Of a stretch of 64,000 bases of DNA, positions 1-64,000 are shown one piece after another. Source of the DNA: Opitutia bacterium Tous-C1TDCM (GTDB taxonomy: Bacteria; Verrucomicrobiota; Verrucomicrobiia; Opitutales; Opitutaceae); contig NEUS01000002.1 in NCBI GenBank assembly GCA_002288455.1, positions 16,797 through 80,796 on the forward strand, given 5' to 3'. The notes beneath the pieces are model-generated. The model made no database searches. It had not been told where the DNA came from and saw only the letters and a list, made by a program, of their open reading frames with translations. The position numbers and the translations under genes were made by a program. The first letter of the stretch is position 1, and each line of letters begins with the position of its first letter.

Positions 1-2
1 TC

Positions 3-599
3 TTCCGCGCCGGCGTCGCCGGCCTCGAGAGCTACTTCACGTTCTTCCCCTGGCTTTTCATGTTCATCGTGCCGGCCGTCGGCATGCGGCTTTGGTCCGA
101 GGAAAAACGCTCCGGTACCGTCGAGCTGCTCTTCACTTTGCCCATCACCACCCTCGAGGCCGTCCTCGGGAAATTCCTCGCCGGCTGGGCCTTCCTCGCC
201 CTCGCCGTGCTGCTCAGTTTCCCGATGGCCCTCACCGTCGGCTACCTCGGCGATCCCGACTGGGGCATCATCGCCACGACCTACCTCGGCGCCGTGCTCA
301 TGGCCGGCGCCTACCTCGGGGTCTGCGCCCTCACCTCCGCCCTGACCAAGAACCAGGTCATCAGCTTCGTCCTCAGTCTCGGCGCCTGCGCGATTCTCCT
401 CTTCCTCGGTTTCAGCAGCTTTACCGAAACCCTCGAAGGCGCGCTGCCGATGGTCGTCGCCGACGCCCTCTCGAATTTCAGTTTCATCACCCACTTCGAC
501 GCCTTCACCAAGGGCATCGTCGATCCCAAGGACGTGATTTTCTTCCTCTCCCTGATGGGCTTCACGCTCTTCCTCAACGTCGTCGCCCTCGAACGCTAA
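3..599 (+). CDS. ABC-2 type transporter permease, GldF-like (5' end outside window)
   Basis: Membrane permease of an ABC exporter of the GldF / ABC-2 class. The reading frame is open from base 3, so the gene starts upstream; the ATG at 60 in the ORF track is internal. The visible 198 residues contain about five hydrophobic segments, and the motif GMRLWSEEKRSGTVELLFTLP is the typical ABC-2 loop that follows the second membrane span. It lies 18 bases ahead of a GldG-like gene and then a DUF4340 gene, a common triplet in which the ATPase would sit just upstream, outside the window. The substrate is unknown. In Bacteroidetes the GldFG pair is tied to gliding, but outside that phylum the role is not established. 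Confidence 0.85.
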   Translation, partial: FRAGVAGLESYFTFFPWLFMFIVPAVGMRLWSEEKRSGTVELLFTLPITTLEAVLGKFLAGWAFLALAVLLSFPMALTVGYLGDPDWGIIATTYLGAVLMAGAYLGVCALTSALTKNQVISFVLSLGACAILLFLGFSSFTETLEGALPMVVADALSNFSFITHFDAFTKGIVDPKDVIFFLSLMGFTLFLNVVALER

Positions 600-617
600 C
601 CCTTTCCGCTCCCGCCT

Positions 618-2510
618 ATGAAACCCGGTAGCAAGTCGCTCGCCATCGCCCTCCTCCTCCTCGGGCTCGTCCTCGTCAACTATCTCGCCTCGTCGCTGCC
701 CGTGCGCGTCGACGCCACCGCCGAGTCGATCTACTCCCTCTCCGCCGGCACCAAGACCATGCTCGGCAAGATCGAGGAGCCCGTCTCGATCGATCTCTAT
801 TTCACCAAGGACGCCTCCGGCCTCCCCATCGCCTACAAGAACTACGCCGCCCGCGTGCAGGAGATGCTCCGCCAGTACGTGCGCGCCTCCCGCGGCAAGC
901 TCACCCTCAACGTCGTCAACCCGCGCCCCGACACCCCCGAGGAAGAACGCGCCACCGCCTCCGGCCTCACGCCCCAGGTCGCCCAGCAGGGCGGCGAGCA
1001 ATTCTTCTTCGGCCTCATCGTCACCCAAGCCGACCAGCAAAAGACGATCCCGGCCTTCACGCCGCAGCGCGAACAGTTCCTCGAATACGATCTCTCCAAG
1101 CTCATCTACTCCGTCCAGCAGATCGACAAACGGAAACTCGGCCTCATCTCCAGCCTCCCCCTCCAGGGCACCAACCCGCAGGAAATGCAGATGATGATGA
1201 TGATGCGCCGCCAGCCCCAGCCGTCGCAGATGATCGTCACGGAACTCGAGCAGTCCTTCCAGATCGTCGCCGTCGAAGCCGCCGCCGCCGAACTGCCGGC
1301 CGGCCTCGATATTTTGGTCGTCGCGCACCCGCAGAACGTGTCTCCGAAACTTCAATACGCCATCGACCAGTTCCTCCTCGCCGGCAAACCCGTCATCGTC
1401 GCCGTCGACCCCGCCTCCCAGCACTTCAAGCGCCAGAGCAACCCGCAGCAGCAGATGATGGGCGGCGGACCCCAGAACGTTTCCTCCGATCTGCCCGCGC
1501 TCTTCCAGGCCTACGGCATCCAGTACGACCCGCAGCAGGTCGTCGGCGACTTGGAAAACGCCACCCAGGTCCAGACCGGCGCCGGCGGCGTCGCCCGTTA
1601 CCCGATCTGGCTCAGCCTCCGCGGCAAGGACGCCTTCAACGCCAAGTCCATGCCCACGGCCCAGCTGAAATCGGCCATGTTCATCGAGTCCGGCAGCCTC
1701 GCGAAACGCGAAGGCGCCGACGTCACCTTCACGCCTCTCGTCGAAACTTCGGACCAGGCCGGCACCGTCGCCAGCATGCTGCTGCAATTCGCCCAGCCCG
1801 ACGACGTCGCCAAGCAGATCACCCCCAGCGGCAAGAAAACCATCGCCGCCCTCGTCACCGGCAAATTCAAGTCCGCCTTCCCCGCCGGCGCCCCCCAAGA
1901 CGAACCCAAGCCCGACGCCCCCGCGCCCGCGGCCCCCGCCGCCAAGGCCGACCACCTCGCCGAATCGAAGACCACGTCCACGCTCTTCGTCATCGCCGAC
2001 ACCGATTGGCTCTTCGACGACTACAGCGTCCGCAAGTTCAACTTCTTCGGCCAAACCGCCGCCGAGCCCTTCAACGACAACCTCGCCTTCGCCGCCAACA
2101 CGGTCGAATTCCTCGGCGGTTCCCAAGACCTGATCTCCATCCGCAGCAAGGGCACTTCGCTCCGCCCCTTCGAGGTCGTCCGCAAGATGGAAGCCACCGC
2201 CCAGAAACAGTATCAGGACAAACTCACCGAACTCGACGGCCGCCTCCAGCAGGTGCAGACGAAACTCACCGAGCTCCAGGGCAAGAAGGGCGAGGGCAAC
2301 CGCCTCGTCGCCACGCCCGAACTCGCCAAGGCCATCGAGGATTTCCAGAAACAGCAGGCCGTCATGCGCGGCGAACGCCGCGAGATCCGTCGCGCCCTCC
2401 GCGAGGACATCGACCGCCTCGAAAACCGGCTGCTCGTCCTCAATCTTCTCTCCACCCCGGTCGCCGTCCTCCTCTTCGGCCTCTGGTTCCGCAGCAACCG
2501 CCGGAAGTAA
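618..2510 (+). CDS. GldG-family ABC transporter auxiliary protein
   Basis: Predicted 630-residue membrane-anchored extracytoplasmic protein of the GldG / ABC-type uncharacterised transport family. One hydrophobic segment lies near residues 8-28 and another at the C-terminus (about 608-624), so the large middle domain faces outside the cytoplasm. Near the C-terminal anchor is a charged heptad-like stretch (about 515-600) that looks like a coiled coil. A Met/Gln-rich patch around residue 190 is encoded by five consecutive ATG codons. The gene follows the permease closely and precedes a DUF4340 gene, which fits one export complex. No Shine-Dalgarno motif precedes the ATG; the leader is pyrimidine-rich. 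Function beyond complex membership cannot be read from the sequence. Confidence 0.82.
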   Translation: MKPGSKSLAIALLLLGLVLVNYLASSLPVRVDATAESIYSLSAGTKTMLGKIEEPVSIDLYFTKDASGLPIAYKNYAARVQEMLRQYVRASRGKLTLNVVNPRPDTPEEERATASGLTPQVAQQGGEQFFFGLIVTQADQQKTIPAFTPQREQFLEYDLSKLIYSVQQIDKRKLGLISSLPLQGTNPQEMQMMMMMRRQPQPSQMIVTELEQSFQIVAVEAAAAELPAGLDILVVAHPQNVSPKLQYAIDQFLLAGKPVIVAVDPASQHFKRQSNPQQQMMGGGPQNVSSDLPALFQAYGIQYDPQQVVGDLENATQVQTGAGGVARYPIWLSLRGKDAFNAKSMPTAQLKSAMFIESGSLAKREGADVTFTPLVETSDQAGTVASMLLQFAQPDDVAKQITPSGKKTIAALVTGKFKSAFPAGAPQDEPKPDAPAPAAPAAKADHLAESKTTSTLFVIADTDWLFDDYSVRKFNFFGQTAAEPFNDNLAFAANTVEFLGGSQDLISIRSKGTSLRPFEVVRKMEATAQKQYQDKLTELDGRLQQVQTKLTELQGKKGEGNRLVATPELAKAIEDFQKQQAVMRGERREIRRALREDIDRLENRLLVLNLLSTPVAVLLFGLWFRSNRRK

Positions 2511-2552
2511 TCCGTCGCGGCCTCCCCTTTCGGCAACCTCCCGTTTCCCCCG

Positions 2553-3743
2553 ATGAAACTCCCGACCCTTGTCGTTTCCGTGCTGGTCCTCGCCGCCCTC
2601 TCCGTGGCGGTGTTCTTCGCGCGCCGACCCGCCCCGCCGCCCTCGGCCGATCCGCGGCTCAACCAGCCGCTCGTCGCCCGCGACGCCCTCGAAAAAGCCG
2701 TCACCCTTCGCCTCGCCGACGCCGGCAAGACCGTCGAACTCGCGCGCCAGGCCGACGGCTCCTGGAAGGTCCCGTCCTATCACGATTTCCCCGCCGACTT
2801 CACCAAGCTCAGCGGCTTCGTCGGCAATCTCACCGAAGCCAAACTCCAGCGCCTCGTCACCAGCAGCCCCGACCGCATCGCGCGTCTCGAATTCAAGGAT
2901 ACGAAAATCGAACTGCTCGACGCCGCCGGCAAAACCCTCTTCGCCGTCACCCTCGGCAAGAACGCCGACGCCGGCGGCCGCTACGTCCGCTTCGGCGACG
3001 AACCCAAGGCCTTCCTCGCCAACCTCAACGCCTGGCTCGACGCCGACGCCAAGAACTGGGCCAACGCCGAATTGCTCAACCTCAAGGCCGACGACATTGC
3101 CAAAATCGAAATTCCGTTTCCCGAAGGCGGCAGCGTCACCGTCTCCCGCGCCAAGAAAGAAGACCCCTGGACCGCCGAAAACGCGCCCGGCAACCAGAAG
3201 ATCAAAGCCGACAAAATCGGCCAGATCCTGAACGCCGTCGGCAATCTGCGTTTCACGGAAACCACCGCCCTCGACGACGCCAACGCCAAGTCCGCCTTCG
3301 CCCACCAGCGTCTCTTCAAACTCGAGACCTTCGACAAAAAGATCGTCCAGGTCGGCCTCGGCCGTAAGCCCGAGGAAAAGAAACTGAAAGCGCCCGCTCC
3401 CGCCGCCGACGGCAAATCCGGCCCCGCCGCCCTCGGCAACCTCGCCGACCTCGCGAAAAAGGAAGAATCGAAATCCGGCGAAGCCAAGCCGGACGACAAG
3501 CCCCTCGCCCCCGAATTCGAAACCCTGCCCGCCGGCCCCGTCTTCGCCTCCGTCTCCCACGGCGACGCCGCCGCTCCCGTCAACGCCCTCATGGCCAAGC
3601 GCGCCTTCCAAATCGCCGATTACGCCTTCACGAGCCTCCCGCAAAAAGCCGAAGAACTCTTCGAACCCGCCCCGCCCCCCGCTCCCCCGGCCCCCGCCGC
3701 GCCCGCCGCCCCCGAGGAAAAAAAGCCGGAAACCAAGAAGTAA
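2553..3743 (+). CDS. DUF4340 domain-containing membrane-anchored protein
   Basis: A 396-residue protein with an N-terminal hydrophobic anchor (about residues 5-24) followed by DUF4340 repeats of the type that evaluate as beta-rich units. The C-terminal third is low-complexity and rich in Ala, Pro, Lys and Glu, ending in EEKKPETKK. It is the third gene of the permease-GldG-DUF4340 set, 42 bases after the GldG stop, and a strong intrinsic terminator follows it, so it probably closes the operon. DUF4340 proteins usually accompany this transporter type, but their biochemical role is unknown. The start is the first ATG that keeps the membrane anchor. Confidence 0.8.
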   Translation: MKLPTLVVSVLVLAALSVAVFFARRPAPPPSADPRLNQPLVARDALEKAVTLRLADAGKTVELARQADGSWKVPSYHDFPADFTKLSGFVGNLTEAKLQRLVTSSPDRIARLEFKDTKIELLDAAGKTLFAVTLGKNADAGGRYVRFGDEPKAFLANLNAWLDADAKNWANAELLNLKADDIAKIEIPFPEGGSVTVSRAKKEDPWTAENAPGNQKIKADKIGQILNAVGNLRFTETTALDDANAKSAFAHQRLFKLETFDKKIVQVGLGRKPEEKKLKAPAPAADGKSGPAALGNLADLAKKEESKSGEAKPDDKPLAPEFETLPAGPVFASVSHGDAAAPVNALMAKRAFQIADYAFTSLPQKAEELFEPAPPPAPPAPAAPAAPEEKKPETKK

Positions 3744-3770
3744 ACTCCGGCCCATTCCCGTACTTCTCCC

Positions 3771-3800
3771 AAGGCGCGCCCTCCCCGGCGCGCCTTTTTT
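3771..3800 (+). terminator. Intrinsic terminator of the GldFG/DUF4340 operon
   Basis: A perfect inverted repeat AAGGCGCGCC / GGCGCGCC(TT) with a six-base loop is followed directly by six T residues. It lies 28 bases after the DUF4340 stop codon. This is a textbook Rho-independent terminator and separates the transporter operon from metF. Confidence 0.93.
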
Positions 3801-3930
3801 GTTCCACGTTCATCCTGTTCATCCGCTCTCCGTCGTCCTGTCCCTCCTGTCCTAGTCCGTGTTCGAGTCGGAGCCCTGCCCCGAGTCCGCCCTTTACACG
3901 CATCATCACTTCCGCATGCATTGATTCGTT

Positions 3931-4809
3931 ATGTCCCCCGACCGGCCAATCTCCGAACTCTTCGCGCAAAACCGCCCGCTGCGCTCCCTTGAATTCTTCC
4001 CGCCCAAGGACGACGCCGGCGTCGAGGCCCTCCGCGCCACCGCCGCCACGCTCAAGCGCATGGCCCCCGATTTCGTCTCCGTCACCTACGGCGCCGGCGG
4101 CACCACCCGCGACCGCACCGCGCAGGTCAGCGCCTTGTTGAAACAGGAATTCGGCTTCACGGTGATGCCCCACCTCACCTGCGTCGGCCACTCCGGCGCC
4201 GAACTCAGCGACGTCGCCGACCGCATCCATGGCGGCGGTTTCCGCAACATCATGACCCTCCGCGGCGATCCGCCCAAGGGCGCCACCGAGTTCAAGGTCG
4301 CCACCGACGGTCTGCGCAACGCCCACGAACTCGTCGCGCTGCTCAAATCCCGCCACTCCGACTTCTGCCTCGGCGTCGCCGGGTACCCCGAGAAACACCC
4401 GGAAGCCCCTTCCCTCGACGTCGATCTCACGCACCTCAAACGCAAGGTCGACGCCGGCGCCGACTTCATCACCACCCAGCTCTTCTTCGACAACACGGTC
4501 TACTACCGCTTCGTCGAACGTTGCCGCGCCGCCGGCATCACCGTGCCCATCGTCCCCGGCATCATGCCCGTGCTCACGTTGAAGCAGATCCAGCGCTTCA
4601 CCTCGATGTGCGGCGCCACCTTGCCGAAACAGCTGATCACGCGCCTCGAGGTCGCCGCCGAAAACGCCGATGTCACCGAAACCATCGGCATCGACTGGGC
4701 TCTCACGCAGATCCGCGGCCTCCTCGCCAACGGCGCCCCCGGTTACCACCTCTACATCTTGAACCGCGCCAAGGGCGCCCTCGCCCTCACCGCCGGCCTC
4801 GCTGCCTGA
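3931..4809 (+). CDS. metF: 5,10-methylenetetrahydrofolate reductase
   Basis: Flavin-dependent enzyme that reduces 5,10-methylene-THF to 5-methyl-THF, the methyl donor for methionine synthesis; cytoplasmic. At 292 residues it matches the usual bacterial MetF length. Recognisable family motifs are SLEFFPPK near the N-terminus, VSVTYGAGG (about 50-58), the MTLRGDPP loop (about 108-115) and the FITTQLFFD segment (about 180-188), followed by PIVPGIMP. It stands alone between a terminator and an insertion sequence. The upstream 130 bases show no recognisable SAM or SAH riboswitch. The long minus-strand ORF across this gene is a shadow. Confidence 0.96.
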   Translation: MSPDRPISELFAQNRPLRSLEFFPPKDDAGVEALRATAATLKRMAPDFVSVTYGAGGTTRDRTAQVSALLKQEFGFTVMPHLTCVGHSGAELSDVADRIHGGGFRNIMTLRGDPPKGATEFKVATDGLRNAHELVALLKSRHSDFCLGVAGYPEKHPEAPSLDVDLTHLKRKVDAGADFITTQLFFDNTVYYRFVERCRAAGITVPIVPGIMPVLTLKQIQRFTSMCGATLPKQLITRLEVAAENADVTETIGIDWALTQIRGLLANGAPGYHLYILNRAKGALALTAGLAA

Positions 4810-4810
4810 C

Positions 4811-4830
4811 CCGGGCCGGCGGCCCGGTTT
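4811..4830 (+). terminator. Possible weak terminator after metF
   Basis: An inverted repeat CCGGGCC-GGC-GGCCCGG followed by only three T residues starts two bases after the metF stop codon. It is GC-rich and compact, but the short T run makes termination efficiency doubtful. Confidence 0.45.
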
Positions 4831-4900
4831 CGGGTCGCGGGTTCAGGTCGCCCCGCGTCCGCGCCGAAGGCGGGCGGATCAATCTCTCAACCCTCAACCC

Positions 4901-4912
4901 ACGGCTGTCTGA
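4901..4912 (+). repeat. Left terminal inverted repeat of the IS4 element
   Basis: The sequence ACGGCTGTCTGA is the exact reverse complement of bases 6138-6149 and lies just outside the transposase stop codon. Confidence 0.8.
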
Positions 4913-6037
4913 TTAGAAGCCATTGATTCTTAGCTGGCTGGGAGAGTCGGTTCCGAAGGCGGTGGCCTCGGGTTTTGCCAGCAGTTCAGGGAGAGGGGAT
5001 TCCTCCCAGATGCAGACGCTGACGGGTTGGAGGATTTGATCCAAGGAGCCGGGCAGGGCGAAGCGTTGCTGGGCTATGGCCACCAGAAGGTGCGCGCAGA
5101 GCGCGCTCCGGACTTGGATGCGGACGCCGTTGGGCGAAGTGGCGAAGAAGGTCCCCAGGCTCAGATGCGGTTTGATCCCGCGGAAAAAGAGTTCGACCTG
5201 CCAGCGGCGGCGGTAGAGTTCGGCGATGACCGCGGGGGCGAGCGCGACCTGATGGGTGAGGAAGACGAAGGTGTGGCCGTGTTCCGGGTCGACATAGCGG
5301 ATGCGGCGCAGCGGCTCCGGATACGCGCGGGCGGACGGGGCGCGACGCAGGACGATGACTTGGTCGCAGCGCAGCCCGCCGGCTTTGTCGACCGGGTGGA
5401 GCGCACGGCGCGGAAGCGCAGGCCGGAGCGGGTGCAGCCGCCGGAAGTCGAGGTAGCCCCGGTCCATGATGTAGTACGAGCCCGGATACACGGGGACTTC
5501 GTCCGGCCCCGCCACCTCGTGCCGGTCGCCGGCCGTCACGCTGGCGAAACGCGGCAATTCCAGCGCGACATCCAGCAGGACGTTGAGCCGGACCGCCGTC
5601 TGGGACTGCTGGCGGTGGGCCCACGGGCACAGCGCCAGGCTCACGTCGATCAGACTCGCGTCGAAGGCCAGGATGTCGGCGGCCACCGGCGCGGGCGTTG
5701 TGCCCCGCCCCCGCCGGACCCGCCGCAGCAGCACCTCCGTCGCCCGCGCGACGACCCGCCAGTCGCGGTGCTCGTTCGCGTCCGCGAGATTGCAGCGGGA
5801 CACCCGGCCGCGGATCCCCGCGTGGTACAGCCGGTCCGGCCGGGCGTTCAGACACGCCTCCAGAACCCGCAAGCTCCGCCGACGGTTCAGCCGGGCAAAC
5901 ACCATGCACGCGAAGTGATCGTACGCGGAGAACCGGCGCGGCCTCCGCACCATCGGAGGCTGCGCCGCACAGCGCTCAAACTCCGCTGGCCGGATCCCTT
6001 CCAGCACCTGCGCAAATACACTTCGGGTGAGGTTCAT
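4913..6037 (-). CDS. IS4-family transposase
   Basis: DDE transposase of 374 residues that catalyses cut-and-paste movement of the surrounding element. The N-terminal domain (about 1-115) has the DUF4372 pattern, including FSAYDHFACMVFA and GIRGRVSRCNLADANEHRDW. The catalytic Asp residues are in ILAFDASLIDV and in YIMDRGYLDF. The IS4 signature Y-x2-R-x3-E-x6-K is complete in YRRRWQVELFFRGIK. Length and motifs indicate an intact, potentially active enzyme. The ATG at 6037 starts at the canonical N-terminus. Plus-strand ORFs over this gene are shadows. Confidence 0.94.
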   Translation of the reverse strand: MNLTRSVFAQVLEGIRPAEFERCAAQPPMVRRPRRFSAYDHFACMVFARLNRRRSLRVLEACLNARPDRLYHAGIRGRVSRCNLADANEHRDWRVVARATEVLLRRVRRGRGTTPAPVAADILAFDASLIDVSLALCPWAHRQQSQTAVRLNVLLDVALELPRFASVTAGDRHEVAGPDEVPVYPGSYYIMDRGYLDFRRLHPLRPALPRRALHPVDKAGGLRCDQVIVLRRAPSARAYPEPLRRIRYVDPEHGHTFVFLTHQVALAPAVIAELYRRRWQVELFFRGIKPHLSLGTFFATSPNGVRIQVRSALCAHLLVAIAQQRFALPGSLDQILQPVSVCIWEESPLPELLAKPEATAFGTDSPSQLRINGF

Positions 6038-6137
6038 CCCCCCACGCTCTGCGCCTCACGCGGCCAAATCGACCCCACCTTCGAAACACCGCGGCCCATC
6101 CATTCCGGCTCCTTACACCGTTCCAATCTCTCCTGAG

Positions 6138-6149
6138 TCAGACAGCCGT
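6138..6149 (-). repeat. Right terminal inverted repeat of the IS4 element
   Basis: TCAGACAGCCGT is an exact inverted copy of the left end at 4901-4912. The next bases, CCCTTCAAC, resemble the sequence left of the element with one extra T. Confidence 0.8.
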
Positions 6150-6179
6150 CCCTTCAACGCTCGACTGCGCGATTCCGGC

Positions 6180-7649
6180 TCAGACCTCGGATTCCACGCC
6201 GGCGTCGATCGGGTCGCCGGCGTCGCGGTATTCCTGCAATTTGTTGCGCAGGGTCCGGATGCTGATGCCCAGCGCCGCGGCGGCCTGCGTGCGGTTCCCC
6301 GACGTTTGCCGCAGCGCCGCGCGAATCGCCTGCTTTTCCAATTCCTCGAGGCGCAGAACCTGGCCGTTGCCGTCGGTCAGCCCGGAAGGCCCGCCCGCGG
6401 CCGACGCGACGCCGTCGTTGACGATCCCGACCGGCTCGGTCTCGCCCCACGGGGCCATGGAATCGGTGTCGGTCGCCGTCAGATCGCCCGGCAACCCGAG
6501 CGCCGCCGCGGAAACCGGCCGGCCGGATTCGGAAAGGATGACGGCGCGCTCGACCGTGTTTTGCAGCTCGCGGACGTTGCCCGGCCAACGGTAGCCGAGC
6601 AGGGCCGCGCGCGCGGAATCGGAAAAACCGGTGACGCGGACGCCGTGCTTGCGGGTGAACCGCATGAGAAAATGATCGGCCAGCAACCCGATATCCTCGG
6701 TGCGTTCGCGCAACGCCGGCACGTGGACGGGGAACACGTTGAGCCGGTAATAGAGATCCTGGCGGAATTCGCCCTTGGTCACGTTGCTCATCAGGTCGCG
6801 GTTCGAAGTCGCGATGATGCGGACGTTGACCTTGATCGTGCGGCTGCCGCCGACGCGCTCGAATTCCCGTTCCTGCAGGACGCGCAGCAGCTTGGCCTGG
6901 AGACTCGGGGGGATTTCGCTGACTTCGTCGAGCAGCAGGGTGCCGTTGTTCGCGAGTTCGAAGCGGCCTTCGCGCCGCTCCGTCGCGCCGGTGAAGGCGC
7001 CGCGTTCATGGCCGAAAAATTCGCTTTCGATCAGGGTTTGGGAAACGGCGGCGCAGTTGACCTTGATGAACGGGTGGCCGCGCCGGGGGCTGCGCCGGTA
7101 GAATTCGCGCGAGATCATTTCCTTGCCCGTGCCGCTTTCGCCGGTGACGAGCACGGTGGCGTCGGTCGGCGCCACACGGTCGATCAACTGCCGCAGCCGC
7201 GTCATCGCCGGACTCCGGCCCACGAGGAGCGCGTCTTCGTCGTCGGGATTGTCGCTGAGGAGGTTGTTGACCTTGACCAGCTGCCGGTAGGTCTGCGCCT
7301 TCCGCAAAATGACATCGATCTGCGAAGGCGAAAACGGCTTGAGCACGTAGTCGAACGCCCCGGCGCGCATGCAGGCGACGGCGGACTCGATCGACCCGAA
7401 ACCGGTCACCATCACCACCAGCGGCCGTTCGGGAATCGTGGCGACCTGTTCGAGAAACTTGAGCCCGTCGCCGTCCGGCAACCGCAAATCGAGCATCATC
7501 AGATCGAACTGCTCGCGGGCCAGATGCGCCTGCGCTTCCGCCAGACTGCCGGCCACGCTCACCGGCAATTTATGCCGCATGAAAATGCTCTGGAGGAGAT
7601 TGCGGACGACCAAATCGTCTTCGACGATCAGGATTTTCTCGAATGACAT
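6180..7649 (-). CDS. NtrC-family sigma-54-dependent response regulator
   Basis: DNA-binding activator that hydrolyses ATP to open sigma-54 promoters, here probably linked to motility because flagellar genes follow. The 489-residue protein has a receiver domain (about 1-120; phosphoacceptor Asp in [11 protein letters not shown], Lys in YVLKPF), an AAA+ domain (about 145-385; Walker A GESGTGKE, sigma-54 contact loop GAFTGA, Walker B LLLDEVSE) and a C-terminal Fis-type helix-turn-helix ([16 protein letters not shown]). The track ORF beginning at 8249 runs through an unrelated upstream stretch; [12 protein letters not shown] at 7649 is the natural receiver start. No cognate kinase is adjacent, and the IS element lies just downstream. 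A FlrC/FlbD-type flagellar role is an inference. Confidence 0.92.
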
Positions 7650-7756
7650 GAGCGGGCGTCGATAGGGGCGAAAAGCGGAGTTGAGCGCGCCACTCAAGTG
7701 AGCCGACCCGGCCGATTCAAACAAATGTTCACCCCGGTGCCCCGGGGATTTCCGCC

Positions 7757-8200
7757 TCAGTAGCTTCCGCCGAGCAAAAGACCGACCGCCTGCTCCACTT
7801 CCGCCGGGTTGAAGGGTTTCGGCAGATAGCCGCAGCGGGCATCGGCGCCCCATCCCGCAAAGTGCGAACGGTCCTTGCCGCTGGTGATCAGGACCCGCAG
7901 GTCGGGGGCGAGTTCGCGCAGCCGGCGGCCGACGGCGATCCCGTCGCCGTCGGGCAATCCGGCATCGATGATGGCCAACTCCAGCCGCGCCCCGTCGGCG
8001 CGAAAACACTTCAGCGCCTCGAGACAGGAACGCGCCCGGATCACGGTCCGGCCAAGGCGCCGCAAGATCATCGTGATCAGCCCCGCGACGGCGTCGTCGT
8101 CCTCGAGCAACAGAATAGCGCGCGGCGGCGGGGGTTCGACCGCGGTCGCGGCCGGCACCGGGGCAAAACCCCAGGGATTGGGCAGCGCTGGAGCGGGCAT
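7757..8200 (-). CDS. Single-domain response regulator (receiver only)
   Basis: A 147-residue protein with a Pro/Ala-rich N-terminal tail of about 27 residues followed by one CheY-like receiver domain. The acidic pocket (LLLEDDD), the phosphoacceptor Asp in LAIIDAGLPDG, the Ser of VLITSGKD and the Lys of YLPKPF are all present. No output domain follows. It lies 107 bases upstream of the NtrC-type gene on the same strand, so the two may be co-transcribed and share a phosphorelay. It could act as a phosphate sink or on a protein partner; which one cannot be told from the sequence. Confidence 0.85.
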   Translation of the reverse strand: MPAPALPNPWGFAPVPAATAVEPPPPRAILLLEDDDAVAGLITMILRRLGRTVIRARSCLEALKCFRADGARLELAIIDAGLPDGDGIAVGRRLRELAPDLRVLITSGKDRSHFAGWGADARCGYLPKPFNPAEVEQAVGLLLGGSY

Positions 8201-8282
8201 GGCGCAGGCAACGACACAGTCCGGGAATTCTTGAGCGAAAAGTCCTCAAGTTCGCCCCGGGGCGACCGATTCCTGATTAGCC

Positions 8283-8690
8283 ATGCGTCTCCTCTCCTTT
8301 CTCTCCGATGTCGAAAAATCGCTCATCGCCGAATCGCCTGTCGTCGACGGCGGGGCCTGGGACTCGATCCGGATGGTGAACTTCAGCCACGGACTGGCAC
8401 GCCTGACGCTGACCCCGCGGCCCGCGGCCGACCTCCCCTATCCGGGCGGCTCCATTTTCCTCCAGGCGTTCGTATTGGCGGACGGCTCGCTTTGCCTCAA
8501 AGCCAACCTGAGTTGGAAGGGCAGCGAAGCGTTTCCGGTGATCGCGGTCTATTCGACCCCGAACACCAATTGGAAACTGGAATCCTCCCGGGTCGCGTCC
8601 GCGTGGCTCGAAGGTCCGCCGGCTATGGCCACGATCACGCCCGCCGAAACGGACGCCGGGCTTCGGCCCTTGGCGATGGCGACGGGTTGA
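8283..8690 (+). CDS. Conserved-looking hypothetical protein
   Basis: A 135-residue protein of unrecognised family. It has no signal peptide or membrane segment. The middle part alternates hydrophobic and polar residues as in a beta-sheet protein, with GSIFLQAFVLADGSLCLKAN as the clearest strand pair. It is transcribed away from the receiver gene and is followed 30 bases later by a strong intrinsic terminator, which supports a real single-gene transcript. No function is proposed. Confidence 0.7.
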   Translation: MRLLSFLSDVEKSLIAESPVVDGGAWDSIRMVNFSHGLARLTLTPRPAADLPYPGGSIFLQAFVLADGSLCLKANLSWKGSEAFPVIAVYSTPNTNWKLESSRVASAWLEGPPAMATITPAETDAGLRPLAMATG

Positions 8691-8720
8691 TCCCGCCGCA
8701 CCGCTCCGATCGCTCTGCAA

Positions 8721-8746
8721 ACTCCGGCCGCTGCCGGAGTTTTTTT
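8721..8746 (+). terminator. Intrinsic terminator after the small hypothetical gene
   Basis: Perfect eight-base arms ACTCCGGC / GCCGGAGT with loop CGCT are followed by six T residues. It ends the 8283-8690 transcript. Confidence 0.93.
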
Positions 8747-8962
8747 GTGTTCCTCGGGATCGGGTCCGACCTCGAAGCGAGGCGATCGTGGCGCGAATTG
8801 ATTCCAACGATTTCCCGGCGGGCCGACCGGAACGGACGTTGGCCCCGTGGATTGGAAAAAGACCGCTTGGTCCCGCATCTCTCGAGGCGCGGGCATGCCG
8901 TCCTCGCCTCGGCGGCCGGAGCACTCAACCCACCTTTCAGCGTGCGCCGGCCGGAGGCCGGA
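8747..8962. other. Spacer between convergent transcripts
   Basis: No gene is supported here. Near the right end a GC-rich inverted repeat (CCGGCC-GGA-GGCCGG, about 8950-8960) lies just past the FliT-like stop and may help end the leftward flagellar transcript, but it has no T run on either strand. Confidence 0.4.
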
Positions 8963-9331
8963 TCAGCCGACCGCGCTGAGCTGCCGCCGCGGGGCCGCGT
9001 TCGCGTGGCCGTAGGCCGGGGCAATCTGGTTCAGCCGGCGGCGCGAACTCTGCATGGTGCCGAGTTCGGTGCGGGCGGCCTCGATCCGGGCCTCGAGCTG
9101 GGCCGAGCTTTCGTTGCGTTGGGCGCGGATCTGCCGGAGTTGCCCGGTCAGCTCCGCTCGGCCGCGAATCGATTCCGCGTGGACGGAAAGAAATTCCAGC
9201 AACGGCGCGCAGCGCCCCTGGATTTCGGCGGCCCCCGCATAGTCGCCGGCCCGCAGCGCGGCGCTCTCCTGGTCGGCCAGGTCGGCGAGCGCGGTCACCA
9301 TCCGCGCGCAGTCTTGCGCGGTTGCGGTCAT
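8963..9331 (-). CDS. FliT/FlgN-like small flagellar chaperone (putative)
   Basis: A 122-residue, mostly helical protein whose start codon overlaps the fliS stop by four bases (ATGA), so translation is coupled to FliS. Its length, Ala/Glu/Arg-rich helices and position directly after fliS match the FliT-type export chaperones that bind the filament cap protein in other flagellates. The primary sequence has no diagnostic motif, so the assignment rests on size, composition and context. An alternative is a general filament-operon protein of unknown role. Confidence 0.55.
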   Translation of the reverse strand: MTATAQDCARMVTALADLADQESAALRAGDYAGAAEIQGRCAPLLEFLSVHAESIRGRAELTGQLRQIRAQRNESSAQLEARIEAARTELGTMQSSRRRLNQIAPAYGHANAAPRRQLSAVG

Positions 9332-9756
9332 GGCCAGGCGACGCCCCGGATATGCTCCACGGAACCGCCGTCCTGCTGGGACAGCATCTGGGCCCAGGCA
9401 TCGCGCAACTCGCGCACGAGCCGCTCGACCTCGATCACGGGTTCGACCTGTTTCCGGATATTCGCCTCGAGCAGGCGCCGGTTGTGATAGTCGTACAGCC
9501 GGTGCATCGTGCGGGCGAATTCTCCGCCCACCTCCAGATTGAGGCCGTTCTGCAGTTCGCTGATGATGGCCTGCGCCTTGAGCAACTGCGTGTTGATGGT
9601 CTCGATCCGTTTCGGATCGTCGGTCCGCTCGAAGGCGTCCCGCGCCAGTGCGAGGGACTTGAGCGCACCGTCGTAGAGCATCAGGACGAGCTGCCCCGGG
9701 CTCGCGGTGAGAATAGCATTGGCGCGGTAGGTCCGCGCGTAGCCGGTGGCGACCAT
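9328..9756 (-). CDS. fliS: Flagellar export chaperone FliS
   Basis: Cytoplasmic chaperone that binds the flagellin C-terminus and keeps it unpolymerised until export. The 142-residue protein has the FliS pattern: an aromatic N-terminus (GYARTYRANAILTASPGQLVLMLYDGALKSL), then helices including INTQLLKAQAIISELQNGLN and a C-terminal LRDAWAQML segment. It lies between a FlgM-like gene (10 bases upstream) and a FliT-like gene (four-base overlap), in one leftward run with fliD. Confidence 0.95.
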   Translation of the reverse strand: MVATGYARTYRANAILTASPGQLVLMLYDGALKSLALARDAFERTDDPKRIETINTQLLKAQAIISELQNGLNLEVGGEFARTMHRLYDYHNRRLLEANIRKQVEPVIEVERLVRELRDAWAQMLSQQDGGSVEHIRGVAWP

Positions 9757-9766
9757 GGGGTCGGGC

Positions 9767-10051
9767 TCAGCTCTGGTCTTCGCTCAGGTCCGGCGCCTGG
9801 AGAATCTGCTGCGCCACGGAGCGCAACGTCTCGAACGACGGATAGGAAGAGTCCGCGGCCAACTCGCGGCCGCGGGCGACAACCTCGGGACGGATCTCGG
9901 GCTGGCGCGCCAATTCGGCGCGGAGGAAAGCGGCGCTCTCCGTCGAAATCCGGTCCGGACGCGGCGCCAAGGGGCGCGCTGCGGTCTGTCCCGCCGGGGC
10001 GACCATTTCGGGCCGGACCGGACGGTCGGTGGAAGAAGTAGAGGTAATCAT
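9767..10051 (-). CDS. FlgM-like small protein (putative anti-sigma-28 factor)
   Basis: A 94-residue protein with a flexible, Pro/Arg-rich N-terminal half and a C-terminal half containing IRPEVVARGRELAADSSYPS followed by LRSVAQQIL. That arrangement resembles the sigma-28-binding end of FlgM, in which a basic helix, a Tyr turn and a final hydrophobic helix follow a disordered export segment. It is encoded immediately upstream of fliS, and sigma-28-type promoters occur nearby. Similarity was judged by eye only, so another small filament-operon protein is possible. Confidence 0.4.
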   Translation of the reverse strand: MITSTSSTDRPVRPEMVAPAGQTAARPLAPRPDRISTESAAFLRAELARQPEIRPEVVARGRELAADSSYPSFETLRSVAQQILQAPDLSEDQS

Positions 10052-10150
10052 TGGCTAGTTCGGAGGACGTTACGGTCAGCCGCTGATGGTCGGATACAGG
10101 GGAACGCCGTTGAGGATTTTGAGAAGATATCGGACAAAAAGGGCCGGACT

Positions 10151-10870
10151 TTAGCGATTTGCGGCGGCCCGCGCCAATTCGGGATCGGCCGCGGCGCTCA
10201 GCACCGGCGGCAAGGTGGCGAACATCGCCGCGGCGGCGTAAGCCGAGAACCGCGCCGGCGACTGGAGGACCGTATGGGTCAGGTCGGCCGGCACTCCGCG
10301 CTGGTTGGAATCGAGAAAATGGCGCCGGGCGGCATTGGCGACCGCGACTTCGTCGGAGGAGAAGACATTGTCGAAGGTCCAGACCAGCCGCTGGCCGTCG
10401 ATCGAAGCCAGTTTCGCGCGGAAGCCGATCGCGATCGGCCGGTACGCGCGGTAGACGGTCACGTCGACAAAGAGCACGCCGTCGGCGGCGTACTCGCGCT
10501 GGAGGCGGGTGAAGAGATCGGGCGGCAGGGCCGAAGCCGAGGAAAACGCCTCGACCCGGAAACGGCGCAGGCTGTCCTCCCGGGAAACATTCACCACCTC
10601 GAAGCGGTGCGTGCGCTGGAGGGCGTTGGCGATTTCGACGTCGAGTTCCGCGGCCGTCTCGGCCGGCGCGACCTGGCCGCTCCACACCGGCAGCACCACC
10701 ACCCGGCGCAGGCCGCCGAGGTTGGGCTCGCTCATGAGATTCTTCGGCTCGTAAAACGGCCCCAGCCGCGCCGCATCCCGGGGGCCGGGATGCATGCAAC
10801 CGGCGAATCCCGAAACCAGGGCGGCCGCCGCCCCGCACGTCATCCAATACCGGATACCGGTCGTTTTCAT
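10151..10870 (-). CDS. Lipoprotein with CsgG/TolB-like fold signature, in fliD operon
   Basis: A 239-residue predicted lipoprotein. The signal peptide ends in the lipobox GFAGC, giving an acylated Cys at about residue 25. The mature part contains RRVVVLPVWSG followed by repeated helix-strand units (LDVEIANALQRTHRFEVVNVS), a pattern seen in CsgG/FlgT/TolB-N type proteins. The ATG at 10870 overlaps the fliD stop by one base (TGATG), so it is translationally coupled to FliD. The longer ORF from 11305 overlaps fliD and is rejected. A role in an outer-membrane flagellar structure is plausible but unproven. Confidence 0.75.
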   Translation of the reverse strand: MKTTGIRYWMTCGAAAALVSGFAGCMHPGPRDAARLGPFYEPKNLMSEPNLGGLRRVVVLPVWSGQVAPAETAAELDVEIANALQRTHRFEVVNVSREDSLRRFRVEAFSSASALPPDLFTRLQREYAADGVLFVDVTVYRAYRPIAIGFRAKLASIDGQRLVWTFDNVFSSDEVAVANAARRHFLDSNQRGVPADLTHTVLQSPARFSAYAAAAMFATLPPVLSAAADPELARAAANR

Positions 10871-12594
10871 CAGCGGGAAAGTTGGCCGATCATGCCGTCG
10901 AGCGCGGTCTGCTGCTGCTTGATCTTGGATTGGGCGCTTTCCATCGCGATGAACGCCGACTCCAGCAGGGAACGCTGCTGCGTCAACCGGCGGTCGATCG
11001 CGGCGATCTGTTCGTCGAGGCCGGAGTTCGTCTTCGTCAGGCGCTCTTTCTGGTCGTCGTTCTGCTCGAGGATCTTGTCGAGAAACGTGTCGAACTTCGC
11101 CGCAAAGCCCGTGGTCGCGGTGCTGAAGAATTCGCCGACGTCCGTGGTCGAATTCTGGAGCGCGTCCGTCAGCAGGGTCGCGTTTTCCACCTCGAGTTCG
11201 TTGGTGCCCGCCTTGAAGTCGATGCCGAGGTCGTTGAGCCGCGTGATCGACCCCGCCAGGCCGCCGATCGAGGCGAAGGCCATCGTGCGCAGCGACCGCG
11301 ACCAATCCTGGATCTCGCGGTTGCCCGCGAGCGCGGCGGTCGTGACCTTGCCCTTGCCGTCGGACGAGACCCGCGTGTTCGTGTCGATGAACTGCTGGAC
11401 CGAATTGAAGCTTTCGATGAAGGCGTCGATCTTGCCCCGCATCGCGGTCGCGTCCGCCGCCACCGCGATCGTCTCCGTCGTTTCCGACTTCACCTCGACG
11501 ACGAGGCCCGCGATCCCGTGCGCCGAGACATCGAGCGAGTTGCTCGCGGAGGAGAGCGTGTCGCCGCCGTTGATCGTGAACTCGGCGTTGTCCCCGCGCG
11601 CGAACGTCGTGCCCGACGTCAACCCGAGCGCCCCGAGCAGCCCGCCCGCGGATTCGCTGACGGAAATCCCGAGGTCACCCGTGCTCTCGTTGGCGAGTTG
11701 CACGCGGTCGTTGACCGCGTCGTAGACGGCGCTGACGCCGGCGGCGGAATTGTTGATCCGCTGCAGCACGGCGGAGAGGGAGTCGGTGTTGACGTTGTAG
11801 GCGATGCTCGTGCCGTTGATCGCGAAGGTGCCGTTGCCGGAACCGTCGACCGCCGTCACCGCCGTCGCGAGATTGGCGTTGGCCAAGGTCGCCGAGGGCT
11901 TGAGCACCCCGAGTTTTCCGGAACTCTCGACCGTGGCCGTGCCGTTGTTGCCGAGCTTGAGCGCGCGGAGAAAATTGGAGGTGTCGTTGGCGGCGCCCAG
12001 CAGCACCGTGCCGCTGCCGCTGGTCAGACTGACTTTGTCGTTCGTGGCGTCGTACGCGGCCGTCACGTCGCCGCCCGTCGCCGTGGCGATCGCGGTGAAC
12101 ACCGTCTCCAGGGAATCGGTCAGGGCGACCGCGACCTGCTGGCCGTTGACCGTGAACGTGCCGGCGGTCACCGCCTGGCTGATCGGCAGATTCGCCACCG
12201 TCAGCGCCGAAACGTCCGCGCTGGCCGCCAGGGGGCTGCCGCGGTCGCTCGCGCCGGTGAGGGTCGCGCTGGTGGCCAGCTGGGAAACCGCGATGCGGTA
12301 GGAGCCGGGCGCCGTGTCGGAGGCCGCCGTGGCGCCCCAGGTGGAGCCGGCCGTGCCCGAGGTCGCCGTCCGCTGTCCGAAGAGACTGCCGGCTTTCAAG
12401 GCGGCCGCGGCGTCGTTCAACGTCGTGAGCCGCGTGCCCAGCGTGCCCAGCAGCGAGTTCTTCGAGACGTTCTCGATCCGCTCGGCCTCCAGCCGGGCCG
12501 CCGGGGCGCGCTCGAGCTCCATGATCTGGTCGGTGAAGGTCTTCCAATCGAAGTTGGAAGCGAGACCGGCGACTTGGAGACTGGTGGAAGGCAT
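10870..12594 (-). CDS. fliD: Flagellar filament cap protein FliD
   Basis: Cap protein (HAP2) that sits at the filament tip and folds exported flagellin subunits into place. The 574-residue protein has the FliD N-terminal domain (LASNFDWKTFTDQIMELERAPAARLE), a variable surface domain rich in Thr, Ser and Asn in the middle, and a C-terminal helical domain ending in a heptad-like stretch that begins GLDEQIAAIDRRL. Its start lies 37 bases downstream of a strong sigma-28-like promoter that diverges from the first flagellin promoter. The lipoprotein gene overlaps its stop. Confidence 0.95.
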   Translation of the reverse strand: MPSTSLQVAGLASNFDWKTFTDQIMELERAPAARLEAERIENVSKNSLLGTLGTRLTTLNDAAAALKAGSLFGQRTATSGTAGSTWGATAASDTAPGSYRIAVSQLATSATLTGASDRGSPLAASADVSALTVANLPISQAVTAGTFTVNGQQVAVALTDSLETVFTAIATATGGDVTAAYDATNDKVSLTSGSGTVLLGAANDTSNFLRALKLGNNGTATVESSGKLGVLKPSATLANANLATAVTAVDGSGNGTFAINGTSIAYNVNTDSLSAVLQRINNSAAGVSAVYDAVNDRVQLANESTGDLGISVSESAGGLLGALGLTSGTTFARGDNAEFTINGGDTLSSASNSLDVSAHGIAGLVVEVKSETTETIAVAADATAMRGKIDAFIESFNSVQQFIDTNTRVSSDGKGKVTTAALAGNREIQDWSRSLRTMAFASIGGLAGSITRLNDLGIDFKAGTNELEVENATLLTDALQNSTTDVGEFFSTATTGFAAKFDTFLDKILEQNDDQKERLTKTNSGLDEQIAAIDRRLTQQRSLLESAFIAMESAQSKIKQQQTALDGMIGQLSR

Positions 12595-12630
12595 GGCGGA
12601 AGGAGAAAAGGGCGGGACTGCCCGCTCCCT

Positions 12631-12657
12631 ATATCGGCACGCGCGCAGTCGGCTTGA
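12631..12657 (-). promoter_or_regulatory. Sigma-28-type promoter for fliD
   Basis: Read on the minus strand: TCAA, 15 bases, then GCCGATAT. The enterobacterial FliA consensus is TAAA-N15-GCCGATAA, so this matches 3 of 4 and 7 of 8 positions at exact spacing. The expected transcription start is near base 12624, about 30 bases before the fliD ATG. Confidence 0.75.
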
Positions 12658-12716
12658 GGCCGCCGGGGTTTAGAAAAAACTTCGGATCAAACGCAGATAA
12701 ATCTTGCACAATCGCG

Positions 12717-12744
12717 TAAAGGTTTACCCGCCCCGCGACGATAG
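12717..12744 (+). promoter_or_regulatory. Sigma-28-type promoter for flagellin gene 1
   Basis: TAAA, 16 bases, then GACGATAG. The -35 element is perfect and the -10 element matches 6 of 8 positions of GCCGATAA; spacing is one base longer than consensus. The expected start is near 12751, which gives a leader of about 95 bases before the flagellin ATG at 12847. It diverges from the fliD promoter. Confidence 0.65.
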
Positions 12745-12773
12745 CTGGTCCTGTCGGGAAAAATGTCCTGACC

Positions 12774-12846
12774 GGCGCGATCCGGAGCCGCTCCCCCGGA
12801 TACGAATGTGACACGGACGTCACGCTTAGCATCAAGGAAGATCATC
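12774..12846 (+). promoter_or_regulatory. Structured 5' leader of flagellin mRNA 1 (CsrA-like two-site layout)
   Basis: After the box GGCGCGATCCGG come two hairpins. Hairpin I has arms ATCCGG (12780-12785) and CCGGAT (12796-12801). Hairpin II is GTGAC-ACGGAC-GTCAC (12808-12823) and exposes a GGA in its six-base loop. The ribosome-binding site AAGGAAG (12834-12840) supplies a second GGA. The second flagellin gene has the same layout at the same distance from its ATG, with a compensatory base-pair change in hairpin II. In Bacillus, CsrA represses hag through just such a hairpin-loop GGA plus a site at the Shine-Dalgarno; assigning CsrA here is inference. Confidence 0.6.
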
Positions 12847-13662
12847 ATGTCAGTTGTCATCAACACGAACTTCGCTGCCACCGTGGCGGCGAACAACCTC
12901 GCCGCCTCCAACGCTTCGTTGCAGAAGAGCCTCAACCGGCTCTCCAGCGGCTCCAAGATTGTCACCCCGGCGGACGACGCCGGCGGCCTGGCCGTCTCCA
13001 TGAAATTGTCCGCCGCCGCCCGCCGCCAGGGCGCGGTCACGACCAACATCGGCAACGCCGTCTCCTTCCTGCAGACGCAGGACGGTGTGCTCAAAGTCGC
13101 CGGCAAGGTGCTCGACCGCATGGGCGAGCTGAAGACCCTCTACGCCGATCCGACCAAGAGCTCGAGCGATCTCGCCAACTACGACTCGGAGTTCACCGAA
13201 CTCCAGACGCAGCTGAGCGACCTCGCCACCGAGGAGTTCAACTCCGTGTCGCTCTTCGGCAGCGGCGACCTCAGTGTCAGCGTGACCGAAGACGGCGCCA
13301 CCTCGGTGTCGATCCTCGGCCGCGACCTGTCCGGCACCGCCGCAGGCATCGGAGCCCTGACGGACACGGGCGTCGCCTCCCTCGGCGACATCGACCTCTC
13401 CGACATCACCACGGCCATCCAGCATGTCGCCACGTTCCGCGCCGAGAACGGTGCGGAACAGAGCCGCTTCGGCTTCGCCGCCGAATTGCTCACGGTCAAC
13501 AAAGCCAACCTCGAGGCCGCCTCGAGCCGGATCACGGATGTGGATGTGGCCTCGGAATCGACCCAGCTCGCCCGCTGGAATATTCTGGTCCAGTCCGGCA
13601 CCGCGATGCTCTCGCAGGCCAACCAGAGCACGCAGATCGCCCTCCGCCTCATCGGCGGCTAA
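12847..13662 (+). CDS. Flagellin (first of two tandem copies)
   Basis: Structural subunit of the flagellar filament, exported by the flagellar type III system. The 271-residue protein is short: the conserved N-terminal helices (MSVVINTN, LNRLSSGSKIVTPADDAGGLAVS) and C-terminal helices (SRITDVDVASESTQLARWNILVQSGTAML) are joined by only a small middle domain, so the D2/D3 surface domains of enterobacterial flagellin are missing. The start at 12847 is set by the flagellin N-terminus and by AAGGAAG six bases upstream; the ORF-track start at 12808 adds leader sequence. Ser/Thr residues in the middle domain are candidate sites for pseudaminic-acid modification. Confidence 0.97.
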   Translation: MSVVINTNFAATVAANNLAASNASLQKSLNRLSSGSKIVTPADDAGGLAVSMKLSAAARRQGAVTTNIGNAVSFLQTQDGVLKVAGKVLDRMGELKTLYADPTKSSSDLANYDSEFTELQTQLSDLATEEFNSVSLFGSGDLSVSVTEDGATSVSILGRDLSGTAAGIGALTDTGVASLGDIDLSDITTAIQHVATFRAENGAEQSRFGFAAELLTVNKANLEAASSRITDVDVASESTQLARWNILVQSGTAMLSQANQSTQIALRLIGG

Positions 13663-13950
13663 GCGGGCCCGCCCTGAACCGCGGCGCGGCGGGAGCAGTT
13701 TCCCGCCGCCCGCCCGGGCCCCGGCTTCCCGCCGGGTCCGCCCAGGGGCCGTAGTCAGCCACTTTGCAGTGTCAGTCGTAAGTCCGCTCCGCCGGTCCGG
13801 TTCGCCGGGTCGCCGACGGGGCCGAGCCAGTGTTCGTCAGTTCATTGAAAGTTAATCCGACGGCTTGGGGAGCGTTTCCTGAACACACCCTGAGGTGGCG
13901 CGCTGCATTGCGGCAGCTCGTCCTGAAACTTTGCGGCCCTTGCCGCAGAC
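13663..13950 (+). other. Spacer between flagellin genes
   Basis: No gene is supported in these 288 bases. It holds a nine-pair hairpin just after fliC1 (13686-13709) and, near 13894-13910, a sigma-54-like element TGGCGCG-CTGCA-TTGCG whose GG-to-GC spacing is 11 rather than 10. No sigma-28 element was found in front of the second flagellin. Confidence 0.5.
13686..13709 (+). terminator. Hairpin after flagellin gene 1, without T run
   Basis: Perfect arms GCGGCGGGA / TCCCGCCGC with loop GCAGTT lie 23 bases after the stop codon. No T run follows, so it may be an mRNA 3'-end stabiliser or processing signal rather than a true terminator. Confidence 0.45.
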
Positions 13951-14023
13951 GGCGCGATCCGGCGCCGACCAAACCGGATACGTGGCGACGACGGACAGTC
14001 GCACCCATCAAGGAAACGATACC
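13951..14023 (+). promoter_or_regulatory. Structured 5' leader of flagellin mRNA 2 (CsrA-like two-site layout)
   Basis: This leader is homologous to 12774-12846 and, like it, is 73 bases from the box GGCGCGATCCGG to the ATG. Hairpin I is ATCCGG (13957-13962) with CCGGAT (13974-13979). Hairpin II is GCGAC with GTCGC (13985-14002) and carries ACGGAC in its loop. Relative to gene 1 a T-A pair in the hairpin II stem became C-G, while the loop stayed constant. AAGGAAA precedes the ATG and lies in the shared ten-base string CATCAAGGAA. Confidence 0.6.
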
Positions 14024-14836
14024 ATGTCAGTCGTGATTAATACCAACTACGCAGCTACGGTTGCCTCCAACAACCTGGCTGCTTCGAATGCCTCCCTGCA
14101 ACGGAGCCTCAACCGGCTCTCGAGCGGCTCGAAAATCGTGAACCCGTCGGATGACGCCGGCGGTCTCGCGGTCTCGATGAAGTTGTCCGCCGCGGCGCGC
14201 CGTCAAGGTGCGACCGAGACGAACATCGGCAATTCCGTATCCTACCTGCAGACGCAGGACGGTGCCCTCAAGGTGGCGGCGAAGGTCCTCGATCGTATGA
14301 GCGAGCTGAAGACCCTCTACGCCGATCCCACCAAGAGCTCCAGCGATCTCGCGAACTACGACTCGGAGTTCACCGAACTCCAGACGCAGCTCACGGACAT
14401 CTCCGGGGAAACGTTCAACAGCGTCGCTCTCTTCGGCAGCGCCGGCCTCTCGGTCGACGTGACCGAGGACGCGGCCACGAGCGTCACCGTCAAGGGCCGC
14501 GACCTCTCCGGGTCCGCGGACGGCGTCGGCACTCTGACCGACACCGGCGTCAGCTCTCTCGGGGACATCGACCTGAGCGACATCACCGATGCGATCGAGA
14601 ATGTGGCCACGTTCCGCGCCGAAAACGGCGCCGAGCAGAGCCATCTTGGCTTCGCTTCGGAATTGCTGTCGGTCAACAAGGCCAACCTGGAGGCCGCCTC
14701 GAGCCGCATCACGGATGTGGACGTCGCATCGGAATCGACCCAGCTCGCACGCTGGAACATTCTGGTGCAGTCCGGCACCGCGATGCTGTCGCAGGCCAAC
14801 CAGAGCGCGCAGAGCGCTCTCCGCCTCATCGGCTAA
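14024..14836 (+). CDS. Flagellin (second tandem copy)
   Basis: A 270-residue filament subunit, clearly a paralogue of the preceding gene: the N- and C-terminal helical regions are nearly identical, and differences cluster in the middle domain (for example LTDISGETFNSVALFGSAGL here against LSDLATEEFNSVSLFGSGDL in copy 1). Like copy 1 it lacks large surface domains. The start at 14024 matches the family N-terminus; the ORF-track start at 13895 runs through the structured leader. The gene has its own leader but no visible sigma-28 promoter, so it may be read from the first promoter or use another sigma factor. Confidence 0.97.
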   Translation: MSVVINTNYAATVASNNLAASNASLQRSLNRLSSGSKIVNPSDDAGGLAVSMKLSAAARRQGATETNIGNSVSYLQTQDGALKVAAKVLDRMSELKTLYADPTKSSSDLANYDSEFTELQTQLTDISGETFNSVALFGSAGLSVDVTEDAATSVTVKGRDLSGSADGVGTLTDTGVSSLGDIDLSDITDAIENVATFRAENGAEQSHLGFASELLSVNKANLEAASSRITDVDVASESTQLARWNILVQSGTAMLSQANQSAQSALRLIG

Positions 14837-14871
14837 TCCATCCACTCAGGGATAGTCCTGATTCGCCCAAT

Positions 14872-14899
14872 CCTGGCCACCGTTCACCCGGTGGCCAGG
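14872..14899 (+). terminator. Hairpin after flagellin gene 2, without T run
   Basis: Perfect ten-base arms CCTGGCCACC / GGTGGCCAGG with an eight-base loop lie 35 bases after the stop codon. No T run follows. It may be a 3'-end stability element or the start of the folded RNA region described next. Confidence 0.5.
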
Positions 14900-15064
14900 C
14901 TACGGGAAAATCGGCGACCGCCCCTGCGGAGGCCCCGGTGAGTGCGGGGCTGGTCGGCGCAAGTCCATTCCCACGGACGCAACGCCTGCCGGTCACAGCA
15001 CCTGAAAGAGGCAAACGATTCGAAAGAAACGTAGTTCAAGGCCCCGGCTCACAACCGGGGCCTT
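14900..15064 (+). ncRNA. Candidate structured RNA ending in a switch-like terminator
   Basis: About 165 bases without a gene but dense in foldable elements: GCCCC/GGGGC around 14932-14949; GGC-GCAA-GTCC with GGAC-GCAAC-GCC (14956-14986), a stem with an internal loop; CCT-GAAAG-AGG (15001-15011); and a GAAA-tetraloop hairpin CGATTC/GAAACG (15016-15031). It ends in an intrinsic terminator. The nine bases AGGCCCCGG at 14930-14938 repeat the terminator's 5' arm, so they could pair with its 3' arm instead. No known riboswitch family could be assigned by eye. Confidence 0.4.
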
Positions 15065-15070
15065 CGCGTT
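15038..15070 (+). terminator. Intrinsic terminator upstream of the GT41 gene
   Basis: Perfect ten-base arms AAGGCCCCGG / CCGGGGCCTT with loop CTCACAA are followed by CGCGTTTT. It lies 200 bases after fliC2 and 90 bases before the GT41 start, so it either ends the flagellin transcript or attenuates the glycosyltransferase. Confidence 0.8.
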
Positions 15071-15159
15071 TTCAGGAGTCGGCGACCGCGGCCCGCGTTT
15101 CCGCCCGCCTCCTTCCCATTGACTCAACGCCTCCCCTCGCCCTCCTCTCCTCCGCCGCA

Positions 15160-17136
15160 ATGTCCGACCCCGCCGCGCTCTTCGCCACCGCCGTCGCCCG
15201 CCATCGCGCCGGCCGCCCGGCCGAAGCCGCGCCGCTCTACGAACAAGTCCTCGCCGTTGCGCCGGACCACGCCGATTCGCTCCATCATCTCGGCCTGATT
15301 TCGCTCGACCGCGGCGAGGCCGCCCGCGCCGTCGCCCTCCTGGAGCGCGCCGCCGCGCTGCTGCCGGCGAATCCCCTCGTCCACCACCGGCACGCCCTCG
15401 CCTTGCGCGCCCTTCGGCGGTCCGACGACGCTCTCGCCGCCTTCCGCCGCGCCCTCGCCCTCGATCCGCGGCTCGCCGAAACCCAGCACCAACTCGGCAA
15501 TCTGCTCAAAGCCCTCGGCCGCTATCCCGAAGCCCTCGCCGTCCTTCGGCTCGCCGCTTCCCTCGCCCCCGACCGCGCCGCCGTGTGGCTCAACCTGGGC
15601 GTCGCCGCCCTTGAAACCGAGGCCCGCGCCGAAGCTCTCGCCGCCTTCAAACACGCCGTCGCCCTCGAACCCGATCGGCCCGAATCCCGGAATATTCTCG
15701 GCCACACCCTCGCCGCCGCCGCCCGCGGCACCGAAGCCCGCGCGGAATTCCTCGCCGCCCTGCAACTCCGCCCCGGCTACGCCCCGGCCCTCAACAATCT
15801 CGGCCGCCTCGCCCGCGCCTCCGGGCTGCTTCCCGAAGCCGTCGCGCATTTCCGCGCCGCCCTCGCCGCCGCCCCGTCCGCCGAAACCCACAGCAATCTG
15901 CTGCTCGCGCTCAACTACCTGCCCGATTTTCCGCCCGCCGAGGTCTTCGCCGAACACCGCCGCTGGGCCGAACGCTACGCCGACCCGCTCGCCCCGGCCT
16001 CGCCCCCGCCCGCCGCGGGCCCTGCCGCCACGTCGGCCCGCCTGCGGATCGGCTATCTGTCCCCCGACTTCAATCACCACGCCGTCGCCTACTTCATCGA
16101 GCCCGTGCTCGCCGCCCACGATCGCACCCGGTTCGAAGTTTTCTGCTACGCCAACGTCAAGGCGCCCGACCGCTTCACCGCCCGCCTGCAACAGCACGCG
16201 GAACACTGGCGCGATCTCGCCCGCCTCGACGACGAGGCCGCCGCCGCCCTGATCCGCGCCGACCGCCTCGATCTGCTCGTCGATCTCGCCGGCCACACCG
16301 CGCACCACCGCCTGCCCGTCCTCGCCCGCCGCCCCGCCCCCGCCCAGGCCACTTGGATCGGCTACCCGAACACCACCGGCCTGTCCGCGATCGATTTCCG
16401 TTTCACCGACGCAGTCAGCGATCCGCCCGGCACCACCGAGCATCTTTACGCCGAGAAACTCGTCCGCCTGCCCGGTCCGTTTTCCTGCTATCGGCCCGAC
16501 GACGACGCGCCCGCCGTCGGGCCGCTGCCCGCGACGGCCCGCGGCTTCGTTACCTTCGGCTGCTTCAATCATCTCGCGAAACTCACTCCCGCGGTACTCG
16601 CCCTCTGGGCCGAACTGCTCCGCGAACTCCCGTCGTCACGGCTCTTGCTGAAGTCGCGCGGCCTCGGCGATCCGGCCGTATCCGATCGCCTGCGCGCGAC
16701 CTTTGCCGCGGCCGGCATCGCCGCCGAACGCATCCGCTGCCATGGCGAAGAACTTTCCGTCGCCGACCATCTTTCGCTTTATCACGAAGTCGACATCGCC
16801 CTCGATCCGTTCCCGTACAACGGCACCACCACCACCTGCGAAGCCCTATGGATGGGCGTGCCCGTCGTCGCCCTCGCCGGTGAAGTGCACGCCGCCCGCG
16901 TCGGAGTGAGCCTGCTCACCCACACCGGGCTCGCCGACTGGATCGCCGCCACGCCCGCCGACTATGGGCGCATCGCGCTCGGCGCCGCCCGCGATCTGCC
17001 GCGCTTGGCCGCTTTGCGCGCCGGACTTCGCGAGCAGCTGCGCCGCAGTCCGCTGTGCGCGGCCCACGAATTCACCCGCGGTCTCGAAGACGTTTACGTC
17101 GGCCTCGTCCGCCCGCCGGCCGCGCCGTTGGCCTGA
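15160..17136 (+). CDS. TPR-containing GT41 (OGT-like) glycosyltransferase
   Basis: Cytoplasmic glycosyltransferase of the O-GlcNAc-transferase-like family, probably acting on flagellin because it directly follows the flagellin genes. The 658-residue protein has about seven TPR units (1-270; for example AETQHQLGNLLKALGRYPEAL), then the GT41 catalytic region (about 285-645) with RIGYLSPDFNHHAVAYF, DLLVDLAGHT, TWIGYPNTTG, TFGCFNHLAKLTP and the nucleotide-sugar loop DPFPYNGTTTTCEALWMGVPVV. The donor is not determinable. The ATG at 15160 is chosen because TPR sequence starts there; the track start at 14938 lies in the upstream terminator region. Confidence 0.9.
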   Translation: MSDPAALFATAVARHRAGRPAEAAPLYEQVLAVAPDHADSLHHLGLISLDRGEAARAVALLERAAALLPANPLVHHRHALALRALRRSDDALAAFRRALALDPRLAETQHQLGNLLKALGRYPEALAVLRLAASLAPDRAAVWLNLGVAALETEARAEALAAFKHAVALEPDRPESRNILGHTLAAAARGTEARAEFLAALQLRPGYAPALNNLGRLARASGLLPEAVAHFRAALAAAPSAETHSNLLLALNYLPDFPPAEVFAEHRRWAERYADPLAPASPPPAAGPAATSARLRIGYLSPDFNHHAVAYFIEPVLAAHDRTRFEVFCYANVKAPDRFTARLQQHAEHWRDLARLDDEAAAALIRADRLDLLVDLAGHTAHHRLPVLARRPAPAQATWIGYPNTTGLSAIDFRFTDAVSDPPGTTEHLYAEKLVRLPGPFSCYRPDDDAPAVGPLPATARGFVTFGCFNHLAKLTPAVLALWAELLRELPSSRLLLKSRGLGDPAVSDRLRATFAAAGIAAERIRCHGEELSVADHLSLYHEVDIALDPFPYNGTTTTCEALWMGVPVVALAGEVHAARVGVSLLTHTGLADWIAATPADYGRIALGAARDLPRLAALRAGLREQLRRSPLCAAHEFTRGLEDVYVGLVRPPAAPLA

Positions 17137-17152
17137 TCCATCGCGGGCCTCT

Positions 17153-18226
17153 TCACCGCGCCGCCGCCAACGCTTCCGCCAGCACGTGACCGACAGTCTC
17201 GTGCGCGTTGAAGTGATCGTAGATTCGGCGCCGGGCCTCGTTCGGCAACGCCAAGGCCCGCTCGCACGCCTCTGCCAACGCCTCCAGATCGCCGTGCGCA
17301 TAGCGCACGATCAGCCCCGCGCGATGCAGTTCCTCCAACCGGCCGCCGGTTTTCGAATCCTCGCTCACCGGAACCATCCCGAGACAGCCGCACCAAAACG
17401 GACGATCCGTATGCGTCGCCGCCATTCCCGACGTCGCGAACATCCGACCCTCCGGACAAAACCCCACCTTGAAACGGGCCAACTGCCCGCGCCCGTTCAC
17501 CGGCGTCGTGTGGTCGCAACTCGCAACCAAACGGTCTTTGAAGCGCGCGGCCAAGAACTCGATCTGCCGCCGTCGGTGCGGCGAAAGCCCAAGCTGCGAA
17601 CCGAGAAAGTAGATCTTCTCCTCCGGCGCTTCCGCCATGGCCGTCGCGGTCGGCAGCAGATTCGCCACCCAGCTCCGGTGCCGTTGCACGAGGCCCGGTT
17701 TCAACCGCGCCGCGCCGGCCTCCGCCAACGGCGCTTCGTCGTGGATCAGCACATCCAGGTACGGCGCAATCGCCGCAAAGCACGGCATGTTGCGGCTCGC
17801 CTCGTCGAACGCGTAATAGGCCAGACGCACCCCCGTCTTCGCCAGCAGGCCGAAGACCTTCGGCGCCAACTCGCCCAGCCCCTGCGGCTGGTGCGCCATC
17901 GTGACGAGCCAACGCTCCTCGCCCGGCTCGCGCGGCGCCTTCGCCACGTCCAGCAAACCCGCGCGCCCCGCGATCCACGCGGGCAGGAATTCGATTTCCG
18001 GATGCGCCATCGCCGCGAAGCACCGCGCATTCTCCCCGTACCAGTCGCAGTCCAGCCGCGCCTTGCGCATGAGTTCGGGATCGCCCGCGTTGCTCACGAG
18101 CGGCCGCAGATCGAGGCCGGGCAACCGCGCGAGGTAGTCCGCGACAGTCTGCAACGGGCCGGCCCACGTGTTGAAATAGCAAATACGGACCCGCCGTGCC
18201 GGCCGGCCCGGGTCCCCGGGTGTCAT
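17153..18226 (-). CDS. Glycosyltransferase (GT4/GT1-like), single domain
   Basis: A 357-residue predicted GT-B glycosyltransferase. The N-terminus VRICYFNTWAGPLQTVADYLARL looks like the acceptor-side Rossmann domain, and the C-terminal half has GCLGMVPVSEDSKTGGRLEEL followed by VRYAHGDLEALAEACERAL, the usual nucleotide-sugar-binding end. The start is placed at 18226 because its ATG overlaps the stop of the giant upstream gene by four bases (ATGA); the track start at 18250 is less likely. It is convergent with the GT41 gene. Donor and acceptor are unknown; a role in flagellin glycan extension is inferred from context. Confidence 0.75.
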   Translation of the reverse strand: MTPGDPGRPARRVRICYFNTWAGPLQTVADYLARLPGLDLRPLVSNAGDPELMRKARLDCDWYGENARCFAAMAHPEIEFLPAWIAGRAGLLDVAKAPREPGEERWLVTMAHQPQGLGELAPKVFGLLAKTGVRLAYYAFDEASRNMPCFAAIAPYLDVLIHDEAPLAEAGAARLKPGLVQRHRSWVANLLPTATAMAEAPEEKIYFLGSQLGLSPHRRRQIEFLAARFKDRLVASCDHTTPVNGRGQLARFKVGFCPEGRMFATSGMAATHTDRPFWCGCLGMVPVSEDSKTGGRLEELHRAGLIVRYAHGDLEALAEACERALALPNEARRRIYDHFNAHETVGHVLAEALAAAR

Positions 18227-21200
18227 TGGAGCACGAGTTCGGGCCGGCACGCCGCCGGCAGGACCGGGGCTTTTTCGCCGCGCACCAGCGTTTCGAGCAA
18301 TCGGCCGAGATGTCCGGCGTAGGCAGCCGGATTCACAAAGGTCGGCCGCCGCGCCATGCCCGCTGCGATGCGCTCGCCCAGTCCGCGGCGATAGGCCGGC
18401 TCATTCGCCAGCCGCACCGCCAGCGCGATGTACGCCGCTTCGTCCGGCACGATCAGTTCCGGAATTTCCAATTCGCGCAGCAGCGCCGCCGCCATGCGCC
18501 CGCGGTGCGTCGGACTTTCCTGCACCACCGGCGGCAGGCCCAGTTCGAGGGGATCGATCACGGAAATGCTGCCCGAAAATGGCGCCGTATCGAGGTACAC
18601 GTCGGCGAGCCGCTCGAGCGCCTTCACGTCCGCGCGCGACGGCAGCGAATCGGCCAACACCAATCGGTCGCGGGCCACGCCGTGGCGGGCGCAAATCGCG
18701 GTCAGGGAGCGCTCGAATTGCTGCACCGGAAACGCGCTCGACCAGTTCGGATTGAAGGGCAGCAGCACCAACTTGGACTTCGGCACCGCCCGCAGGATCT
18801 TCGCCCAGGTCTCCTGCTGCTCCGGCAAGATCTTGAAACAGGCCGCGGCGTTGAGAAACACGACGTCGTCGTCCGCCAGCCCCAGGCTCGCCCGGTCGAA
18901 GGTACGGCCCAAACCCGCGGCTTCCACGGTGTAATCCAGGCAACCCGGCGGGCCCGGGCAAAAACGGAGTCGCTCGCTGAAATGCTCCTGCAGGCCCGGC
19001 AGATCGTTCAGCGTCCCGGTCAGGAAGCCGTCGATGTGGCGCATGCCGGTGCTGGCCGGCGAGCAGTACGAGGTGAGCTGCACCGGCGCGAGCCGATGCA
19101 GCGCGATCAGCGCCACGGCATTCGCCACCGCGGTGACGTTCGTGCCGACGATCAGCACGTCGAGCTCGGCCGCGCGGATCGTCTGCACCTGCCGGTGCAG
19201 ATTCGCCGGCAGCGGCGTGAACGTATCCGCGAAAGAGCGACAGCGGTCCTCCACCGGCCCCGGGTTCCGCGCCACCGGAAACAGGCAGATCTCGAAACGA
19301 GCACGGTCGAGCTGCAGCGCGGGCAACGTGACGTGCGTCTCCGTCTGCGCGCCGAAATGCGCGCTGAGGAACCCGACTTTGATCTTGGTCCGCCCCTTCG
19401 GCCGCTTCGGCAGCTTCGCGTCGATCGCCGCCCCTTTGCGCCGCAGCACGAATTCCATGATCGCCGCCCGCCGTTCCGCGGTTTCCCGCGTGTTGCGCCG
19501 GCTGAAATAGAGGGGAATGCCGCTTGCCCGGAGGGCGAAGTATTCGGCGACCCGGAGCGTCAGCGACTCGGCCGCCCGCGTGCGCGTGCGTTCCTCGACG
19601 GCCCGCGCCGTTTGCAAAAGCTGGTCGTGGTACTGCTCCGCTTCGCCCGCGAGCACGAAAACCTGCGGCGCATGCAGCACATAGCCGAGGTAATCCTCCA
19701 GCAGCCAGGCCGGGATCTGCTCGAACGGTACCGCGACGCCGCCGCGGTGCGCCGGCGCCAGGAGCATGCGCGCCAGCAACGGCCGCACGTCGGGCGAATC
19801 CGCGCCCGCCGCCGCCAGGGCCGTATCCAGAATTCCGATTTGCTCGGCGAGGGCCGCGGTCGGCGGTTCGCTGTTCAGGCCGCTCTTGAGCAGGGCCCGG
19901 TAAACCTGCCCCAGGCTGCCGCGGAAATGCCCTTCCAGTTTCGCCGGCTCCGCCCCGACGACAAAGTTCATCAGCCCCTGCTGGAGTTCCGCGAGTTGGC
20001 TCCGGACCGACGGCTCGGCGGGATTCCCCGCGTAGGCCGCGACGATCTGCCGGATGGCTTCGACTTCGTCGGCGCCGAACACCTCGTCCGCGCTGAACGT
20101 TTCGCCGGCGGCCGCGGCCGGCGCCGGTTTCATTTCCGCCTGCAAGAGGCCGATGATTTCCCGCGCCCGCGCGGCGCATTCCTCCGACGGCGCCTGCCGC
20201 AAAGCCGCTTCGAGCATCGCCAGAGCCTCGGCCGGTTGGCCCGCGCGCACCTTGGCCTCGGCCTCCGCGATCAGGGTTTGGAAATCCGCCAAAGTCGTCC
20301 GCGGCGGGAGCCATTCCACGCCCGCCGAGGTCGGTTTCGGCGGCGGCAATTGCGCCGCATCGAATTTCTGCTGCGCCAACTTCACGGCCTCGGGACCGTA
20401 GAGTTTCGGATGATTCAGAATGATCCGGGCAAACATCGCCGGCAGGTGCGGCTGCAGCGTGTGGATCATGCTGCCCTCCTTCGCGCGGTAGAAGAACAAC
20501 GGCTCCGGGATGCGTTTGCCGACAAACCCTTGTTCGCCGCAGCCGATCCAGAAATCCCAATCCTCAACGCCGCGGGTCATGTTGGGGTTGTAGCCGCCGG
20601 CCGCCTCCCACGCCTTCCGGCGGAACAACGACGTGCAGGTGAACAGATTCTCTTTCTTGCAGAGCCGGGCGAAGTCGTAGTCCAGCGCGGGGCGCCGGGT
20701 GTTGTGCCCGCCGAAGTAGACCCAGTCGGTGTAGGCGATCGCGATTTCCGGATGCCGCTCGAGCAGCGCCACGGTCTTGGCCAAAAAGGTCGGATCGATG
20801 CGGTCGTCCGCATCCAACGGCAGGATACACTCGCCCCGGGCGAGCCGGATGCCGGCGTTGCGCGCGTCGGCGAGACCGCCGTTGGCCTTTTCCACCAGCC
20901 GGATTTTCCGCGCCGGGTGCCGCAGGATCAGGCCCTGCGCGACCTCGGAGGTACGGTCGGGACTGCCGTCGTTGACGATGACGATTTCCCAATGCGGATA
21001 GGTCTGGGCCAGCACGCTGTCGACGGCCTCGGCCAAGTATTGCGCCTGATTGTAGCAGGGGATGACGACCGAAACGAAGGTCGGCGCTTGCGGCGCTTGC
21101 GGCGCCGCGGCCGCCGCCAGCACCGCCCGCGCTTTTTCGAGTTGGGCGGCCGGATAGGCGGCCGGGTTGTTCAAGATCACCTGCGCCGTGCGGGTCCGGT

Positions 21201-23463
21201 GGTGCGCCACCGTCTGCGAATACACGCCGCTGTCCTTCTCGTTGTAGAGCAGACCGACGCGCGGCACGTAGGCCGCCTTCGCCCCGGCCACCGCCGCCGC
21301 CAGCCAGAAATCCCAATCCTCGTAGCCGCGCACGTTGTCGCGGTAGCCGCCCACCTTGGCCCAGATTGCCCGCCGGTAAAGGCAGCAGTAAACCAGTTGG
21401 TTGGCCGCGGCCAGGGCCTTGACGTCGAAGCGGCCCGGAATCTTCCGCACCCGCGTCTTGCCGTTGTCGAAAAGCGAATCCGTATAGACCAGGTCCACCG
21501 TCGCGTCGGCCTCGATCGCCCGGAAGGCATGCTCGAGGTAGCGCGGATCGATCTGGTCGTCGGCGTCGATCGGCAGAATGAATTCGCCCTGCGCCTGCCG
21601 GATGCCGGCATTGCGCGCCAGCGCGGGCTGCCCCGAATTGGGCTGGTCGACCACGGTGATGCGCCGATCGGCAAACTCCTCCGCGCACGCCTTCGCCACT
21701 GCGAGCGAATCGTCCGTGCTGCCGTCGTTGACGATGAGCAATTCCCAATTCTCGAACGTCTGGTGCACCACGCTGCGCACACACTCGCGCAGGAATTTGC
21801 CGTAGTTGTAGCACGTGATGACGACGCTGACGCGCACCGGCCGAGCCGCCGGCGCGACGATCCGGCCGGCCACGGCGGCCAACCCTGACCGCACCGCGGC
21901 CAACTCGAGCCCCGCCGCGTCCTTCGCCACCGGCGCCGTCGCCTGCGGAATCGAAGGCCGAACCCCGAGCACGATCTCGGCGCAGCGATCCAGGCAGGCA
22001 TGCCGACCCGGTTTCAGATCCTCGAGCGTCTTCGCCGTGAGTTCGCCGTGATGCACGTCGGGCATGTGCACGAGCGGAAAGTCGATATTCCAACGGAACA
22101 TGTACGCGTACGCAAAGCGGTACGCCGCCCGCGCGATTTCCTCGGCCGCGGCGGTGCTCCGCGGCCGAGCCGCGCGATCCGCCAGAAGGCCGGCGTAGTC
22201 GTCCGCCGCCGTGACGAAACGGATTCCCTCGCAGGGCATCCAGGGCGAGCGGGCCGCGAGAAAAACAGGCAGGCCGCGGCACGCCATTTCCAGCGCGATG
22301 GTGCTGCCGTACACAAACCCGACGTCCGTGCGGTCGACCAACGCGTAGCTGCTCACCTGGTCGTCGGGCATCACCACGGCGACGTTGTCCGGGACGCGGC
22401 CGCGCAAGTCCTCGAAGTGCCGCAGTTCGTCGAGATTTCTTCCCGTGGACTTCTTGCCGCCGGAATTCGGATGCACGCGCACGATCAGGGCGAGGCCGGG
22501 CTGGTCGCGCACGAACCGGATCGTTTCGTCGATCCAGCGGTTCTGGGTGCCGAAGGCCGAAGTCCGGTCGTCGTCCGCCACGATTTCGTCCGTGCTGCTG
22601 GTGAAGAGACTCCAGATTTGCCGGTCAGCGTGGCGTTCCAGAAACGGCGCGAGCGGCCCGAGCGAGCTTTGGACGCTGAAGGTCTTCCAGTTGAGATTGG
22701 CGCCGCGCGCCCGGTCGAGCAACCAGCCGGTCACCCGCGCGGCCTCCGCGGCGGCCAGCGGCACGCCGCCCCACTCCGCCCACAGCTTCGGATACGGCCG
22801 GAGCGAAAGGCAGCCCTCGTTCTCCCACAGGAGCAATTGTTCCTTGGCCAGACCCCGCTCATGGCAAACCACGCGGATGCCGCGTTCTTTCGCCAGTTCG
22901 AGCGCGATCCGGGTCACCGCCATGCGGCCGTTGAACATGAGCAGCACGTCGGGGCGCTCCGCCTCGAGCATTTGCGCGATGCACAGCAAGGCGACGCCGC
23001 CGCTGTAGAGGTAGCTGCGCAGCGTCGCGCAGTGTTTCGGATTCGCGAGGTCGATCGCGTTGATCCGCAGATGGGTGTGCACCGAGGACTTCACCCACGA
23101 CCCGAGCGGGTAGCCCTGGAATTCCGCCCGAAGCAATTCCGCGTCCGGCAACGCATCGACGAAAGCGCGGACGGCCGGCACGACTTCGGCCGACTTGTAG
23201 GCGCCGAGCCACGTGTGCGGCACGCGGTTGTTTTCGAGCAGGCCCTTCACCTGCACCTGGCAGACGGCACAGGCATTCGCCGGACGGCGACCCACGGTCG
23301 ACTCCCAGAACAAATCGCAATCCGTGAAGAGACCGTCGCAGCTGACGTAGCGGTAACTGTGCCCGCGCCACTGCAGGTTGTGGCAGATCGCGATCTCGTA
23401 GAGCGCATGCAGCTGCCAATAGGCGTACGGCGAGAAGCTGAGAATTTTGGCAGGAGTGGTCAT
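18223..23463 (-). CDS. Giant multi-domain glycosyltransferase (1746 aa)
   Basis: A single uninterrupted frame with about four glycosyltransferase modules. Residues 1-530 resemble capsule-type GT-B enzymes (VRVHPNSGG, DVGFVYGSTIALEMACRGLPV). A first GT2 domain starts near 541 (VSVVITCYNYGKFLRECV; LPIDADDQID; GYEDWDFWL) and a second near 793 (VSVVIPCYNQAQYLAEAV; LPLDADDRID; GVEDWDFWIG). A helical repeat-like linker (about 1070-1350) leads to a C-terminal GT41-like catalytic domain from about 1356 (VGFLSAHFGAQTETHV; YLDTAPFSGSISVIDPLELGLP). It probably builds a multi-sugar chain in one polypeptide, likely for flagellin or a surface glycan. The plus-strand 1230-residue ORF over it is a shadow. 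Confidence 0.88.
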   Translation of the reverse strand: MTTPAKILSFSPYAYWQLHALYEIAICHNLQWRGHSYRYVSCDGLFTDCDLFWESTVGRRPANACAVCQVQVKGLLENNRVPHTWLGAYKSAEVVPAVRAFVDALPDAELLRAEFQGYPLGSWVKSSVHTHLRINAIDLANPKHCATLRSYLYSGGVALLCIAQMLEAERPDVLLMFNGRMAVTRIALELAKERGIRVVCHERGLAKEQLLLWENEGCLSLRPYPKLWAEWGGVPLAAAEAARVTGWLLDRARGANLNWKTFSVQSSLGPLAPFLERHADRQIWSLFTSSTDEIVADDDRTSAFGTQNRWIDETIRFVRDQPGLALIVRVHPNSGGKKSTGRNLDELRHFEDLRGRVPDNVAVVMPDDQVSSYALVDRTDVGFVYGSTIALEMACRGLPVFLAARSPWMPCEGIRFVTAADDYAGLLADRAARPRSTAAAEEIARAAYRFAYAYMFRWNIDFPLVHMPDVHHGELTAKTLEDLKPGRHACLDRCAEIVLGVRPSIPQATAPVAKDAAGLELAAVRSGLAAVAGRIVAPAARPVRVSVVITCYNYGKFLRECVRSVVHQTFENWELLIVNDGSTDDSLAVAKACAEEFADRRITVVDQPNSGQPALARNAGIRQAQGEFILPIDADDQIDPRYLEHAFRAIEADATVDLVYTDSLFDNGKTRVRKIPGRFDVKALAAANQLVYCCLYRRAIWAKVGGYRDNVRGYEDWDFWLAAAVAGAKAAYVPRVGLLYNEKDSGVYSQTVAHHRTRTAQVILNNPAAYPAAQLEKARAVLAAAAAPQAPQAPTFVSVVIPCYNQAQYLAEAVDSVLAQTYPHWEIVIVNDGSPDRTSEVAQGLILRHPARKIRLVEKANGGLADARNAGIRLARGECILPLDADDRIDPTFLAKTVALLERHPEIAIAYTDWVYFGGHNTRRPALDYDFARLCKKENLFTCTSLFRRKAWEAAGGYNPNMTRGVEDWDFWIGCGEQGFVGKRIPEPLFFYRAKEGSMIHTLQPHLPAMFARIILNHPKLYGPEAVKLAQQKFDAAQLPPPKPTSAGVEWLPPRTTLADFQTLIAEAEAKVRAGQPAEALAMLEAALRQAPSEECAARAREIIGLLQAEMKPAPAAAAGETFSADEVFGADEVEAIRQIVAAYAGNPAEPSVRSQLAELQQGLMNFVVGAEPAKLEGHFRGSLGQVYRALLKSGLNSEPPTAALAEQIGILDTALAAAGADSPDVRPLLARMLLAPAHRGGVAVPFEQIPAWLLEDYLGYVLHAPQVFVLAGEAEQYHDQLLQTARAVEERTRTRAAESLTLRVAEYFALRASGIPLYFSRRNTRETAERRAAIMEFVLRRKGAAIDAKLPKRPKGRTKIKVGFLSAHFGAQTETHVTLPALQLDRARFEICLFPVARNPGPVEDRCRSFADTFTPLPANLHRQVQTIRAAELDVLIVGTNVTAVANAVALIALHRLAPVQLTSYCSPASTGMRHIDGFLTGTLNDLPGLQEHFSERLRFCPGPPGCLDYTVEAAGLGRTFDRASLGLADDDVVFLNAAACFKILPEQQETWAKILRAVPKSKLVLLPFNPNWSSAFPVQQFERSLTAICARHGVARDRLVLADSLPSRADVKALERLADVYLDTAPFSGSISVIDPLELGLPPVVQESPTHRGRMAAALLRELEIPELIVPDEAAYIALAVRLANEPAYRRGLGERIAAGMARRPTFVNPAAYAGHLGRLLETLVRGEKAPVLPAACRPELVLQ

Positions 23464-23802
23464 GCGGGGAAAGCGACGGCCGACGGGACAACCCGGAACA
23501 GTTCAACCCGGACATGGTGCTGAGAAACCGAACCCGGGCTCGCCTCGGAGGCATGCCCACCGCGGCCCCAAGGGGCCGGGTGGCTTCGCACGGAAAGCAG
23601 GTCTCGGTTGATTCGCCGGGGCATGGCTTCCACTTAAGCAGAAATCCCGCCAAGTACCCTTCTCCCTGTCCCGCTTATACTTGCGATTCCCCGGCAAGAC
23701 ATCGCCGACTTCGCCGCAGGCAACCGGCAGTTTTTTCCTGTCCGGCAACGACCGCCGGGCCGCGTGGATTCAGCCCTTGCGCAAGAGGGTTGTCATCCCG
23801 TC
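23464..23802. other. Leader region of the giant glycosyltransferase gene
   Basis: No gene is supported. On the minus strand a TATAAG box at 23674-23679 preceded by CGCAAG could be an extended -10 promoter for the glycosyltransferase gene about 210 bases downstream, but no convincing -35 was found. Track ORFs here have no protein-like character. Confidence 0.3.
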
Positions 23803-23985
23803 TTAGCGCCAATTGCCGTTCCGCGGATAGCGGCTCCGCAACCGGTCGAAGATCTCGGGATCCATGCCCGGCTCTTACTTCGTCGCGAGTTCCTTGAAGT
23901 CGTAGCCCTTGACGAAGAGCGAGCGGAACGGGCTCTCGCGGATGATCGTTTCGTAATCCTCGAAGAACAGGCGGTTCTGGCCGTC
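23803..23985 (-). pseudogene. C-terminal remnant of an unidentified gene with an internal stop
   Basis: Minus-strand frame directly after the PIG-L stop reads DGQNRLFFEDYETIIRESPF, continuing RSLFVKGYDFKELATK, then TAA, and in the same frame EPGMDPEIFDRLRSRYPRNGNWR before a second stop. Composition is that of a real soluble protein end, unlike the shadow ORFs nearby, and both halves stay in one frame across the stop. There is no start codon and no room for a full gene, so this looks like the decayed 3' end of a gene lost from the island, possibly another sugar-modifying enzyme. The family was not recognised. Confidence 0.6.
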
Positions 23986-24000
23986 GGAAGGAGCAGTCGT

Positions 24001-24669
24001 TCAGAGCGGAATCAGTTCGCGGCAGACCATGAAGCCCTCGGCCCAGGCCACGCCGCATTCGCGGCCCCGGACCACGCGGCGGGCGAGGAACGCCTCGACG
24101 GAACGGCTGTGCGGATCGGCGCGCACCTCCTGCGCGTAGGCTCCGTAGGCCCGGACCGCGGTCTCGACGTCAGCCTCCGTCAATTCGACGTATGCGGTCG
24201 GGCGATACGCGGCGCCCGGGCTGCCCCACTCCGTCGCGCTGGCCACCTCGAAGGCCCGCACCGCCCGGCAGGTTTCGCCCGGCTGGGGCCGGAACGCCGT
24301 GAGCGCGGCCTCGCAGACGCGACGATGGTCGATGTTGAGGTCGCCCCAGAAATGCGTGTAGACCGCCTCCGGCTGCACCTTCCGTTTCACGCGCTCGACG
24401 GTCTGCGCGAGCTTCAGCAACGGGACGCGGTCGAGTTGGTTGTCGGGAAAATTTCCGTACCCCGCGATCGAGCAGCCGAGAATTTTCGCCGCCGCCTGCG
24501 CGGCCCGCCGACGGACCTTGGCCGCGGCGGAATTGCGGCCGCGGGAACCGACGCCGTCGGTGAAAAAGAGCACATGGACCCGGTGGCCTTCGCGGACCCA
24601 GCGCGCGATGGCGCCGCCGCAACCCAGCGTTTCGTCATCCGCATGCGCGGCCAAAATCAGGATATTCAT
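24001..24669 (-). CDS. PIG-L family N-deacetylase (pse operon)
   Basis: Zinc-dependent N-deacetylase of the PIG-L/LmbE family, 222 residues. The metal-binding motif AHADDE lies at residues 8-13 and the second His in LNIDHRRVCEAAL (about 110-122). The usual substrates are N-acetylated sugars, so here it probably removes an acetyl group from a pseudaminic-acid intermediate or product, leaving an amine for another acyl group. It is the last intact gene of the pse run, six bases after pseI. The exact substrate is inferred from context only. Confidence 0.85.
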   Translation of the reverse strand: MNILILAAHADDETLGCGGAIARWVREGHRVHVLFFTDGVGSRGRNSAAAKVRRRAAQAAAKILGCSIAGYGNFPDNQLDRVPLLKLAQTVERVKRKVQPEAVYTHFWGDLNIDHRRVCEAALTAFRPQPGETCRAVRAFEVASATEWGSPGAAYRPTAYVELTEADVETAVRAYGAYAQEVRADPHSRSVEAFLARRVVRGRECGVAWAEGFMVCRELIPL

Positions 24670-24675
24670 GGCGGT

Positions 24676-25731
24676 TCAGGCTCCGAGCAGGGGCCAGTCC
24701 AGCGGCGTGCCGCGCGCGATGTCGCGACTGGCGCGCCGGCCGACGACCTGATCCCAATGCTTCGGCGGCAAGCCGGAGCCGGGGCGGATCGAACGGACGT
24801 TGTGTTCGCCGAACACCTCGCCGGCTTTGACGTCGGCGGTGACGAAGAGCGAGCGGCGGAAAACGCGGCTCGATTGCTCCTTCGCGGTCATCTCGTAGCT
24901 GACGCGGCCAAGCGCCTGTTCGGCGACCCGGATCGCGTCGACCATCGCCTTGAACTCCGCGGGTTCGAGGGAGAACGAGCTGTCCGGGCCCGGCTGCGCG
25001 CGCGACAGCGTGAAGTGTTTTTCGACGATGCAGGCGCCGAGCGCGACGGCGGCGACCGGCACGGCCACGCCCATCGTGTGGTCCGACAAGCCGGCCACCG
25101 TGCCGAAGGTCTCGCCCAGGTGCGGGATGGTGCGGAGATTCATCTCGTCGGGCGCCGACGGATACGCACTCGTGCATTTGAGCAGGGCCAGTTCCCGGCC
25201 GCCCGCCTGCCGGAACGCCCGCACCGCGTCGTCGATCTCGGCCATCGACGCCATGCCGGTGGAGATGATCGTGGGCTTGCCGGTGCGCGCCACCCGCCGG
25301 ATCAGCGGCAGGTCGACGATTTCGAACGACGCAATCTTGTGCGCGGGCACGTCCAGGCCCTCGAGGAAATCGACCGCCGTGAAGTCGAAGGGCGTCGAGA
25401 AGCAGTGCAGGCCGAGGCTTTCGGCCAAGGTCTTGAGCCGCGGAGTCCAATCCCACGGAGTGCACGCCTCGCCGTAGAGTTCGTGCAGGTTGCGTCCGGC
25501 CCAGATCGTGCCGGCGCCGATCTGGAACTCCGGCGTGCGCAGGTTCAGCGTCATCGTGTCCGGCGTGTAGGTTTGCAGCTTGAGCGCATCGGCGCCCGCC
25601 GCCTTCGCGGCCCGCACGATCTCCGCGGCCTGGGCGAAATCCTGGTTATGGTTGGCCGACATCTCGGCGATCACGTAGACCGGATGCCCGGGACCGATGG
25701 CACGGCCTTGGATATTGAAGCGAGGAGTCAT
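24676..25731 (-). CDS. pseI: Pseudaminic acid synthase
   Basis: Condenses 2,4-diamido-2,4,6-trideoxy-L-altrose with phosphoenolpyruvate to give pseudaminic acid. The 351-residue protein has the NeuB-type barrel (VIAEMSANHNQDFAQA; ALKLQTYTPDTMT; FSTPFDFTAVDFL; PTIISTGMAS; LLKCTSAYPS; GLSDHTMG; EKHFTLSR) and a C-terminal SAF/antifreeze-like domain (RRSLFVTADVKAGEVF; RPGSGLPP). The TPDTMT segment and the lengths favour PseI over NeuB or LegI. The start at 25731 is the natural N-terminus; the track ORF from 27096 runs through two upstream genes. Confidence 0.93.
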   Translation of the reverse strand: MTPRFNIQGRAIGPGHPVYVIAEMSANHNQDFAQAAEIVRAAKAAGADALKLQTYTPDTMTLNLRTPEFQIGAGTIWAGRNLHELYGEACTPWDWTPRLKTLAESLGLHCFSTPFDFTAVDFLEGLDVPAHKIASFEIVDLPLIRRVARTGKPTIISTGMASMAEIDDAVRAFRQAGGRELALLKCTSAYPSAPDEMNLRTIPHLGETFGTVAGLSDHTMGVAVPVAAVALGACIVEKHFTLSRAQPGPDSSFSLEPAEFKAMVDAIRVAEQALGRVSYEMTAKEQSSRVFRRSLFVTADVKAGEVFGEHNVRSIRPGSGLPPKHWDQVVGRRASRDIARGTPLDWPLLGA

Positions 25732-25748
25732 GGGCGTGTTTCCAGATA

Positions 25749-26492
25749 TCAGGGGGAAGGCTCCGGCCGCGGAACCGGCGTGATTTTCACGTCCGCCACG
25801 AGCCGGCCGTCGTAGAGCGCGGGACGCTTGAACTCGAAACGGAAGCCCGCGTGTTCGAGAAACGCGGGCGGATAGCCGTCGGCGTCCAGCATCCGGATGA
25901 AATCGTGCAACGCGTCCAGCGAACCCGGCGCCGCGATCGCGCTCTCCGCCGGTTTGCGGCGCTTGAAGGCGACGACCGCGCCCCGCTGCGGCACCGGCGC
26001 CGGGGTTTCCCGCACGAGGCGGGCAACCATCGCGGCGGCGAGCCGCGTGGCGCGGATCAAAATTTCCTCGGCGCCTCCCTCGAGCGAAAGCGGCTGCTTG
26101 AGATAGACGGGGCCCGCATCGAACGCCGCCGTCATGCGCAGGGCCGTGAGCTTCGTTTCCCGGTGGCCGCGCGCGATCAGGTTCTGGAGCGGACTGCCGC
26201 CCCGGCCGTACGGCACGTCGGTCATGTGGAAGCAGACGCATTCGTGCCGCGCGATCAATGCGTCGGGCACCTTCCAGGACCAATGCAGGAAAAAAACATA
26301 GCGGGGCGCGAGTACGTCCACCGCTTCGGCGGTCAGCTGATCGCGGTCCCCGATATAGCTCCACTCGCCGGGCAAGCCGGCCAAGTGCTCGTCGAAGATG
26401 CGCCGGTTCCACGGCTTGCAGCCGACCACGAGGTAGCGCGCGGGACGGCGGGAAACGACGGAACGGCGGGGCTGGGCGCGGCGGCTTTTCAT
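25749..26492 (-). CDS. Formyltransferase-like protein (pse operon)
   Basis: A 247-residue protein of the methionyl-tRNA/sugar formyltransferase superfamily. The formyl-donor region is visible in VCFHMTDVPYGRGGSPLQNLI, with the conserved His and the RGGSP loop, and in AFDAGPVYLKQPLSL, with the catalytic Asp. It would transfer a formyl group from N10-formyl-THF to a sugar amine. It overlaps the end of the pseG fusion gene by four bases and precedes pseI by 17. The N-terminal Asn of the N-H-D triad is not evident, so activity is uncertain. It is a second, separate formyltransferase beside the one fused to PseG. Confidence 0.8.
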   Translation of the reverse strand: MKSRRAQPRRSVVSRRPARYLVVGCKPWNRRIFDEHLAGLPGEWSYIGDRDQLTAEAVDVLAPRYVFFLHWSWKVPDALIARHECVCFHMTDVPYGRGGSPLQNLIARGHRETKLTALRMTAAFDAGPVYLKQPLSLEGGAEEILIRATRLAAAMVARLVRETPAPVPQRGAVVAFKRRKPAESAIAAPGSLDALHDFIRMLDADGYPPAFLEHAGFRFEFKRPALYDGRLVADVKITPVPRPEPSP

Positions 26493-28516
26493 GCGGAAAC
26501 AGGACGGGGCTCAGGCTCCGGCGGCGGAGCGATGCGGAGCTCGAAGCGGCGGCCGGCCAATTCGAAGAACGCCGGGTACCGCACCGGATCCGCGACCCGA
26601 AGTTGGTTGAACAGTTGCCGCAGCGTGCGATCCGGATCGAGCCGGCTGTCGGCCGGCCGCCGCCGCGGATAGTAGGAGGGTTCGCCCTGCTGCGCCCGGC
26701 CCTCGGCCGCGCTGGCGGGAAACCGGGCAACAAACCGGCGGCAAAGGGCCAGCGTCGCCCTCGCCTGCGCGGCCCGCAATTCGTCGATCGTTTCCGTTCC
26801 GAGCAACCGGATCGAATCCCGATCGTGGATTGCGCCGCTGTCCACCGCCTCCTCGGCTTCGAGCAGCGAAACCGGAATCTCGGACTTCCCTTCGAGCACC
26901 TGCCAGGTGAACGGAGACCAACCCCGTCCGTGCGGCAAAGCGCTTTCGTGCACCACCAGATTGTGCCGGTGGCGGCGCCTGATGTCCGCCGGAACCAATT
27001 GGCCGCAACCCACGAGGAAACAAAGATCGCCGGCACCGAGATCCTCCGGCCGATGCACCCAAGCGACGGAATGCCCGTCGGCCAACCACCCCGCAACGAG
27101 GCCGGCCAACGGCTCGTTCAGCCAGGACGCCGCGTCGCTCAGCAGCGAAAGCCTCAAACCGGAATCGGCCGCGGTCTCCCGCAGTCGCATCCGCCGGAGG
27201 CTCGCGTCGGCTCCGGTGCGCAAGCCCAAGGGCTCGGCGCCGCGGAGCAGCGCCACCGCGGAACCAAGGAGTTTGCCGCGCACCGTGGCGGACCGCCCGT
27301 CATCCTCCACGTCGAATTCCACGGTCGTTTCTTCTCCGTCCGTCGCGAGGCGCACGGAACCCAAGGGCAATCCCTGGGCCGCGGCGGAAAACCCGCGGAC
27401 CGTCGCGCCCCCGGAACGTTCGGCGCCGGCGGGCCGCACGGCCCAAGCCGCGACCGGAGTCGGCAACATCGCTTCGGCCACGCGCTTTGCTCCGAAGCCG
27501 TCGACCACCGCCGCACCCGCGTCGCCCAGACGGGCGGCGAAATCCGGTGCGCCGATCAGGCGACGCAGGGCCGTTCGCAGCAACCCCGGATGCCACGTTG
27601 CTTTGGTGCCGGTAAAAAGAGCCAAACCCGCCGCCTCCAGCGCCACACAAGCGGGAACCTGGTTTTCCGCCACCGCGGTGACGACCGACGGCACCCCGAG
27701 GCAAAGCCGCTCCCACGTCGTCGCCCCGCCGGCGCCGATCGCGACATCGGCTCCCGCCAGCAGATCCGCAAGATGGCTCATCGGCCCGTGGATCAGGGTC
27801 TGCGGCCGGGTCGCCGCCTGCGCCACCAGGCGTTCCCGGTGCGGACTGCTTGCCCCGACCACCACATCGGCGAAGAGGCCGGAAAATTCCGGCTCCGACA
27901 ACACCGCCAACGTCCGGCCGGTGAGATCCGTTTCATCGGCGCCGCCGAAGAAAACCACGACGCGGCCCGCGGCGCGTTCGCGGTTCCGGACCCGCCCCCT
28001 CCGCTCCGCAAACGCCGGATGCAGCAGCGCGTACTTCGGCCCCAACAAAGCGCGCGCGCCGGGCGGCAACGGCACGCAGGTCGCCCCGAGATTCTGGTTG
28101 AGCAACAGATCGCACGCGTGCGCGCGCTCCGGCAAATCGTCGATCGCGAGAATCCGGTGCGCTCCCGGCCGCAGAGCCGTTTCCCAATCCGAACCCAAGC
28201 CGTAGTGGTCGACGACAAGCCAATCGGCCGGCCGCCGGCCGATCGCGGCGAGGGTCTCGCCGGCATCCCGCGCCACCGGGACCCCGCGCCACTTGCCGTA
28301 GATATCCGGATCGGTCGCTTCGGCTTCCGGAGGCGGCAACACCGTCACCGGCAGGCATTCGTCCTGCAACCGGGCGACCAGATGGCCGCGGTGTTCGCGC
28401 GCGACAAACCGGACTTCGGCGCCGCGCAGGCGCAGCTCGCGGGCCAAGGTGAGGCATCGCATCAGGTGCCCCGTGCCCATCTGGTCCGAAGCATCGGCGC
28501 GGAAGACGACTTTCAT
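26489..28516 (-). CDS. pseG: PseG hydrolase fused to GNAT-like segment and formyltransferase
   Basis: A 675-residue fusion. Residues 1-345 are PseG, which cleaves UDP from the diamido-altropyranose (FRADASDQMGTGHLMRCLTLA; VVDHYGLGSDWE; GAGGATTWERLCLGVPSV). Residues about 350-445 resemble a shortened GNAT acyltransferase (LGSVRLATDGEETTVEFDVE and RGKLLGSAVALLRG, the latter like the acetyl-CoA loop). From about 455 onward is a sugar formyltransferase (LLSDAASWLNEPL; HNLVVHESALPHGRGWSP; EEAVDSGAIHDRD). GGAGG lies eight bases before the ATG at 28516. The formyltransferase part matches enzymes that make 7-N-formyl pseudaminic acid. Overlap with the next gene is four bases. Confidence 0.88.
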   Translation of the reverse strand: MKVVFRADASDQMGTGHLMRCLTLARELRLRGAEVRFVAREHRGHLVARLQDECLPVTVLPPPEAEATDPDIYGKWRGVPVARDAGETLAAIGRRPADWLVVDHYGLGSDWETALRPGAHRILAIDDLPERAHACDLLLNQNLGATCVPLPPGARALLGPKYALLHPAFAERRGRVRNRERAAGRVVVFFGGADETDLTGRTLAVLSEPEFSGLFADVVVGASSPHRERLVAQAATRPQTLIHGPMSHLADLLAGADVAIGAGGATTWERLCLGVPSVVTAVAENQVPACVALEAAGLALFTGTKATWHPGLLRTALRRLIGAPDFAARLGDAGAAVVDGFGAKRVAEAMLPTPVAAWAVRPAGAERSGGATVRGFSAAAQGLPLGSVRLATDGEETTVEFDVEDDGRSATVRGKLLGSAVALLRGAEPLGLRTGADASLRRMRLRETAADSGLRLSLLSDAASWLNEPLAGLVAGWLADGHSVAWVHRPEDLGAGDLCFLVGCGQLVPADIRRRHRHNLVVHESALPHGRGWSPFTWQVLEGKSEIPVSLLEAEEAVDSGAIHDRDSIRLLGTETIDELRAAQARATLALCRRFVARFPASAAEGRAQQGEPSYYPRRRPADSRLDPDRTLRQLFNQLRVADPVRYPAFFELAGRRFELRIAPPPEPEPRPVSA

Positions 28517-28688
28517 GGAGACGTCCTCCGGCAGGCCGCACGCCGGGCGAATCCCGTTCGGACACACCCGCGGCGCTCCTTGCGCAGAGCTGTCGTCGCG
28601 AGATCGGCGGCTGCCGTTTCGGCCAACGTCCCGCCGCCGCCGCGGGCGGCACGGCCGGGGTCGCGAAGGAAGTTGGACATCCGTGGGT

Positions 28689-29390
28689 TCACGCTGGCTG
28701 GCGAACGATGCTGTCGAACATCAGCTCCGCCCGGGTCCAATCTTCGGGGTTGTCGATATCCTGCACCCGCCAGCGCGGAATCATGACCGGAAACGAATGC
28801 GGCTCGAAGAAACGGCGGCCCGTCAGCCACGCTTCCGGCCGGCCCCAATAGAACTGGCCGGCATCGTGGTAAGCCCGCGGCAAATCCTGCGACCGGCTGT
28901 GAAACTTGTCCGGGAAAAACATTTCGACGCCGCCTTCCGGATGCATCCGGAACGAACGGAAAATCGGCGCGGCGAACTCGACCGCGGAAAACGCATACTG
29001 CCAAGGTCCGGACCTCAGAGCATCCCGTCCGCGGAGCAGGTCGTCCGGTTGGACAAACGGAGCCGTGGCGTAGAGGCAGCAAACGGCGGCGGGAGTCTCC
29101 CCGTTTTCCTGCAGCCAACGGGTGGCATGGGCAATCACCTCGATGGTACCCGCATGGTCGCCCGCCAATTCGGGTGGACGACGGAACGGCACTTCGGCGC
29201 CGCAATCCCGCGCCAACGCCGCGATCTCCTCGTCGTCGGTGGAAACAAGCACGCGCCCGAACAGGCCGGAGTCGCGCGCCGCGGCGATCGAGTGGGCGAT
29301 CATCGGGCGACCGGCGAACGGCCGGATGTTTTTCCGCGGGATCCGCTTGCTGCCCCCGCGCGCGGGAATGACGCAGTGGTCTTGGGTCAT
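28689..29390 (-). CDS. pseF: Pseudaminic acid cytidylyltransferase
   Basis: Activates pseudaminic acid to its CMP form for transfer. The 233-residue protein has the CMP-sialate synthetase signature VIPARGGSKRIPRKNIRPFAG at the N-terminus, then VLVSTDDEEIAALA, CCLYATAPFVQPDDL, DAGQFYWGRPEAW and the C-terminal DIDNPEDW, all typical of PseF. The ATG at 29390 overlaps the pseC stop by four bases. The track ORF from 29744 reads into pseC in another frame and is wrong. A gap of 172 bases separates it from the pseG fusion. Confidence 0.94.
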   Translation of the reverse strand: MTQDHCVIPARGGSKRIPRKNIRPFAGRPMIAHSIAAARDSGLFGRVLVSTDDEEIAALARDCGAEVPFRRPPELAGDHAGTIEVIAHATRWLQENGETPAAVCCLYATAPFVQPDDLLRGRDALRSGPWQYAFSAVEFAAPIFRSFRMHPEGGVEMFFPDKFHSRSQDLPRAYHDAGQFYWGRPEAWLTGRRFFEPHSFPVMIPRWRVQDIDNPEDWTRAELMFDSIVRQPA

Positions 29391-30613
29391 GCGGCAACCC
29401 CGACCGTTCCGGCCGCTTCGCGGCCCAGTTTTCTCACCGTCGCGATCACGTGCCGCACATCGCTGTCTTCCATGGCCGGGAAGAGCGGAAGACTCATCGC
29501 CTGGGCGTAGAAGTTCTCGGCCGCCGGGCACTTGCCGGGACGGTACCCGTAGACCTTGCGGTACCAAGGCTGGAGATGAACCGGGATGTAGAGCACGTGG
29601 GCGATCACGCCTTCGGCCGCGAGTGCCTTGAAGACTTCGACGCGCGTTTTGCCGAGCGCCGCAAAATCGACCTGCAGCGTGTAAAGATGCCACGAAGCCG
29701 TCCCGACGTCCTCGGTATGGCGCAACCGCGGCACGTGCACCCAATCCAAATCCGCAAAACCCGCGTTGTACGCCGCCACGATATCCCGCCGGCGGGCCAG
29801 GAAACCGTCGAGCCGGCGGAGCTGGGAAAGCCCGAGCGCGGCCTGAAACTCCGTCATCCGGAAATTCCAGCCCAACTCCTGCATCTCGTAATACCAGGGA
29901 CCCTTTTCGCCGAGCACCGGATCATCGGCCGGCAATTGGAATCGGCCGGCGTCCCGGACCATCCCGTGGGTCCGCAGCAGGCGGGCCTGTTCCGCCCAGT
30001 CGTCGCGGTCGGTGACCAGCATGCCGCCTTCGCCGGTCGTCATGGTCTTCACGGGGTGAAAGCTGAACACGGTCATGTCCGCCCAGGGATTGCCGCCGAG
30101 CCGCCACGATCGTCCCGGCGCCGTCTCGGTATGGAATGCCCCGCCCACCGCATGGCAGGCGTCGCCGATCACGACGGCGCCGCGCGCATGCGCGACCCGC
30201 GCGATCGCAGGCAGATCGCAGGCTTGACCGGCATAGTCGACCGCCACCACCGCCCGCGTATCCGGTTTCCAGTCACGGGCCAGCGCCGCCGGATCAAGCG
30301 TGTAGGTCGCGGCATCGATATCCGCGAAATCCGGCGTTGCCCCGAGATAAACCGCCGCGTTGGCCGAGGCGAGAAAGGTGATCGGCGACGTCACGACCCT
30401 GTCCCCGGGACCGATGCCCGCGACGCGCATGGCCAGTTGCAGCGCGCAAGTCGCGTTGTTCACCGCCACGGCGTGCTTGGCGCCGACGTGCTCCGCGAAC
30501 TGACGTTCGAAGGCTTCGACCACCGGACCCTGGGTGATGAGGTTGCCGCGCAACGCAGCGGCAACCGCGGCAATGTCTTCCTCGGAAATGGATTGGCGAC
30601 CGTAGGGGATCAT
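29387..30613 (-). CDS. pseC: UDP-4-amino-4,6-dideoxy-N-acetyl-beta-L-altrosamine transaminase
   Basis: PLP-dependent aminotransferase (DegT/DnrJ/EryC1 family), second step of pseudaminic-acid synthesis: amination of the 4-keto sugar made by PseB. The 408-residue protein shows IPYGRQSISEEDIAAV, VNNATCALQLAM, VVAVDYAGQACDL, IGDACHAVGGAF and the lysine that binds PLP in FSFHPVKTMTTGEGGML. C-terminal FRMTEFQAALGLSQL and HVLYIPVHLQPWYRK are typical of PseC. It is followed by pseF with a four-base overlap. Confidence 0.95.
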   Translation of the reverse strand: MIPYGRQSISEEDIAAVAAALRGNLITQGPVVEAFERQFAEHVGAKHAVAVNNATCALQLAMRVAGIGPGDRVVTSPITFLASANAAVYLGATPDFADIDAATYTLDPAALARDWKPDTRAVVAVDYAGQACDLPAIARVAHARGAVVIGDACHAVGGAFHTETAPGRSWRLGGNPWADMTVFSFHPVKTMTTGEGGMLVTDRDDWAEQARLLRTHGMVRDAGRFQLPADDPVLGEKGPWYYEMQELGWNFRMTEFQAALGLSQLRRLDGFLARRRDIVAAYNAGFADLDWVHVPRLRHTEDVGTASWHLYTLQVDFAALGKTRVEVFKALAAEGVIAHVLYIPVHLQPWYRKVYGYRPGKCPAAENFYAQAMSLPLFPAMEDSDVRHVIATVRKLGREAAGTVGVAA

Positions 30614-30629
30614 AGGTGTTGGCGGTTGG

Positions 30630-30803
30630 TTAATCGGGGATCGCGGTGGTCATCGCAGGGAGCTCAGCCGACCGTTCGGCCGGCAGTCGGATTCGCGCCG
30701 CCGCCCGGCGATCGGCACCCGGCGCCTGCACGTGGAAATTCCGCCGTGCGCGCGGCGCGGTGGCGGCCGCGTCGAAGACGAAACTGGCGAGGGCTGAGCT
30801 CAT
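30630..30803 (-). CDS. Small ORF between pseB and pseC (57 aa)
   Basis: Not in the ORF track. It runs from an ATG at 30803, 19 bases after the pseB stop, to a TAA 16 bases before pseC, so it exactly fills the gap. The translation starts MSSALASFVFDAAATAPRAR and continues RNFHVQAPGADRR, then RIRLPAERSAELPA. Roughly four fifths of its third codon positions are G or C, in line with the neighbours. No Shine-Dalgarno motif precedes it, but many genes here lack one. No family was recognised; it could be a real small protein or chance coding in GC-rich DNA. Confidence 0.35.
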   Translation of the reverse strand: MSSALASFVFDAAATAPRARRNFHVQAPGADRRAAARIRLPAERSAELPAMTTAIPD

Positions 30804-30822
30804 GGGGGCGGAAACGGAGGGT

Positions 30823-31911
30823 TCACCGAACCGCAGCGACCCCGCTGCGCGGCGGCCGCGCGCGGTGGCGGCGGGCGGCCGGTTTCGGCGCGGCGGGCGC
30901 TCCGAAAATCAGATCGCGCAGTTCGCCGACCGACAGGAAATGTTCGTTCGTGCCGCTGATGTAGCAGAAGCCGGCCGGCACCGGCCGCGCCCTGGTCTTC
31001 GCGCAGTAGTCCTTGGGCGAATACGCGCCGCCGCTCGGCAGAATCGCGTAGTAGCGTCCGACATCGACGGTGTTGTAGCTGTCGCTCGTCGTGATCATCT
31101 CCTCGTGGATCTTCTCGCCCGGACGGACGCCGATCACGGGATGCGCGCACTCCGGCCCGATCGCCTCGGCCACATCGGTGATCCGGTACGACGGGATCTT
31201 CGGCACCAGAATCTCGCCGCCCCAGGCCTGCTCCAGACCCCAGAGCACCATCTCGATGCCTTCCTGCAGGCTGATGTTGAACCGCGTCATCGTCGGATCC
31301 GTGATCGGCAGCACGCCGGTCTTCTTCTTTTCGAGAAAGAAGGGAATGACCGAACCGCGGCTGCCCATGACGTTGCCGTAGCGCACGACACTGAAACGCA
31401 GGTCGCGCGCGCCCGCGATGTTGTTGGCCGCGACGAACAGTTTGTCCGAACAAAGCTTGGTCGCGCCGTAAAGATTGCACGGCGCCGCCGCCTTGTCCGT
31501 CGAGAGCGCGACCACCCGGCGGATGCCGCTGTCGAGACAGGCCTCGATCAGGTTCTGCGCGCCGAGCACGTTGGTCTTGATGCACTCGAAGGGATTGTAC
31601 TCCGCCGTGGGCACCTGTTTGAGCGCGGCGGCGTGCACCACGGTGTCGATGCCCTCGAGCGCGCGGCGCAGGCGCTGCTCGTCGCGGATGTCGCCGATGA
31701 AGTATCGGAGCGCCGGATACTCCGACGTCGGGAACTGCTGCGCCATCTCGAATTGCTTCAGTTCGTCGCGCGAGAACACCACCAGGCGCTTGAGCCGCGG
31801 GTAACGGGCGAGTACGGTTTGCACGAACGTCTTGCCGAACGAGCCGGTCCCTCCGGTCAGGAGGATACTGGCGTTTTCCAGGGCGTAGGGAGCGGATCGG
31901 GTGGAACTCAT
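30823..31911 (-). CDS. pseB: UDP-N-acetylglucosamine 4,6-dehydratase (5-inverting)
   Basis: First enzyme of pseudaminic-acid synthesis, converting UDP-GlcNAc to the 4-keto-6-deoxy L-arabino sugar. The 362-residue short-chain dehydrogenase has the NAD-binding loop LLTGGTGSFGKTFV, FSRDELKQFEMAQ, FIGDIRDEQRL, DTVVHAAALKQVP, the catalytic region LSTDKAAAPCNLYGATKLCSDK and RYGNVMGSRGSVIPFF, all characteristic of PseB. The C-terminal 25 residues are a basic Ala/Pro/Arg tail not typical of the family. The start at 31911 is set by homologous N-termini; the longer track ORF extends into the leader. It is the first gene of the leftward pse run. Confidence 0.95.
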   Translation of the reverse strand: MSSTRSAPYALENASILLTGGTGSFGKTFVQTVLARYPRLKRLVVFSRDELKQFEMAQQFPTSEYPALRYFIGDIRDEQRLRRALEGIDTVVHAAALKQVPTAEYNPFECIKTNVLGAQNLIEACLDSGIRRVVALSTDKAAAPCNLYGATKLCSDKLFVAANNIAGARDLRFSVVRYGNVMGSRGSVIPFFLEKKKTGVLPITDPTMTRFNISLQEGIEMVLWGLEQAWGGEILVPKIPSYRITDVAEAIGPECAHPVIGVRPGEKIHEEMITTSDSYNTVDVGRYYAILPSGGAYSPKDYCAKTRARPVPAGFCYISGTNEHFLSVGELRDLIFGAPAAPKPAARRHRARPPRSGVAAVR

Positions 31912-32473
31912 GGCGCGAAAGAAAGCGAGGCGGCGGATCAGTTGGCGGGGGCGGGAAAAAAGCAGGCGGGCGGCGGCAAACCTCCGCGGCCTCCGTCCGG
32001 TCGCAGACTGGAAGCGCGGCAGTCCGGCTCCGTGCGGGCGAAACCGCGGCGCCCGCCGCGCGCGGGCGGGGCGATCCGCGGCCCGTCGGCGAAGCTCGCC
32101 GCACCGGCGTACGAAAATCCGAAACCGCCCGCGGCCGTGCCGCCGGCCGGAGCCGATGTCCACGCAGGTGAATCCGAGGAGTCTGCAAAGCGATAACCCA
32201 TGTCGGGCCATCTCTTGCACATTCCACGCCCGGCGTGTCCGAGCTTTCGCAACTAACTTAACGTCAGTTTTTAACTGACGATAATTCCGGGACGGAAACG
32301 ACCGGAACGCACGTCTTGCGATCCAGCTCCGATCAGGCGGCAGATTTTGCCGTACCGCGCTTTCTCGCCGATTCCCGCGGATCCGCCCGCCGACGGTACC
32401 GGCACAAATCCCGGCGCCACACCCCAACCTCCCGACCAACGGCAGATCGCCCGGTTAAATCTCTGCGCCACCC
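31912..32473. other. Intergenic region upstream of pseB
   Basis: 562 bases without a supported gene. A Gly/Ala/Arg-rich minus-strand ORF (31938-32252) has no protein-like pattern. The only AT-rich part (about 32250-32285) carries a perfect inverted repeat and is the likeliest place for the pse promoter, but no clear -35/-10 pair was found. Confidence 0.5.
32262..32280. promoter_or_regulatory. Inverted repeat CGTCAGTT-TTT-AACTGACG upstream of pseB
   Basis: Perfect eight-base arms with a three-base spacer lie in the only AT-rich patch between pseB and the second GT41 gene. It could be a repressor operator for the pse operon or a small hairpin. It lacks a T run outside the stem, so a terminator is unlikely. 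Confidence 0.35.
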
Positions 32474-34363
32474 TCAAGCCGCCGCCGCCGCTTGCCGGCA
32501 CCATGTCTGCCAGCAGGACCGCAGCGCGTCCGCCCAGCGGCGGGACTGCCCCGCGTGATCCAGCAGGATACTCCGCGCCAGATCCGCGCGCAGGCCCGCG
32601 CGAATTTCCCCCAGCCGCGTCGCATCGCGGGCCAGTTCGCACGCGCGGCGCACATAGTCGTCTTCCGAAGCCGCGATCCATTCCGGATGCCCGACCGCGT
32701 GCAACAGGCTGTCCCCCACCCGCGCGACATGCCGGTCGCCCCGCAGCGTCACCACCGGCACACCCATCCAGAGCGCTTCGCAGGTCGTGGTCGTCCCGTG
32801 ATACGGAAACGTATCCAGCGAAACATCCATGCGTCCGTACAATGCGAGGTGGCTCGCCGTATCCGCCGTGCGCTCGACCATTTCGACCCGGTCCGGCGCG
32901 ATGCCCGCGGCGGCCAGCCGGGCCGCAAAACGCGCCCGCGCCTCGGCTTCGCCCAGGCCCTCGCCTTTGAGGAGCAGCGCGGCGTCCGGCACCTGCACGA
33001 GAATCCGCGCCCACACCGCGAGCATGCGGTCGGTCACCTTCCCGAGATTGTTGAAGCAACCGAATGTCGTCCGCCCGCGGGCCAACTCCGGCGCAGGCGC
33101 CACCGGCGGCGCGTCCGCACTCGGCTGAAAGGTCCACGCGCATTCCGAGAATCGCACCAGCCGTTCCGTCGCCCACGCCTCCGCCTCCGGCGCCGGATCC
33201 GCCCGGCCGTCCGTAAACCGATAGTCCATCGCTTTCAGTCCGGTCGTATCGGGGTAGCCCAGATAATTGATCTGCACCGGCGCCAGCCGCCGCGCGAAGA
33301 GCGGCAGCCGGCAATTGATCCCGGTGTGCCCCGCCAGATCGACGAGCAGATCGGGCGCGTCCGTCCGGATCGTCGCTTCCACCGCCGCCGCCGGCTGGCC
33401 GATGAAGTTGCGCCACACTTTCGCATACCCTTTCAGCCGGGCCGACACGGCGTCTTCGCGGAAGTGATCGTGGTAGAGATAGAGTTCGAACTGCGCCGGA
33501 TCGAGCTGGCTGATCAGCGGCTCGAGGAAAAACGCGCACGAATGCGCCCGCAGGTCCGGGGAAAGGATCGCCAGCCGCAACCGCCGCCCGGGCTCCGGCC
33601 GGTTGGGAAACGCCGCCGTCGCCGCCACCCCGGCCGCCGCCGCCCGCCCGAAAGCCGCATGCTCGGCAAAAAGTTCCTCCCGGCTCACGTCGGCCAGATT
33701 GTGCAACGCGAGCAGCAGGTGGGAACGCGCCTCCAGATTGCCGGGCTGCAGGCCGAGAAACTGCCGGTAGTCCGCCACCGCCTCCGCCATGCGGTGCGTC
33801 TTGTGCAGCACTTGCGCCCGGCCGAGCCGGCCCTGCGCATAGGTCGGGTCCGCCTGCAGCGCCCGCTCGTGGCAGGCCAGCGCCTCCGTGTTGCGCCCCA
33901 TCAGCCCGAGTGTAAGCCCGAAATTGAACCAGCCGACCGCGTAGTCGGGCCGCAGGCCCGTGCACCGGCGATGGCATTCGACCGCCTCGGCGAGGCGGTC
34001 CTGGGTTTTCAGGCCGTAGGCGAGATTGTCCCAGCCTTCGTGGAAATCCGGTTTCAGTTCCACCGCCAGCCGCAGGCTCGCTTCGGCCGCCGCCGTCTGC
34101 CGCATCGCGAGCAGCGCCAACCCATAGCGCATCGCGCAGACCGCATGCTTCCGGTCCAGCCGATGCGCCCGGCCCAACAGGTCGACCGCCTCCGGCAAAC
34201 GGGCCAACTGGTAAGCGACCAAGCCCGAAAGGTGCAGGACGTCGAAGTGTTTCGGCGCCGCGACGCGGACTTGGCGGTAGTGCTGTTCCGCCTCCGCCAA
34301 CCGTCCGGCGCGGTGGTGCGCGATGCCCGCCTGAAGCAGAGATTGAAGTTTCGCCGGAGACAC
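32474..34363 (-). CDS. TPR-containing GT41 (OGT-like) glycosyltransferase, second copy
   Basis: A 629-residue cytoplasmic transferase with the same architecture as the one at 15160: TPR units (about 1-260; for example AVGWFNFGLTLGLMGRNTEAL) and a GT41 catalytic region (about 285-620) with LRLAILSPDLRAHSCAFFLEP, DLLVDLAGHTG, NYLGYPDTTGLKAMDYRFTD, TFGCFNNLGKV and DTFPYHGTTTTCEALWMGVPVV. The GTG at 34363 is chosen because TPR sequence begins there and because the track start at 34522 would overlap the divergent HDOD gene. It marks the right end of the glycosylation island. Likely target is flagellin or another surface protein; donor unknown. Confidence 0.87.
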   Translation of the reverse strand: MSPAKLQSLLQAGIAHHRAGRLAEAEQHYRQVRVAAPKHFDVLHLSGLVAYQLARLPEAVDLLGRAHRLDRKHAVCAMRYGLALLAMRQTAAAEASLRLAVELKPDFHEGWDNLAYGLKTQDRLAEAVECHRRCTGLRPDYAVGWFNFGLTLGLMGRNTEALACHERALQADPTYAQGRLGRAQVLHKTHRMAEAVADYRQFLGLQPGNLEARSHLLLALHNLADVSREELFAEHAAFGRAAAAGVAATAAFPNRPEPGRRLRLAILSPDLRAHSCAFFLEPLISQLDPAQFELYLYHDHFREDAVSARLKGYAKVWRNFIGQPAAAVEATIRTDAPDLLVDLAGHTGINCRLPLFARRLAPVQINYLGYPDTTGLKAMDYRFTDGRADPAPEAEAWATERLVRFSECAWTFQPSADAPPVAPAPELARGRTTFGCFNNLGKVTDRMLAVWARILVQVPDAALLLKGEGLGEAEARARFAARLAAAGIAPDRVEMVERTADTASHLALYGRMDVSLDTFPYHGTTTTCEALWMGVPVVTLRGDRHVARVGDSLLHAVGHPEWIAASEDDYVRRACELARDATRLGEIRAGLRADLARSILLDHAGQSRRWADALRSCWQTWCRQAAAAA

Positions 34364-34500
34364 GGGTTGGCCGGAGCTTCGGCACGACCGCCGCGCAACT
34401 TGAGTAGAAACCGCCTCAAGCGCATCCGGGTTGCGCCGATACTTTCCCCGGCCCCGGGCGCAACTGCCCGCACCGCCGCCCAACTTTCCACCGTATCCGT
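34364..34500. other. Divergent promoter region
   Basis: 137 bases between the leftward GT41 gene and the rightward HDOD gene. Promoters for both must lie here or inside the coding ends, but no convincing -35/-10 or sigma-28 element was recognised. Confidence 0.4.
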
Positions 34501-35427
34501 ATGCTGACGACGAACCTCGCAACGCCGCCGCGCACGACTCCCTTTTCCGAGGAGGAACTGCGCCGCCGGATCGACGCCTGCCCCAAGCTCGCTTCCCTCC
34601 AGAGCATCAACCGCGCGCTGAGCGATCTGGTCCGGTCCGAGCAGAGCCTGAGTTCGCAGATCGCCGAGGTCATCCGGCGCGATCCCTCGCTCTCGGCCCG
34701 GCTGCTGCGCATGGTCAACTCGGTCTATTTCGGGCTTTCGACCCGCGTGAACAATATCGAGGAAGCCGTGTTCTTCCTCGGCCTCCGCCAAATCCGCGAA
34801 CTCTCGATGGCGACTCCCATCATCGAGGAACTCGAGACGCTCCAGCCCGTCACCACGGCCTCGCTGCCCTGGAAGGAACTGTGGACGCACAGCATCGCCA
34901 CCGCGATCCTCACCCGGGAAATCCTCGCGTCGACGCAGCTGCACATCGACGACGACACCGACTACCTAATCGGCCTGCTCCACAACGTCGGCAAGGTCGT
35001 CATGGCCTATTCCTTCCCCGACGAACTGCGCACGCTGATGGCGATGCCCGCCGCCGATCCGGCCGAGTTCTGCAAATTCGAACTCGACGTCATCGGCTGG
35101 GATCACGGCCAGATCGGTGCGCACTACGCCGCCCGCCACAGTCTGTCCGAGGAAATCGTCTTCGCCCTGCGCTACCACAACGACCCGGATCGCGCGCCGC
35201 GGCACCGGCTCTTCGCCGCCGCCGTGCAAATCGCGGATCACGTGGTCCGCCACGCCGGCATCGGCGGCGGTTTCGAGCAGGTCGCGCCGGTCGCGGCCGA
35301 CGCCTGGCTCCAGCTCAGCGGCTGGCGCATTCTCTACGGGGCCGACGGCCCCGAATCCAAACTCGCCCGCGCCTCCCTCGCCAATTCCATCCAACGGCTG
35401 CCCTCCATGCTGCAGGGCCTGATCTGA
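34501..35427 (+). CDS. HDOD domain protein
   Basis: A 308-residue cytoplasmic signalling protein. The HDOD domain (about 25-225) is shown by CPKLASLQSINRALSDLV, the helix IRRDPSLSARLLRMVNSVYFG, IEEAVFFLGLRQIREL, the degenerate HD-like segment LWTHSIATAILTREI, and YLIGLLHNVGKVVM. HDOD proteins lack intact phosphodiesterase residues and usually act as scaffolds in signalling that involves histidine kinases or cyclic dinucleotides. It is followed 52 bases later by a hybrid histidine kinase, so the two probably work together. Confidence 0.9.
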   Translation: MLTTNLATPPRTTPFSEEELRRRIDACPKLASLQSINRALSDLVRSEQSLSSQIAEVIRRDPSLSARLLRMVNSVYFGLSTRVNNIEEAVFFLGLRQIRELSMATPIIEELETLQPVTTASLPWKELWTHSIATAILTREILASTQLHIDDDTDYLIGLLHNVGKVVMAYSFPDELRTLMAMPAADPAEFCKFELDVIGWDHGQIGAHYAARHSLSEEIVFALRYHNDPDRAPRHRLFAAAVQIADHVVRHAGIGGGFEQVAPVAADAWLQLSGWRILYGADGPESKLARASLANSIQRLPSMLQGLI

Positions 35428-35479
35428 TTCCCGGATTCTCCGCGCCGGACCGAACCGGCTCCGCCTCCAACTTTCCTCC

Positions 35480-37390
35480 ATGTCTGTCCTGATGACCGAA
35501 GCGATCGACCGTGCCGGACCCAAGTCCCCCTCCGGTGCCTGGCTCGGGGCCTGGGACAACAGCGCCGACGTCGCCTATTGCCGGGACCTCCAGGGCCGGC
35601 TCCTCGTCGCGAACCAGACCTTTGCGCGCAAATTCGGCCGGACCAGCGAGACCCTCAACCACTGCCGCCTCGCGGAGTTCATCCACCCCGACGACCGCAG
35701 CTCCCTGCTGGCGGGTGTCGGCGACCTCGCGCGGCCGCCGCACCGGGCCGTCGCGGAGCATCGCTGGCTCACGCCGCAGGGCGTGCGCTGGTTCTCGTGG
35801 GAGGAATCGGCAATCCAGGACGACGACGGCAGCATCGTCGCCATCCGCGCCATCGGCCGCGACATCACGCGCCAGCGCCTCGCGGAGGAACAATTCTACC
35901 GGCTCTCGCGCGCCGTCGAACAGTCCCCGGTCTCGATCGTGATCACGGACCTCGACGGCCGGGCCCAGTACGTGAACTACAAGTACACGGAGGTCAGCGG
36001 CCACACGCTCGAGGACCTGCTCGACGGCGACATCGAGGTGCTGCGCGACGGCCATCCGGACCAGCTTTCCTTCGACAACTTCTGGACCACCGTGCGCGCC
36101 GGCGGCGAATGGCGCGGCGAACTGACGACCACGCGCCGCGACGGCAGTATGGTCTGGGAATCCGTGAAAGTTTCCTGCCTGCGCAGCCCGGCCGGCGACA
36201 TCACCAACTACCTTTGCCTCCGCGAGGACATCACCGAGCGCAAGAAACTGGAACACGAGCTGCGCCAGGCGCAGAAAATGGAGAGCCTCGGCACCTTGGC
36301 CGGCGGCATCGCCCACGATTTCAACAACCTGCTCGCCATCATCAACGGCTACGCGGAGTTCTGCCAGCAGGGCACGCCGGAGCCGGCGATGTTGCAAAAG
36401 AGCCTGCGGGAAATCCACCGCGCCGCCCAGCGGGCGAGCGGCTTGGTCCGCCAGATCCTCACCTTCAGCCGCAAGACCGAGGTCCGTTTCTCCCCCGTCG
36501 ATCTCAACCAGCTGGCCCGCGATCTCGTCCACCTTATGGCCGAGACGTTTCCCCGCACCGTCACGATCCAGTTGGCGCTCCGCGACCGGCTGCCGAACCT
36601 GCTCGCCGACCAGAACCAGCTCCAGCAGATCGTCCTGAATCTCTGCGTGAACGCCCGCGACGCCATGCCGTCCGGCGGGGCCATCACGCTTTCCACCTCG
36701 ACCCGGCCCGGCGCCGCGCTGCGCCACCTCGGGGCCGAGGGCGGACGCGACTTCGCCTGTCTGGAGGTTTCGGATACGGGCACCGGCATGACCCCGGAGG
36801 TCCGGCAGCGGATCTTCGAACCGTTTTTCACCACGAAGCAGGGCAACCAAGGCACGGGCCTCGGCCTCGCCGTGGTCTACGGCATCGTCGTCGCCCACCA
36901 CGGTTTCATCGAAGTCGACAGCACGCTCGGCACGGGCAGCACCTTCCGGGTCTTCCTGCCGCTGGCGGTTTCGCAGGAAGCGATCGCCGCGGTGCAGGCG
37001 CCGACCGAGTTCCCCGGCGGTTCGGAAAACGTGCTCATTGTCGACGATGAGGAATCGCTGCGCACCCTGCTTTCCTCGGCGCTCAGCCGCAAAGGCTACG
37101 TCACCAGCACCGCCGCTTCCGGCCTTGAAGCCATCGAGGCGATCAGCGATCCCTCGCGCCGCTTCGAAGCCATGCTGCTCGATCTCAACATGCCGGGCGC
37201 CAGCGGTGTCGATGTGCTGAAAGTGAGCCGGATCTGCCGGCCCAAGCTCAGGGTGGTGATCATCAGCGGCCATCTGACCGCCGACATCCGCCAGGAATTC
37301 GAGCAACTCGGCCAACGCAGCTTCATCCAGAAGCCCTACAAATTGGACGACCTCGGCCGGCAACTCCGCGGCGTGCTGGACGCCGTTTAG
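35480..37390 (+). CDS. PAS-containing hybrid histidine kinase
   Basis: A 636-residue sensor kinase without membrane segments, so probably cytoplasmic. Order: PAS domain 1 (about 20-135; [22 protein letters not shown]), PAS domain 2 (about 140-255; [15 protein letters not shown]), HisKA with the phosphoacceptor His in [20 protein letters not shown] (about 277-296), HATPase (N box [14 protein letters not shown] box [19 protein letters not shown]) and a C-terminal receiver (Asp in [13 protein letters not shown]; Lys in [11 protein letters not shown]). The receiver allows an internal phosphorelay. The partner regulator is not encoded next to it; the HDOD protein is the nearest candidate. Confidence 0.93.
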
Positions 37391-37512
37391 CCGCCGCCGC
37401 CCGGGCCGTCGGCCCGGCCGGTGCAATTTCGTTTCAGATCCGGGGCCGGTGTGCCGAAGAGGACACCGGGCACAATCAGGACCATCCACCACCATGGACC
37501 GTCTTATACGAA

Positions 37513-38118
37513 ATGAATCACCGCGAACCTCCGCAATTGTCGGCGGGGTTGCGACGGACACTCCACTGTCTGTCGCTTTTTCTCCTCCCGGCATTTGCGC
37601 CCGATGGCGTCCAGGCGCTGCCACGCACGCGTCCGGCCCGCATCGGTTCCGACCTCGGCACGATGGAAGGAATTCCATACTTGCCGGTTGTGGGCCCTCC
37701 GCCCCTGCGCTTCCAGGAAGCGGCTCCGCCGCCCGACCTGGTCACGCGTCCGGCTGCCGCCGCGCCCCCCTTGCCCGCCCTTTCACCCGCGGAAACCTCC
37801 GTGGCTCTGGCGAATGCCGCCGCCTCGTCGGCCTCCGCCGCGCTCCTGGCGGAAGCCGAGCTCGCCGAGGAAGAGGCAAAATCCAAGACCAAGGCCGCCG
37901 CGGCCAAACCGGCAGCCCCGCCCGTCAAGGCGCCGCCGCCGATCTTGCCCGACAGCGGGCGGCCGACCGTCCGACCTGAGGATTTCCTGCCGTACTTCCA
38001 GGTGCCGATCTCCGGTCGCGCACCGGCCAACGTGACGATCGTCGCTCCGGTTCCTCCGGCCGCGCCGACTCCCGGCACGCTTCCGGCCAGTTCGGCCACC
38101 TACAAACAAACACCCTAA
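37513..38118 (+). CDS. Secreted Ala/Pro-rich protein of unknown function
   Basis: A 201-residue protein with a plausible signal peptide (about 1-36; hydrophobic core LHCLSLFLLPAFA) followed by low-complexity sequence rich in Ala, Pro and Glu, then a slightly more ordered end containing RPEDFLPYFQVPISG. No domain was recognised. Its stop codon is directly followed by the ATG of the TPR gene with no spacer, so the two are co-translated. It might be a linker or scaffold protein of the cell envelope. Confidence 0.7.
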   Translation: MNHREPPQLSAGLRRTLHCLSLFLLPAFAPDGVQALPRTRPARIGSDLGTMEGIPYLPVVGPPPLRFQEAAPPPDLVTRPAAAAPPLPALSPAETSVALANAAASSASAALLAEAELAEEEAKSKTKAAAAKPAAPPVKAPPPILPDSGRPTVRPEDFLPYFQVPISGRAPANVTIVAPVPPAAPTPGTLPASSATYKQTP

Positions 38119-39651
38119 ATGACCCGCCGCCGATTCCTGTCTTCCCGTCGCGCCTTTGCCTGCGCCTGGCTGGCTTTCGCGCTCTTCACGAGCGCGCAGG
38201 CCGGACTGAAGGGAGCGGAATCCCATCCGCCTTCGGCTCCCGCAACTCCCGCGACGGCTTCCCCGGCCAAACCGCCGGCGCATGCCGCCGACCACGGACC
38301 AACTCCGGCCCCCGAGGCCAAGGCCCCGGCCCCGGCAGCCGCGGCCCATCCGGAACCCGCCGCCGCCAAGTCCGAAGCCAAGCCCGACGCCCATGCCGCC
38401 GAAGCCGCGGCCGAAGCCCAGGCGGCCAAATCGGCCAAACGGAAACGGACCACGGACGAAATCGGCGGCCTCCTCGCGCTCGGCGCCAATCTCGCGGAAC
38501 GCGGCGACTACTCCGCCGCCGAAATCGCCTACCATCAGGTGCTCGATTCCCTGAAGGTCTCGCAGACGGACGTGAAATCGGCGCTGCTCGGCCTCGCCCG
38601 GATGTTCCGCCGCCAAGGCGCCTCCACCAAGGCCGCCGCGATCTACGAGCGTTACATCAAGGAGTACCCGACCGACGAACGCACGCCCGACGCCCTCCTC
38701 GAATTGGGCCGTACCCTGCGCGAACTCGGCGTTTACAAAACGGCCGTGGCGCGCTTCTACAGTGTCATCAACTCGACGCTCAAATTGCCCGGCGATGGCT
38801 TCGACCGTTACCAGCTCCTGGCCCGCACCGCCCAGTTCGAGATTGCGGAAACCTATTTCCAAGCCGGCGACTTCGCCGAGGCCAACAAGTTCTTCACCCG
38901 GCTCCGCCTCCTCGATCTCGCTCCGGTCGACCGCGCCCGCGCCCACTTCAAAGCCGGCTACGCGCTCAAATTGCAGGGCGATCTCGACGGCGCGATCAAC
39001 ACGCTCCGCGCCTATGTCGAACAGTGGCCGGAAGACGAAAACATCCCGGAAGCGCGCTACCTGATGGCGATCTCGCTGCGGGAACTGAAACGTCCGCAGG
39101 AAGCTTTCGCCCAAACCTTGGAGCTGCTGCGCACGGAAAAAGCCCGCATCGACGCCGACCCCAAACGCTGGGCCTACTGGCAGCGCCGCACCGGCAACCA
39201 GCTGGCCAACGACTTCTTCGAAACCGGCGACACGCTCAACGCCCGCGCCATCTACGCCGGTCTCCTCGCGATCTCGACCGAGAACGCCTGGCGCCTCCCG
39301 ATCACCTACCAACTCGGCCTCTGCGACGAACGTCTCGGCCATCCGGACCGCGCCCGCGTCTCCTATCAGGCCATCATCGATGCCGCCGGCAAGAATCCCG
39401 GTTCCGATGTCACCGAGCTCGCCACCATGGCCCAGTGGCGCCTCGACCATATCGACTGGCGCGAGCGGACCTCCGGCCAGATCTCTTCTTATTTCGGCAG
39501 CGTCCCCACGCCGCCCGAACCTGCGGCGCCCGCTCCCGCCGCCTCGCCCGCCTCGCTCGATGCCATCAAGCCCGGTCCGGTTTCCGCCGCTCCCCGGCCC
39601 GCTCCCACACCCGCGCCCGGCGGCGCCATGAAGACCGCCGCCACCCCATGA
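38119..39651 (+). CDS. Secreted TPR-repeat protein
   Basis: A 510-residue exported protein. A signal peptide ends near AQAG (about 33); a long Ala/Pro/Lys linker follows (35-110). The main body (about 115-445) consists of tetratricopeptide-type helix pairs such as GDYSAAEIAYHQVLDSL, GASTKAAAIYERYIKEYPTDE, GDFAEANKFFTRLRLLDL and GDLDGAINTLRAYVEQWPEDE, as in YbgF/BamD-like proteins that scaffold envelope complexes. The C-terminus is again Ala/Pro-rich. It sits between the secreted Ala/Pro-rich protein and a FlgN-like gene that overlaps its stop, so all three are probably one operon. Confidence 0.85.
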   Translation: MTRRRFLSSRRAFACAWLAFALFTSAQAGLKGAESHPPSAPATPATASPAKPPAHAADHGPTPAPEAKAPAPAAAAHPEPAAAKSEAKPDAHAAEAAAEAQAAKSAKRKRTTDEIGGLLALGANLAERGDYSAAEIAYHQVLDSLKVSQTDVKSALLGLARMFRRQGASTKAAAIYERYIKEYPTDERTPDALLELGRTLRELGVYKTAVARFYSVINSTLKLPGDGFDRYQLLARTAQFEIAETYFQAGDFAEANKFFTRLRLLDLAPVDRARAHFKAGYALKLQGDLDGAINTLRAYVEQWPEDENIPEARYLMAISLRELKRPQEAFAQTLELLRTEKARIDADPKRWAYWQRRTGNQLANDFFETGDTLNARAIYAGLLAISTENAWRLPITYQLGLCDERLGHPDRARVSYQAIIDAAGKNPGSDVTELATMAQWRLDHIDWRERTSGQISSYFGSVPTPPEPAAPAPAASPASLDAIKPGPVSAAPRPAPTPAPGGAMKTAATP

Positions 39652-40028
39652 CCCAGCTCGAAACCATCCAGGAACATCAGCGCCTGTGCGACGAGATCCA
39701 CCAGTGCGTGCTCGATGAAAACCGATTCCTGCGCCAGCAGCAGCGCGCTCCCGACGCCGCGTTGCTCGAACGCAAACGCGACCTGCTCGCCCGCCTCGAC
39801 ACCACGCTCGCCGCCCTCCGCGCCGTGCCGGCGGCCTCCGCCCGCGAGCCGCAGACACGCGACCAACTCGAAAAGACGCGCGCGCGCATTTTGCAGATTC
39901 TCCAACTCGACAAGGAAAATGAACAGCTGCTCCTCCGCTGCAGTCTCGCCCCGACTCGCCCCGCCGGCACTGCGGCGCCGGCAGCCTCGGTCTCGATGCT
40001 GCAGAAAATCTACGCGCGTTGTTCGTAA
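39648..40028 (+). CDS. FlgN-like small helical protein (putative flagellar chaperone)
   Basis: A 126-residue, fully helical protein starting at an ATG that overlaps the TPR gene's stop (ATGA). The sequence LCDEIHQCVLDENRFLRQQQ, then LLERKRDLLARLDTTLAAL and RARILQILQLDKENEQLLL fits the FlgN pattern, in which an early Glu-rich helix is followed by a K-x2-LL helix and a long coiled coil. FlgN chaperones hook-filament junction proteins. The assignment is tentative because no junction genes are nearby. The track ORF from 39024 runs in the wrong frame through the TPR gene. Confidence 0.5.
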   Translation: MTQLETIQEHQRLCDEIHQCVLDENRFLRQQQRAPDAALLERKRDLLARLDTTLAALRAVPAASAREPQTRDQLEKTRARILQILQLDKENEQLLLRCSLAPTRPAGTAAPAASVSMLQKIYARCS

Positions 40029-40074
40029 GCCGCCGTTGCCGTTTCTGGCCGCCGCCTGATCCGGCAGTTCCGAA

Positions 40075-41439
40075 CTACTCCGGCCGCCCCGGCTCCCGCT
40101 CTTCGCCCGCCAACCGCCGCAACACGCGGCCCGCCGCGGCGACGATTTCCCGTCCCGCCTCGTCCGTCCCCGCCCCGACATCCGTCATTTCGTAGCCGCC
40201 CTGGCGCTTGCCGCCGGGCAATCCGAAATAACCGACGCCACGGCCGTTCGCATAACCGAGCACCAAGGTGTTGAAAAACGGCGACGCCGTCTGGATCGCC
40301 GTCGCGATTTCCTGCAACGGTTCGCCCGGCAAAAAGACCAGAGTCAGCTCCCCGCTGCGCACCGCGCTGATTTCCGCGGCCAAGGTTTCCGTGCGCATCC
40401 CGGCCTTGACCTCGGGGTTTACCGATAAAGCCAGCGTCTCGCTCGCCACCCGCAGCCGGCCCGGCCGCAGCGTCACTGCTTTCGCCGCCGCCGCCGCCGC
40501 CCGCTCCGCGACCGCCGCCCCCATCTCGCCCGCCACCTTCAAGCCGCGGCGCGCGGGCACGATGTCGCCGGCGCAACCTTGCAGAAACAGCGCTTCGCCC
40601 CCGAGCCGTTCCCGCAGCGCCGCCGTCGCCGCCCCCGGCCAATCCGCCGATAGGCCCTTGTATCCGCCGTAAACGACGACCGCGTGGATCGGCACGTGGA
40701 ACAAGGTCGCCACCGCGCCGCCCCCGGCCCCGCGCAAACCGACCACCGTCAGCGTCGGATCCACGATCCCGAACCGCAGCCCGCCCGGCAGCACCGCGGG
40801 ATTCTCCGGTATCAACATACTCTGGACGGTACCGTCCGGCCGCACCGGCCGCCGGTTGAACATCCATTCCCCCACCGTCGCCCGGCCCAAGTGCAACGTC
40901 ACCGGCACCTGCGCCGCTTCCGCGCGCCGCACCGTTTCCACCGTCTTGCGGACCAACATGTCCGCCCACGTCCGGTAAGCCGGGTACTTTTGCGCCGCCG
41001 CGGACAAGCCTTGCTCCCGCGGCATCAGCGGCTCCGGCCCCATCTCCGATTTCGGCCCCGCGTGGTTGTGCGTCGCCTGGATCATGATCCGCTCCGCCGG
41101 AATGCCCGTCCCCGCCGCGACTTCGCGCCGCACACGGGCCACCGCAAACTCCCGCGCATCCAGCAAATCCCAACCGACCAAAGCGACCTTGGTCTCGCCG
41201 TCGCCCAGGACCACCGCCCGCACGTACAGCGGATCGTGCACTTCGCCGTAGGGCCGCGGCACGGTCCAGTTGGGCAGGCCCGGATCCGGCGTGATGTCCG
41301 CGGTGGCCGCTCCCGCCGTCAAACGGATCTCCGCCGCTCCCGCCGCTCCGGCCGTCAGCGTCAGGACGAAAAGGAATCCCGCCCATCGCGCCCGCCCCGT
41401 CGCCCGCGTTTCGCGCCCCGCGCGTTCCGCCCCGCTCAT
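40075..41439 (-). CDS. Secreted neutral/alkaline ceramidase-like protein A
   Basis: A 454-residue exported protein related to the N-terminal domain of neutral/alkaline non-lysosomal ceramidase. After a signal peptide (about 1-40, ending GAAGAAE) come the family blocks: TAGAATADITPDPGLPNW, DPLYVRAVVLGDGETKVALVGWDLL, MIQATHNHAGP (metal-binding His pair), VAVEW-like and LFLQGCAGDIVPARRG. Length equals the N-terminal catalytic domain only. In Verrucomicrobiota and Planctomycetota such proteins are common and their substrates mostly unproven. Its ATG overlaps the preceding gene's stop (ATGA). Confidence 0.82.
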   Translation of the reverse strand: MSGAERAGRETRATGRARWAGFLFVLTLTAGAAGAAEIRLTAGAATADITPDPGLPNWTVPRPYGEVHDPLYVRAVVLGDGETKVALVGWDLLDAREFAVARVRREVAAGTGIPAERIMIQATHNHAGPKSEMGPEPLMPREQGLSAAAQKYPAYRTWADMLVRKTVETVRRAEAAQVPVTLHLGRATVGEWMFNRRPVRPDGTVQSMLIPENPAVLPGGLRFGIVDPTLTVVGLRGAGGGAVATLFHVPIHAVVVYGGYKGLSADWPGAATAALRERLGGEALFLQGCAGDIVPARRGLKVAGEMGAAVAERAAAAAAKAVTLRPGRLRVASETLALSVNPEVKAGMRTETLAAEISAVRSGELTLVFLPGEPLQEIATAIQTASPFFNTLVLGYANGRGVGYFGLPGGKRQGGYEMTDVGAGTDEAGREIVAAAGRVLRRLAGEEREPGRPE

Positions 41440-42923
41440 TTCATTTCCTCCCACATCGCCAGCAGCCGCGCCGTCAGCTTCACGGAGGCCTCCGGCTCGA
41501 CGCGGTTGGTGCCGAGCCAACTCTCGTATCCACCCAACTGATGCTGCGCCGGGGTCGGCATGTAGCCGTAAGCCCCGTTGGCGATCGAAATGGTAAACGC
41601 CTTCTTCAACGGAGCCTTCGCCTTCAGCTCCAACCCGATTTCGGCGAAGGTCTCGATCGGCAGCGCCGCCACACCGACCTCGCCGACGCGGATGGCCTGC
41701 ACCGGCACGTTCACCTCCGCCGGCCCCGCCGCCGCCCGCAGCACATGCCGTGAGTACAGTTTTTCATTCGGATGCCATGCCTTGCCCGCCGTCGGCGCCA
41801 GCCGCGCCTCCGCGTAGGCGATCTGCTCCGCGCTCGGCCGCCGCGTCGCCAACCGCACTTCCTCGAGCCGCGCCTCGAGTTTGACCCACGGCACGTGCAC
41901 GACGCCCTGGTAGGCCCGGTAGACCTCCGCGGCGACCGCGTTGCCGACGCGCCGCATTTTCTCGTACGGCGCCGCCGGCGTGCCGCGGCCGCGAAAATCG
42001 ATGTTGTTCACGTCGCCGCTCGTGCCGTTCGACATGATGCCCACGAAAGGCGCCGCAGCGGCGTCGCCGCCCAGCAATTCGCGCAGCCGTTCCGCGAAAA
42101 CGCCGAAATAGTCGGCCGATATCGCCCCGGCCATCGTGCCGCCGACATAGTGCAGCGAATAGTTGGCCAGGACCGCGAGCGGCCGGCCGTTCAGCGCCTG
42201 CACCGAGAGAAACACGATCTCCGGATCCGTCGGTCCCGCCGGCTTGACCAACTCGTCCTTGTTCGCCGTCGGCGGATTCATCCGCACCGCGTCCGTGCCG
42301 CCGAACGGATTCCGCCGCAGTTCCTCCGATTTCACGTGCCAGCGGCGGTTGAACACCTGGGTCGGCTCGCTCCCGGCGCCCCACCCGATTTTCGCCGGTT
42401 CCAATCGCTGGATCGCGTTGCGCACGCTGTCCGCGATCCGCGTCGCGAGAAATTGCTGGTACGGGCCGAGCACCGGAGCGCCTCCTTCGAAACCGTCGCG
42501 GATCTCGTCGGTCCCCCCGCCGACGCGGTCGCGGGCCGAACCCGCGCTGTGCGTGTGCGTCGAGGCGATGAGCACCTGCGCCGGCCCGAGTCCGGTTTTC
42601 TCCCGGATAAGCTGTTTGGCCGCATCGCACACGAACCGCGGCAGCCCCACGTTGTCGACCAGCACGAACGCCACCCGCGTCGTGCCGTCGTCGAGGACCA
42701 AGGTGCGCGCATACAACGGGTCATGGACATGCGTCGACGCCGGCGTCACGAAATTGCCCACGATCACCACGCCGAGTTCCGGCGTCACATCGGTGCGGTC
42801 GGCTCCCGCGCGGAACACCGGCCCGGCCGGCGCCGCCGCCAACCAAGCCGTTGCAACCAGCGCGAGCCAGCAACCTCGGATGACATTTCGACCGGTCAAT
42901 CGGTTGAGCGTGAGGTTCGGCAT
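41436..42923 (-). CDS. Secreted neutral/alkaline ceramidase-like protein B
   Basis: A 495-residue paralogue of the neighbouring protein. Signal peptide about 1-33 (WLALVATAWLAAAP), then RAGADRTDVTPELGVVIVGNF, DPLYARTLVLDDGTTRVAFVLVDN, IASTHTHSAGSA (the metal-binding His motif), LANYSLHYVGGT and VGIMSNGTSGDVNNIDF. It is 19 bases downstream of the large PVC-type haem gene and overlaps gene A by four bases, so the three form one operon. A hydrolytic role on an extracellular amide or glycoconjugate is likely; ceramide itself is not assured. Confidence 0.85.
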   Translation of the reverse strand: MPNLTLNRLTGRNVIRGCWLALVATAWLAAAPAGPVFRAGADRTDVTPELGVVIVGNFVTPASTHVHDPLYARTLVLDDGTTRVAFVLVDNVGLPRFVCDAAKQLIREKTGLGPAQVLIASTHTHSAGSARDRVGGGTDEIRDGFEGGAPVLGPYQQFLATRIADSVRNAIQRLEPAKIGWGAGSEPTQVFNRRWHVKSEELRRNPFGGTDAVRMNPPTANKDELVKPAGPTDPEIVFLSVQALNGRPLAVLANYSLHYVGGTMAGAISADYFGVFAERLRELLGGDAAAAPFVGIMSNGTSGDVNNIDFRGRGTPAAPYEKMRRVGNAVAAEVYRAYQGVVHVPWVKLEARLEEVRLATRRPSAEQIAYAEARLAPTAGKAWHPNEKLYSRHVLRAAAGPAEVNVPVQAIRVGEVGVAALPIETFAEIGLELKAKAPLKKAFTISIANGAYGYMPTPAQHQLGGYESWLGTNRVEPEASVKLTARLLAMWEEMK

Positions 42924-42942
42924 GGAAAAGAGATCGGTAGGT

Positions 42943-45879
42943 TCAGTCGTTGCTCTTGAGGTAGGCGATCAACCCCGCGAGCTCCGCCCGCGTCATGGTC
43001 TGCTCCAGCCCGTCCGGCATCAGCGACAGTCCCGTCGCCGTCAGGGTCGCGATCTCGTCGCGGCGGATGGATTCCCCGGCCCCGGCCGCCGTGCGCAGCA
43101 CCAAACCGAATTCCGATTCCGCCGCCAGCCAGCCGCTCACCGTCCGGCCATCGCGCGTCGTCACCGCCAAGGTCTGGTAACTCGGCATCACTTCGTAGTT
43201 CGGCACCAGCACGTGCAGCAGAATCGCGTCGGCGGGTTGGTTTTTGAGTCCCGTCAGATCCGGCCCGACGCCGCCGCCGGCACCGCGGTAGGTATGGCAC
43301 GCGGAACAGCTTCGCGCAAAAGCCGCCCGGCCCGCCTCGGCATCCGCCGGTCCGGCCACGGCGTCACGGAAACTCCGATACACCGCCATCCGGTCGCCGC
43401 CTTCGAGGGACTTGAAGGCCGCCGCCGCCCGCGCCCGCAGCGCCGGCTGCGCGTGCTTGAGCAATTGGCCGCGGCGCACGGAGGAAATCTCCGTCGGCGC
43501 GATCGCGCCCGCCTCGACCGCATCGAACAGCACCGGCACCAGCGCCGGCTTGCCGGTCACGGCCGCCAGCACCGCCTCGCGCACCTGCGGCGTGTAGCCC
43601 CGCCACCGCTCCGCCGCCACCAAGCCGCGCGCCGCCCCGGCATCGCCGAGCCGCTCCAGCGCCTTGACCGCCTGCAATTGCACCTCGGCCGGCTGGCGGG
43701 CATCGAGCAATCCCGTCAGCACCTCCCCCGCCGGCTTCGCCTCCGCATGCCCGAGCAACGCCACCGCCGGCAACCGCGCCGCGAGCGGTGCCGCGGAGTC
43801 TTTGGCCAAAGCCGCCGCCCGCGCCGTCAGCGCCGGCCATTGCTCCGCGACCCCGGCCGTACTGCCGGCAGTCTTGCCCAACGCGCGGCCCCGCGATCCT
43901 TCGATCACCCCGAGCGCCGCCGGCAAAAGCCATGCTTCGCCGCTCCGATCCGCGAGGATCTCCGCCAGAAATTCCCGGCCTCGTTCCTCCGTGCCGCCCG
44001 CTCCGATCATCCGGCCGAGCTGCTCCATCACCGCCGCAAACGCCGGCGTCCCGCGCTCCCGCCCGGCCAGCATCTCGCGCCGGAATTCGTCCTCCCGGCC
44101 GCCAATCCCGGACAGCACCGCCGCCCGCGCCCAACGGTCGGCTCCGTCCACGCGGGCAATCGCCGCCAGCGCCGGGACCACGGCTACCCCCGGCACTTTC
44201 GCCAGCACGAGCGCCGCCGCCATCCGCACGTGCGGATCCGCGTCGCCCGCGGCGCCGATCGCGAGTTCCGCTCCCGCCGCGGAAACCTCCGCCGACTCCG
44301 CCAGCAGCCGCTGCACTTGCTCCCGCACCCCGGCGTGCGGATCCCGCGCCGCATCGCGCAGGCGCTCGTCGCTCAGCGCGCCCCGATTCCGCAGCACCCA
44401 CAGCGCCGCGGCCCGCGACTCCGGCAAAGCGGCGCGTAGTGCAACCGCCACTACGTCCGTCCCCGACGGCGTTTTCACCTCCGCCAGCAGGCGCGCCGAT
44501 CGGTCCCGCCACCAGCGGCCCGGGGCCGCCAAACCGGCCACGAGGTTCGCCGGCGTTTCTTCCACGGCCGCCTTGGCCTTGGGCGCGCGCCGGGCCGGAC
44601 CTTCGCGCACAATCCGGTAAATGCGCCCGCGATCCTTGCCGCTTTCGAAATCCAATCCGCCCCGCGACTCCTCCGGCACATACCTCGGGTGGTCGATTTC
44701 CCTCCGATACATATCCGCAATATACAAGGCGCCGTCCGGCCCCTCGCCGAGAAACACGGGCCGGAACCACACGTCCGTCGTCGCCAGAAATTCCCGCCCC
44801 GCCGGCACCGCCTCGCTCCGCCAAGACGCTCCCTCCGGCCGGAAAACCTGGCGCTGGATCAAGTTCTGGGCCGGTTCGCAGATGAACGCGTTCCCCACGA
44901 AGCCCGCGCCGAGCGCATCGCCGCCAAAGACGAGCAATCCGCAGGCCGACGTGAACGTCCCCGCATGCGGCGTGCCCATGAGCGACGGAATGTAGTCCGC
45001 CGAAATCGCCGCATCGCTCAACCGGTAGACCTTCGCCTGCGCTTCCACTTTCGAGACTTCCTGCGTCGTCTCGCTGAAGCCCAACTGCGGATTCCGCGCC
45101 AGGTGCCACGGCTCCAGCATGATTTGCAGCACCGGATGCCGGTTCGTCGTCACGAAACGCCGGCCGAACGCATCGAAAGCCAGGCCGAACTGCCCGCGGC
45201 CCCCGGTGTTCTCGAAGACCAGCGTCTCCGGATCGAAGCGCCCGTCGCGCGCGGAAAACACCGTCGCCGGCCGCTCCGGATGCGCCGGCGAGCTCACCTT
45301 CCCGCCGTTCAATCCACTCGTCACATAGATGCGGCCGTCGGGCCCGAGCGTCGGATGGCTGACCCGCAACTGCGCCGTCTTGCTCGCCTCGAAGCCGGTC
45401 AGGACCGTCCGCCGTTCGTCCGCCCGGCCATCGCCGTCCCCGTCTTTCAAATACAGGATATCCGGCGCCGCCGTGACGAACCATCCGCCCCGCCACGCGG
45501 CGAGGCCGTTGATGTAGCCGAGGCCGTCGGCAAAAACGGTGCGGTGCTCGAACCGGCCGTCGCCGTCCCGGTCCTCCAGCCGGATGATCCGGCCCAGATC
45601 GGTCTTGCCGCCGCCCTCGACGGGATCGGGATAGCCGCGCCCCTCGGCCACGAAGAGGCGGCCCTGTTCGTCGAACGCGAACGCCACGGGATCGACCACG
45701 TCCGGCTCCGCCGCCACCAACTCGATCCGCAACCCGGGCTCCAGCCGAAAGGCGGCCAGGGCCGCGGCGGGTTCCAGCGGCGCCCGGTCCGGCGCTTTCG
45801 GCGCCGCGGCACCGGCGAACGGCGCCGGCCAAAGCACCGCGAGGGCGACCGCGTGAACCAACCGGTTACTTGCGCGCAT
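42943..45879 (-). CDS. PVC-type haem-binding CxxCH protein
   Basis: A 978-residue exported protein typical of Planctomycetes-Verrucomicrobia. Signal peptide about 1-25. Residues about 40-480 form a beta-propeller like soluble sugar dehydrogenases (DVVDPVAFAFDEQGRLFVAE; GRIIRLEDRDGDGRFE; RYVPEE). The middle (about 500-840) is HEAT-like helical repeats. The C-terminus carries a cytochrome c domain with the haem motif CSACH (about 883) and a downstream Met in EVMPSYQT. It would oxidise a substrate outside the membrane and pass electrons on. The start at 45879 gives a proper signal peptide; the longer track ORF enters the divergent gene. Confidence 0.92.
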   Translation of the reverse strand: MRASNRLVHAVALAVLWPAPFAGAAAPKAPDRAPLEPAAALAAFRLEPGLRIELVAAEPDVVDPVAFAFDEQGRLFVAEGRGYPDPVEGGGKTDLGRIIRLEDRDGDGRFEHRTVFADGLGYINGLAAWRGGWFVTAAPDILYLKDGDGDGRADERRTVLTGFEASKTAQLRVSHPTLGPDGRIYVTSGLNGGKVSSPAHPERPATVFSARDGRFDPETLVFENTGGRGQFGLAFDAFGRRFVTTNRHPVLQIMLEPWHLARNPQLGFSETTQEVSKVEAQAKVYRLSDAAISADYIPSLMGTPHAGTFTSACGLLVFGGDALGAGFVGNAFICEPAQNLIQRQVFRPEGASWRSEAVPAGREFLATTDVWFRPVFLGEGPDGALYIADMYRREIDHPRYVPEESRGGLDFESGKDRGRIYRIVREGPARRAPKAKAAVEETPANLVAGLAAPGRWWRDRSARLLAEVKTPSGTDVVAVALRAALPESRAAALWVLRNRGALSDERLRDAARDPHAGVREQVQRLLAESAEVSAAGAELAIGAAGDADPHVRMAAALVLAKVPGVAVVPALAAIARVDGADRWARAAVLSGIGGREDEFRREMLAGRERGTPAFAAVMEQLGRMIGAGGTEERGREFLAEILADRSGEAWLLPAALGVIEGSRGRALGKTAGSTAGVAEQWPALTARAAALAKDSAAPLAARLPAVALLGHAEAKPAGEVLTGLLDARQPAEVQLQAVKALERLGDAGAARGLVAAERWRGYTPQVREAVLAAVTGKPALVPVLFDAVEAGAIAPTEISSVRRGQLLKHAQPALRARAAAAFKSLEGGDRMAVYRSFRDAVAGPADAEAGRAAFARSCSACHTYRGAGGGVGPDLTGLKNQPADAILLHVLVPNYEVMPSYQTLAVTTRDGRTVSGWLAAESEFGLVLRTAAGAGESIRRDEIATLTATGLSLMPDGLEQTMTRAELAGLIAYLKSND

Positions 45880-45961
45880 ACGAAGAGCCTTGAGCAGGCC
45901 CCGCGCGCGGCGCAACTTCTTCCGCGTGCCGGCCCGTGTCGGGCCGCTTTTGCCCTTCCCC

Positions 45962-46807
45962 ATGTCCTCCCCGCTGCCGCGGCTCTGCGGTTTCCTGCTG
46001 CTCGTTTTTCCCTTTCTGCCGGCGACCGCCGCCGAAACCGCCGTGACTCCGTCCCAGGTCATCGCGCTTTTCGACGGCACGACCCGCAAGGACTTGTCCG
46101 CCTTCTATACCTGGCTGCCGAAATTCGGCCGCGAAGATCCGGACCGGGTGTTCAGCGTCGTCGACCGGATCGACGGTGCGCCCGCGATCCGCATCAGCGG
46201 CCGCCACTGGGGCGGCATCGTCACGAAAGAAAACTACACCAATTACCGGCTCGTCGCGGAATTCCGCTGGGGGCCTGGAACCTGGATTCCCCGCGCCGAC
46301 CGCGCCCGCGATTCCGGCATTTTGCTGCACGGCCAAGGCGAGGACGGCGGCTACGCCAAGGATTTCAAGTCCCCGTGGATGCGCTCCCTCGAATACCAAA
46401 TCATCGAGGGCGGCACCGGCGATCTTCTCGTGCTCAACGGCTACGTGCGCGGTTCCGACCAACCGCTCGCCGACCGCGTGGTCGCCCGCGTCGCCGCCAA
46501 CGGCAAGAATTGGGATCCCGCCGGCACGCCGAAGGAGTTTACCAAAGGCCGGATCGATTGGCAGCACCGCGATCTCGGTTGGAAAGACGTGCTCGACTTC
46601 CGCGGGCCCAAGGAGGTCGAGCGTCCGGTCGGCGAATGGAACCGCATCGAAGCCGTCTGCGATGGCGGCAACCTCGTCTACTTTCTCAACGGCGTGAAAG
46701 TCCTCGAAGCCTCCGAAAGCTCGCTGACCTCGGGCCGGCTGCTCTTCCAATCCGAAGGCGCGGAAATCTATTTCCGCCGGATCGAACTCCACCCGCTCAA
46801 ACGCTGA
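45962..46807 (+). CDS. Secreted DUF1080 (3-keto-disaccharide hydrolase-like) protein
   Basis: A 281-residue exported protein with a signal peptide (about 1-24, FLLLVFPFLPATAA) and a DUF1080 jelly-roll domain: IALFDGTTRKDLSAFY, NYRLVAEFRWG, DSGILLHGQGEDG, SLEYQIIEGGTGDL, EWNRIEAVCDGGNLVYFLNG and GRLLFQSEGAEIYFRRIEL. Some DUF1080 members hydrolyse 3-keto-glycosides. It diverges from the PVC haem gene across 82 bases and is followed 12 bases later by ceramidase-like gene C. The start at 45962 is chosen for the signal peptide. Confidence 0.9.
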   Translation: MSSPLPRLCGFLLLVFPFLPATAAETAVTPSQVIALFDGTTRKDLSAFYTWLPKFGREDPDRVFSVVDRIDGAPAIRISGRHWGGIVTKENYTNYRLVAEFRWGPGTWIPRADRARDSGILLHGQGEDGGYAKDFKSPWMRSLEYQIIEGGTGDLLVLNGYVRGSDQPLADRVVARVAANGKNWDPAGTPKEFTKGRIDWQHRDLGWKDVLDFRGPKEVERPVGEWNRIEAVCDGGNLVYFLNGVKVLEASESSLTSGRLLFQSEGAEIYFRRIELHPLKR

Positions 46808-46819
46808 TCCCCTCGCCCC

Positions 46820-48220
46820 ATGCCGCTCCGCCTTTTCACCCGTCTCGTTGTTTTGGCTGCGTTGCTGTCCGCCGGCCGCGCCGCTCCGGCGACCCCGGGC
46901 TGGAAGGCCGGACTCGCCACCGCCGACATCACGCCGCAAGCCGCGCAGTGGATGTCCGGATACGGCAGCCGCAACCGGCCCGCGGAGGGCACGCTGCATC
47001 CGCTCTTCATCAAGGTGCTCGCGCTCGAGGACGCCGCCGGCCACCGCGCTGTCGTCGTCACCAGCGACCTGCTCGGCATCCCGCAGACGATCTACGACCG
47101 CGTGTGCGCCGAATTGAAACAGCGCCACAATCTCGGCCGCGACCAGATCATGCTGCACGCGTCCCACTCGCACTGCACGCCCGTGCTCCGCGGCGCCCTC
47201 TACGACGCCTACCCTTTGCCCGAAACGCAGAAACCCGTCATCGAAACCTATTCCAACGAGCTCGAGGCCGCCCTGGTCGCCACGGTCGGCCGCGCTTTTG
47301 CCGCCTTGGCGCCGGCGCAACTTGCCGCCGGGCAGGGCGAAACCGGCTTCGCCGTCAACCGCCGCAACAATCCCGAGGCCAAGGTACCCGAACTTCGCCG
47401 CGACCGCGCGCTGGCCGGCCCCGTCGATCACTCGGTGCCGGTCCTCGCGGTTTCCTCCCCCGACGGCGCGCTCAAAGCCGTCGTCTTCGGCTACGCCTGC
47501 CACAACACCACGCTCAGCTTCTACCAATGGGCGGGCGACTATGCGGGTTTCGCGCAGATCGCCCTGCAACGCAGCCATCCGGGCGTCACCGCGATGTTCT
47601 ATTCCGGCTGCGGCGCCGACCAAAACCCCCTGCCCCGCCGCGAGGTCCATCAAGCGGAACGCTACGGCAATATGCTCGCCGCCGCCGTCGAGGAAGTGCT
47701 CCTCCGCGCCCCGGCGCCCCTCCCGCCGCGGCTGCGCACGGCACACACGTTCGCCACCTTGAAGTTCGGCCCCACGCCCACGCCGGACGAACTGGCCAAG
47801 CTGGCCCAAGGCCCGCCGACGACCCTCACCCGCTGGGCCGGGCGCCTGAAGGCGGAACTGCAGGCCGGGAAAACCCTGCCGCGGTCTTACCAATACCCGG
47901 TGCAAGTCTGGCGGCTCGGCGAAGACCGGCTCTGGATCGCCCTCGGCGGCGAAGTCGTCGTCGACTACGCGCTCCGTTTCAAAAAAGAATTTGGTCCGTC
48001 GACCTGGGTCGCCGGCTACGCCAACGACGTCATGGCCTACATTCCGTCCGCCCGCGTGCTCGCCGAGGATCGCCCGCCCCGCACGAACGGCCGCCCCGGT
48101 TACGAGGGCAACACCTCCATGTACGTCTACGGCCAACCCGCCCACACGTGGGCCGACGATGTCGAGGATACGATCGCCGCCAGCGTCCACCGCTTGGTCG
48201 GCGAAGTCCGCGCCCGCTGA
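46820..48220 (+). CDS. Secreted neutral/alkaline ceramidase-like protein C
   Basis: A 466-residue third paralogue of the ceramidase-like family. Signal peptide about 1-23, then WKAGLATADITPQAAQWMSGYGSR, HPLFIKVLALEDAAGHRAVVVTSDLLG, LHASHSHCTPVL (metal-binding His motif), GYACHNTTLSFYQWAGDYAG and MFYSGCGADQNPLPRRE. It diverges more from A and B than they do in gene order, being on the opposite strand behind the DUF1080 gene. Role as for the others: probable extracellular amidase-type hydrolase, substrate unknown. Confidence 0.87.
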   Translation: MPLRLFTRLVVLAALLSAGRAAPATPGWKAGLATADITPQAAQWMSGYGSRNRPAEGTLHPLFIKVLALEDAAGHRAVVVTSDLLGIPQTIYDRVCAELKQRHNLGRDQIMLHASHSHCTPVLRGALYDAYPLPETQKPVIETYSNELEAALVATVGRAFAALAPAQLAAGQGETGFAVNRRNNPEAKVPELRRDRALAGPVDHSVPVLAVSSPDGALKAVVFGYACHNTTLSFYQWAGDYAGFAQIALQRSHPGVTAMFYSGCGADQNPLPRREVHQAERYGNMLAAAVEEVLLRAPAPLPPRLRTAHTFATLKFGPTPTPDELAKLAQGPPTTLTRWAGRLKAELQAGKTLPRSYQYPVQVWRLGEDRLWIALGGEVVVDYALRFKKEFGPSTWVAGYANDVMAYIPSARVLAEDRPPRTNGRPGYEGNTSMYVYGQPAHTWADDVEDTIAASVHRLVGEVRAR

Positions 48221-48284
48221 CCACACCGGGCCCGGTCTCTAAACCCTTAAGAAATCTCTCATCTCCCAACTCCTATCTCCCGGC

Positions 48285-49214
48285 TCAGTGCATCTCGATT
48301 TCGCAGGTGCCGAGCCCCGGGCGGTAATAGTTGAACTGCACGTTCGGGTGGTCGGCCAACAGCGACATCGGCACCGCCGTGTCGACGAGGCGTTCCGAAA
48401 TCATGAAGGCGCTCAGCCGCTGGCCGAACGGGTTGTCGTGGAAACCCGCCTGCCAGATCGAGACTTTCTCGGCCCGCCACGTCTCGCGCGGCCCCACCGT
48501 CAGCGCCTCCGTCGGCACCAACGCGATGTTGCCGCCGCCGGAGGTGCGCGCGTTCTGCGCCAGCGTGATCGGGTGCAAATCCACCCGGCGTGTGCCGAGG
48601 GCGCGGTACTCGGCCGGCGTCGGCGGCGCGTCCCGGTGCGCGCCCGTGCGGCGCGGCGGATCGTTGAAGGCCCAGTGCTTGGTCTCGCCCTGCCCGCCCT
48701 GCATCACGGCGCAGCGGACGCCGTCCCAGCTCTTTTGATACGCCGCCGTGTCCGCCTTCGGGAAATGCAGGTTCGCCTCCGGCATCGCCAGCTCCGGCCG
48801 GATCCGGGAAAAACAAAGTTCGCGGTCCGCCCGTTCGAACGAGAGCGGGTGCGTCGCCGGCACTTCGCGCCCGTCCTGGTACCACTCGTCCATGCCCCAG
48901 AAATGGGCGTGCCGCAGCCCGAGGCCCAGTTCGTTCACCAGCCGCGCCACCAGCGGCAGCTGCTCCGTCGGTCCGATCGGGCCGCAGATGCCGACGGGGT
49001 TGTCCGCCGTCGCTTGCCGCCAGGCGGTGATGTATTCCAGCGCTTCGGCGAGATAGAAATCCTCCAGCGTGTCGTACATCACGACCCGGAATCCGGGCCG
49101 TGAAAGTTGCGCGATCCGGGCCGGCGTCAGCGCCGCGGCCGCCCGGATGATTTCGGCGTCAAGGGTCGTGTAATCCCACCAGTCGGGAGCAATGGAGCTG
49201 ATTTTGCGGGGCAT
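48285..49214 (-). CDS. Glucosamine-6-phosphate deaminase (NagB)-like protein, altered active site
   Basis: A 309-residue protein of the NagB superfamily. [28 protein letters not shown] (matches the DE motif with the ring-opening Asp) and KHWAFNDPP are recognisable. In canonical NagB the last motif reads GxGxDGHIAFNEP; here it is [14 protein letters not shown], so the second catalytic Asp is Thr while His is kept. The enzyme may therefore act on another substrate or be regulatory. The start at 49214 is used; the longer track ORF reads through the next gene. It is downstream of a PIG-L and a Gfo/Idh gene, suggesting amino-sugar metabolism. Confidence 0.8.
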
Positions 49215-49234
49215 AGATTTTTTGGGGCCGACCT

Positions 49235-50017
49235 TCAGCGGTAGCTCGGGTTGCGGCGCCAGTATTTTCCGAGCGCATCGCGCAAGGGATCGGCCGTCTC
49301 GGCGCAGAAACCAAGGGGATTGTGCCGGCGCCAACCTTCCGCGAGCCGGAACTTGCCCGAACTGCGGCCCACCGCGCGCGCCGTCTCCTCCATCGCCTCG
49401 AGGTAGGAACTCATGCCCTGCGTTTCGTCGAGCCAGGCATGCTGGCTGGCGTGCGCCGCGAGGGCCGCGCGCTTCGTCGGCTGCACTTCGGTCACATCGA
49501 CAAACGCCTCCGCCGCCACCGCCCGGCCCAATCCGTCCTTCAGTCCGTGGGGCTGCGCATGATACACGGTGGCGTCGCCGCCCGCCGCCGGCCGGCGCGG
49601 CTCGGTCCTGAAGTTCGGCATCCCGCGGGCAAACGTCGCCGTCACCGCGAGCCGGGCCGTGGCCATGTGGTCTTCCATGTAGTCCTCCGGCGAATGCGTC
49701 AGGACGATCGTCGGCCGCACGTTGCGGACCAGCGCGGCCACGCGCCGCAGCAATTTCGTTTCGTAAACAATCTCCAGGTCGTCGCCGAAGCCGGGATGCC
49801 ACACCGCGCCGAGCCGGCGCGCCGCCTCCTGCGCTTCCCGGCGCCGCACGCGCCGCGCCTGCGCGGCCGTCAGCGTCATGCTGCCGCAGGATCCGCTTGC
49901 GACGTTGCAGCAATGGATGGCCCAGCCCGCCGCCTTCAGTCGCAGCAGCGTGCCCGCCATCATGAACTCGATGTCGTCGGGATGCGCCGCGATCGCCAGT
50001 GCCGCCGGGGCCGTCAT
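49235..50017 (-). CDS. PIG-L family N-deacetylase (catabolic cluster)
   Basis: A 260-residue predicted zinc-dependent deacetylase. The metal motif is [13 protein letters not shown] at residues 10-22, with later [17 protein letters not shown] and HASQHAWL supplying further His/Asp ligands. Family members remove N-acetyl groups from sugars such as GlcNAc derivatives. It overlaps the end of the Gfo/Idh gene by four bases (ATGA) and precedes the NagB-like gene by 20, forming a three-gene leftward operon. The start at 50017 is set by the overlap and by the AHPDD motif position. Confidence 0.9.
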
Positions 50018-51048
50018 GCGAGCTCGGCGAGCTTCACTTCGCGCCCGAGTTCGGCCGAGCGGTCCGCCGCCAGCACGACGCGGTGCGAACGCAGGCTTTC
50101 TTCCAGATTGGTCAACGGCATCTCTTCCCCGCGCTGCAGCGCCGCGAAGAACGCCTCGAACTGCGTCTGGTACGGGTGGTCCGACACATCGCCGGAATCC
50201 AGCAACTTCATCGCCAGGCCGCTCCACGCGTGCTTGTTCGTCGCGAGTTTCTGGGAGTGGAATTTGTTGTCGAGGAGCGAGCCCTCGCTGCCCACCAGAT
50301 GGGTGTGGAAATAGTAGGGCTGCAGGCAGTCGATCACGGAGGCGACCTTGCCCACGCGGCCGTCGGCGAAACGCAAAATCGTGACCGACGTCGTCGCGTA
50401 CTCGTACTGCTTGAACACCGTGTTTTGCGAACGCGTCGCGTAGCTCGTCACGGCCTCCACGTTGCCTCCCATGCACAGCAGCAAGGCATCGAGCGCATGG
50501 CAGCCCGCCGACAGCAGGCTGCTGCCGCCGTCCTTCTTGCCCGTGTTCCAACGGAACTGGCCGTACCAAGGACCGATGCCGTGGTAATAGTCGACTTCGC
50601 CGTAGTGGATCGCGCCGAGCAGTCCCGCGTCGATGACGGCCTTGGTCGCCTGGAATTGGCTCGAGAACCGGCATTCGAAGCAGACGCAGGTCTTCACGCC
50701 CGCCGCTTTCACGGCCGCCGCCACGCGGGTCGCGTCTTCGGCCGTCAAGGTGATCGGCTTCTCGATGATCAGGTGTTTGCCGGCCTGCGCCGCCGCGATG
50801 ATATGGTCCGCGTGCTGGTGCGGATAGCTGCAGATCGCCACCGCGTGGAGGTCGGGTCGCCGCAGCATGGCCGCAAGGTCGGTGAACGTCTGGATCGGGC
50901 TGCCGTGCCGGGCGCTGAGCGCCGCCGCATCCTGCGGCCGCGACGAGTACACCGCCGTGACCTGCGCGTGCGCCGTCGCGTTGATGGCCTGGATGTGCGC
51001 GGTGCTGACCCAACCGTAACCGATGATGCCGACGTTGTAGTTTTTCAT
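50014..51048 (-). CDS. Gfo/Idh/MocA family oxidoreductase
   Basis: A 344-residue NAD(P)-dependent sugar oxidoreductase. The Rossmann loop is [17 protein letters not shown] at residues 5-21, and the catalytic-site motif EKPIT appears in [13 protein letters not shown] (about 95-107). The C-terminal beta-sheet domain covers about 130-330, with [12 protein letters not shown] in it. Substrates are typically inositol or other sugar derivatives. It is the first gene of the leftward Gfo/Idh, PIG-L, NagB-like operon and diverges from a sulfatase gene across a region with a GTAACC/GGTTAC palindrome. Confidence 0.9.
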
Positions 51049-51114
51049 GGAAACTGGTTCCCTGATCCACCGCGCGCCGCCGGCCGAACCGCCGGGCCGC
51101 TTCTTTCCGCGATG

Positions 51115-51130
51115 GTAACCATGGGGTTAC
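51115..51130. promoter_or_regulatory. Palindrome GTAACC-ATGG-GGTTAC in the Gfo/Idh-sulfatase divergent region
   Basis: Perfect six-base arms separated by four bases lie midway in the 180-base region between the leftward Gfo/Idh operon and the rightward sulfatase gene. Size and position suit a dimeric repressor operator that controls both sides. The regulator is not in the window. Confidence 0.4.
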
Positions 51131-51228
51131 TCGACCGTGAAAACCCCGGCACGCACTGTCAATCCGCGCCGCTCGGAGCTCGCGTTGGCGCCGCGTATCC
51201 GCCTGTTTGACGGCCACCCCGCCCCGCC

Positions 51229-52698
51229 ATGATCCGATCCCCGCTCCTTCGTTTCGCCGCGTTGCTCATCCTGTCCGCCGCCTGCGCCGCCGGCCGTCCG
51301 CCCAATATCGTTTTCTTCCTCGCCGACGACCTCGGCCAGCGCGATCTCGGCGCCTACGGCAGCACGTTTCACGAAACGCCGAACCTCGACCGGCTCGCGC
51401 GGCAGGGTGCGAAGTTCACCGACGCCTACGCCGCCTGCCCCGTCTGTTCGCCGACCCGCGCCAGCATTCTCACCGGCCAATGGCCGCAGCGCACCGGCAT
51501 CACCGACTACATCGGCGCCCCGGCCACTCCGGCCGCCTGGAAACGGAACACCCCGCTCCTGCCCGCGCCTTACACCGACCGCCTCGCGCTCGATGCGCCG
51601 ACGCTCGCGAAATCGCTCAAGGCCGCCGGCTACGCCACCTACTTCGCGGGCAAATGGCACCTCGGGCCGGAAGGATTCTGGCCGGAAAACCAAGGCTTCG
51701 ACATCAATCAAGGCGGGATCGACCGCGGCGGACCTTACGGCGGAAAGAAATACTTTTCCCCCTATGGCAATCCGCGGCTCACCGACGGCCCCGAGGGCGA
51801 ACATCTGCCCGACCGTCTCGCTTCCGAAACAGCGGCGTTTATCCGGAAGAACAAAGACCGCCCGTTCTTCGCCTATTTCCCGTTCTACTCCGTCCACACC
51901 CCGCTCATGGCCCGCGAGGATCTGCGCAAAAAGTACGAGGCGAAACGCGAACGCCTCGGCCTCAGCGCCGCCTGGGGCCGCGAAGGCGAACGCGATGTCC
52001 GTCTCGTGCAGGAACACGCCGTGTACGCCGGCATGGTCGAAGCGATGGACCTCGCCGTCGGCAAGGTGCTTGCCGCGCTCGACGCAGCCGGCTTGGCGGA
52101 CAACACGATCGTCATTTTCACCAGCGACAACGGCGGTCTTTCCACCAGCGAAGGCTGGCCGACCTCGAATTTGCCCTTCCGCGCCGGCAAGGGCTGGATG
52201 TACGAAGGCGGCATCCGCGAGCCGTTGATCGTGCGCTGGCCCGGCGTTGCCGCGGCCGGTTCCGAAATCTCCGTGCCGGTGAGCAGTCCCGATTTCTTCC
52301 CGACGTTGCTGGCGGCCGCCGGGGCGAAGCCCGCGCGCGGCCAAGTGCTCGACGGCGTCGACCTCACGCCGATCCTGAAAAACGGCGCCGCTCCCGATCG
52401 CGCGCTTTTCTGGCACTATCCGCACTACGGCAACCAAGGCGGCGCTCCCGCCGCCGCCATCCGGCGCGGTCCGTGGAAACTCATCCACTGGTTCGAGGGC
52501 GACCGGATCGAACTCTTCGACGTCGTCCGCGATCCCGGCGAAACCCGCGATCTCGCCGCCGCCGAAGCCACCCGCGTCGCCGGTCTGCGCGCCGAATTGC
52601 AAACTTGGCTGCGCGACGTCGGGGCCAAATTCCCGATTCCCAATCCCGCCTACGCCCCCGCCAAACCCAGCGGCCGCGCCGCGCCCCGCCCCCGCTGA
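51229..52698 (+). CDS. Secreted sulfatase
   Basis: A 489-residue type I sulfatase that removes sulfate esters, probably from polysaccharides. A signal peptide occupies about 1-23. Metal ligands are in NIVFFLADDLGQRDLG; the formylglycine site is CSPTRASILTG (about 75-85, consensus C-x-P-x-R); YFAGKWHLG and FFAYFPFYSVHTPL supply further active-site residues, and IFTSDNGG the last metal Asp/Asn pair. Maturation requires a formylglycine-generating enzyme not seen here. It is alone on its strand, divergent from the Gfo/Idh operon, and precedes trpE by about 100 bases. Confidence 0.93.
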   Translation: MIRSPLLRFAALLILSAACAAGRPPNIVFFLADDLGQRDLGAYGSTFHETPNLDRLARQGAKFTDAYAACPVCSPTRASILTGQWPQRTGITDYIGAPATPAAWKRNTPLLPAPYTDRLALDAPTLAKSLKAAGYATYFAGKWHLGPEGFWPENQGFDINQGGIDRGGPYGGKKYFSPYGNPRLTDGPEGEHLPDRLASETAAFIRKNKDRPFFAYFPFYSVHTPLMAREDLRKKYEAKRERLGLSAAWGREGERDVRLVQEHAVYAGMVEAMDLAVGKVLAALDAAGLADNTIVIFTSDNGGLSTSEGWPTSNLPFRAGKGWMYEGGIREPLIVRWPGVAAAGSEISVPVSSPDFFPTLLAAAGAKPARGQVLDGVDLTPILKNGAAPDRALFWHYPHYGNQGGAPAAAIRRGPWKLIHWFEGDRIELFDVVRDPGETRDLAAAEATRVAGLRAELQTWLRDVGAKFPIPNPAYAPAKPSGRAAPRPR

Positions 52699-52794
52699 GT
52701 TCGGCCTCGCAGCGGACGTTTTCCGCACCCCGTACAGTTGCAGTCATTGGCCTTGCGGCACCTCCGGCCGCATCGCATTAAACCGGGCTCGCCG

Positions 52795-54276
<1,482 letters not shown>

Positions 54277-54507
54277 GCTTCGCCCGCCGGAGCAATCCCG
54301 GCGGCCATCGGTCGGCGGACGGTGCGGCCGGCAGCGTGACGACTTGTCCGCCGCCGGGCGCAACGGTGGGACAAATTGGACAGGATTCGGCCAGGCCGAA
54401 TGCATCTCTCCCTCGGAGACGCGCGTATCTGCATGTGGAACAGTTCCCGCTCAGCTCGGGAACAAGTGCGTCACTCCCTTCTCTAACGCGAAACGAGAAC
54501 CCATCAC
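54277..54507 (+). other. Spacer between trpE and the sigma factor gene
   Basis: 231 bases without a gene. A loose inverted repeat near the trpE stop (CCGCCGGAG...CCCGGCGG) lacks a T run. The sigma gene promoter was not identified. Confidence 0.4.
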
Positions 54508-55584
54508 ATGCCTGCCAAATCAAAGTCGCTCCGCCCCTCCCGCAACGCCGACGATAGCGCAGCTCCCGTCGCCGCCCCGCTTAATTCCGCCCCGCTCGAC
54601 ACTCCTCCGTCGTTTCTTGAGAAGTCGGAAACCCCTGCCGCGGAGCCGATTGCGCACGGCGAGCGGAGCAACCTCCAACTCTACCTCCAGGAGATCGGCA
54701 AGACCGCGCTCCTGACCATCGAGGAAGAAATCACTCTCGCCCGTCGCATCCGCCGGGGCGACAAGGCGGCGCGCGACCACATGATCCAAGCCAACCTTCG
54801 GCTCGTGGTAAAAATCGCGATGGATTATAAAGACTTCGGTTTGCCGCTCCTCGACCTCATCAGCGAAGGCAATATCGGCCTCATTAAAGCGGTCGAACGT
54901 TTCGATCCCCGCAAGGGCGGCAAGCTCTCCACCTACGCCGCCTGGTGGATCAAACAGTCGATCAAGCGTGCGCTCGCGAACCAGAGCAAAACCATCCGCC
55001 TGCCCGTCCATCTCGTGGACAAGATCTCGAAGATGCGGCGCACCGCGATGCAGCTCACCGAACAACTCGGCCGCGAGCCGACGGATGAGGAATTGGCGAT
55101 CGAGCTCCAGATTCCGACTTCCAAGGTCGCGCATCTGAAATCGGTCAGCGTGCGGCCCGCGTCGCTCGACGCTCCCGTCGGCGAAGACGGCGACTCCTCC
55201 ACCTTCGGGGAAATCGTCGGCGACGAAAACGCCGTCAGTCCCTACGAGGGCCTGCGCGAGAAGAACCTCAACAGCGACCTCAGCGCGATGGTCAACTCCC
55301 TCGACAAGCGGGAAGCCGAAATCATCAAGCTGCGCTTCGGGCTCGAGGGCCGCGACGAACTCACGCTCGAGGAAGTCGGCCGCCGCTTCAACGTCACCCG
55401 CGAACGCATCCGTCAGCTCGAATATCTCGCGCTCTCCAAGATGCGGAAGGCGATGGCGGCGAACGAATCCGTCCGCACCCTCGAGGAGATCGAAGACGAG
55501 AAACGCGCCCGCGAACGCATGGCCGTCATCCGCGAATTCGTGGAGAGCAAATCCCGCAAGCCCGCGCTCGCCGGCAGCAACTGA
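54508..55584 (+). CDS. RNA polymerase sigma factor, sigma-70 primary-like
   Basis: A 358-residue sigma factor of the RpoD/RpoS group. Region 1.2 is NLQLYLQEIGKTALLT (about 52-67), region 2 covers IQANLRLVVKIAMDYKDFGL, LISEGNIGLIKAVERFDP and KLSTYAAWWIKQSIKRALANQ, region 3 REPTDEELAIELQI, and region 4 LTLEEVGRRFNVTRERIRQLE with the -35-recognition helix. It lacks the long N-terminal region 1.1 and non-conserved insert of Escherichia RpoD, and has a 50-residue Ala/Pro-rich N-terminal tail. It could be the housekeeping factor of this phylum or a group 2 paralogue. Confidence 0.92.
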   Translation: MPAKSKSLRPSRNADDSAAPVAAPLNSAPLDTPPSFLEKSETPAAEPIAHGERSNLQLYLQEIGKTALLTIEEEITLARRIRRGDKAARDHMIQANLRLVVKIAMDYKDFGLPLLDLISEGNIGLIKAVERFDPRKGGKLSTYAAWWIKQSIKRALANQSKTIRLPVHLVDKISKMRRTAMQLTEQLGREPTDEELAIELQIPTSKVAHLKSVSVRPASLDAPVGEDGDSSTFGEIVGDENAVSPYEGLREKNLNSDLSAMVNSLDKREAEIIKLRFGLEGRDELTLEEVGRRFNVTRERIRQLEYLALSKMRKAMAANESVRTLEEIEDEKRARERMAVIREFVESKSRKPALAGSN

Positions 55585-55609
55585 TCCCCGCCTCCCCTCC
55601 GCTATCCAC

Positions 55610-55641
55610 AAGGCCGACCCCTACGGGTCGGCCTTTTTATT
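55610..55641 (+). terminator. Intrinsic terminator of the sigma factor gene
   Basis: Perfect 11-base arms AAGGCCGACCC / GGGTCGGCCTT with loop CTAC are followed by TTTATTT. It lies 25 bases after the stop codon. Confidence 0.95.
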
Positions 55642-55665
55642 TCCCGACTTCGGTCGCGGCCGCGC

Positions 55666-56748
55666 TCACTTACGCCGCAGCACGCGGATCCGGTGCGCCT
55701 CGCTGTCGCCGATAAACACGGAGCCGTCGGCATCGACATACACGCCGTGCAGCCGCGCCATCGCGCACTGCAGCGGATCGCCGTCCGGGCCGTTGCCCTT
55801 GGCGCCGGTTCCGGCGATCAACTCGAGCATGCCGGTTTGCGCCGCGATCATCCGCACCGAATGGCTTTCCGTATCCGCGAGCCAGACGTTGCCGGCTTGG
55901 TCAATCGCGATGCCCTTGGGTCCGCTGAGCGTCGCGGCTTTCGCCGGGCCGCCGTTGCCGGTGAAGCCCTTCGCGCCGGTCCCGGCGACGTGATGGATTT
56001 TTCCGGATTTCAGATCGAAGCGGAAGACCTGGTTGCCCTCGCGCGTCGCGAGCCAGAGATCGCCCTTGGCGTCGAAATCCAACGAACGCGGACCGCGCAA
56101 CGGCGTGCCCGCGATGGGCGAGCCGTCGGGGGTCGGTCCCGGTTTGCCGGTGCCGGCAAAGGTCGAGATCACGCCGGTGGCCGGATCGATACGGCGGACG
56201 ACGTGGTTGCCGATGTCGCAAATATAAAGCGAGCCGTCCGGCCCGAATTGGATGCTGTGAGGCTGGTTCAACTGCGCCGCGGCCGCCGGACCGCCGTCCC
56301 CGGCGTACCCCTTCTGCCCGTTGCCGGCGATCGTCGAGATCACGCCGGTTCGCGCATCGATCCGGCGGATCGCGTGATTCAACATATCCGCGATGTACAA
56401 ATGGCCGTTCCGGTCGAAGCGGATCTCGTGCGGTTTGTTGAAGGTCGCCGCCTTGGCCGGACCGCCGTCGCCGGCATAGCCGATCGCGCCGGTGCCGGCC
56501 ACCGTCGACATCGTGCCGTCGGGCGCGACGCGGCGGATCCGTTGCCCGGTGTATTCGCAAAACCAGATCGCGCCGTCCGGGCCGCGGATCACGCCGAAGG
56601 GATCGTTGATCTGCGCGGCCGTGGCGGGCCCGCCGTCGCCGCTGTGTCCCTGCACCCCGGTGCCGGCAAAGGTGGAAATTTTCCACTCGGCGAGAGCCAG
56701 CGTGGGCAGCAGCGACAGCATGACGAAGGGGCGAAGGGGAAAGCGCAT
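55666..56748 (-). CDS. Secreted NHL-repeat (beta-propeller) protein
   Basis: A 360-residue exported protein: signal peptide about 1-22 (FVMLSLLPTLALA), then about six NHL-type blades with the recurring pattern VAGTGxxGYAGDGGPAxAA followed by GNHVVRRIDPATG-like turns. Such propellers bind ligands or proteins, and in this phylum are frequent in extracellular proteins. The start at 56748 is chosen for the signal peptide; the track start at 56790 adds 14 residues. It lies 55 bases downstream of the pilC-like gene on the same strand, but there is no evidence for a pilus role. Confidence 0.85.
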   Translation of the reverse strand: MRFPLRPFVMLSLLPTLALAEWKISTFAGTGVQGHSGDGGPATAAQINDPFGVIRGPDGAIWFCEYTGQRIRRVAPDGTMSTVAGTGAIGYAGDGGPAKAATFNKPHEIRFDRNGHLYIADMLNHAIRRIDARTGVISTIAGNGQKGYAGDGGPAAAAQLNQPHSIQFGPDGSLYICDIGNHVVRRIDPATGVISTFAGTGKPGPTPDGSPIAGTPLRGPRSLDFDAKGDLWLATREGNQVFRFDLKSGKIHHVAGTGAKGFTGNGGPAKAATLSGPKGIAIDQAGNVWLADTESHSVRMIAAQTGMLELIAGTGAKGNGPDGDPLQCAMARLHGVYVDADGSVFIGDSEAHRIRVLRRK

Positions 56749-56803
56749 GCCGATCCGATTGCCCCAAGGTCCGGCCGGCGTCGAACGCAAATCCGGCCCC
56801 GCC

Positions 56804-57985
56804 TCAGGTGAGGTTTTCGATGATGCTGACGAGCGGCAGGAAGAGCGCGATGACGATGGTGCCGACCATGACCGCCATGAACACGATCATGATCGGTTCG
56901 ATGACGGAGGTCAGACCGGCGACGGCGTTGTCGACTTCCTCGTCGTAGGTGTCGGCGATGCGGGCGAGCATGTCCGGCAGCGCGCCGGTTTCCTCGCCGA
57001 CCTCGATCATACTCGTGACCATGCCGGGGAAAATGTGCGTCGATTCGAGGGGCTTGGCCACGCTGTCGCCCTCTTTGACGCGGTCGTGCACGATGTTGAT
57101 CGCATTCGCGATGTGGACGTTGCCGCTGGTGTCGCGCGTGATGGTGAGAGCCTGCAAAATCGGCACGCCGCTCGCGAGCAAGGTGCCGAAAGTGCGGGTG
57201 AAGCGGGCGATCGCCGCCTTCAGGAAAAGGTCGCCCATGACGGGGCTGTGGATCAGCAGCCAGTCGATGATCTTCCGGCCGAACGCCGTCCGGGCGAAGA
57301 CCTTGAAGCCGAACCAAGCCGCGATCGTGCCGCCGATCGCGAGCAGGTAGTGCGCCTTCATGAAGTTCGAAACCGTGAGCAGCGCCTGGGTGAGCACCGG
57401 CAGCGCCTGGCCCTTCAGCAAACCGGAGAAGATGTCCTCGAACTTCGGCACCACGACGACCATGAGGATCGAGACGATGATCACCGCGACCATCACGATG
57501 ATGACCGGATAGATCATCGCGGCCTTCACCTTGCCGGCGATTTTCTGCGCCTTCTCCATGAAGAGGGAAAGCCGGTCGAGCACGGTATCGAGCACGCCGC
57601 CGGCCTCGCCCGCCTTGACCATGTTGATATAAAGCCGGTCGAAGACCTGCGGATTGGCCGCGAGACCGTCGGAGAAATTGCCGCCGGAGCGGATGGTATC
57701 GGCGATGCTTTCCACGACCTCGCGGAAGGCCGGGCGTTTTTCCTGGCGCGCGAGCACCTCGAGGCTGCGCAAAATCGGCATGCCGGCTTTCACCAAGGTC
57801 GCGAGCTGGCGCGTGAAGACCGCGAGACCCTTGGTGTTGATCGGGCGGCGGAAGGTGCGGCGGCGTTTCTTGGCCGCCGGCCCGCCGGTCGGAAACGTGA
57901 GGGAGTTGGGCTTGCCGGCCGCCTTGGCGGCGAAGGTGGCCGGAGCCGGCGCTGCAGGGGCGGACTTGACCGCGAGTTTGGCCAT
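56804..57985 (-). CDS. pilC: Type IV pilus / type II secretion inner-membrane platform protein PilC/GspF
   Basis: Polytopic inner-membrane protein that connects the assembly ATPase to the pilus or pseudopilus. The 393-residue protein begins with an Ala/Pro-rich tail (about 1-50), then two homologous GspF domains: FTRQLATLVKAGMPILRSLEVL (about 57-78) and FTRTFGTLLASGVPILQALTIT (about 260-281). Hydrophobic spans are AAMIYPVIIVMVAVIIVSILMVVVV, the segment around LLAIGGTIAAWF and the C-terminal PIMIVFMAVMVGTIVIALFLPL. The ATG at 57985 is five bases after the upstream ATPase gene; the track ORF from 58315 is wrong. It closes a rho-ATPase-PilT-ATPase-PilC run. Confidence 0.93.
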   Translation of the reverse strand: MAKLAVKSAPAAPAPATFAAKAAGKPNSLTFPTGGPAAKKRRRTFRRPINTKGLAVFTRQLATLVKAGMPILRSLEVLARQEKRPAFREVVESIADTIRSGGNFSDGLAANPQVFDRLYINMVKAGEAGGVLDTVLDRLSLFMEKAQKIAGKVKAAMIYPVIIVMVAVIIVSILMVVVVPKFEDIFSGLLKGQALPVLTQALLTVSNFMKAHYLLAIGGTIAAWFGFKVFARTAFGRKIIDWLLIHSPVMGDLFLKAAIARFTRTFGTLLASGVPILQALTITRDTSGNVHIANAINIVHDRVKEGDSVAKPLESTHIFPGMVTSMIEVGEETGALPDMLARIADTYDEEVDNAVAGLTSVIEPIMIVFMAVMVGTIVIALFLPLVSIIENLT

Positions 57986-57990
57986 GGGCG

Positions 57991-59697
57991 TCAGGTGTAC
58001 TTGATCACTTCCTCGATCGAGGTGTTGCCGTCGAAGATCGCGCGCATGCCGTCGTCGCGCAATGTGCGCATGCCCTGCTCGATCGCCTTTTGCCGGATCA
58101 CCAAGGTCGGAGCGCGCTGCGTGACGAGATCGCGCACCGCCTCGGAAAGCCGCAGCCATTCGTAGATGCCAAGGCGACCCTTGTAGCCGGACTGGCTGCA
58201 CGTCGGGCAGCCCTTGCCAAAGAAGAATTGGCGGTTGCCGACATTCTCGCGGGAGATGCCGACTTGCGAAAGGAGCTCGGCCGGCGGCAGGTAGGACGTC
58301 TTGCACTGCACGCACACGCGGCGCACGAGCCGTTGCGCGAGGACGGCCTCGACCGACGAGGCGATGAGGAAGGGCTCCACGCCCATGTCGACGAGGCGGG
58401 TGACGGCGCCGGCGGAATCGTTGGTGTGCAGCGTCGACAGCACGAGATGGCCGGTGAGCGAGGCCTGGATGGCGATCTGCGCGGTCTCGAGGTCGCGGAT
58501 TTCGCCGACCATAATGACGTCCGGGTCCTGACGGAGAAACGAACGCAGCGCCGAGGCGAACGTGAGGCCGACCAACGGGTTTACCGGGACCTGCATGATG
58601 CCTTCGATCTCGTACTCCACCGGGTCTTCGGCGGTCAGCAGTTTGAGGTCGATGGTGTTGATGACGCGCAGGCCGCTGTAGAGGGTCGTCGTCTTGCCGG
58701 AGCCGGTGGGGCCGGTGACGATGAAGATGCCGTTCGGCCGTTTGAGCACGTCCTGCATGCCGGTGAACACATCCTCCGGCATGCCGAGCTGGGTCATGTC
58801 GAGACGGACGGCGGATTGGTCGAGCACGCGGAGCACGACGCTCTCGCCGAACTGGGTCGGCAGCGTCGACACGCGCAGGTCGACCTGCCGGCCGCCGATG
58901 GTGATCTTGATGCGGCCGTCCTGCGGGATGCGGCGCTCGGCGATGTTGAGGCTGGCGAGGACTTTGACGCGGGAGATGATCGGCAGCGCGAGTTGCTTGG
59001 GCGGCGGCGCCATCTCGTAGAGCGCGCCGTCGATGCGGTACCGGATCTTGAATTCGTGTTCGAAGGGCTCGAAGTGGATGTCGCTCGCCTTGTCGCGGAT
59101 GGCCTGGCCGACGACCAAGTTGACGAACTTGATGATCGGCGTCTGCTCGGCCATCGACTCGATGTCGCGCTCCGAAAGCTCGCGGCCGGGGGCGTTGGCG
59201 GCGCCGGTATCGATTTTCCCGGTACTGATTTCCTGCAGCAGGTCGTCGATGCTTTCCTCGTCCTCGCCGTAGTGCTGCTTGATCTGGACCTCGACCTTGT
59301 CGGGATCGGCGAAATAAAGCCGCAGGTTCCGGTCCAAGGCGAAGGTCAGGTCGTCGACCGCCTGCGTGTTAAACGGGTCGGTGACGAGCAGGTCGATGTT
59401 CTGGTCGTCGGCCTGGAGCGGCATGACGCCGTAGTCGCGGGCGAGCTTGCCGTTGACGGCCGCGATGGCTTCGCCGGCGAACTGCACGGGCAATTCCGCG
59501 AGGTAGTCGTAGCCGAGATGGTCGGCGATGCGCCGGAGCAAATCCTCTTTTTCAATGATCCCGAGGTCGACGACGAGGTCGGCGAGGGATTTTCCCGTCG
59601 CCTTGTGCTCCTCGTTGAGTTCGTCGAGTTGGGCGATCGCGACGATGCGGTGCTCCTTCAGGAACTCGTAGATGGCCGAGCTGTGGCTGGCGAACAT
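57991..59697 (-). CDS. GspE/PilB-type assembly ATPase (second copy)
   Basis: A 568-residue hexameric ATPase that powers pilus extension or type II secretion. An N-terminal MshEN-type domain (about 1-150) precedes the motor domain: PIIKFVNLVVGQAIRDKASDIHFEP, Walker [20 protein letters not shown], the Asp box LTAEDPVEYE, Walker B DPDVIMVGEIRDLETAQIAI, the His box LVLSTLHTNDSAGA, and the zinc-binding cysteines CVQC and CPTC. It directly precedes pilC. A second complete paralogue lies two genes upstream, with pilT between them. Confidence 0.93.
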   Translation of the reverse strand: MFASHSSAIYEFLKEHRIVAIAQLDELNEEHKATGKSLADLVVDLGIIEKEDLLRRIADHLGYDYLAELPVQFAGEAIAAVNGKLARDYGVMPLQADDQNIDLLVTDPFNTQAVDDLTFALDRNLRLYFADPDKVEVQIKQHYGEDEESIDDLLQEISTGKIDTGAANAPGRELSERDIESMAEQTPIIKFVNLVVGQAIRDKASDIHFEPFEHEFKIRYRIDGALYEMAPPPKQLALPIISRVKVLASLNIAERRIPQDGRIKITIGGRQVDLRVSTLPTQFGESVVLRVLDQSAVRLDMTQLGMPEDVFTGMQDVLKRPNGIFIVTGPTGSGKTTTLYSGLRVINTIDLKLLTAEDPVEYEIEGIMQVPVNPLVGLTFASALRSFLRQDPDVIMVGEIRDLETAQIAIQASLTGHLVLSTLHTNDSAGAVTRLVDMGVEPFLIASSVEAVLAQRLVRRVCVQCKTSYLPPAELLSQVGISRENVGNRQFFFGKGCPTCSQSGYKGRLGIYEWLRLSEAVRDLVTQRAPTLVIRQKAIEQGMRTLRDDGMRAIFDGNTSIEEVIKYT

Positions 59698-59737
59698 GGG
59701 CGGGGTGGAAAAACGGAGGAACGCGGCGCGGGACGGA

Positions 59738-60820
59738 TCAGACTTCGCGGAGCTTCATGCCCATCTGGAGGAATTTTTCCCGCATCAAATTCGGGTCCTG
59801 CGCTTTCTCGAGCGCCTCGTCGGGCGAAACCAGTTCCCGGTTCACCAGACTGGTGAGATGGGTGTCCATCGTGATCATGCCGAGGTTGGCGCCGGTCTGG
59901 ATGTCGGAGGAAATGCGGAAGGTTTTGTTTTCGCGGATCAGGGAGCCGATCGAGGTCGTGTTGACCATGATTTCGTAGCCGGCGATGCGGCCGCCGCCGA
60001 TCTTCTTGCAGAGCACCTGGGAAATGACGGCGACGAGCGAGGACGCGAGCTGGGTGCGGATCATGTCCTTCATGTTGGCGGGAAACGCGTCGACGATGCG
60101 GTCGACGGTCTTGGCCGCGCTGTTGGTGTGCAGGGTGCCGAAGACCAAGTGGCCGGTTTCGGCGGCGCTGATCGCGGCCTCGATCGTCTCGAGGTCGCGC
60201 ATTTCGCCGACGAGAATGACATCGGGATCCTGGCGCAAGGCGCGGCGGATCGCCTCCGAGAAACTCGGCACATCGACGTGCACCTCGCGTTGCGTGACGA
60301 CGCAGCGCTTGTGGCCGTGGTAATACTCGATCGGGTCCTCGATCGTGATGATATGGCCGTCGCGGGTTTCGTTGATGTAGTTCACCATCGACGCGAGCGT
60401 GGTGGACTTGCCGGAACCGGTCGGGCCGGTGACGAGAATGAGGCCGCGGGGACGGTACAGCAGTTCGCGGATTTTGTCCGGCAGGCCGATATCGCGCAGG
60501 CCGAACATTTTGTAGGGAATCTGCCGGAGGACCAGGCCGTAGTTGGTCTTGGACTTGAGGACGGAAACGCGGAAGCGGGCTTTCTCGCCGAAGGCGAAAC
60601 CGAAGTCGGCGCCGCCGTTGAGCTTCACGTTGCTGACGTGCGAATCGGGGGTGATCGACAGCATCAGTTTCTCGGTATCGAGCGGCGTGAGGGCCGGGCC
60701 GTCGATCGGCGTCATGCTGCCGCTGAGACGGATCGTCGGCGGCTGGCCGACCTGGAGGTGAAGGTCCGAGGCGCCTTGGTCGACCATCAGGTCGAGCAGG
60801 TCGTTCATTTCGTAGCTCAT
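59738..60820 (-). CDS. pilT: Twitching motility / pilus retraction ATPase PilT
   Basis: Retraction ATPase that depolymerises type IV pili. The 360-residue protein starts [28 protein letters not shown], as in PilT, with Walker [18 protein letters not shown], Asp box [14 protein letters not shown], Walker [21 protein letters not shown], His box [20 protein letters not shown] and the C-terminal helices with [14 protein letters not shown]. It lacks the zinc-binding insert of PilB, which separates it from the two neighbours. It is transcribed between the two PilB-like genes. Confidence 0.95.
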
Positions 60821-60856
60821 GGGTGCGGGGCGCGGAGGTTGGGGCGGGAACGCGGG

Positions 60857-62623
60857 TCAGATCGCGTCGCCGACGGTGATGGAAACGACTTCCTCGATGG
60901 TGGTGAGGCCGGCGGTGACCTTGCGGGCGCCGTCCTCGCGCATGGTGCGCATGCCGAGGGCGCGGGCGCGCTCGCGGAGCCGGGCGGTGCCGACGTGTTC
61001 GTAGATCATTTTCTGGATCTCCTCGTTGACGACGAAGATCTCGAAAATGCCCATGCGGCCGCGGTAGCCGGTCGCGTTGCAATCGGCGCAGCCGTCGCCG
61101 CGGGCGAAGTTAGCGTGTTCGGCCTGGGCGGGATTGATGTTGAGGGAACGCACTTCCTTCGGGTCCGGCGTGTAGGGGCGCTTGCAGTGGCGACAGATCT
61201 TGCGGACGAGGCGCTGGGCCATGACGGCGCGGAGCGAGGTGGAAACGAGGAACGGCTTCACGCCGATGTCGATGAGGCGGGTGATCGCGCCGGGAGCGTC
61301 GTTGGTGTGGAGCGTCGAGAACACCATGTGGCCGGTGAGCGAAGCGTTGATCGCGATCTCGGCAGTCTCGAGGTCGCGGATTTCACCGACCATGACGATG
61401 TTCGGCGCCTGGCGGAGCATGGCGCGGAGCGCGGAGGCAAACGTCATGCCCACGTCGTGGCGCACGGGCACCTGGTTGATGCCGTTGAGCTGATACTCGA
61501 CGGGATCCTCGACGGTGATGATCTTGCGGTCCGGCTTGTTGATGAAGTGGAGGCAGCCGTAGAGCGTCGTGGTCTTGCCGGAACCGGTCGGGCCGGTGAC
61601 GAGCAGAATGCCGTCGGGCAAAGAAATCAGTTTCTCGAAGGTGGCGGCGTCGTCGGTGAGGAACCCGAGCTCGGGCAGGCCGAGGGTGAGGCCTTCCTTG
61701 TCGAGAATACGCATCACGATGCTCTCGCCATGCACGGTGGGCAGAGAGGAAACACGGAGGTCGAGCTGCTTGCCGCCAACGCCGATCTGGATGCGTCCGT
61801 CCTGCGGGATGCGTTTCTCGGCGATGCTGATGTTCGCCATGATCTTCAGGCGCGAGATAATCGAGAGCTGGAGGCGCTTCGGCGGGTTCTCGACTTCGAT
61901 CAAAACGCCGTCGATGCGGTAGCGGACCCGGAAGCGTTTTTCCAAAGGCTCGATGTGGATGTCGGACGCCCGGCGTTGGATCGCCTCGATGATGATCTGG
62001 TGGACGAGTTTGACGATCGGGGCATCGGCTTCGGGGTTGGCCGGGGCGGCGGTACCGTCGGGTTCGGCGGGCACGGCCGACGCTTCCGCGGCGGGATCGT
62101 CCGACGACAAATGATTGAGCAGGGCGTCGATCGAGTTCGCGTCCTTGCCGTAGAAGCGATCGATGCCGAGGCGGATTTCCTCGGGCGTCGTGACGACCGT
62201 CTCGATGGGCATTTTCACGAGGTAGCCGAGAGCGTCGATGCCGTCGGTATCGAGCGGATCGCAGATGGCGACGCGGAGCTTGGCGCCGTCGCGGGAAATC
62301 GGAATCAGGCGATGCCGGGCGGCCACGGCCCGCGGCACGAGTTCGAGGGTATCGTTGCTGATGCGCAGGTTCGTGAGGTCCGGCGCCATCGGCATGCCGA
62401 ATTCCGTCGCGAGCAATTCCGCCACCCGCCGCGGATCAAGAATGCCTTGGCCGATGAGGGTCTCGAACAACCGGGGGGCGCCCGCGGCGTCGCCCCGGTG
62501 GGCGGCGACCAGGGCGCGGGCGGCGTCGACCTGCGTCGGGTGCAGGAGCCCCCGGTCCAGCGCGAGCTGGATCACGAAATCGTCGGCGGCAGTGGCGGAA
62601 GACGGCGGGGTACCGGGGGACAT
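60857..62623 (-). CDS. pilB: GspE/PilB-type assembly ATPase (first copy)
   Basis: A 588-residue assembly ATPase. The N-terminal MshEN-type domain (about 20-170) contains ARALVAAHRGDAAGAPRLFETLIGQGI and RRVAELLATEFGMP. The motor domain has PIVKLVHQIIIEAIQRRASDIHIEP, Walker [20 protein letters not shown], Asp box TVEDPVEYQLNG, Walker B APNIVMVGEIRDLETAEIAI, His box MVFSTLHTNDAPGAI and zinc cysteines CRHC and CADC. It is 15 bases downstream of rho and probably co-transcribed with it. Which of the two paralogues drives pili and which type II secretion cannot be told. Confidence 0.93.
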   Translation of the reverse strand: MSPGTPPSSATAADDFVIQLALDRGLLHPTQVDAARALVAAHRGDAAGAPRLFETLIGQGILDPRRVAELLATEFGMPMAPDLTNLRISNDTLELVPRAVAARHRLIPISRDGAKLRVAICDPLDTDGIDALGYLVKMPIETVVTTPEEIRLGIDRFYGKDANSIDALLNHLSSDDPAAEASAVPAEPDGTAAPANPEADAPIVKLVHQIIIEAIQRRASDIHIEPLEKRFRVRYRIDGVLIEVENPPKRLQLSIISRLKIMANISIAEKRIPQDGRIQIGVGGKQLDLRVSSLPTVHGESIVMRILDKEGLTLGLPELGFLTDDAATFEKLISLPDGILLVTGPTGSGKTTTLYGCLHFINKPDRKIITVEDPVEYQLNGINQVPVRHDVGMTFASALRAMLRQAPNIVMVGEIRDLETAEIAINASLTGHMVFSTLHTNDAPGAITRLIDIGVKPFLVSTSLRAVMAQRLVRKICRHCKRPYTPDPKEVRSLNINPAQAEHANFARGDGCADCNATGYRGRMGIFEIFVVNEEIQKMIYEHVGTARLRERARALGMRTMREDGARKVTAGLTTIEEVVSITVGDAI

Positions 62624-62638
62624 CGGCGGCGGACGCGA

Positions 62639-64000
62639 TTACTTGGGGGCGAGGCTGAGGAGGAACTCGGCGTTGGACTTCGTCTTCTTGAGGCGCGTGA
62701 TGAGCATCTCCATCGACTCGATCGGACCGAGGCCCTGCATGGCGCGGCGCAGCGCGAAGATACGCTGGAGCTCGTCGGGATGATAGAGCAGTTCCTCGCG
62801 GCGGGTGCCGGAGCGGTCGATGTTGATCGCGGGGAAAATGCGGCGCTCGACGAGGCCGCGGTCGAGGTGGAGCTCGCTGTTGCCGGTGCCCTTGAATTCC
62901 TCGAAAATGATTTCGTCCATGCGGCTGCCGGTGTCGATCAGCGCGCTGGCGATGATCGTGAGGCTGCCGCCGCCCTCGATGTTGCGGGCGGAGCCGAAGA
63001 AGCGTTTCGGCTTCTGGAGCGCGTTGGATTCGAGGCCGCCGGACATCGTCTTGCCGCCGTTGCCGGTGAGGGCGTTGTAGGCGCGGGCCAGGCGCGTGAT
63101 GGAATCGAGCAGAATGACGACGTGTTCGCCCTGCTCGACGCGGCGCCGGCAAATCTCGATCACCATCTCGGCGCAGTGCACGTGGCTTTCCGGCGTTTCG
63201 TCGAAGGTCGAGGAAACGACTTCGCCTTTCGTGTGCCGTTTGAAATCGGTCACTTCCTCGGGCCGCTCGTCGATCAGCAGCAGAATAAGTTTAACCTCGG
63301 GGCTGTTGGCGGAGATCGAATTGGCGATGTTCTGCAGCAGGACGGTCTTGCCGGTGCGCGGCGGCGCGACGATCAGGCCGCGTTGGCCGAAGCCGATCGG
63401 GGTGAGGATGTCGACCGAACGCATCGAGACGTCCTTCACGACATCGGCGTCCTCGAGCAGAATGCGTTTCAGCGGGTAGTAAGGAACGAGTTCCTCGAAG
63501 GGCACGACCTTTGCGATCTCGTCGGCGGGCAGGCCCATGACGCGGTCGACGCGGACGACGGACGGGCAGCGTTCGCCCTCGAGCGGGGGCTGGATGACGA
63601 CCTCGACGCGATGGCCGCGCTTGAGACCGTAGCGCTTGACGAGGCTGTCGGGCAGGTACGCATCTTCCGGATACAGGCGATAGTTGACATGCTCGTGGAC
63701 GACGAAGCAGCCGCGGTCGTTCTGGTCGATGTAGCCGGTGTCGCGGACCGGACGCTTGGTCGCGGCGGCGAACTTGAAGATCTCCGGCAGCAACACACGC
63801 CGGGCGGGCGCGCCGTCGAACCGGACGCCCTGGGTGCGCGCGAACGCGGTCAATTCCGCGAGGGTGAGCGCATAGATTTTGTTGAGGTGAAACACCTCGC
63901 CCTCGCCGGCCGCGAGTTGCTCCGCGGTCGCGTCGAGCGCGGCAAGGTCGTTGAAACGGCTCGGATTCGGCAGATCGCCGAAGACCGGGGCGTTGCTCGG
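62639..64000 (-). CDS. rho: Transcription termination factor Rho (N-terminus outside window)
   Basis: Hexameric RNA helicase that ends transcription. The frame is open to the last base of the window, so the true start lies beyond it; the track start at 63895 is an internal GTG. Visible parts: N-terminal Rho_N helices ([21 protein letters not shown]), the RNA-binding cold-shock-like domain ([33 protein letters not shown]), Walker [19 protein letters not shown], Walker [14 protein letters not shown], the Q-loop/R-loop region [15 protein letters not shown] and the C-terminal [15 protein letters not shown]-like sequence. The unseen extension suggests a longer-than-Escherichia N-terminus. Confidence 0.96.

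Follow-up and report, generated by a model that had tools for sequence, protein, structure and literature searches.

The two tandem flagellin genes of Opitutia bacterium Tous-C1TDCM are preceded by structured leaders that are very likely cis-acting CsrA switches, in which, by analogy with Bacillus and Campylobacter, bridging of a hairpin (SL1) and the Shine–Dalgarno (SD) sequence would limit flagellin translation and FliW would relieve the block. Because the conserved leader has two putative CsrA sites, the production of flagellin is probably coupled to assembly of the flagellum, much as in those bacteria. The CsrA switch is of a known kind; the pseudoknot that precedes SL1 in these leaders is previously unlisted. 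The leaders extend the flagellin–FliW–CsrA checkpoint, as a putative mechanism, to Verrucomicrobiota with base-level evidence: the leaders have a defined series of parts that covary, that are specific to flagellin genes and that co-occur with csrA and fliW.

Leaders of the tandem flagellin genes

In the window (the whole stretch of 64,000 nucleotides analysed here), flagellin genes A (P0001; 12847..13662, + strand; 271 amino acids) and B (P0002; 14024..14836, + strand; 270 amino acids) lie in tandem beside a divergent fliD. Both products match Pfam Flagellin_N and Flagellin_C, and they are 86% identical. The first-pass annotation placed a leader of 73 bases before each ATG, and this holds: the two occupy 12774-12846 (ATG at 12847) and 13951-14023 (ATG at 14024), and both open with the box GGCGCGATCCGG, which alone is not significant (9 matches at ≤1 mismatch versus 4.9 expected). 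The element really starts about 20 bases further 5', however, with an additional hairpin (H0); a pseudoknot and a mini-hairpin at the SD were likewise absent from the earlier description.

Read 5' to 3' on the + strand, leader 1 consists of H0 (12753..12772; GTCGGGA/TCCTGAC); an H-type pseudoknot (12773..12801) with helices S1 (CGGC 12773-12776, GCCG 12787-12790) and S2 (ATCCGG 12780-12785, CCGGAT 12796-12801), both covarying; SL1 (12808..12823; stem GTGAC/GTCAC, hexaloop ACGGAC), the putative CsrA site 1; and SL2 (12831..12842; ATC-AAGGAA-GAT, covarying arms), in which the SD is putative CsrA site 2. Leader 2, on the same strand, has H0 (13930..13949; TTTGCGGC/GCCGCAGA) and a pseudoknot (13950..13979; S1, CGGCGC 13950-13955 and GCGCCG 13962-13967; S2, ATCCG 13957-13961 and CGGAT 13975-13979), each with covariation, followed by SL1 (13985..14002; stem GCGAC/GTCGC around ACGGAC; putative CsrA site 1) and SL2 with the SD (14007..14020; ATCAAGGAAACGAT; putative CsrA site 2). 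Between the leaders, GTGAC/GTCAC becomes GCGAC/GTCGC, a genuine compensatory T-A to C-G change, as had been noted. The loop that had been called constant has 6 nt in leader 1 (ACGGAC), whereas the same arms enclose 8 nt in leader 2 (GACGGACA). ATCCGG/CCGGAT, previously described as 'hairpin I', is not a simple hairpin but helix S2 of the pseudoknot.

The two leaders align closely, whereas the DNA 5' of both is unrelated and the third codon positions of genes A and B are only 64% identical; the leaders are therefore under constraint. A sigma-28-like promoter of gene A (12717..12744, + strand; TAAA-N15-CGACGATAG), proposed from its sequence and position, predicts a transcript start at about 12751, near H0, so that the whole leader would be structured. 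In 31 of 87 A-type homologues, a sigma-28-type pattern ends roughly 95 to 110 bases 5' of the ATG. A sigma-54 promoter for gene B was rejected (pattern in only 2/59).

Directly after the flagellins in the window, a TPR protein (15160-17136, + strand) matches glycosyltransferase family 41 (O-GlcNAc transferase-like), with a possible role in flagellin glycosylation. A sigma-54 activator with a receiver domain (6180-8249, − strand) is a candidate flagellar regulator, and a DDE transposase (DUF4372 and DDE_Tnp_1; 4913-6037, − strand) lies close to the flagellar genes.

Covariation in homologous leaders

GTDB genomes were searched with both flagellins, which yielded 77 loci (L003-L079), mostly from Opitutaceae and other Opitutia but extending to Pelagicoccus and one Spartobacterium. 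Nearly all of the approximately 150 readable flagellin gene starts have a common series: H0, pseudoknot, SL1 with an ACGGA or AAGGA loop, and ATCAAGGA(A/T) at the SD. Covariation, first proposed from the two leaders of the window, is strong in these further homologues (about 150 leaders). Energy folding of the single leaders is not significant (z of +1.0 and −0.5) and does not favour the structure, a point against it; single-sequence energy folding cannot draw pseudoknots, and the evidence for the structure is comparative.

When all column pairs of a MAFFT alignment of 72 leaders were scanned without guidance, the three that covary most strongly belonged to S2. Paired cells make up 92.5% of S1 and 91.7% of S2 in this alignment, both-sided changes occur at 6/6 pairs of S2 and 8/8 pairs of H0, and the covariation score is 0.487 versus 0.227 when shuffled and 0.057-0.142 when slid. 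S2 is represented by 49 different arm combinations and is fully paired in 54 of the 72 leaders, versus no more than 22 in any of 1000 re-dealt sets. The helix (ATCCGG/CCGGAT) encloses the 3' arm of S1 (CGGC/GCCG or CGGCGC/GCGCCG), and the lengths involved (S1, 4-6 bp; S2, 5-6 bp; L1, 0-3 nt; L3, 5-8 nt) fit a classical H-type pseudoknot and thus allow S1 and S2 to form together. We relied on covariation for the pseudoknot because GC-rich shuffles frequently score high when a single leader is compared with its shuffles; among AT-richer distant leaders, the combined pseudoknot test gave p of about 2e-7, with p near 1 for 5 of the 26 leaders.

Other, divergent families of the order have the same layout, always just 5' of SL1, and so does f34, a family from another part of the class; locus L121, for example, has ATGGG/CCCAT with TGCCGGC/GCCGGCA. 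In the class-level family f46, SL1 is kept but the region 5' of it folds differently, into a nested structure. The f46 leaders (L223, L225, L228, L229 and L231) share conserved helices nested in one another, together with AGGAA and a loop of GTGGT or ATGGT. Several lineages (L149, L131, L122, L179, L175 and L217) carry an ANGGA hexaloop on H0, which brings the CsrA-type sites to up to three per leader and means that the pseudoknot there is flanked by two CsrA-type hairpins. The pseudoknot does not look like a riboswitch (ligand aptamer): its loops differ in both sequence and length between leaders, and there is no conserved unpaired core. Pairing of a pseudoknot loop as an anti-SD was considered and rejected, as no conserved partner was seen.

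The putative CsrA hairpin SL1 was aligned in 37 distinct copies. The proportion of paired cells (97.3%) is partly selected, because copies were gathered by loop and stem, and the both-sided changes at 5/5 pairs are the stronger evidence. The covariation score is 0.754; shuffles gave 0.234 (0/500) and slid partners no more than 0.227. The loop GGA is invariant across the 37 copies. The loop GGA and the SD GGA lie 18-22 nt apart in 135 of the 147 leaders in which both could be measured (21 and 19 nt in the two leaders of the window), a spacing that falls inside the published dual-site CsrA range of 10-63 nt, with an optimum of >18 nt (PMC7652899). The SD itself, AAGGAA, is the loop of its own mini-hairpin, the arms of which are ATC/GAT, AAC/GTT, GTC/GAC or TAC/GTA in homologues and are lengthened to 5-6 bp in some lineages. 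Covariation of SL2 is modest, yet above all shuffles.

The combination is specific to flagellin starts. When ATG triplets were scored for an ANGGA hairpin (stem ≥5) plus an AGGA SD, only 2 of 1239 on both strands of the window qualified, both of them flagellin starts; among the 8412 ATGs of the 77 loci, 128 qualified, and the number of flagellin starts that passed was 126. A covariance model restricted to H0 and S1 recovered the two leaders from their own genome at E of about 1e-18; no other match had an E below 1 (the next is at E 1.2). Rfam 15, at gathering and permissive thresholds, gave no relevant match to the leaders, and we found no paper in the open-access literature searched that joins CsrA, flagellin and a leader pseudoknot.

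The candidate trans-acting genes csrA and fliW

A search of the genome for csrA and fliW found both genes side by side (csrA: PF02599, 77.5 bits, cut-off 27, 3.3e-21; fliW: PF02623, 96 bits, 4.2e-27). They lie on a different contig (C72) from genes A and B, in the order flgL-fliW-csrA-flagellin, with 10 bases from the end of fliW to the start of csrA. The Bacillus operon has the order flgL-fliW-csrA-hag. The analogy with CsrA and FliW thus reaches beyond what had first been claimed, because operon order and the SD GGA match too. The CsrA (84 amino acids) has the extended C terminus of a FliW-binding CsrA; longer CsrA C termini accompany FliW (PMC7366521). Its nearest solved chains are B. subtilis CsrA (1t3o) and the CsrA of the FliW complex 5dmb, and the FliW here matches the FliW of 5dmb.

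Among 132 genomes of the order, csrA is present in 27 and fliW in 25, 25/25 with csrA. Across 289 Verrucomicrobiota genomes, csrA occurs in 27, this flagellin type in 27 and both in 26 (Fisher p of about 1e-34, which ignores kinship and is indicative only). As csrA tracks this flagellin type, CsrA looks flagellum-dedicated here, which suggests that it is largely a flagellum-dedicated regulator in Verrucomicrobiota. Most members of the order that lack csrA have a different flagellin type; G086 is the only like-for-like negative, and it has no hairpin and no SD. The different type (about MSDISLSAGIRANL), exemplified by loci L153, L160 and L163, was seen with no csrA or fliW match in G003, G030, G040, G046, G054, G070, G072 and G105. 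Two genomes of about 1 Mb (G059 and G107, family f26) have an orphan CsrA, that is, csrA without fliW or flagellin matches.

Some observations count against the CsrA reading. One genome (G018) has the element, and csrA was not found in its assembly of 250 contigs; two of its congeners have csrA. Two Spartobacteria leaders (L079) have no GGA in the SD region, and some distant flagellins from csrA-bearing genomes have no clear hairpin. We count in the same way the third flagellin, directly 3' of csrA (C72; L001:1756-1820), which has neither a CsrA hairpin nor an SD-like GGA. A csrA-adjacent flagellin without a CsrA hairpin was also observed in at least 8 other genomes (including L224, L227, L230, L235, L251, L254 and L255); it is perhaps an unregulated or sensor flagellin.

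Proposed mechanism and alternatives

The CsrA-like switch proposed in the first-pass annotation is supported by the finding of csrA and fliW and by the strong covariation of homologues. We infer CsrA binding, repression and relief by FliW from the mechanism in Bacillus and Campylobacter (PMC6529632, PMC7652899, PMC4894983). One pocket of a CsrA dimer would hold the A-N-GGA loop of SL1 and the other the SD GGA in SL2, 19-21 nt away, and CsrA bridged in this manner would shut the ribosome out and block translation. FliW, encoded just upstream of csrA, would bind CsrA and free the mRNA. Cytoplasmic flagellin would titrate FliW, so that translation is proposed to resume only during flagellin export. 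H0 and the pseudoknot would form a stable head of the leader, most likely serving in mRNA protection, correct folding of SL1 or ribosome standby, for which tisB is a precedent (PMC7708055).

Several other readings were weighed against this one. If the pseudoknot and H0 were the main element, they would form a separate regulatory domain (for standby, as a site for a third protein or as a ligand-sensing RNA), with CsrA control on top. Such a domain would fit the strongest covariation in the alignment scan, the presence of the pseudoknot in f34 as well as in further families of the order, and the need for a pseudoknot in tisB standby translation (PMC7708055). We nevertheless consider it rather unlikely, as the pseudoknot loops are variable and, unlike known aptamers, lack a conserved unpaired core, and as f46 retains the CsrA hairpin although its upstream structure is another, nested one. 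It is more doubtful still that S1 and S2 are alternative helices between which the leader head toggles: although they are interleaved and both covary, their helix and loop lengths allow them to coexist, and no conserved switch partner (for example, an anti-SD) was seen.

The 86% protein identity of genes A and B might suggest that the likeness of their leaders reflects recent duplication only, without function. This reading has practically no chance of being correct and is refuted by covariation in homologues: paired positions co-change across 72 diverse leaders in which the loop GGA and SD are fixed, and the divergence at third codon positions (64% alike) and the unrelated upstream DNA also argue against it. 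Another GGA-reading protein is very unlikely to bind the SL1 loop in place of CsrA: csrA is the most evident candidate, and its distribution in the phylum follows that of this flagellin type.

Within the preferred reading of a CsrA switch, we regard it as possible, a little short of an even chance, that in Opitutia the switch acquired the conserved pseudoknot as a domain with a regulatory task of its own. It could provide ribosome standby, govern how CsrA is loaded between the two ANGGA hairpins on either side, or set the lifetime of the mRNA. If true, this would be a composite protein–RNA checkpoint not known in Bacillus or Campylobacter. The leaders also place a conserved pseudoknot beside the parts of a textbook switch. 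They offer a ready collection of natural variants with which to study the contribution of an RNA head domain to CsrA repression, and raise the question of why the csrA-adjacent flagellin escapes control.

Comparison with known systems

Judging from their names, the Rfam motifs Termite-flg (RF01729) and flg-Rhizobiales (RF01736) (PMC2864571) are likewise conserved RNAs associated with flagellar genes; the leaders have no Rfam 15 match to either. Standby translation of E. coli tisB mRNA requires a pseudoknot, and that leader, like the ones here, is structured and has its pseudoknot close to the 5' end (PMC7708055); tisB involves no CsrA, and a standby role for the pseudoknot here is a conjecture. 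In E. coli glgC, one CsrA dimer bridges a high-affinity upstream hairpin and the SD GGA (PMC7652899). The leaders likewise have an upstream hairpin and a GGA at the SD, whereas glgC is a metabolic target with sRNA antagonists in place of FliW (PMC7652899). With B. subtilis hag, they have in common two CsrA sites (putative here), one on the SD, and a fliW-csrA pair (PMC7652899, PMC6529632). The systems differ in that the csrA-adjacent flagellin here has no CsrA site, and the putatively regulated flagellins lie elsewhere and have a pseudoknot.

In Campylobacter jejuni flaA, gel shift, footprint and mutants proved a pair of ANGGA stem-loops, of which the second covers the ribosome-binding site (PMC4894983). 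The flaA leader is 45 nt long, with only the two stem-loops and no pseudoknot or 5' hairpin (PMC4894983), whereas the leaders here are about 95-100 nt long, belong to another phylum and are putative. What they have in common with flaA is two ANGGA stem-loops, compensatory changes, and both CsrA and FliW in the genome (PMC4894983).
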